Virus record (IMG/VR): IMGVR_UViG_3300015360_000188
Coordinates: 1-24,935 of that record
Source: a virus
Strand: one strand, 5' to 3'
Length of the DNA stretch: 24,935 bases
Part shown: piece by piece, positions 1-24,935 of the stretch
How positions within the stretch are numbered: position 1 is the first letter of the stretch
How the letters are laid out: each line of letters starts with the position of its first letter
Position numbers and translations under genes: made by a program
The notes under the pieces: model-generated
The model's database searches: none
Told to the model about the DNA's origin: nothing
What the model saw: only the letters and a program-made list of their open reading frames with translations

Positions 1-3000
1 CCAGCATCATTTGGTGTAAAATATGTTTCATTGTTGTCGCCAGATTCGTTGTCCATCACTAATTTGAGAAATTCTCTAATTAATAATGACATCTATATGA
101 ATATTTCCAAAGATGTGATTGATAATAAAATTAGTCGACACACCGAATGGCTATTGCTAGGGGAAGGTAACCCATCGAGTATGCCAACTGATAGTTTAGA
201 TCAGAAATTGATTGACAGCTTGGTTGGTAAAGATCGTCTAGGAAATACGGTACCAGATCCGCTATTAAGTGATCGAGAAAAGTATGGTATTGAAATTCGT
301 CCTAGACAGAGCATGTTTGTTAATCGAAACGCTGCATTGAGAAATGCAGTTAATTATATCAATAATGTCATGGATCAATTCCTAATATCTGACTTGGCAG
401 ACTTTGCCCTACTTAATTCTACAAGAGAAATTCCAGACGTATATTCGAGAGAATATGATCGAATTGTGACGGATTATCAAGATCTTCTTAATGTCCCAAC
501 TACGGTTCTAACAGGTGCCGAACTGTCGTGCTCTGTTAGCACGCAGACGGGTGCGATTTCATTGGTATCAATTGTTAATTCTGGAACAGGATATTCTGCG
601 GTATTGCCAGTACAATTGGATATCTATGGAGAACCAATCACATGGGCAGGACCTACAGTGACAATTGGTGACGGCACGATCAATGCAGAAATTACTACAG
701 AAATTAACGCCGTTGGAAATATCGTTACTGCGACCATTGTGATCCCAGGAATTGGATTGACCGTAACACCAACTCTCACAGTGCGTCCGTACACAACTAT
801 CGTGAGAATTGATGAAAACAGTAACAATCGTTGGGCCAAGTATGAATGGAACGGATCTGTGTGGAACAAAGTGTTTACACAGGATTTCAACACTCCGGAA
901 TACTGGAACTATGTCAACTGGACCAGCAATGATTACGACGCACTGAAGCCAATTATAACCACTGTTGGGGAATTCTATGAACTAACCGGGTTTTCCCTGT
1001 CAACAGGAGACTATGCACGAGTTAATAATCAGGGCAATGGTCGGTATATAATCCTTAGAAAATCGTCTGAAAATGGAACTTTTGGTGGTGGTTTTGACCT
1101 AGTTTTAAGTGAAAACGGCACCATTCAATTGAGCGATACACTATGGGACATCAGAGACAATCCTTACAACTTTGACAACGTCTTTACCTACGATCAGACG
1201 TTGTATGACCAAACTCCTGAGAGAGAATTGATTAACATCTTGCTGGCAATTAAGAATGACGTGTTCATTGGATCGCTCAAAGAGTATTGGAATAGACTTT
1301 TCTTTGCGTGCGTGAAGTATTCTATGACCGAACAGAAATTCTTAGACTGGGCGTTTAAAACAGCACTATTGAATGTGAGAAATTTGGCAGGGTCGTTAGA
1401 TCAACGTCCAGTTTACAAATTCCAAAACGGACAACATTACGAAGAATACATCAAAGAAGTTAAGCCGTATCATAGTAGTATTCGCAATTATCAGATTAAT
1501 TATGAGATTCTTGAGCCTACTAACTCATATGCAACTGATTTTGACTTGCCGGTATATTATAACGACGCAACTGATAAATTCGTTTCTGTACTTGATGATG
1601 CAGAAAAATTATCACAGTATCCGTGGAAATCGTGGAATGACAATTATTCATTGTCAGTGGCATCTGTGGCAATTGGCTCGCGTGGTGCGAGATATACCGC
1701 AGTGCCGTCGGTGGATATCATACCAGCGCCAGGTGACACAGGATCTGGAGCAACTGCCCAGGCTAGAATTTCACTTGGTAGACTAGTGGCGATCAATGTA
1801 ATTAATCCTGGTTCTGGATACTTGCTAACTCCGTCTGTGGTTATCAGTGGTGGGGGATCAATTAATCTTGTTCCTGCGAAAGCTTCGGCAATCATGTCTA
1901 ACCGCAGAGTTCGAGCCACAACTACAGAATTGAAATTTGATCGTGTGTCAACTGCAAGACAGATTGGAGATTCAACTTATACCGATTCGTTTGTCGGAGA
2001 CGGCGAAACTGTGAGATTCACGTTGAGTTGGGCCGCATCTAATCAAAAATCTTTAATTGAACTCGATGTAGATGGATTGAGAATTTTAGCCACAGATTAC
2101 ACTATTGAATCATACCGCTCCGCTCCGGGATCTTACAGAAAACTCTACACTGATTTAGTTCTAGACGTTGCTCCATTGGCAGGACAAGTAATAACAATTA
2201 CCTATTCTAAAAATATCGCGCTGTTTAATGCGGTTGATAGAATTGAAGATTATTATCAACCAACAGTTGGAATGCCAGGACTCGACTTGTCGCAATTGAT
2301 GACGGGGATCGAGTATCCAGGGGCACAAATTCAAGGATTGCCGTTTGATTATTCTGCAAACTGGGATGTAACGCCGTTTGGACAATCACAGTGGGGGGAC
2401 CAATCTAATTCATATACCACAGCTATAGTCACACACCCTGCGGCAACTGGGACAACTACTCTTGTTGTCAGCACCACAACCGGAATTGTTGTTGGGCTGC
2501 GTGTTAATACGGTTGTGATTTCTACACTGACAGTTAATGGGTCAAAATTTAACTCAGACATAGTTCGAGTTGAAGCGGTCAATACAGCAACTAATGAAAT
2601 TACTTTCAGTACGTCAACTTCGGATGCTATTTTAGCCAACACCGTTAAGATAGAATTCTGGGACTTTAACTTGACACCGGGCGTTCTTGATACAATCCTT
2701 GAAGGTGGATTCTTCACAGGCACTACATTAATTGGTGCATTAGGAATTGATCCTGAGGATATAATAATTGACGGTGAGTCGTTTATATCCCCAAATATCA
2801 GTCATGCTCCTGAAGAGCTAGTCAAGGGAGAAATCCATGAGAGCTTGGCAATTAATGTGTATACCGGACAAGCAAGCGGATCGCCTACTGTGATGCATGA
2901 TTATACGCCGGTAAATCAAACATCAACGACTACTACTGTATTGCTAATGGCGTATCCTTCCAATACAGCTTCGATCATTGTGTCGTACAATAACCAATTG

Positions 3001-4947
3001 ATATCGCAAGGTACTGATTATTCTCTAGACTTTGACAATCGAACATTGGTTCTTAATACTCAAACTGAAACAGGAATCCTGTCAATAACATTGGTCAATG
3101 TTGGCGGAACTGGATTCTATAACAGAGACACCGTAGTGGTTAACAATACTGCCACAGTTAGTGCGTTTGTTAGCCCATTTACTCCGGCATCGGGGATTTA
3201 CGCTACTCTCAACGGACTAGAACTTGCATCTGCAAATTACACAGTGGTGAACAATGTGTTGACAGCGTCTACGGTTGGAACTGGAACAAATGTGTTGCAA
3301 GTTTGGTCGTTCTTAAATGGCGCAGATGCAGTGAGTGCAGTACGTCAACAGGCATTCATTGGCGACGGCGTGACTTCTGAGGTATCTCTGTTGTTTATGC
3401 CGGGCAATTATGGTTCACCCAACTCACAAGTTGTTGTAGACATCGACGGAAGAATCTTAACAGCTCCAAACACGGCTTACCACACGGCAGCTAATTCTCA
3501 GGTGTTGTTTGAAATTGATCCAAACAATCAATATCCGACTGGAATATACGATCTATCAACAGTAGAAGCGTATGTTAATGGAATACGTGCGATTCCGGGT
3601 GTTGATTTTGTGGTCGATCAACCAACTGATTCTGTAAAATTCAAAGTTGGATTTGTTCAGACCGGAGACGAAGTGGCAGTAACTAACTTCGTGTTTAGTG
3701 ATTATTACATAGATATTACAACGGCCATCATGACATTGCGACCATCTGCGGGCTTTGTAGTCAACTCGGCGCTCAAGGTAATTTCCTTTAATAACAGCGC
3801 CGCTCCGTTGGTTAGAACAGAAGTGTTCCAATCTAGAACATCAAGAAGGTACCCAACAAGTCGAGAAGTAGTCAATGACGACTATGTGTGGGTTACTGTT
3901 GGTGGTAAATCATTAACAAATAGAGTAGACTATTACCTCGATGACGACTATCAAACAGTGGTCATAAGAAACTCATATCCGTACCTACGGAGCGAATCAG
4001 TAATCATTACGTCGATTGCTGACACTGCGGTAACATCGGTGCTGGGTTACAAGGTGTTTACGGACATTCTCAACAGAACACAATATAAGAGATTGAGCGC
4101 GATTGATTCTACTCAATTGGAGCAGGTGCTTTACAGCACTTCTACTGAAATGGTAGTGTCTGATGCAAGAGCACTGACTGCTCCAAATATTGCAACTAAG
4201 ACACCAGGCGTTGCTTTTGTTGCAGGCGAGCGTATTGAATTCTGGAATGTTGATGGTAATACAATTTCTAACTTGAGACGCGGAACGCTGGGGACTGGTG
4301 CGAGAGAATTCTATCCAGTTGGTACTACAGTTGCTGACCAAAGTATGAAGCAAAATATTCCCTACTACGAGTCAATTCATAGACAGTTGTACACCGCTAC
4401 TACCGCAACGTCGTACGCAATTGGCGGAATATCGTTGACTACTACTACCGCAGCAACAAATCAGTTATCGGTATTCTATGGTGGTCGACAGCTTGATAAA
4501 CGAGGATATTACAAACAGAACACTTCGATTAGATACGATAATGATCCTGTGAGAGTCATTGGATCGGTGTCTACTACAACGGCATTGCCGCCGGTAGCCA
4601 CGGTCGGAGTGTCACTGTTGGTAACCGCAACTAACCAAGTTTGGACGTATACTAATTCTCCAGCAACGACCGCAATAAATGGATACGTCTATAGAGGTAT
4701 AGATTTTATTCCTCCACAATTTACAATAATTGATGTGGTAACAACTGGGACAATCAGTACTGCACAGTTGGTATTGAACTTTGTTACTACCACAGGCACC
4801 CATATTGTGGTTACTCAACGTGTAGCCTACAACAATTTTTACTCAAATACACAAACTTCGCTAATTAGTGATAGCGGCATTATACCGAGTTTTATGCGTG
4901 GTGCCGAAGCTTCACTACCAGATAAATACTACTATGGAAGAACATAA
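1..4947 (+). CDS. Very large virion structural protein, 5'-truncated by window edge
   Basis: The frame is open from base 1 with no upstream stop, so about 1,648 residues of the C-terminal part are visible; the TTG at 31 is only an in-frame codon, not a credible start. The protein is rich in Thr, Val, Ser, Asn and Gly and poor in Cys, as expected of a beta-rich virion protein. Two module types recur. One is a glycine turn of the form (I/V)NxGxGY, seen in NSGTGYSAV, NPGSGYLLTP and VGGTGFYN. The other is a module opening with F(V/I)GDG(E/V)T and leading to a DxDG turn, seen at roughly 1990-2200 and 3355-3510. An alpha-rich block near 1200-1500 (around YIKEVKPYHSSIRNY) interrupts the beta repeats. 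The gene heads the + strand late block, immediately before fibre genes, so a baseplate or tail-periphery role is inferred. I cannot match it to a named T4 gene. Confidence 0.75.
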   Translation, partial: PASFGVKYVSLLSPDSLSITNLRNSLINNDIYMNISKDVIDNKISRHTEWLLLGEGNPSSMPTDSLDQKLIDSLVGKDRLGNTVPDPLLSDREKYGIEIRPRQSMFVNRNAALRNAVNYINNVMDQFLISDLADFALLNSTREIPDVYSREYDRIVTDYQDLLNVPTTVLTGAELSCSVSTQTGAISLVSIVNSGTGYSAVLPVQLDIYGEPITWAGPTVTIGDGTINAEITTEINAVGNIVTATIVIPGIGLTVTPTLTVRPYTTIVRIDENSNNRWAKYEWNGSVWNKVFTQDFNTPEYWNYVNWTSNDYDALKPIITTVGEFYELTGFSLSTGDYARVNNQGNGRYIILRKSSENGTFGGGFDLVLSENGTIQLSDTLWDIRDNPYNFDNVFTYDQTLYDQTPERELINILLAIKNDVFIGSLKEYWNRLFFACVKYSMTEQKFLDWAFKTALLNVRNLAGSLDQRPVYKFQNGQHYEEYIKEVKPYHSSIRNYQINYEILEPTNSYATDFDLPVYYNDATDKFVSVLDDAEKLSQYPWKSWNDNYSLSVASVAIGSRGARYTAVPSVDIIPAPGDTGSGATAQARISLGRLVAINVINPGSGYLLTPSVVISGGGSINLVPAKASAIMSNRRVRATTTELKFDRVSTARQIGDSTYTDSFVGDGETVRFTLSWAASNQKSLIELDVDGLRILATDYTIESYRSAPGSYRKLYTDLVLDVAPLAGQVITITYSKNIALFNAVDRIEDYYQPTVGMPGLDLSQLMTGIEYPGAQIQGLPFDYSANWDVTPFGQSQWGDQSNSYTTAIVTHPAATGTTTLVVSTTTGIVVGLRVNTVVISTLTVNGSKFNSDIVRVEAVNTATNEITFSTSTSDAILANTVKIEFWDFNLTPGVLDTILEGGFFTGTTLIGALGIDPEDIIIDGESFISPNISHAPEELVKGEIHESLAINVYTGQASGSPTVMHDYTPVNQTSTTTTVLLMAYPSNTASIIVSYNNQLISQGTDYSLDFDNRTLVLNTQTETGILSITLVNVGGTGFYNRDTVVVNNTATVSAFVSPFTPASGIYATLNGLELASANYTVVNNVLTASTVGTGTNVLQVWSFLNGADAVSAVRQQAFIGDGVTSEVSLLFMPGNYGSPNSQVVVDIDGRILTAPNTAYHTAANSQVLFEIDPNNQYPTGIYDLSTVEAYVNGIRAIPGVDFVVDQPTDSVKFKVGFVQTGDEVAVTNFVFSDYYIDITTAIMTLRPSAGFVVNSALKVISFNNSAAPLVRTEVFQSRTSRRYPTSREVVNDDYVWVTVGGKSLTNRVDYYLDDDYQTVVIRNSYPYLRSESVIITSIADTAVTSVLGYKVFTDILNRTQYKRLSAIDSTQLEQVLYSTSTEMVVSDARALTAPNIATKTPGVAFVAGERIEFWNVDGNTISNLRRGTLGTGAREFYPVGTTVADQSMKQNIPYYESIHRQLYTATTATSYAIGGISLTTTTAATNQLSVFYGGRQLDKRGYYKQNTSIRYDNDPVRVIGSVSTTTALPPVATVGVSLLVTATNQVWTYTNSPATTAINGYVYRGIDFIPPQFTIIDVVTTGTISTAQLVLNFVTTTGTHIVVTQRVAYNNFYSNTQTSLISDSGIIPSFMRGAEASLPDKYYYGRT

Positions 4948-5602
4948 GAAACCTATGCAAATGGAAAATTCAAAACCATTAACACTACCAACAACTGACT
5001 TCAAAGAAGTTGGAGGGATTCGTGTTCAGGGCCACATTAAGATTTTTGATCCACTATCAAAAGACGTGTTCGTTGATAAGAAAAATGCCATCCATTATGA
5101 GAATTTCTCAATTGCAATGGCCAGCGGCATTGGAAATATAGGACGGAATTTTATCAGTGAGATGGCGTTTGGAAACGGTGGCAGTCGAATTGACCCCACT
5201 GGGATTATCACGTATCTAACACCCAACTCAGTTGGTACAAGTGCTTCATTATATAATCAGACCTATTATAAAGTCATCGATGCCAACAACCCATTTGTGT
5301 TAGACCCTTCGAGAAATTTTATGGAAGTACGCCATATTGCTGGCACGTACTATACTGATCTATTGGTCAGTTGTCTTTTAGATTTTGGCGAACCAAGCGG
5401 ACAGCCGGCGTTTGATGCAGCACCCACACAAGGTGGTGAATTTGTATTTGACGAACTGGGACTGAAAAGTTTTAATCCTAGTGGAGAAAATACTGGGTTG
5501 TTATTGACGCATGTGATTTTTCACCCAGTGCAAAAGTCACTCAACAGACTCATACAAATTGATTATACAATTCGAGTACAATCTTTGACTAGCGGATCAT
5601 AA
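4934..5602 (+). CDS. Putative virion structural protein (222 aa)
   Basis: The frame is open from 4868, but I place the start at the ATG at 4934, which overlaps the end of the previous gene by 14 bases and would allow translational coupling. Starting upstream would give an 80-base overlap. ATGs at 4955 and 4961 remain possible, because no start here has a strong ribosome binding site. The protein opens with a charged, Met/Lys-rich tail and then a compact region (VQGHIKIFDP, AIHYENFSIAMA, EMAFGNGG, GIITYLTPN) typical of small structural proteins I associate with T4-like phage tail regions. It has no membrane segment, signal peptide or enzymatic motif. Its position between the giant structural protein and the fibre array suggests a tail or baseplate-fibre connector. 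The exact role is unknown. Confidence 0.7.
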   Translation: MEEHKKPMQMENSKPLTLPTTDFKEVGGIRVQGHIKIFDPLSKDVFVDKKNAIHYENFSIAMASGIGNIGRNFISEMAFGNGGSRIDPTGIITYLTPNSVGTSASLYNQTYYKVIDANNPFVLDPSRNFMEVRHIAGTYYTDLLVSCLLDFGEPSGQPAFDAAPTQGGEFVFDELGLKSFNPSGENTGLLLTHVIFHPVQKSLNRLIQIDYTIRVQSLTSGS

Positions 5603-5611
5603 GGAATAGTA

Positions 5612-6382
5612 ATGTCATACTCTGTTATCAAATCAAACCCATTGAATGGAACAATTGCCATTCCGGACATTGTTGGCAATGAAGTTAATACCAGTCTCAA
5701 ATTAATTGGCCGCAATGATCCTAATTATGGTCAAGCTATCGCTGAGAATTTTGTTCACTTACTTGAAAATTTTTCAGCAGACACAGCTCCGCTGTCTCCT
5801 ATTCAAGGTCAAATTTGGTATGATACAGTGGCATATAAGCTCCGTGTTTTTGATGGATTACTGTGGATTGCGGTCAACGTAGTTTATCAAAGTACCAGTA
5901 CTGGACCAATTAGCGCCGATCTTGGCGATATATTGGTAATTACCAATCCTAGTGATACCGAAGACAACAAAATTCAATTATGGAATGGAACTGAGTGGAA
6001 AGAACCAGCTAACGTTCCATTAACTAGTTTGTCTATTACTGGAAATCCGGGAATTTCTACAGCAACATCTTCGGCAAAATTGTTAATATCTGACAGCGGT
6101 GTTCTATATAATATTGAAAAAGAAGACTTTCTCGCTGACTCAGTTACTCCGAACTTAGTACGATCAGGAATGGTTATGTTGTGGACTTCAGCATCAGAAC
6201 CTAGCGGATGGTTGCGTTGTGATGGTCGATCCGTCTCTACTGCAACCTACAGCACATTATTTTCCGCTATCAATGTTCAATATGGTATTGGAAATATCTC
6301 TAATACGTTCAAAATACCCAGTTTGACCGGCCCAACTAGCACAGGGTCCGGTGTCACGCTCAACTATATCATAAAGACATAA
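5612..6382 (+). CDS. Tail fibre protein with C-terminal tail-collar domain
   Basis: This 256-residue protein starts at an ATG preceded by AAGGAA at good spacing, ten bases after the previous stop. Residues about 1-75 form the anchor-like domain shared with the genes at 6385, 8958 and 11329; key features are SLKLIGRN, ENFVHLLENF, APLSPIQGQIWYDT and a tryptophan-rich strand (LLWIAV). Residues about 185-245 match the phage tail-collar family (PF07484): a GMVMLW strand, PSGWLRCDGR, then TYSTLFSAI and FKIPSL, the classic spacing of short-fibre and collar proteins. It is the shortest of the four paralogues and lacks the second shared domain. Likely a short tail fibre or collar protein involved in receptor contact. 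Assignment to the family is firm; which fibre it forms is inference. Confidence 0.85.
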   Translation: MSYSVIKSNPLNGTIAIPDIVGNEVNTSLKLIGRNDPNYGQAIAENFVHLLENFSADTAPLSPIQGQIWYDTVAYKLRVFDGLLWIAVNVVYQSTSTGPISADLGDILVITNPSDTEDNKIQLWNGTEWKEPANVPLTSLSITGNPGISTATSSAKLLISDSGVLYNIEKEDFLADSVTPNLVRSGMVMLWTSASEPSGWLRCDGRSVSTATYSTLFSAINVQYGIGNISNTFKIPSLTGPTSTGSGVTLNYIIKT

Positions 6383-6384
6383 CC

Positions 6385-7710
6385 ATGGCATATACGATTA
6401 GAAATTCTGATGGAACTGTATTAACGGTATTGCCGGATGGAGAAATTGATCAGGTAACAACGAGCTTGACACTGATCGGACGTAACTTCAGTTCATATGG
6501 TGAATATGTTAACCAAAACCTAGTTGAAGTATTGCAAAATTTTGCATCGACTGGAGTTTCTCCAAGAAGTCCATTAGTTGGACAGCTATGGTATAATCGA
6601 GCAGATGATCGATTGTATGTTTACAGTATCAACAATATTTTCCGTCCGGTAGGAGCAGCACAAGTCTCTCCTTCAGAACCTACCATTCCTGAAATTGGTG
6701 ATCTTTGGATCGACAGCACCAATCGGCAATTATATTTCACATCAGACGGCATTGACTTCACTCTTGTTGGCCCAACGCTGGCTAGCACGTCTACTGCGGC
6801 GATAAAGAACGGCTGGTATGAAACCACAGTAACTAACACCGCTTCGCAGGTAGTGGCGGTTGCTGCCCTCTATAACAATGACAAGGTAGTGGCTGTTGCT
6901 TCTAGTTCAACTTTTACATTAGGCACTGCACTTGACGGAATTACTTCTGTAGAGACTGGGATCAAGTTAAATAATTCTATCTCCGGAATTAGATTCGTTG
7001 GAACAGCTACCAGTGCTAACGATGTTAATGCATTTTCTGGAGTTTACCTAGAAGTTGCACCAGTAGGCGGATCACAAGCCACAACAGCTAGTCTGCAAGT
7101 TCTCAACTCCAACGGCATATTGATTGGTCCAAATACTTCGCAGATCCAACTGAGAACCACATCAACGGCCACTTACATTGACAACGTAACGTCCAACTTG
7201 CCGTTGATTATACAGATCAACCAGGGCGGGGATGTCACGGCACTGAAGATTGATCCAGTGGACAAAAAAACTTCTTTCTATCCAGATTTGGCAGCAACGT
7301 CATCAACTGTGGCTGTTAGTGGCGATTTGTCAATTGGTCGAGACATTATGTTTTCCGATGGAACCACGCAGAGAACCAGTGGAACGCAAGTTAGTCAAAA
7401 TAATATTTCCACTGCTAGCTATGCATTGGTGTTAGCAGACAAAGGAAGACAACTCTACTTTGTTAGCACCTGTACAGTTTTGGTACCCACACATGCTTCT
7501 ATTCCGTACTCAACTGGCACAGTAATTTCTTTTGTGAACGATTCAACTAATGATGTAACTATTTCGTCGGTCAACACTTCTACAAGAATTATTGGTGCCG
7601 GAATTGCTGATGCTGCATCTTGGATTTTAGGGGCTAGGGGTATGTCGTCGATTGTGAAAGTAGCAAACAACAGATGGTACCTTTCAGGCTATCCATTAAC
7701 TGAAAATTAA
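6385..7710 (+). CDS. Tail fibre protein, shared N-terminal anchor type (441 aa)
   Basis: The start is an ATG two bases after the previous stop, with only a weak AAAGA as ribosome binding site, so translation is probably coupled. Residues about 1-85 carry the shared anchor-like domain (YTIRNSDGT, SLTLIGRN, NLVEVLQNFAS, SPLVGQLWYN, LYVY). It is followed by a second domain also seen in the 8958 and 11329 products: a strand pair (VVAVAALYNNDKVVAVAS), then ITSVETGIKL and GTATSAND. The middle is a Thr/Ser-rich beta shaft. The C-terminal ~100 residues (LVLADKGRQLYF, VLVPTHASIPYSTGTVISF, SIVKVANNRWYLSGY) resemble a C-terminal beta domain frequent in phage fibres and appendages. Likely a homotrimeric fibre; the receptor is unknown. 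Confidence 0.8.
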   Translation: MAYTIRNSDGTVLTVLPDGEIDQVTTSLTLIGRNFSSYGEYVNQNLVEVLQNFASTGVSPRSPLVGQLWYNRADDRLYVYSINNIFRPVGAAQVSPSEPTIPEIGDLWIDSTNRQLYFTSDGIDFTLVGPTLASTSTAAIKNGWYETTVTNTASQVVAVAALYNNDKVVAVASSSTFTLGTALDGITSVETGIKLNNSISGIRFVGTATSANDVNAFSGVYLEVAPVGGSQATTASLQVLNSNGILIGPNTSQIQLRTTSTATYIDNVTSNLPLIIQINQGGDVTALKIDPVDKKTSFYPDLAATSSTVAVSGDLSIGRDIMFSDGTTQRTSGTQVSQNNISTASYALVLADKGRQLYFVSTCTVLVPTHASIPYSTGTVISFVNDSTNDVTISSVNTSTRIIGAGIADAASWILGARGMSSIVKVANNRWYLSGYPLTEN

Positions 7711-7722
7711 CGAGGACTGATT

Positions 7723-8910
7723 ATGACTGCATTGAAAATATTGTCGGGTATATCGTCATCGATTATTAATAACGAAATTCCTGTAGAGAGTATTTTTCTA
7801 AATAGTGCTCCGAGAGTTCTTTATGACCCTTCGGACCTCACGTCGCTTTATAGACAAAGTTCCGGCGGGATTTTGCAAGGGAATATATCAGCGGACGGCG
7901 ATGAAGTCGGCATAATGCTCGACAAGTCGCGCATGAGAGGGGCGACGGCGGCCGCCTTCATTGCGGCGGGGCCGGAGCTATATACCGGCGGCGCCGCCGC
8001 GGGCACTCCGGGTTACGAAATAAAATCAGGTGAGACTTGGGAAATTTGGGCTGACGGGGCCGGAAGCGGCGCGGTCACAATTTTAGCGAATGCCCCCGCC
8101 TTTTCCTGGTTTGAAGTCCGCCTAACACTGACAACACGCGGGGCCGATAGCCGCGCCATAGACTGCCGGCTTGCGAACGGAACCGGCGGACTGACTTACC
8201 CCGCCGCCTTCGTCGCCGCCGGGGCCCACAGGTTCATGGTGAGGACGGGTACCGCAGTTTCAGACATTTTTTTGACCCTGCCAAACGTGAGCTTCGGCGG
8301 CTTCTATTCTGACATCTCCGTCAAAGCCGTCCCCGGCTTCCACGCCATCGCCCCGAGCAATGCAACCCGCCCTCTCTACAAGACAAGCGGCGGCTTGCAT
8401 TGGCTGCAGACCGACGGCGTCGACGACTGGATGCAGGTTTTCCCGACGTGCAATCTCGGCGAAGTCTGGTCGCATGTCGGGGGGTGGTTTGACGGTAACC
8501 CGACCGCAAGCCGATACCTTTTCACGCCGACAAACGATTTTAGGGGCGCCGTCCGAAGTATCGACATAGGCGGCACCAACGAATACCGAATCCGCAACGC
8601 CGCAGACACCGGCACCATCGGTATTACTTCCGCCGTCGATCTTGCGATACCGCACGTTTTAACAGTTCAAAAAACCGCTCTTACATCTGCAACCGGCAGG
8701 ATAAACTCAGCAGCTAGCCTTACCGCCGCAATTTTTGACACAACGGCACTGGCCAAAGGCCTAGCGCTTTTCTCTGGCCGTAACGACTCTTACGTTTCTG
8801 GCCTCTTATGCCACTTCTACGGCGGCGTCTGGATCGGAGGGAAGCTAACTGAAAACAACAGAATGTCTTTAGAGGAATATATAGTCTCTATCACCGGGGT
8901 GACTCTGTAA
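7723..8910 (+). CDS. GC-rich fibre-like protein, putative receptor-binding protein of foreign origin
   Basis: This 395-residue protein starts at an ATG preceded by GAGGA. The first ~45 codons are AT-rich like the neighbours, after which composition changes sharply: the lines at 7921-7980 and 8161-8220 are each 43 of 60 G+C, against a clearly AT-leaning neighbourhood. It lacks the anchor domain carried by its four neighbours. Visible motifs are VLYDPSDLTSLYRQ near residue 32, an ADGDEVGIMLDKS segment, GGLHWLQTDGVDDWMQV near the middle and a C-terminal ALFSGRNDSYVSG...YGGVWIGGKLT block. These are features of phage and prophage proteins with a lectin-like (concanavalin/LamG-type) beta-sandwich, a fold I infer rather than see. 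Its position inside the fibre array suggests an exchanged adsorption module. The reading frame is intact, so the gene is probably functional. Confidence 0.7.
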   Translation: MTALKILSGISSSIINNEIPVESIFLNSAPRVLYDPSDLTSLYRQSSGGILQGNISADGDEVGIMLDKSRMRGATAAAFIAAGPELYTGGAAAGTPGYEIKSGETWEIWADGAGSGAVTILANAPAFSWFEVRLTLTTRGADSRAIDCRLANGTGGLTYPAAFVAAGAHRFMVRTGTAVSDIFLTLPNVSFGGFYSDISVKAVPGFHAIAPSNATRPLYKTSGGLHWLQTDGVDDWMQVFPTCNLGEVWSHVGGWFDGNPTASRYLFTPTNDFRGAVRSIDIGGTNEYRIRNAADTGTIGITSAVDLAIPHVLTVQKTALTSATGRINSAASLTAAIFDTTALAKGLALFSGRNDSYVSGLLCHFYGGVWIGGKLTENNRMSLEEYIVSITGVTL

Positions 8911-8924
8911 TTGGTTCTTAAGCG

Positions 8925-8932
8925 AATAAATA
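8925..8932 (+). promoter_or_regulatory. Possible T4-type late promoter
   Basis: The octamer AATAAATA matches the T4 late consensus TATAAATA at 7 of 8 positions and is followed by CCG. It lies in the 47-base gap before the 8958 fibre gene. Transcription would start near 8938, leaving a 20-base leader that contains the AAGGA ribosome binding site at 8947-8951. It would give independent late expression downstream of the acquired GC-rich gene. A single near-match in AT-rich sequence can arise by chance. Confidence 0.4.
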
Positions 8933-8957
8933 CCGTATAGAGATCTAAGGACTATTC

Positions 8958-10646
8958 ATGCCATATATTATTCTCAAAACCGACGGCACAACGCTGACAA
9001 CTGTGCTAGATGGGCAGTTTGACAGCATTACAACGAGTCTGAGTTTAATTGGCAAAAATCTGTTTGATTTTGGTAAGCTACAGAACGAAAACTTTGTTCA
9101 TTTACTAGAAAATTTTGCTGACAACACTGCACCACCTAACCAATTAACCGGTCAATTATGGTTTGATACCACAGACGGTGTGCTGAAAGTTTACAACGGA
9201 TCTGCTTGGAGAGATCTTGCAGTCATTACTGTGTCGACGTCGTCAGCAACTGTGGTTAACACAGGAAATTTGTGGTATGATACTATCAACGGGCAATTGT
9301 CAATTAACACCGGTACGGGATTGATTGTTATTGGGCCAGATGCAGTTCCGGGGTTTGGTACCACACGTTTTCAATCTACAAAATTAATTGACACCTCTAA
9401 TCAAGAACATCCGGTGATATTATGTTACGTTGACGGTGAGGTGGTTTCTATTACCAGCGCCGACGCATTTTTCTTAAACGCATCAAACCCAATTGCAGGA
9501 TTTGCGGGTGTTATCAGAGGCATTACACTCAAGGATGGTGCTTCAAAAGACGTTGAATTACTAGGTGCGAGCACGTTTGCAACTAGCGCAGACTCGCTTT
9601 TAAATGCGTCTAGCAGCAGCTACATCGTGGCTAGCACTGGTACTGTTGCTAATACGCTTGTAGAGCGCGACGTTAACGCAGACGTTACAGCGCGCGGTTT
9701 AAACGCTTCTCTTATCACAGCGGCTACTACAGGATCGTTTTTTGGAACATGGAATCTCAATAATAACTTCTTGCCACAGATAAATGGCGGGGTTGACCTA
9801 GGAAGTTCATTAAGACGTTGGGGAGTGGTATATACTACCATATTAGATTCTGGTACAGTCAATGCCGGCACGCTGAATTTCACATCATTGATTGATTCTA
9901 ACTTAGCGGGCATTAACAGATTTGACACCGACGGCACATTGGTCGCAAATTCAAATAACCGGTTGTCGACTCAACGGGCAGTCAAAACTTATGTGGACAC
10001 ACGGTTTGCGGCTATTCCTCCGTCAGGCAGTGGTCCAACTGGGTTTACAGGTAGCAGTGGTAGTCCGGGTGGTGGTGGCCCAACTGGGTTTACAGGTAGC
10101 AGTGGTGGTGGTGGTGGTGGTGGTGGCCCAACTGGGTTTACAGGTAGCAGTGGTAGTCCGGGTGGTGGTGGTGGTGGCGCCACGCCTCCAAATCTATATC
10201 ATGTGACAAGCGGATTTACTAGTGGTGGTCGAGTAATTGTCAAAGCATCACAACCTACTCTTGCAGACCTAGGTGCGGGATCTTTTCAAGCAGGCGACAT
10301 ATGGTTTGACCCCTCGGCTGCCACGGGATATACACAATCAGCAGCTATAAATGGCTGGACGAAATTACCCAACGGTATTCTAGTACAATGGGGTAGATTT
10401 GAAACTGGCACCCCTTTTAAAGAAGGCGTAGTTGGTCCACTTAACTTCAATACTAACTTTACTGCTCCGCCGTGGTCAATAGTGGCAACACCGTTGTTGA
10501 TATCACCAAACACCGGTGCTGACGGGTGGGTGCAAGTAATCACCTCGAGCTTAACTGTCTCACAATTTAGTTTAATGAGTCAGCGAGAAAATAATAACGA
10601 CATTGGGATCAACGGATTTACGTGGATTGCAGTCGGGTCAGGATAA
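8958..10646 (+). CDS. Tail fibre protein with collagen/poly-Gly stalk and gp53-like C-terminus
   Basis: This 562-residue protein has AAGGA upstream of its ATG. Domain order: residues 1-90 are the shared anchor-like domain (PYIILKTDGT, SLSLIGKN, ENFVHLLENFAD, LTGQLWFDT, LKVYNGSAW). About 130-220 is the second shared domain (VILCYVDGEVVSITSADAFF, IRGITLKDGA). About 220-345 is a shaft containing WNLNNNFLPQINGGVDLGSS and RRWGVVYT and ending in RLSTQRAVKTYVD, a motif typical of the approach to a fibre tip. About 359-408 is a low-complexity stalk of three GPTGFTGSSG units joined by glycine runs. About 410-562 is a C-terminal domain with NGWTKLPNGILVQWGRF and a closing GFTWIAVG, the pattern of gp53-like tail-fibre C-termini. 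Likely a trimeric receptor-binding fibre. A tail-fibre chaperone gene follows, as expected. Confidence 0.85.
   Translation: MPYIILKTDGTTLTTVLDGQFDSITTSLSLIGKNLFDFGKLQNENFVHLLENFADNTAPPNQLTGQLWFDTTDGVLKVYNGSAWRDLAVITVSTSSATVVNTGNLWYDTINGQLSINTGTGLIVIGPDAVPGFGTTRFQSTKLIDTSNQEHPVILCYVDGEVVSITSADAFFLNASNPIAGFAGVIRGITLKDGASKDVELLGASTFATSADSLLNASSSSYIVASTGTVANTLVERDVNADVTARGLNASLITAATTGSFFGTWNLNNNFLPQINGGVDLGSSLRRWGVVYTTILDSGTVNAGTLNFTSLIDSNLAGINRFDTDGTLVANSNNRLSTQRAVKTYVDTRFAAIPPSGSGPTGFTGSSGSPGGGGPTGFTGSSGGGGGGGGPTGFTGSSGSPGGGGGGATPPNLYHVTSGFTSGGRVIVKASQPTLADLGAGSFQAGDIWFDPSAATGYTQSAAINGWTKLPNGILVQWGRFETGTPFKEGVVGPLNFNTNFTAPPWSIVATPLLISPNTGADGWVQVITSSLTVSQFSLMSQRENNNDIGINGFTWIAVGSG
10032..10180 (+). 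repeat. Tandem collagen/poly-Gly coding repeat in fibre gene
   Basis: A 27-base unit beginning CCAACTGGGTTTACAGG occurs three times, starting at 10035, 10080 and 10128, with periods of 45 and 48 bases. It encodes PTGFTGSSG. The units are separated by GGT runs encoding 3-8 glycines, one with an inserted SPG. All unit boundaries stay in frame. Copy number could change by slippage or recombination in multiples of three, altering stalk length without breaking the frame. Confidence 0.9.
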
Positions 10647-10657
10647 GAGAACAACAG

Positions 10658-11032
10658 ATGCCAATTTTTTATAGCGATTCAGCAAAAGGGTTTTACAATA
10701 GTGAAGTTGGGTACTCTTCTTACCCGGTAGATGTTATTGATGTGACTGATCAATACGATTTTCTCTTTGATCAAATCACGTATCATAACAAACGAATTAT
10801 AGTTTCGCCTACTGGTGTAGAGTTAGAAGCTATTCCAGTTCCACCAATTACTTGGGAGACGATTACCGCAGAAAGAGACAAACTTCTATCAGCGAGTGAT
10901 TATACACAGCTAGTTGATTCACCGGTTCCTAATCAAACAGCATGGGCTGCATACCGTAAAAAATTAAGAGACATTCCGCAAACATTTGAGACTCCTGTGT
11001 CTGTTGTTTGGCCAGATGCACCGGAGGAATAA
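10658..11032 (+). CDS. Tail fibre assembly chaperone
   Basis: The start is placed at the ATG at 10658, just after the 8958 fibre gene, rather than at the in-frame ATG at 10622 that would overlap it; AGGATAAGAGA lies upstream as a weak ribosome binding site. The 124-residue product opens with IFYSDSAKGFYNSEVGY, a tail-fibre-assembly-type N-terminus. It ends with the hallmark of the phage tail assembly chaperone family (PF16778): ITAERDKLLSASDYTQL, then AWAAYRKKLRDIPQ, then a PVSVVWPDAP tail. Members of this family assist trimerisation or attachment of the adjacent fibre and are typically encoded right after it, as here. The partner is therefore most likely the 8958 product, possibly also the paralogues. 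Family assignment is strong; partner specificity is inferred. Confidence 0.85.
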   Translation: MPIFYSDSAKGFYNSEVGYSSYPVDVIDVTDQYDFLFDQITYHNKRIIVSPTGVELEAIPVPPITWETITAERDKLLSASDYTQLVDSPVPNQTAWAAYRKKLRDIPQTFETPVSVVWPDAPEE

Positions 11033-11035
11033 TCT

Positions 11036-11299
11036 ATGGCAGTGATGCATTATTATCAATTTAGCACATGGCAAAAACCATATTTTCTATATCCAAAGAT
11101 GTGGAACGGATCGGAATGGGTGTATGTGAAGCCTAGTATCTGGGACGGGGAACAGTGGGTAACAGCGGTTAGTGAAACAACGGTTACGGCTCCGCCCGCA
11201 TCTCCGGGAATTGGCGGAGTTCCAACTATAAATCCAGGAAACGCTGGGAGTGGTGGCGGTATTTCTCCTAGTGCGTTTCGAGATAGCAATCTAGTTTAA
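11036..11299 (+). CDS. Small Trp/Gly-rich tail-associated protein (87 aa)
   Basis: A strong GGAGGA ribosome binding site overlaps the end of the chaperone gene, and the ATG lies three bases after its stop. The protein has two visible parts. The N-terminal ~50 residues contain a twice-repeated WxGxxWV motif (MWNGSEWVYVKPSIWDGEQWV spans both copies, split here as MWNGSEWVYV and IWDGEQWV). The remainder is a flexible Pro/Gly/Ser tail (PPASPGIGG, NPGNAGSGGG). The WNG-W motif resembles the short strand that closes the anchor domain of the neighbouring fibres (KVYNGSAW). I do not recognise a named family. Its place between a fibre chaperone and another fibre suggests a minor fibre accessory or tip protein. 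Confidence 0.7.
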   Translation: MAVMHYYQFSTWQKPYFLYPKMWNGSEWVYVKPSIWDGEQWVTAVSETTVTAPPASPGIGGVPTINPGNAGSGGGISPSAFRDSNLV

Positions 11300-11328
11300 A
11301 ATTAATCAGTTAGAAAGTAAATACAATC

Positions 11329-12683
11329 ATGCCATATATCTTAACAAAATCAAACGGTCGGGTATTTGCTACCATCGCTGATGGATCTATTGATCAAACA
11401 ACTGCATTGACGTTCTTAGGAAAGAATTATGCTGGTTATGGACAAAGCATAGGCGAAAACTTTCTTTACCTACTTGAGAACTTTGCCAACATAACCGCGC
11501 CGACAAATCCATTACAGGGCCAAATTTGGTATGATACCTCGGTAAACAAGATAAAGGTCTATAATGGCTCTGCATTTCGAACAATGTCGTTCACCGACAT
11601 TGCTAATACACCGCCTGCAGAGGCACAAGCGGGCGATTTCTGGTTCAATACATCGAACAATCAACTGTCTATTAAGGTGGGCAGCACCTTTACCACTGTG
11701 TCTGGCGTTGCCGGCGGCTCATCATTGGGCTCGTTGACTACGGTTAAGGATAATTCAAACAATTCTAGAACAGTTTTAAAGATCACAGTCAACAACCAGG
11801 ATGTTGCAGTTTTCTCATATGAGGCATTTACGGTTAACATATCTGAGGCAGGTTTCTATAGTAAATTTCCAAAAGTGGTTAAAGGCCTCACGCTCATTGA
11901 CACTAATGCATCTGGTAAATCTCCATCTACTGACACTTATATGTGGGGCACTGCATCAGCAGCGGCTCAAGCTAGAACGATGGAAATCAATACCACTACT
12001 TCTGTGGCAATTGGAGAAGCATCTACTGGAACATATGCTAACAGTGTTGTGGTTCGAGACAATACGGGTACGATTTGGGCTACCTCGTTTTTTAATTCCG
12101 CGGGCCCAATTACCAACGGATTTGCTGGCTCGGCTGGATTCTTTGGATCTAGAGGGTTTGCAGGAAGCGCAGGGACCAACGGAACTAATGGTACTACCGG
12201 ATTCTTTGGATCTAGAGGATTTACTGGCTCTACTGGCGTTGGTTCGGGAACTGATATCCTTCCAACTAATAATGAATGGTCGGGCAGTAACCGATTTGCG
12301 GGGCTTACGACATCTACAAACGTTGATATCAATGGTGGTACTATTGACGGGACCACCATTGGAGCGTCGTCTCCTACGACTGGGGTGTTTACACAGATAG
12401 TTGGACAAGTGGCGACCAGTTCTCAAACTTCGGGAGCATTGACAACCCTGTCAGCTAATAGGCAGGTATTTGCTACTGGATCAATTACTATTTCTGGAGG
12501 CACGTTTACTGCTGGTGACATAATTATCGTTGACGGCAATGGAGCTGATCGTACTATTATCGCATCCGGAGTTACTATGCATTATAATGGCGTGGGCGTA
12601 GGTTCCGTGACATTAAATGGTAACGGAGTTGCGGGTATTAAATTTAGATCGACAACTATCTGCGTGGTTACCGGAAACGTTAC

Positions 12684-12687
<4 letters not shown>
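11329..12687 (+). CDS. Tail fibre protein with collagen-like segment (452 aa)
   Basis: The start is an ATG 29 bases after the previous gene; the ribosome binding site is weak (TTAGAAAG). Residues about 1-90 are the shared anchor-like domain (PYILTKSNGR, LTFLGKN, ENFLYLLENFAN, NPLQGQIWYDT, IKVYNGSAF). About 125-215 is the second shared domain (VLKITVNNQDVAVFSYEAF, VVKGLTLIDT, WGTASAAAQA). Residues about 264-305 are a collagen-like stretch with repeated GFFGSRGF(A/T)GS and TNGTNGTTG. The C-terminal ~100 residues are a beta-rich domain (SANRQVFATGSITISGG, GDIIIVDGNG, GNGVAGIKF) common in phage appendage proteins. It is probably a second long fibre. The stop overlaps the next start in an ATGA junction. 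Confidence 0.8.
12118..12243 (+). repeat. Collagen-like coding repeat in fibre gene
   Basis: The 20-base sequence starting GGATTCTTTGGATC occurs at 12136-12155 and again at 12199-12218, 63 bases (21 codons) apart. It encodes GFFGSRG inside a Gly-x-x rich stretch. The organisation parallels the repeat at 10032-10180 although the DNA unit is different, so the two stalks arose separately or diverged long ago. Confidence 0.8.
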
Positions 12688-13135
<448 letters not shown>

Positions 13136-13139
<4 letters not shown>

Positions 13140-14008
13140 ATGGCCATTGTAGCAGTTAGCGCAGGATGGCTTGTGTAGTTGGTCAACGCAATGTCATTCA
13201 TGTCAAAGTGATCAATTCTAGTAATGTCTGGATTGAGCCATAGTGTTGGCAACGGGAGCGGTTTTCTGGTCAACAATTCTTTAACTTGATCTATGTGATT
13301 ATTATAGATGTGAGCATCGCCTAGGCACAATGTTAACTCGTCAACTTCTAGGTTACAGACTTTAGCAATCATGTGAGTCAACAACGCATAGCTGGCGATA
13401 TTAAACGGAACTCCTAGAAATAAATCTGCAGATCTCTGGTACATCTGGCAGCTGAGACGTCCGTTACTCACATAGAACTGTGCCATCATATGACACGGCG
13501 GCAGCGCCATAAATTCTGTTTCGCCGGGATTCCATGCGCTTAGAATGTGTCGTCTGCTATATGGATCCATTTGAATTTGTTCAATCAATTCAATTAATTG
13601 ATCGTGATTTTGCAGTACTACCTTGTTTCCTCGGATTAATGGCTTCCTCCACCTCCTCCACTGTACGCCATAGATCCGTCCTAGGTCCCCTATCGATCGC
13701 TTATGACGTCGATTAACCCAATACTCAGCATGTGCATTGTCGGTCCAGATAGTAGTTTTCAAACTAGTTCTCTCGCCATGTAAAATTTCTCGAAGTCGCA
13801 ACTCGTCGCCGCTGCCTTCAATCATCCACAATAGTTCGCTTACTACAGACTTCCATGCTAACTTCTTAGTTGTGACTGCTGGAAATCCTTGCTTGAGATC
13901 AAATTTCATTTGCAGGCCAAATTTACTGATAACGCCAACGCCCGTTCGATCTTGTCTTTCTGTTCCGTTTTCTAAAACGTCTCGTAATATTTCTTGATAT
14001 TCTTGCAT
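13136..14008 (-). CDS. thyA: Thymidylate synthase
   Basis: Converts dUMP to dTMP with methylene-tetrahydrofolate in the cytoplasm, feeding phage DNA synthesis. All core ThyA motifs are present in 290 residues: the RQDRTGVG phosphate loop (R21), ELLW near 58-61, YGVQWR near 113-118, the paired arginines SRR at 151-153, the catalytic Cys172 in LPPCHMMAQFYV, QRSADLFLGVPFN at 191-203 and HIY at 233-235. N203 in the VPFN motif is the residue that favours dUMP; dCMP hydroxymethylases of T4 type have Asp there. The C-terminus MAI is of the usual ThyA form. So this is a synthase rather than a hydroxymethylase, although a dUMP hydroxymethylase cannot be fully excluded by eye. AAGGAA precedes the ATG, and a strong hairpin lies just upstream. 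Confidence 0.95.
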
Positions 14009-14024
14009 AATTTATTCCTTAAAT

Positions 14025-14058
14025 GAATAAGCCAGAGCAATGACGCCCTGGCTTATTC
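14025..14058 (-). terminator. Intercistronic hairpin upstream of thyA
   Basis: A perfect 11-bp inverted repeat (GAATAAGCCAG / CTGGCTTATTC) with a 12-base loop lies between the 14077-14667 gene and thyA. Read on the - strand, the stem is followed by ATTTAAGGAATAAATT and then the thyA ATG about 16 bases later. The U-tract is weak, so it may be a partial terminator or an mRNA stability or ribosome-access element rather than a complete stop. Confidence 0.6.
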
Positions 14059-14076
14059 TAGTATCTAGACAAGTGA

Positions 14077-14667
14077 TTAGACTTCTACGCCAGCGGGCTT
14101 TTTTCTTGATTTTGGAGGGTCGAGTTCGTCTGCCTCTTTTCTCAATTGTGCTGCTTCTTTGTAAAGGGCATCGGCGCGACTACGCTTTTGCGCCGGAGTC
14201 ATATTGCTGAGATTTACGGGATTTACCAGATTGTCTTCGACAATGACTTCGGCCTTCACCGGAGCCGTTGGACGATTCCGGTCACCTTCTTCTCTTACTG
14301 CAAGATCTTCAACTCTCACACCTTTTTGCTCTGCAATTAGTTTGTTGAGTTCGTCTAGTTGAATCACTGTTTGTGAATCCGGGGTCATAAGAACCATGTT
14401 AGTTGGTACCTTTTTAAGGTGTCCATTACCATGTAAAAAGCCTAGCATAGAATTTCCGTCGGGGAATTTTCGAACTGCTAGCATGTCTGCGAGTTCATTT
14501 GCTTGTTGACATTGAGGAGAATCAATCAGAGACATCAGCGAATCATGATAGCTATCCTGCAATCCTTGTGTTCCTACAACTAGGGCATTGTGCGGTTCGT
14601 CAGGGAGAGTCCTGTATACCACTACAACTCTAGCTGAGTTATTTTTCATTTTACCGACATGTTTCAT
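14077..14667 (-). CDS. Conserved phage protein of unknown function (196 aa)
   Basis: The ATG at 14667 is preceded by AAGGATAG at good spacing. The protein has two halves. Residues about 10-115 look globular and mixed alpha/beta (ARVVVVYRTLP, HNALVVGTQGL, YHDSLMSLIDS, MLGFLHGNGHLKK). A Glu/Pro-rich linker follows. The last ~40 residues are a charged helix (PAQKRSRADALYKEAAQLRKEADEL) likely to form a coiled coil, ending in a basic SRKKP tail. It has no catalytic motif, signal peptide or membrane segment that I can see. It lies in the same leftward unit as two other small genes and thyA. I do not recognise a function. Confidence 0.75.
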   Translation of the reverse strand: MKHVGKMKNNSARVVVVYRTLPDEPHNALVVGTQGLQDSYHDSLMSLIDSPQCQQANELADMLAVRKFPDGNSMLGFLHGNGHLKKVPTNMVLMTPDSQTVIQLDELNKLIAEQKGVRVEDLAVREEGDRNRPTAPVKAEVIVEDNLVNPVNLSNMTPAQKRSRADALYKEAAQLRKEADELDPPKSRKKPAGVEV

Positions 14668-14691
14668 ATTTTCTATCCTTATGATTGTAGA

Positions 14692-14901
14692 TTAAGATTG
14701 CGCTTCGGGCGGCGCAGCTGGCGCAATTGATTCGAGGAACGCATTCAACTTGTCAAATGCTGCGCCTACTGCACTTAACTCGGCGGCAGAGAACGCACCT
14801 CTACGAGAGGCAATATCAATAATCTGTCTTAGATTTTGTAGATCTACAACGGTTAGGTCTGCCTGGGTAGTTTCTTTTGTTACTTCAGTCGTTTCGTCCA
14901 T
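14692..14901 (-). CDS. Small conserved phage protein (69 aa)
   Basis: A strong AGAGGAAT ribosome binding site precedes the ATG. The core LTVVDLQNLRQIIDIASRRG then AFSAAELSAVGAAFDKLNAFL is a compact pair of amphipathic helices; the ends (ETTEVTKETT and APAAPPEAQS) look disordered. Small proteins of this kind, with a DL..L..IID.AS.RGAF..AEL..VG pattern, recur in T4-like phages of aquatic bacteria, but no function is known to me. It lies between two other short genes with gaps of 24 and 3 bases, so it is probably cotranscribed with them. Confidence 0.75.
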   Translation of the reverse strand: MDETTEVTKETTQADLTVVDLQNLRQIIDIASRRGAFSAAELSAVGAAFDKLNAFLESIAPAAPPEAQS

Positions 14902-14904
14902 GTT

Positions 14905-15186
14905 CTATTCCTCTTTGATATATGGGCATCCCAATATTAACATGGTTAATTCTGCAGGACTCTCAAATCCAATTGTCAAAACATTGACATATTGATTAGA
15001 TGAATTGAGTACTTGCCGACGAAGTATATAATACCGGTCTGACAATCTTTCGGTAATCCATTGATCGATGTTAACTTGGTTTAGCGTTAGTTCAATATTG
15101 ATGGTAGAAAAGTGAACTGGACAAAAGTTCAGTCGTCGTTGTCCAAGGACATTTAGAGGATTGATTTTTTCTTTTGTCAGTGTCAT
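14905..15186 (-). CDS. Small hypothetical phage protein (93 aa)
   Basis: The ATG at 15186 is preceded by AGTAGG. The product is a single small mixed domain: RRLNFCPVHFSTINIE, then a helix-like WITERLSDRYYILRRQV, a strand YVNVLTIGFES and a terminal LGCPYIKEE. Two lone cysteines do not make a metal site. The stop is three bases upstream of the next start, so it shares a transcript with the 69-residue and 196-residue genes. No family was recognised. The 83 bases upstream, back to the VWA gene, hold no strong promoter or terminator that I could identify. Confidence 0.7.
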   Translation of the reverse strand: MTLTKEKINPLNVLGQRRLNFCPVHFSTINIELTLNQVNIDQWITERLSDRYYILRRQVLNSSNQYVNVLTIGFESPAELTMLILGCPYIKEE

Positions 15187-15269
15187 AATATACCTACTTT
15201 ATTTAGTCCTCACAAGAGATCGAATGATCGAAATCATGTATAATGCCATAAAGTATACTGACCAATACA

Positions 15270-16505
15270 TCAGGTATCGAATTCCTTGTAATAGATAGTT
15301 TGCCCAAACGGAGCTTCAATTGAAGTGGTTCCATGTCCCACAAACAATGTATCGGCATAGTCCGGGTCGCCCCATCCACTGTTTGGATACATGTCAGTGA
15401 ACATAATGAACTTCTTTGGTTCAATTCCGTTCTTCTTCATAAATTCCCAGTTGACTTCAAAGTCGGTACCACCACCACCCTTGGGATGATAAGTCAGGAT
15501 ATCCTCTCGTGTGTCACTGGTGAACTCGGCGAAATTGTAAACCTGAGTATCAAAGCACCACAGGCTCAATTTGAAGTCGGCGTATTCGTCCATAATGCCC
15601 TTAACTTCGCCGAGCATGTCTTGGGCCATCGCGTCGGAAATACTGCCACTCATATCAAATGCTACACAGACGTCGATTGTCTCTTCTTGCAGTAGACCTG
15701 GAAGAACGGCACCGCAATGTTGACTTTTTCGATTAGGGCGGGTGAAACTGTAGTTGCTGCGGAGGATGCTTTGAATGTTCATTCTTAAGATTTCACGCCA
15801 GTTCATTTGCGGTTCAGTGAATTCCTGGATTAATCGACGAACGCCTTCGGGCAACTTGCCTGCGGTCTGAGACGCTGTTATCATAGCATCTCTAATTTCC
15901 TTGCGGATCTCTTCTAATTCTTTTTCAGAAAGTACTGGGCGACCGTCGGCAGATTCGCTATCCGCGCCACTTGGATCAAGGTGTTCGTCGAGTAATTGAC
16001 CCAATGCATTGATATCAATTTTGGTTGCATTTTTTAAGAGATCATCATAGATCTGCTCGTAGCTCCAGCCACGATACTTGTTGTCTTGGAAAATCTTAAT
16101 AAACGAAGGCACATCGCCAATTCGATCATCTTTGAGGATCTGATTAACTGCAAAGTCGGCTGCAATATTTGAAATCATTGGATCTCTTGAACTGCGGCGA
16201 CCGATGTGATCAAACACATTGTGGAGGATTTCGTGTGCAAACCCAAACTCTACTTCTTTTGGCTTTAGTTTTTTGACAAAGTCCACGCTATAATAGAAAT
16301 TGCGTCCGTCTGTTGCTAGTGTTTCGAGCCAATCACTAGCGTCAATTAGTTTCATTCGAGTAGCCATGTTGCCAAAGAACGGATGTCTTAGCAAGAGACC
16401 TACTCGAGCAGTAACGAGTTTTTCAATCACCTCATTTTTTTCTTGTTGAGTGTGTTGTTTCTTAACCTTGGGGTGTGCGACAGAAGCAGTAGTAGCTTTA
16501 GACAT
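15270..16505 (-). CDS. VWA-like putative metallopeptidase protein, MoxR partner (DUF2201 type)
   Basis: The start is chosen at the ATG at 16505, not the in-frame ATG at 16517: TGGAG lies seven bases before the former, and the consensus promoter at 16528-16555 would start transcription near 16521, leaving almost no leader for the latter. The 411-residue product has two domains. The N-terminal one carries HEILH at 91-95 followed by NIAADFAVNQIL, the metal-site pattern of the putative metallopeptidase domain of DUF2201 proteins (PF13203). The C-terminal one is a VWA-like domain (PF09967) with a MIDAS-type DMSGS at 284-288, GGGGTD near 347 and FTDM near 371. Such proteins work with MoxR AAA+ ATPases in bacteria as chaperone-like remodelling pairs, and a MoxR gene lies directly upstream here. 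Substrate unknown. Confidence 0.85.
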   Translation of the reverse strand: MSKATTASVAHPKVKKQHTQQEKNEVIEKLVTARVGLLLRHPFFGNMATRMKLIDASDWLETLATDGRNFYYSVDFVKKLKPKEVEFGFAHEILHNVFDHIGRRSSRDPMISNIAADFAVNQILKDDRIGDVPSFIKIFQDNKYRGWSYEQIYDDLLKNATKIDINALGQLLDEHLDPSGADSESADGRPVLSEKELEEIRKEIRDAMITASQTAGKLPEGVRRLIQEFTEPQMNWREILRMNIQSILRSNYSFTRPNRKSQHCGAVLPGLLQEETIDVCVAFDMSGSISDAMAQDMLGEVKGIMDEYADFKLSLWCFDTQVYNFAEFTSDTREDILTYHPKGGGGTDFEVNWEFMKKNGIEPKKFIMFTDMYPNSGWGDPDYADTLFVGHGTTSIEAPFGQTIYYKEFDT

Positions 16506-16527
16506 ATAGGGCTCCATTGATGTTTAC

Positions 16528-16555
16528 ATTATATATAAGCACAGACATTTGTCAA
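16528..16555 (-). promoter_or_regulatory. Consensus sigma70 promoter of the VWA gene
   Basis: On the - strand a perfect TTGACA (16550-16555) and a perfect TATAAT (16528-16533) are separated by 16 bases. Transcription would begin near 16521, about 16 bases before the VWA start codon. This is a host-RNA-polymerase promoter, suggesting early expression. Confidence 0.85.
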
Positions 16556-16577
16556 TGCTGTTTGGTGATATTTTACG

Positions 16578-16609
16578 AAAAAAGGCGCAGCATTTAAGCT
16601 ACGCCTTTT
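16578..16609 (-). terminator. Intrinsic terminator after the MoxR gene
   Basis: On the - strand, AAAAGGCGTAGC pairs with GCTGCGCCTTTT across a six-base loop (one G-U pair in RNA), and the stem runs into six consecutive U residues. It lies 22 bases beyond the MoxR stop and just before the VWA promoter, so the two genes are separate transcription units. Confidence 0.85.
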
Positions 16610-16631
16610 CTCAACAACACCTAATGGAGTA

Positions 16632-17711
16632 TTACTCCATTGCGGCGGTAATGTACTTACTGAACCTATTGTGAAATTCATCAAAGTTCTTCAGTTCGCG
16701 CGGCTCGAATGGCAATTGGTAGTTGCTCAGGGCAACCTTTGCTGCCATCACGGTAATCTCTGTTGGGAAGTTATCCATGATGAACTTGAAGAAGAAGTCT
16801 GACATCTGATTCCACTTCGGATCTTTTCTTTCGTGCGCTTCTTTCAGTTCGTAGCAGAGACTGATACTAAGTGAATACATTGCCGAAATTTCTTTGATGT
16901 TAAACTTCGTTACCTTTCCATTCAAAATATCAGTTGGGTTAGGCATTTGCTTTGCCACTTTGCGGTGACCCATGAACTTCACTGCTAGTCCGTCGCCCAC
17001 CGAACCTGACACAAGATCAGTAAGTGTGCTTTCACTGACATTGTCGGATGTCAGCAAGTCACTAACGAAACTCCAGGAGCGCGGAGTGGCAAATGCTCGG
17101 CTCGAACTCTTCGAGTCGAATTCGTAGAGATCGTTTTTAGCAAACGTAAGGTAGCCAACAACCTGTTCATGGATATTGTTAGCAGTGGCCCACTCAAACC
17201 AGTCATCGAAGCTGTGTTTCATTTCAATGTGAACGAAACGGTTAGCCAGTGGACTCGGCATCCGGTAGGTAACACCTTTGTCACTGTCTCTGTTACCAGC
17301 TGCAACAATAGCAACTCCCTTTGGAAGTTGATATGTGCCGACCCGACGGTTAAGGACCAACTGGAACGCCGCAGCCTGTGTCGCCGGAGCCGCAGAGTTA
17401 AGTTCGTCGAGGAACAAAATTGCAGTGCTGTTTGGGTCCATTGGCAGTTCTGCCGGCGGCGCCCATGTCATTGTTTTTGTTTCTGGGTTGAAGAAAGGAA
17501 TGCCTTTGATGTCAGTTGGTTCCCAAAGGCTCAAACGAACGTCGATAACTTCGCGTTTCTGCTCGTCACCAATTTGTTTGACGATATCACTTTTACCGAT
17601 GCCGGGAGGACCCCACATAAAAAGAGGACGTTGTGCTTCGATGCACTTGCGAATGGCCAATTTGGCTTCATTCGGAGTTACGGTACGGTTAGTAGAAATT
17701 TCTTTAGTCAT
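16632..17711 (-). CDS. MoxR-family AAA+ ATPase
   Basis: This 359-residue ATPase has Walker A GPPGIGKS at 34-41, Walker B ILFLDE at 98-103 followed by LNSAAPATQAAAFQLVLNRR, sensor-1 AAGNR at 137-141 and a LANRF arginine-finger segment near 155-159; this is the MoxR layout. The C-terminal third is helical. MoxR proteins are AAA+ chaperone-like ATPases that act with VWA-domain partners, and the VWA/metallopeptidase-like gene follows directly. Length is typical of the family. AAGGAA lies about 12 bases before the ATG and a near-consensus sigma70 promoter further upstream. A strong terminator follows. It is expected to remodel a phage or host complex in the cytoplasm; the target is not visible in the sequence. 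Confidence 0.9.
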   Translation of the reverse strand: MTKEISTNRTVTPNEAKLAIRKCIEAQRPLFMWGPPGIGKSDIVKQIGDEQKREVIDVRLSLWEPTDIKGIPFFNPETKTMTWAPPAELPMDPNSTAILFLDELNSAAPATQAAAFQLVLNRRVGTYQLPKGVAIVAAGNRDSDKGVTYRMPSPLANRFVHIEMKHSFDDWFEWATANNIHEQVVGYLTFAKNDLYEFDSKSSSRAFATPRSWSFVSDLLTSDNVSESTLTDLVSGSVGDGLAVKFMGHRKVAKQMPNPTDILNGKVTKFNIKEISAMYSLSISLCYELKEAHERKDPKWNQMSDFFFKFIMDNFPTEITVMAAKVALSNYQLPFEPRELKNFDEFHNRFSKYITAAME

Positions 17712-17747
17712 ATTGTATTAGGTTCCTTGTAGTGTTGTTGATTGCTT

Positions 17748-17776
17748 TTTATATTGTATATTTGCGAGCGTGTCAA
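17748..17776 (-). promoter_or_regulatory. Sigma70-type promoter of the MoxR gene
   Basis: On the - strand a perfect TTGACA (17771-17776) and TATAAA (17748-17753, 5 of 6) have the optimal 17-base spacing. It lies in the 93-base gap between the 129-residue gene and the MoxR gene, giving a leader of about 30 bases. Together with the VWA promoter it suggests both partners are made early by host polymerase. Confidence 0.8.
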
Positions 17777-17804
17777 TGCACAGCCTGGAACTTTTTAGGA
17801 AAAA

Positions 17805-18194
17805 TCAATCAGTTTCTTCTACTTTGTTGGCAATTTTGGACAAATTAAACACAAATCGATTAAGATCTCCGCCATATAACATGAGCATTACTGCGGTACG
17901 CTCTCGAGTTAATCGTATTCTTTTATTTTCTAAGAAAAACGGACAATCAAGGTATTTGTCTAGCCAAATGATATTCCTGATTAATTCCTCGGGTGCATCT
18001 GTTAATTCGATTGTGTAGAATTTCAGATGCGGTTCCATAAATTGATAGCCCAGCTTGGTTAACGCCATACTGCGCACACCATTCAGGCGAGGATTTTTCC
18101 AAAAGATTTTAAGATTCTTTTTCACATTATCAGCTGATGTGTCTTCTCCGGACATAAGAAGTATTTCGTGCGTGATAGCAACTTTCGGATCCAT
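17805..18194 (-). CDS. Conserved hypothetical phage protein (129 aa)
   Basis: The ATG overlaps the stop of the upstream gene in a TAATG junction, with AAAAGGAAAT about 13 bases before it, so translation is coupled. The sequence looks globular and alpha/beta: MALTKLGYQFMEPHLKFYTI, then LTDAPEELIRNIIWLDKYLD, a CPFFLENKRIRLTRERTAV strand-turn-helix and the ending MLMLYGGDLNRFVFNL. No catalytic or metal site was recognised. It is the last gene of the long leftward cluster that begins at folE; no clear terminator follows before the MoxR promoter. Proteins with the LTxxGYxxF and GGDL motifs recur in T4-like phages, but function is unknown. Confidence 0.7.
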   Translation of the reverse strand: MDPKVAITHEILLMSGEDTSADNVKKNLKIFWKNPRLNGVRSMALTKLGYQFMEPHLKFYTIELTDAPEELIRNIIWLDKYLDCPFFLENKRIRLTRERTAVMLMLYGGDLNRFVFNLSKIANKVEETD

Positions 18195-18478
18195 TAATCT
18201 ACTGGATTTCCTTTTGATAGTTCGTAGACTCGAAAGTCTTGACAGTTATACATCTTATTGAGTTTTTTTGACAAATTAAGAGCATGTCCTGGATTGCTAA
18301 ACGACACTTTTTTGTATTTTGGACCAAACGAACTAGCAACTAATGATATAGTCTTGAGGTTCACTGGTCTGCCTTTGTAGAACACTGCCCAAATACCATC
18401 GGCATCTAGTACTTGTTCTGATTTGAAGATCTTTTTGTCAGTAATTTCTAAAATTATTGAAGGTTTGGGACGGCTCAT
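18194..18478 (-). CDS. Conserved hypothetical phage protein (94 aa)
   Basis: The ATG at 18478 has only a weak TGGAA upstream but lies 28 bases after a late-promoter-like octamer on the - strand. The product begins MSRPKPSIILEITDK and continues with DGIWAVFYKGRPVNLKTI, GPKYKKVSFSNPGHALNLSKKLN and a terminal FRVYEL strand: a small basic alpha/beta protein with a likely surface of lysines. No known motif. It is coupled to the downstream 129-residue gene by a TAATG junction. I consider it a conserved small T4-like phage protein of unknown role. Confidence 0.7.
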   Translation of the reverse strand: MSRPKPSIILEITDKKIFKSEQVLDADGIWAVFYKGRPVNLKTISLVASSFGPKYKKVSFSNPGHALNLSKKLNKMYNCQDFRVYELSKGNPVD

Positions 18479-18505
18479 GAATCATATTCCAGTGGTATAT
18501 GACTG

Positions 18506-18513
18506 TATTTATT
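18506..18513 (-). promoter_or_regulatory. Possible late promoter on - strand
   Basis: The - strand octamer AATAAATA (7 of 8 to TATAAATA), followed by CAG, lies in the only gap (44 bases) inside the long folE-to-17805 cluster and 28 bases before the 94-residue gene. The sequence TATATGACT also occurs twice close by (18496-18504 and 18516-18524). Chance matching in AT-rich DNA is possible. Confidence 0.4.
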
Positions 18514-18522
18514 ATTATATGA

Positions 18523-18750
18523 CTAGAATCCGCCGCCGTCCATTTTAATTGAAACAGATTCAGATTTGGGGATGCTCTTTTCTAAGGTAGAATCGAGTGT
18601 TCCAGCTAAACGTGTCATAACAATTGCGAGATTGTCATTCAGCGCCTGCACGTCTTTGATATCCATTACCATAGACTTCTGTCCGCTACGGATTGCGATT
18701 TTTGACTTTTCTAAGAAAGATTCAATTGGAAATGTATTAAGGGGTTTCAT
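18523..18750 (-). CDS. Small hypothetical phage protein (75 aa)
   Basis: AGGAAT precedes the ATG, which overlaps the end of the upstream 162-residue gene by 14 bases. The sequence is mostly one long amphipathic helix with a short start: FPIESFLEKSKIAIRSGQKS, MVMDIKDVQALNDNLAIVMT, RLAGTLDSTLEKS, then a polar tail. It looks like a helical oligomerising or adaptor protein. No enzymatic motif or membrane segment. Function unknown. Confidence 0.65.
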   Translation of the reverse strand: MKPLNTFPIESFLEKSKIAIRSGQKSMVMDIKDVQALNDNLAIVMTRLAGTLDSTLEKSIPKSESVSIKMDGGGF

Positions 18751-19225
18751 TCTTATATTCCTGTGCTAATAGTTTGACATCGCTTTCATTAGTAAACGGT
18801 CCTTTAAAGGGATAGCGTTCAAGAGCTATGAGTTTTGGACAATAACTCTTGATCCAACCACGTCTAAATTGAATAAGATAGTATCCGGCACAATATAAAC
18901 TCTTGCTTTTCTTTCTTTTAGAGAAGATGGGTAGTTTTTTCTTAATGTCGTATACGGGATTATACGGAGAAGAACTACACGGGTAATTATAGATAGTTGG
19001 AGATAATGCAGTTGCTGATAATGAACTGTCTACTGCTACTGGCGTGGCAAACAGATCAGCGCCGAATCTACTTTTTACTGCGGTGATATCACCAATTTCT
19101 GTTTGTTTTCCGGATTGTGACAACATATATTTACGTTTGTCTCGGTGCAGAGTCCCTAACTTACGTCCTTGCTGCACCAATACCCATTGTCGATTTGGCA
19201 CAATTACTTTGGCATCAATTTTCAT
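18737..19225 (-). CDS. Conserved hypothetical phage protein (162 aa)
   Basis: AAAGGTAAT precedes the ATG, and the start overlaps the exonuclease stop by 11 bases. Two parts are visible. Residues 1-60 are a small beta-like region (WVLVQQGRKLGTLHRDKRKY, IGDITAVKSRFGADLF). The rest is basic and aromatic-rich: YNYPCSSSPYNPVYDIKKKL, a KRKKSKSLYCAGYYLIQF strand, GWIKSYCPKLIALERYPFKG. The basic, Tyr-rich middle suggests nucleic-acid or nucleoprotein contact, which is only inference. The three cysteines do not form a recognisable zinc site. I associate the YNPVYD...CAGYY pattern with T4-like phages, without known function. Confidence 0.65.
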   Translation of the reverse strand: MKIDAKVIVPNRQWVLVQQGRKLGTLHRDKRKYMLSQSGKQTEIGDITAVKSRFGADLFATPVAVDSSLSATALSPTIYNYPCSSSPYNPVYDIKKKLPIFSKRKKSKSLYCAGYYLIQFRRGWIKSYCPKLIALERYPFKGPFTNESDVKLLAQEYKNETP

Positions 19226-20222
19226 TTAAAATTACCTTTGTTTGGTATCTAGTTGCAAACGGAACTGCATAGTATTCGATCTTTTCGGCAATTCGGATTA
19301 GATCGTATGATACACAAAATTGCATCATTCTAATACCCACTTGGCTGATGTTTTTGTTGCTAGTTATGGAATTATTGATAGTCTCTTCGATGATGAGTCT
19401 AACATCTGTTGGTTGTGCGGTTAAATCACAAAGAAGAACGTTCCTTTTGTAGTCATCAACGACTTTGTGTTCTTTGCCTAGATGGTCTACCCATCTCTGT
19501 AGCATGAGATTATTCCAATTAAAACCTTTGGCATGACGATCCTGATATGCTTCGGTTAACCCAACTTTATTAGAGGATCCTTTAATTCTAACACCCGGAA
19601 ATGCACTGAAAATGTTATCGGTTGTGTCGCCTCTTATGCATTTTAAGAAAAGTAACCATTCTGGATCCGGCGCCGGCTTAGGTGCGTTGGTTTTCTTGTC
19701 AATGACCTTCTTGCCCTTTTCATCAAAATACCCGTCAATGCAGGTAGTGACTCCAGTCATGCCATTGTATTGTTTGACATTTTTAGAGATTAATTGCGCG
19801 AAATCTCCGTCGGTAGAGATAATCACGTGGTCTTCGTTTGGGTGTTGTTGCGTCCATCCAGCAATTAGATCGTCTGCCTCTAATTGTTTGTGTTGTAAAA
19901 TGGTGCAATTGGTTTTTTCTCGAAGGAAGTCTACAAATTCATCATATATTTCCCAAAATGCTCGATCTTCTTCAGCTTCATTAACTGACATTGCACCTCG
20001 AGCATCGTGTCTTTGTTTTTTATATAACGGGTAGTAGTCCTTGCGCCAACTGCGTCCCTCTAGTGCGAAGATCACATGAGTACCGTCAAAGTCTTTCCAT
20101 GCTTTTCTAATGCTATTGAATGTAATCGACTGCGCCATGCCGATTTTATCCTCTAGGGGTCCTTTGACAGAATGCCTTGCTCTAAAGAATAGATTAGCAG
20201 TGTCTACGATTATATGGGTCAT
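19215..20222 (-). CDS. 5'-3' exonuclease, T4 RNase H-like (FEN/PIN family)
   Basis: This 335-residue protein belongs to the FEN-type nuclease family that removes RNA primers and flaps during lagging-strand synthesis. Acidic metal ligands sit where expected: D7 in HIIVDTANLFFRAR, E115/D117/D118 in LEADDLIAG, D138/D140 in STDGDFAQL and D199/D202 in IRGDTTDNI. The GVRIKGSSNKVG stretch follows at the place of the helix-hairpin-helix. Length fits T4 RNase H (about 305 residues) with small insertions (a KGKKVIDKKTNAPKP loop). The start forms a TAATG junction with the upstream stop, and GAGG lies seven bases before it. A 5'-exonuclease of DNA-polymerase-I type is the alternative, but the T4-like context favours RNase H. 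I leave the gene symbol open. Confidence 0.85.
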   Translation of the reverse strand: MTHIIVDTANLFFRARHSVKGPLEDKIGMAQSITFNSIRKAWKDFDGTHVIFALEGRSWRKDYYPLYKKQRHDARGAMSVNEAEEDRAFWEIYDEFVDFLREKTNCTILQHKQLEADDLIAGWTQQHPNEDHVIISTDGDFAQLISKNVKQYNGMTGVTTCIDGYFDEKGKKVIDKKTNAPKPAPDPEWLLFLKCIRGDTTDNIFSAFPGVRIKGSSNKVGLTEAYQDRHAKGFNWNNLMLQRWVDHLGKEHKVVDDYKRNVLLCDLTAQPTDVRLIIEETINNSITSNKNISQVGIRMMQFCVSYDLIRIAEKIEYYAVPFATRYQTKVILNEN

Positions 20223-20680
20223 TAACTAACCTCAGACTTTCCGCCACCTAAATTATTGATATTGATATATCCACTTGCCCGGCGTTCTACACTGATGCCT
20301 TCTTCAGCAGCCACATTTCGACATATTTCTCTCCACCATTTGTCAACGATTTCTTCATCATTCTCACCCCAATAGCCTTCGGCCTTTAACTGAAGTATGA
20401 ACTGCTCGTTCCAATCTAGTTCAAAGAAGCCGTTTCTTGGATTTTGATCATTGATGTGGGTGGCTAAAATGGCCACATATGACTCTTTTCTAGCGGTGGC
20501 CGCATCTTTGGCTGACATCTGCGATAATTTAACTGCCTCTTTAGTCTCTTCTATGACCTTGGCAGATTCTTCTTTGGCCTTTGCTGCGGCTTCTTCAGCA
20601 TCTGCTTTATCTTGGACGGCCTTAGCTGCTGATTCCTTTAATTTGTCTATTCCAACTAATCTTTCAAAAAAATTACTCAT
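20222..20680 (-). CDS. Coiled-coil phage protein of unknown function (152 aa)
   Basis: AAGGAACATAA precedes the ATG, which overlaps the upstream gene by 8 bases. Residues about 8-65 form a strongly predicted coiled coil rich in Ala, Lys and Glu (KAVQDKADAEEAAAKAKEES, VIEETKEAVKLSQMSAKDAA). The C-terminal half is a distinct globular domain: NGFFELDWNEQFILQLKAEG, then EEIVDKWWREICRNVAAEEG and a short ASGYININNLGG strand. The aromatic, acidic motif FELDWNEQF...YWG is characteristic of a small-protein family I associate with T4-like phages, without known function. A scaffold or adaptor role is plausible from the coiled coil only. Confidence 0.7.
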   Translation of the reverse strand: MSNFFERLVGIDKLKESAAKAVQDKADAEEAAAKAKEESAKVIEETKEAVKLSQMSAKDAATARKESYVAILATHINDQNPRNGFFELDWNEQFILQLKAEGYWGENDEEIVDKWWREICRNVAAEEGISVERRASGYININNLGGGKSEVS

Positions 20681-20993
20681 TTATGTTCCTTAATATCCAC
20701 ACGGTATGGCCGGCGAGAGAATGCCATTCACTCTCTAACTTTCCAATTTCTCTGTTAATTTTAGACACCTTTGTTCCTTTTGTCAACCATAAGAATTGTT
20801 GAGTTACGCTGCGCCGAACCGGATACCAAACAAATCTTTTGGTTGTTTTAGTAATGGGTTTTGGGCCAGACATCGGAGAAACGCCAATAATGTCATTGAC
20901 TATTAAGGTCGGAAGAACTCGATTTATTATAGAGTTCAATACCGAGTCAACTTGGATAGAAGTAGGCGCTTTGGCATTCATTTCGTTGTTCAT
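20673..20993 (-). CDS. Hypothetical phage protein with capsid-like motif (106 aa)
   Basis: The frame extends to a TTG at 21005, but I choose the ATG at 20993 because it forms a TAATG junction with the queE stop and GGGGA lies about five bases upstream; most genes in this cluster are joined this way. Residues 27-44, LPTLIVNDIIGVSPMSGP, resemble the region of T4-like major capsid proteins (gp23) with the pattern LP.L...DI.GVQPM.GP. The rest (KRFVWYPVRRSVTQQFLWL, EWHSLAGHTVWIL) is a small basic, Trp-rich domain with no capsid resemblance. Function unknown; a short capsid-interacting protein or chance similarity are both possible. Confidence 0.65.
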   Translation of the reverse strand: MNNEMNAKAPTSIQVDSVLNSIINRVLPTLIVNDIIGVSPMSGPKPITKTTKRFVWYPVRRSVTQQFLWLTKGTKVSKINREIGKLESEWHSLAGHTVWILRNINE

Positions 20994-21856
20994 TAGGTTC
21001 CCCAAGCATTACCAAACAGATCCAATTGTAATCGAGCACTGTATCGATAGCCCTTGTCTATGGCAATCTTGGCAACGTCTTTGCTAGTGAATTGATATGT
21101 GTCAGTGGTTCCGCCCACAGGCATCAAATACACCGGGCAGTTAACACCCGCAACACGGTATTGCTCTACTGCCCATTCTACATCTGCAAGATCATCTTCA
21201 TTGGTGATCACAAACTTTAGGTATAGATCCGAATATGCCTCTCGCCGATTGTTATATTGTTTGACAATTTCAGGTCGAATAGCAGCTTCTCGCTTTTCTC
21301 CACTAACTGACAATTTTGGACTGCAAGACCAGGTTACGTGTAGATGTGGTCGATCTTCAAAATAGCGAATTAGATCTTCTCTTAAAATCTGTGTTGCATT
21401 GGTTTCGAAGGTAAGATTCTTCAGGTCTTGCATCAATGGATGACACAGCAATTCCACATAAGAACGCTGCCAACCTAGCAGTGGCTCGCCGCCTGTAATG
21501 ACCAAGTGAATATCTTGCCCATTGGCCTGTGTCCATTTCTTTTCTGGAAGTAGCGACACCATTTGTTCCGCTAGTGCATCAATAGTGACCAATGGACTGA
21601 GGTGTTTAAATGACGGGTGCCAGGAAGCGTAACTGTCGCAGCCTGTTTTGGCCAAGGGGAGATCTTCATATGTTGGATATTTGTCAATATCTTTGGCAAT
21701 TTGCTCAGGCTCATCGGTTAATTCACCTTTAGGCATAGCAAATCCTCGGCAATTGAAATTGCAACCAAATGTTCTTAAGAACACACTAGGAACGCCGGTC
21801 CAGAGCCCTTCGCCTTGTACGGAGTAAAAAACTTCACTAACTTTGATTTTGCTCAT
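20993..21856 (-). CDS. queE: 7-carboxy-7-deazaguanine synthase-like radical SAM enzyme
   Basis: QueE converts 6-carboxy-tetrahydropterin to 7-carboxy-7-deazaguanine in the preQ0/queuosine pathway using S-adenosylmethionine and a 4Fe-4S cluster. Family markers: FYSVQGEGLWTGVPSVFLRT at 10-29, GCNFNC at 31-36, TGGEP at 121-125, FETNAT near 150-155 and SPKLSVSG. The radical-SAM cysteine motif is unusual: C32 and C36 have normal CX3C spacing, but the third cysteine of CX2C is missing and C73 (TGCDSYASW, matching the usual CDTxxSW) is 36 residues further on. This implies an insertion at 38-72 between ligands. At 287 residues it is longer than the usual ~220. The start overlaps the zinc-protein gene by 20 bases. 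folE lies three genes upstream; no queD or queC is visible in the window. Confidence 0.85.
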   Translation of the reverse strand: MSKIKVSEVFYSVQGEGLWTGVPSVFLRTFGCNFNCRGFAMPKGELTDEPEQIAKDIDKYPTYEDLPLAKTGCDSYASWHPSFKHLSPLVTIDALAEQMVSLLPEKKWTQANGQDIHLVITGGEPLLGWQRSYVELLCHPLMQDLKNLTFETNATQILREDLIRYFEDRPHLHVTWSCSPKLSVSGEKREAAIRPEIVKQYNNRREAYSDLYLKFVITNEDDLADVEWAVEQYRVAGVNCPVYLMPVGGTTDTYQFTSKDVAKIAIDKGYRYSARLQLDLFGNAWGT

Positions 21857-22040
21857 TTGTTTCTTTCTTTAGATAGTTGTCTTTGTACCATGCTGTTGCG
21901 CAATGTGGCCCGCAGAAATAGTGCTCCGAAGTCTTTGGATTTGGCAACAAGTTCCAATAATATTTAGGCCATCCGCTCAGGTCAACATTTTCCAATTTGA
22001 ATTTATCAATAGTAAGTTGACACTGAACGCATGTTACCAT
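21837..22040 (-). CDS. Small zinc-finger protein (67 aa)
   Basis: The start is placed at the ATG at 22040, which forms a TAATG junction with the upstream stop and has AAGGGA nine bases before it; the longer frame to 22082 would overlap the upstream gene by 43 bases. The 67-residue protein has C4-x2-C7 near its start and C43-x3-C47 (YFCGPHCATAWY) after a ~35-residue loop, with histidines at 40 and 46. This is a compact treble-clef or TRASH/MYM-like zinc site in which CxxC...FC...C..W is typical. The tail is polar. It lies between the VSR-like fragment and queE. A metal-binding or protein-protein role is inferred; no specific function is known. Confidence 0.75.
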   Translation of the reverse strand: MVTCVQCQLTIDKFKLENVDLSGWPKYYWNLLPNPKTSEHYFCGPHCATAWYKDNYLKKETNEQNQS

Positions 22041-22207
22041 TAGCCATGTCCCTTCATTTGTTGTCGAAAGTCTGACTCCCACACAGAAATAATTTTATAT
22101 CCTTTATCTTTGAATTTTGATTCTCGGTCTAGAAGCTCGGAATATAATTGTCCATGAGTTTTATTGACTAATTTGTTAAATTCTTCAAAGGTTTTTCGCT
22201 TAGACAT
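22040..22207 (-). CDS. VSR-type endonuclease C-terminal fragment (55 aa)
   Basis: The chosen ATG at 22207 overlaps the folE stop by 8 bases; the frame also runs to a TTG at 22222, but neither has a clear ribosome binding site. The 55 residues correspond to the C-terminal end of VSR-like (very-short-patch-repair-fold) endonucleases found in phages and giant viruses: a helix with the pattern G.LY.E.L.RE (HGQLYSELLDRESKF) and the strand GYKIISVWESDF, which resembles the usual GYN(V/L)..IWE.DW. The upstream catalytic part of that fold (acidic motif and WHG-type segment) is absent. It may be a degenerate remnant or a short domain reused as a small protein. Function uncertain. Confidence 0.6.
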   Translation of the reverse strand: MSKRKTFEEFNKLVNKTHGQLYSELLDRESKFKDKGYKIISVWESDFRQQMKGHG

Positions 22208-22880
22208 TATTTTTATTGACAATATTCATAAATTCACCTCTAACCGCCGAGTCTGTTTTGAAACAGCCGCCTAGTTTACTAGTCACAGTACTTGATCCAA
22301 CATCTTCTACGCCTCTACTTTTGACACAATAATGTTGGGCATCAATTACGACTCCGATATTATCAGTTTCTAAAATATACTGAAGAGCATAGTAGATCTG
22401 TTCGGTCAGGCGTTCTTGAATTTGTGGCCTTTTACTGAAATATTCTACAATGCGATTAATTTTAGACAATCCTAAAACTTTATCTTTGGGAATATATCCT
22501 ACCGTGGCCTTTCCGTCAATTACAACAAAATGATGCTCGCAGTTACTCTGCACATTAATGCCACGCTCGACTACCATTTCATCGTATTTCATTTTGTTGT
22601 CAACGGTCGTGCATTTTGGAAATGCATCATAGTCGAGACCCCAAAATATCTCATTTACATACATCTTAGCAACTCGCTTTGGGGTATCGGCTAAGCTATC
22701 ATCGTCTAAATTGAGACCAAGTGCCCTCATGATCTCGATGAAATTGTTTTCGATGATATCAATTTTTTGTTTGCGATCTAACTCATTAGGCGCAGTTGGT
22801 GTTTCAACTCCGCATCGTACTAAGTGCTCATGAACTTGTCGACCTAGATCAGAATCCGTCTTTGTTTTATTGTAACTCAT
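22200..22880 (-). CDS. folE: GTP cyclohydrolase I
   Basis: FolE converts GTP to dihydroneopterin triphosphate, the first step of both folate and 7-deazaguanine (queuosine) synthesis. The 226-residue length matches the E. coli enzyme (222). Zinc ligands are C114 and H117 in SNCEHHF and C185 in AQHYCVKSRGVED; LADTPKRVAKMY, the GYIPKDKVLGLSKINRIV block and TSKLGGCF are standard FolE motifs. A strong AAGGAAGGAAA ribosome binding site precedes the ATG. It is the first gene of the long leftward cluster. With queE downstream, a 7-deazaguanine role is favoured; supplying folate for ThyA is the alternative. The N-terminal 35 residues are variable and probably flexible. Confidence 0.95.
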   Translation of the reverse strand: MSYNKTKTDSDLGRQVHEHLVRCGVETPTAPNELDRKQKIDIIENNFIEIMRALGLNLDDDSLADTPKRVAKMYVNEIFWGLDYDAFPKCTTVDNKMKYDEMVVERGINVQSNCEHHFVVIDGKATVGYIPKDKVLGLSKINRIVEYFSKRPQIQERLTEQIYYALQYILETDNIGVVIDAQHYCVKSRGVEDVGSSTVTSKLGGCFKTDSAVRGEFMNIVNKNNV

Positions 22881-22913
22881 TTGTTTCCTTCCTTACTCGG
22901 ATGATATTATGTT

Positions 22914-22931
22914 TGATACCATTGTGTATCA
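22914..22931. promoter_or_regulatory. Palindrome upstream of folE, possible operator
   Basis: TGATAC and GTATCA flank a six-base spacer (CATTGT) 34 bases upstream of the folE start, with a looser outer pair ATGATA/TATCAT around it. A poor sigma70-like pair (TTGATT, 17 bases, TAAATA on the - strand) lies further upstream, so the palindrome would sit near the transcription start. Suggestive of a regulator site but short. Confidence 0.3.
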
Positions 22932-22982
22932 TTCATATTTAGCACATTCAGGAAATGTAATCAACCTTTTTATTCAGATTGG

Positions 22983-24086
22983 TCAAATATATTCGTTAAT
23001 GATTTCCAACATCTTTTCGCTATGAAAATATTTTTCATAGCAATTCTGCACATAATGTTCAATCTTTGGAACAAACGTGTGATAATTCTCCATTTGAAGT
23101 TTGATTAGATTTGTCAGTAGTTGCTTTTTGTCTTGGTATGATTGGGTGTTATATGTCCAGCTGCTGGGATACAGGAATTCTGGATAATCTCGAAATATTT
23201 CACTGTAACTTAATCGTTTTGGCATCATAGGTATGGAGTTAACTAACGGACCTTCAGCACATGTTGAAATGCCTAGTGTTTCTTGCAGGTTAGCACTGAA
23301 TACAATTTTTGATTGTCCCAGCAGTGTGTGATATTCGTGTTTGGTGAGTTGTTTTTCTTGACAGACTACAAATTCATATTCTGGCAATTCTGCTTCTAGG
23401 TCTTTGAAGATTTCTAATTGTTTTTCTGGAGCAATTCTATGTGGAAATACAATAAGATCACGCTTTGGTAATTTGGCGTATGGAGCCATTGTTTGCTTCA
23501 TATATTCCATTGGCCAACCACTACGCACGATCTTTTTATTGATCAATTGTCGATCAATCCAATGATCGGTGTTAGCCTTAAACAACTCCATTTCGACCAG
23601 TTCATAATGATATTTGGTTGCAAAATAATTGTGATCAATTGCATGGTAGATTGCACGTTCTGTTTCACGAACCCAATTGGCATCTCCTATGATTCTGCCT
23701 AAGAAATCATTTTTGTCATATGATCCGGCATGCCAGTGTCCATGTAGAACCCATTGTTGGCCAAGCAGTTCCTTCATATATTTCAATTGTAAAATTACCG
23801 GATTCCACGCATCAGTGAAGATAAAATGATCAGATGCAGTAACCAATCCTTGATTAAATTTCTCAAGGAAGTTGCATAACTGACTGCTCTTCCAATAGTT
23901 AGTATCTGAGAAATTCAGGAATGCTCCGGGCGTAGGAACTGTGTTTTTCTGAATGCCGTCAATTTGTTGCACATTGAATCGATGACCAAATCGCTTTGTT
24001 AATAACTCTGGAATGTGTGTATGCCATTGTCCAGTGTATCTAGTTTCGATTGGTTCTAGTGCAAATATCCAAATATTTGGTGACAT
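22983..24086 (-). CDS. GT-B glycosyltransferase (phage type)
   Basis: This 367-residue protein has the two-lobed GT-B layout. The N-terminal lobe (about 1-200) holds WIFALEPIETRYTGQWHTHI, HFIFTDAWNPVILQLKYMKE and a VLHGHWHAGSYDKND segment. The C-terminal lobe (about 205-340) opens with LIVFPHRIAPEKQLEIF, the usual nucleotide-sugar lobe signature, and continues with LGQSKIVFSANLQETLGIS TCAEG, where E269 and E278 sit at the donor-binding EX7E-type position. There is no membrane segment or signal peptide, so it is cytoplasmic. In phages such enzymes glucosylate modified DNA bases or decorate virion proteins; no base-hydroxymethylating enzyme is visible nearby, so the acceptor is open. AAAGG precedes the ATG, and it has its own promoter with a palindromic spacer. 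A 102-base gap separates it from folE. Confidence 0.8.
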   Translation of the reverse strand: MSPNIWIFALEPIETRYTGQWHTHIPELLTKRFGHRFNVQQIDGIQKNTVPTPGAFLNFSDTNYWKSSQLCNFLEKFNQGLVTASDHFIFTDAWNPVILQLKYMKELLGQQWVLHGHWHAGSYDKNDFLGRIIGDANWVRETERAIYHAIDHNYFATKYHYELVEMELFKANTDHWIDRQLINKKIVRSGWPMEYMKQTMAPYAKLPKRDLIVFPHRIAPEKQLEIFKDLEAELPEYEFVVCQEKQLTKHEYHTLLGQSKIVFSANLQETLGISTCAEGPLVNSIPMMPKRLSYSEIFRDYPEFLYPSSWTYNTQSYQDKKQLLTNLIKLQMENYHTFVPKIEHYVQNCYEKYFHSEKMLEIINEYI

Positions 24087-24111
24087 TGATTAACCTTTAT
24101 GATATAGCAAG

Positions 24112-24140
24112 TCTATACAACACTTGTGTTGGGCAGTCAA
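24112..24140 (-). promoter_or_regulatory. Glycosyltransferase promoter with palindromic operator in the spacer
   Basis: On the - strand, TTGACT (24135-24140, 5 of 6) and TATAGA (24112-24117, 4 of 6) are separated by exactly 17 bases. The spacer contains the inverted repeat CAACAC-TT-GTGTTG (+ strand reading, 24118-24131), abutting the -10. An inverted repeat in this position is a classical repressor site. Transcription would begin near 24105, giving a ~19-base leader that includes the ribosome binding site. Confidence 0.55.
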
Positions 24141-24189
24141 CAGTTAAATATTTTAATGAGATTGTGTGAATTGACCAATCCCCTGTTCT

Positions 24190-24238
24190 ATTAGAAGTTG
24201 ATAGCGGATCTATATCTTGATATAATCCAACTTCTAAT
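24190..24238. other. Long nested inverted repeat (hairpin) in divergent intergenic region
   Basis: A perfect 11-bp inverted repeat, ATTAGAAGTTG (24190-24200) and CAACTTCTAAT (24228-24238), encloses a second one, TATATC-TT-GATATA (24211-24224), which extends outward by GGAT/ATCC with one bulged C. Folded, it is a stem of about 20 pairs with one asymmetric internal loop. No U-tract follows on either strand, so it is not a standard intrinsic terminator. It lies between the divergent glycosyltransferase promoter and the late promoter of the 24286 gene. Confidence 0.8.
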
Positions 24239-24272
24239 GATGAACACGATGAGGTAATTTTTCAAATTAATT

Positions 24273-24280
24273 TATAAATA
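24273..24280 (+). promoter_or_regulatory. T4-type late promoter (perfect TATAAATA)
   Basis: The octamer TATAAATA matches the T4 late consensus at all eight positions, the only perfect copy I found in the window. With T4 spacing, transcription would start at about 24286. This matters for the start of the downstream gene, because an ATG at 24286 would then have no leader. Confidence 0.7.
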
Positions 24281-24285
24281 TTGCT

Positions 24286-24935
24286 ATGAATATGAGAGAA
24301 ATAATTAATATTGTTGAAGGGGTGGACGACTTGGCAAAAATGAACCGCCGAAGGTTTCTCCAAGGTCTTGGATCACTCGGTACAACGGCGCTGGCGCCTG
24401 GCAAGGTGGCGGCGGGGGCGGCCACGAGGGTGTTAACGAAGTCGCTGGCAGCAGCTACTTCTCCGAGGGCATTGGCCGCTTTATCAGAACTTATGAAAAC
24501 ATTTAATCCAGAGATAGTAAGATCAATTTTTACGGCCAGGGAGCTTAGACACTATGGCTGGAGACCAGTACGTGACATATTAGAGAAACACGGATTTAGT
24601 GAAATGACAGAAATTGTCTGCCCTATTTGCAATGGTTCTGGTTCGACGTCCGAGCTTAATAAGTGGGGAGATCATAGATGTCTCAAATGTACCGATGGAT
24701 ACAAAGTAATCTTGCCTTATCAGCACCCCAACCTTTACAAAGGAGATTCCAATCCAGACAGCCCCGACATCGATACGGGAAACGGGGAATGGACACTCGA
24801 GCATTTTAGATCGGCATTCGATCCAGATCAATTTGTGGATTTAAAAAAAACGCTTGAATCAAATGCATTAGAATGGTATCGAGGGGTGGCTCGAACTATG
24901 GGAGTAAAGGTTGGCCCTGTGGGGCCGAAACGCGG
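24286..24935 (+). CDS. Unfinished gene: twin-arginine-like N-terminus plus zinc ribbon, 3'-truncated
   Basis: An uninterrupted frame of 216 codons runs off the right edge. From the ATG at 24286 it encodes MNMREIINIVEG, then MNRRRFLQGLGSLGTTALAP at 19-38, which fits a twin-arginine signal (RR at 21-22, F24, L25, weakly hydrophobic Gly/Ala stretch). An Ala-rich stretch follows to about 67, then a helical region. A four-cysteine zinc ribbon follows: CPICNGSGS at 112-120 and CLKC at 132-135, of the DnaJ CxxCxGxG kind. Two starts compete. The ATG at 24286 (or 24292) lacks a ribosome binding site and would be leaderless from the late promoter. A TTG at 24331 has AAGGGG (24317-24322) eight bases upstream and would begin MAKMNRRRFLQ. 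Signs of function: late promoter, intact frame. No named family recognised. Confidence 0.65.
   Translation, partial: MNMREIINIVEGVDDLAKMNRRRFLQGLGSLGTTALAPGKVAAGAATRVLTKSLAAATSPRALAALSELMKTFNPEIVRSIFTARELRHYGWRPVRDILEKHGFSEMTEIVCPICNGSGSTSELNKWGDHRCLKCTDGYKVILPYQHPNLYKGDSNPDSPDIDTGNGEWTLEHFRSAFDPDQFVDLKKTLESNALEWYRGVARTMGVKVGPVGPKR

Follow-up and report, generated by a model that had tools for sequence, protein, structure and literature searches.

The DNA analysed here, referred to as the window, is the entire record of a virus fragment of 24,935 bases, with T4-like tail genes on its + strand and DNA and nucleotide genes (thymidylate synthase, exonuclease, QueE and GTP cyclohydrolase) on its − strand. 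One conserved gene of the window (15270-16517) shares 63-69% identity with its counterparts in IMG/VR fragments and in giant genomes that reach 355 kb, and the PA5oct-type jumbo phages are more distant relatives of the region. We read the source phage as a T4-like giant phage. On the + strand, over 20 consecutive glycines precede GPGLRPDAQYQQV at the end of the protein encoded at 12684-13139. The gene neighbouring the frame described below (22983-24086, − strand) encodes a protein of 367 residues that looks by eye like a glycosyltransferase; it gave no convincing PHROG or Pfam match, and a search of IMG/VR yielded no relatives.

The window closes with an open frame that is cut by the contig end (Table 1). 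It starts at ATG 24286, the first in-frame ATG after a stop located five codons upstream, and its N-terminus reads MNMREIINIVEGVDDLAKMNRRRFLQGLGSLGTTALAPGKVAAGAATRV..., with MNMREIINIVEG as residues 1-12 and MNRRRFLQGLG as residues 19-29. An earlier note on this DNA had described the frame together with its leader peptide, MNRRRFLQGLG and a zinc ribbon, and all of these could be read at the place given.

Table 1. Features of the open frame at the end of the window and of its upstream region.
Feature	Position	Strand	Basis or remark
TATAAATA, T4-type late-promoter-like element	24273..24280	+	exact match, one copy
Open frame: leader, twin-arginine-like segment, Ala-rich stretch and zinc ribbon	24286..24933	+	216 codons seen, frame cut by contig end
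Capsid-targeting-like leader MNMREIINIVE	24286..24318	+	predicted cut after E11 (IVE/G), alternative after E5 (MRE/I)
Alternative start: AAGGGG Shine-Dalgarno-like site and TTG, would drop the leader	24317..24333	+	direct sequence reading
Twin-arginine-like segment MNRRRFLQGLGSLGTTALAPGKVAAGAA	24340..24423	+	Pfam TAT_signal and alignment with clear leader-plus-Tat proteins of other phages
C4 zinc ribbon CPICNGSG...CLKC	24619..24690	+	sequence; weak Anti-TRAP / PaaD ribbon hits

The element upstream of the frame, TATAAATA, had been called the sole perfect copy in the window, which is correct; since 1.38 copies are expected in the window by chance, however, the count of one is no evidence and only the spacing is informative. 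In nine related genomes, TATAAATA clusters ahead of genes, on their coding strand and at a distance of 12-45 bases, and a subclass of 22 genes has merely 12-16 bases between element and start, leaving little room for the usual Shine-Dalgarno (SD) sequence. ATG 24286 stands 13 bases from the element and has no SD ahead of it. TTG 24331 does possess the good ribosome binding site ascribed to it (AAGGGG with an 8-base spacer), and this codon is the one chosen by a gene caller that relies on SD sites. Translation from the TTG would turn MNMREIINIVEG into an untranslated chance sequence and the product into an ordinary late protein, either Tat-like or cytoplasmic. The TTG is 58 bases away from TATAAATA, though, which is not a common spacing class in the relatives, and the peptide upstream of it agrees at 9-10 of 10-12 positions with leaders found on unrelated phage proteins (10/12 residues identical to the leader in the contig L049, 9/10 to REFINIVEG leaders). 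Because the 13-base spacing belongs to a common class and the upstream peptide matches phage leaders, we favour ATG 24286 and regard initiation at the TTG as very improbable. The class with 12-16 bases, drawn from the genomes G001-G011, includes virion structural genes as well as leader genes such as MLLRELFED; such a spacing would imply leaderless or nearly leaderless late mRNAs.

The leader peptide recurs as a reusable module. A search of IMG/VR with a degenerate DNA pattern for RE[LIFM]INI[VIM]E[GA] returned 56 stretches, nearly all of which are N-terminal in proteins unrelated to the window protein. Near-identical peptides start unrelated proteins in L049 and in about 53 further contigs. 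The commonest carrier is a family of ~145 residues beginning with M[IM]REFINIVEG... and giving a weak PGDYG match, and in L049 MNIRELINIVEG stands in front of a pterin-4a-carbinolamine dehydratase. The latter protein (L049:2340-2831) ends in a basic tail, CSNPRGFSQRAHCQGRKKKKE, which CSHPKGFSQRAHCAGKKKH in an otherwise different G001 protein (311952) resembles.

In the genomes related to the window, dozens of genes begin with M[KR][IL]xE[LI], often followed by a second [LI]xE. We took a census of the gene calls in PA5oct and nine relatives of the window (2916 genes), using shuffled columns as the null. The six-residue pattern M[KRHN][ILFMV]x[ED][ILFMV] was present at 57 starts against 10 expected, and the stricter M[KR][ILV]xE[ILFV] at 32 starts against 3 expected. 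A second [LIVMF]xE at residues 6-12 was found in 53% of the leader proteins versus 10.5% of the others, a difference partly inflated by the hydrophobic residue 6 of the pattern; from the unconstrained residue 7 onward, the values are 39% and 9%. Examples are MKIRDLITE/GM, MRIKDLLIE/GM and MRITEILLE/GK in the relatives and MKINDIITE/GY in PA5oct. NT5C, GH19 and Pterin_4a occur among the cargo behind the leader, as does a weak match to PARP. NELVDFVE matches to the broad pattern were discarded as leaders, being internal to a different conserved protein. At one locus (L206, G002:C1:49175-52281), four adjoining genes have a common leader and encode a PARP-like protein, a kinase-like protein (by eye, with no Pfam hit), a protein of 122 residues and a leader-plus-Tat protein; L206 has the appearance of a virion payload island.

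The PA5oct record flags the proteins that were detected by ESI-MS/MS, which links the leader to the virion. Of the 445 PA5oct coding sequences, 93 are marked; among the 12 with a leader start, eight are (hypergeometric p about 7e-4). The stricter pattern gives 4 of 6 (p about 0.02), and this is the cleaner figure because the looser pattern was widened after the PA5oct list had been seen, whereas the stricter one was fixed before. A gp21/S77-type protease (PF03420) was detected with E 1e-24 or better in 8 of 12 large relatives, including 5 of the 6 largest; as the window record is a 25 kb fragment, it is from these relatives that the protease would be expected in its own genome. The leader itself ends in an (L/I)xE site of the prohead-protease type, IVE/G at residues 9-12. 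The N-termini of T4 ipII and ipIII are capsid-targeting sequences cut by gp21 (PMC9026906), and both proteins start with MKTYQEFIAE/A. The capsid-targeting interpretation offered in the earlier note is thus well supported for this class of leader by its modularity, the mass-spectrometry correlation in PA5oct, the protease of the relatives and the site; the cleavage is predicted, and packaging of the window protein is likely.

Behind the leader, the cysteines C112/C115 and C132/C135 make up one zinc ribbon. Its description as DnaJ-like holds in the sense of a single CxxCxGxG motif within a C4 ribbon. A DnaJ zinc-binding domain was rejected, since four CxxCxGxG repeats are needed and the window has one CPICNGSG and one CLKC; Pfam DnaJ_CXXCXGXG gave no hit. 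We consider the ribbon ordinary, its motif being widespread in phage proteins, and no function can be read from it. It was also rejected as a guide to homology: 95 IMG/VR stretches with CPICNGxG were mostly small unrelated ribbons, none of which aligned well. Leader-bearing ribbon proteins are present in G002 and G003 (MRIKDLLIEGM... and MKIRDLITEGM...), and their comparison with the window protein was not significant. Two leader proteins, L279:11050-11622 and G002:C1:87708-88280, carry a CxxCxGxG ribbon pair and no Tat segment. At the sensitivity used, neither peptide patterns in IMG/VR nor tblastn in INPHARED revealed a homologue of the whole protein or of its mature part. The same holds for 45 related records, where a G002 protein matched in its Tat and Ala-rich part, a repetitive protein of G006 matched weakly, and nothing else did. 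An AlphaFold model of the single-sequence fragment was uninformative (mean pLDDT 42).

The paired arginines occupy residues 21-22, nine residues past the predicted cut, and the motif would thus lie near the predicted mature N-terminus. Pfam TAT_signal scored window residues 18-37 at 15.6 bits, below the cut-off of 22.7, NCBIfam TIGR01409 did not match the window protein, and the hydrophobic stretch of the motif is weak. The segment is therefore suggestive rather than canonical, and the Tat step is the weakest one for the window protein because both curated cut-offs failed. One could imagine that the leader targets the prohead and that the segment is a basic, Ala/Gly-rich stretch binding the core, DNA or a membrane, with no export signal in it. 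The sub-threshold score would agree with such a role, as would the basic nature of T4 internal proteins (PMC9026906) and the lack of Tat in most leader proteins of the relatives. This explanation has to contend with seven other phage records that have the exact [ST]RRxFLKG and reach the curated thresholds, several of them at the corresponding place beside a leader, and with the strong conservation of the Tat stretch between G002 and L315. We consider it unlikely, albeit worth keeping in mind.

The twin-arginine claim of the earlier note, sub-threshold for the window motif, gains from independent phages, where the pairing is far clearer. A leader followed by Tat recurs in MRIYEISRRDFLKGLG, in MKIDEVTRRDFLKGLG, in MRLYEF...LAEIDRRGFLKGLG and in two GH19 lysozymes. 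The sole significant cross-genome match of the window protein among the 45 related records is the one in G002 (E 6.5e-5), covering residues 17-153, mostly Tat and Ala-rich sequence. Conservation from residue 16-19 with no upstream peptide had been named as evidence against the leader; the match does begin at residue 17, but the G002 protein reads MRIYEISRRDFLKGLGAAGIAAATGAKLP, in which its own leader, MRIYE, is fused directly to ISRRDFLKG. TAT_signal was above its cut-off in the leader proteins of G002 (30.1), L315 (28.7) and L326 (26.9), and L328/G069 reached 23.1 as a stretch and 19.0 as a whole protein (cut-off 22.7). TIGR01409 was above its cut-off in G002, L328 and L326. Scanning IMG/VR for RR[DG]FLKG[LF]GA yielded 12 stretches, including MKIDEVTRRDFLKGLG (L315) and MRLYEFTGKTIEEMLAEIDRRGFLKGLG (L326). 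Leader, Tat and a GH19 lysozyme are combined in both G001 (MRIYEITREDLTRRGFLGG) and L328 (MLIKEVTEDLSRRGFLGALG), which are 73% identical. When G002 and L315 were aligned, 23 of the first 28 columns, comprising leader and Tat, were identical, compared with only 83 of 262 past column 60. Moreover, an [LIVMF]xE ends 0-4 residues before the RR in 8 of 14 phage Tat motifs, against a rate of 8% elsewhere. The leader module common to MS-detected virion proteins of PA5oct recurs and adjoins Tat signals above curated thresholds in other phages, and these relatives support the pairing of leader and putative Tat signal. Four of the 14 motifs have no leader (L321, L322, L323 and L325). L323, L325 and L322 show clear Tat-like N-termini (MDRRDFLKGLGALASMPFVG, VVSRRDFLKGLGALALTPLAG) and apparently belong to other phage types. 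A Tat motif of this kind was absent among the called genes of PA5oct.

The IMG/VR scan for RR[DG]FLKG[LF]GA also yielded Tat copies that lie further inside their frames, directly behind [LIV]xE: ELDEINRRGFLKG (L316), FLLEITRRDFLKG (L318) and ELLEEAINRRDFLKG (L317). In G011, a frame of 1442 residues starts with MILREFFKRTLLEGG and has GVAEAGIDRRGFLKGLG at residue 1154. The internal Tat follows VAE in G011 (1442 residues), LLE in L318/G067 (994 residues) and LDE in L316/G065 (742 residues). In this position, it could serve as an N-terminal signal only after a cut, so the cut would be part of the design, at least in those frames. The frames look polyprotein-like (L262/L336 on G011:C1, the 1442-residue frame on the − strand with its start near 60.7 kb; L331 and L333 in G067 and G065): those of G011 and G067 open with a leader, and VAEG/VAEA or LxE sites recur along the frames, one of them immediately preceding the Tat motif within.

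Such deep copies, some of them hundreds of residues into long frames, bear on a further scenario, in which the leader is the mere n-region of an ordinary Tat signal and the late protein is exported, unpackaged, by the cell that makes it, for instance to bring about lysis or a change of the surface. The late-promoter-like element would suit this scenario; Tat motifs begin just 2-9 residues past the leader in several proteins, and GH19 cargo would fit lysis. Leaders of 5-7 residues (G002, L315) would leave the Tat usable before any cut, which makes export in the producing cell a live rival. However, this leader family also heads many non-Tat proteins, MS-detected virion proteins among them, which speaks against the scenario, as do the deep Tat copies. 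Overall, we find this scenario rather improbable.

The best reading of the window protein, in our view, is that its leader is removed by the prohead protease and that the host Tat system exports the protein after injection; we advance it tentatively, as nearly as likely to be right as wrong. The late-expressed gene would encode an internal head protein of a T4-like giant phage, whose first 11 residues would act as a capsid-targeting sequence for entry into the prohead core. A gp21-type (S77) prohead protease would cut after IVE at residue 11, and the mature protein would be ejected along with the DNA. The host Tat translocase may then recognise the twin-arginine signal nine residues into the new N-terminus and move the folded zinc-ribbon protein across the inner membrane, or anchor it there, early in infection. 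Related phages would use the same architecture for other cargo, including GH19 cell-wall hydrolases. Late expression, prohead entry and leader removal draw on T4 biology and on the evidence for the leader class; packaging of this particular protein, its exact cut site, and Tat recognition with export after injection are what we infer.

We judge the window protein to be of the T4-type internal-head-protein kind, with its novelty in the Tat-type signal behind the leader. Like T4 IPI, IPII, IPIII and Alt (PMC9026906, PMC5694885), it starts with a short leader whose core is [QKR]E[FIL]I and which ends in a predicted (L/I)xE cut site; an S77 protease (here in the relatives), putative late expression and diverse cargo behind one leader are further parallels. 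Unlike them, it bears a Tat-type signal behind the leader, and the cargo is a zinc-ribbon protein or, in the relatives, a GH19 lysozyme. The known internal proteins of T4 work in the cytoplasm, where Alt targets RNA polymerase and IPI restriction (PMC9026906, PMC5694885). The ejection proteins of phiKZ-like giant phages, SPN3US being one example, are likewise packaged in the head, processed by a prohead protease and ejected (PMC5694885, PMC7411985), steps which are predicted from sequence here; their propeptides mostly exceed 100 residues and are cut at AxE/SxE, whereas the leaders here have 5-11 residues and end in [LIV]xE. With bacterial Tat substrates (PF10518, TIGR01409), the phage proteins share [ST]RRxFLxG and a following Ala/Gly-rich apolar stretch, often ending in AxA, but they are encoded by phages, and their motif follows either a leader of the prohead type or an [LIV]xE within a long frame. 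The PA5oct-type jumbo phages (Arenbergviridae) have related window genes and the same leader class on virion proteins; they differ in that no such Tat motif was seen among the called genes of PA5oct.

Phage proteins packaged in the head are generally assumed to work in the cytoplasm. In the open-licence literature, we found no report of head-packaged Tat substrates, nor of this leader in these phages. T4-like giant phages may possess a two-address payload system, in which a removable capsid leader packages effectors and the protease cut leaves a Tat signal or, in the long polyprotein-like frames, exposes one, for the re-export of the folded, injected effectors to the host periplasm at the start of infection, a proposal that we hold to be quite possible and yet somewhat doubtful. 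The idea of a leader followed by a Tat signal is open to standard packaging and Tat reporters. The sequence rule (leader E5, [LI]xE site, then RRxFL) could serve to single out virion effectors among uncultured giant phages, of which there are thousands. If true, the arrangement would deliver folded enzymes, a GH19 lysozyme for instance, to the periplasm immediately upon injection.
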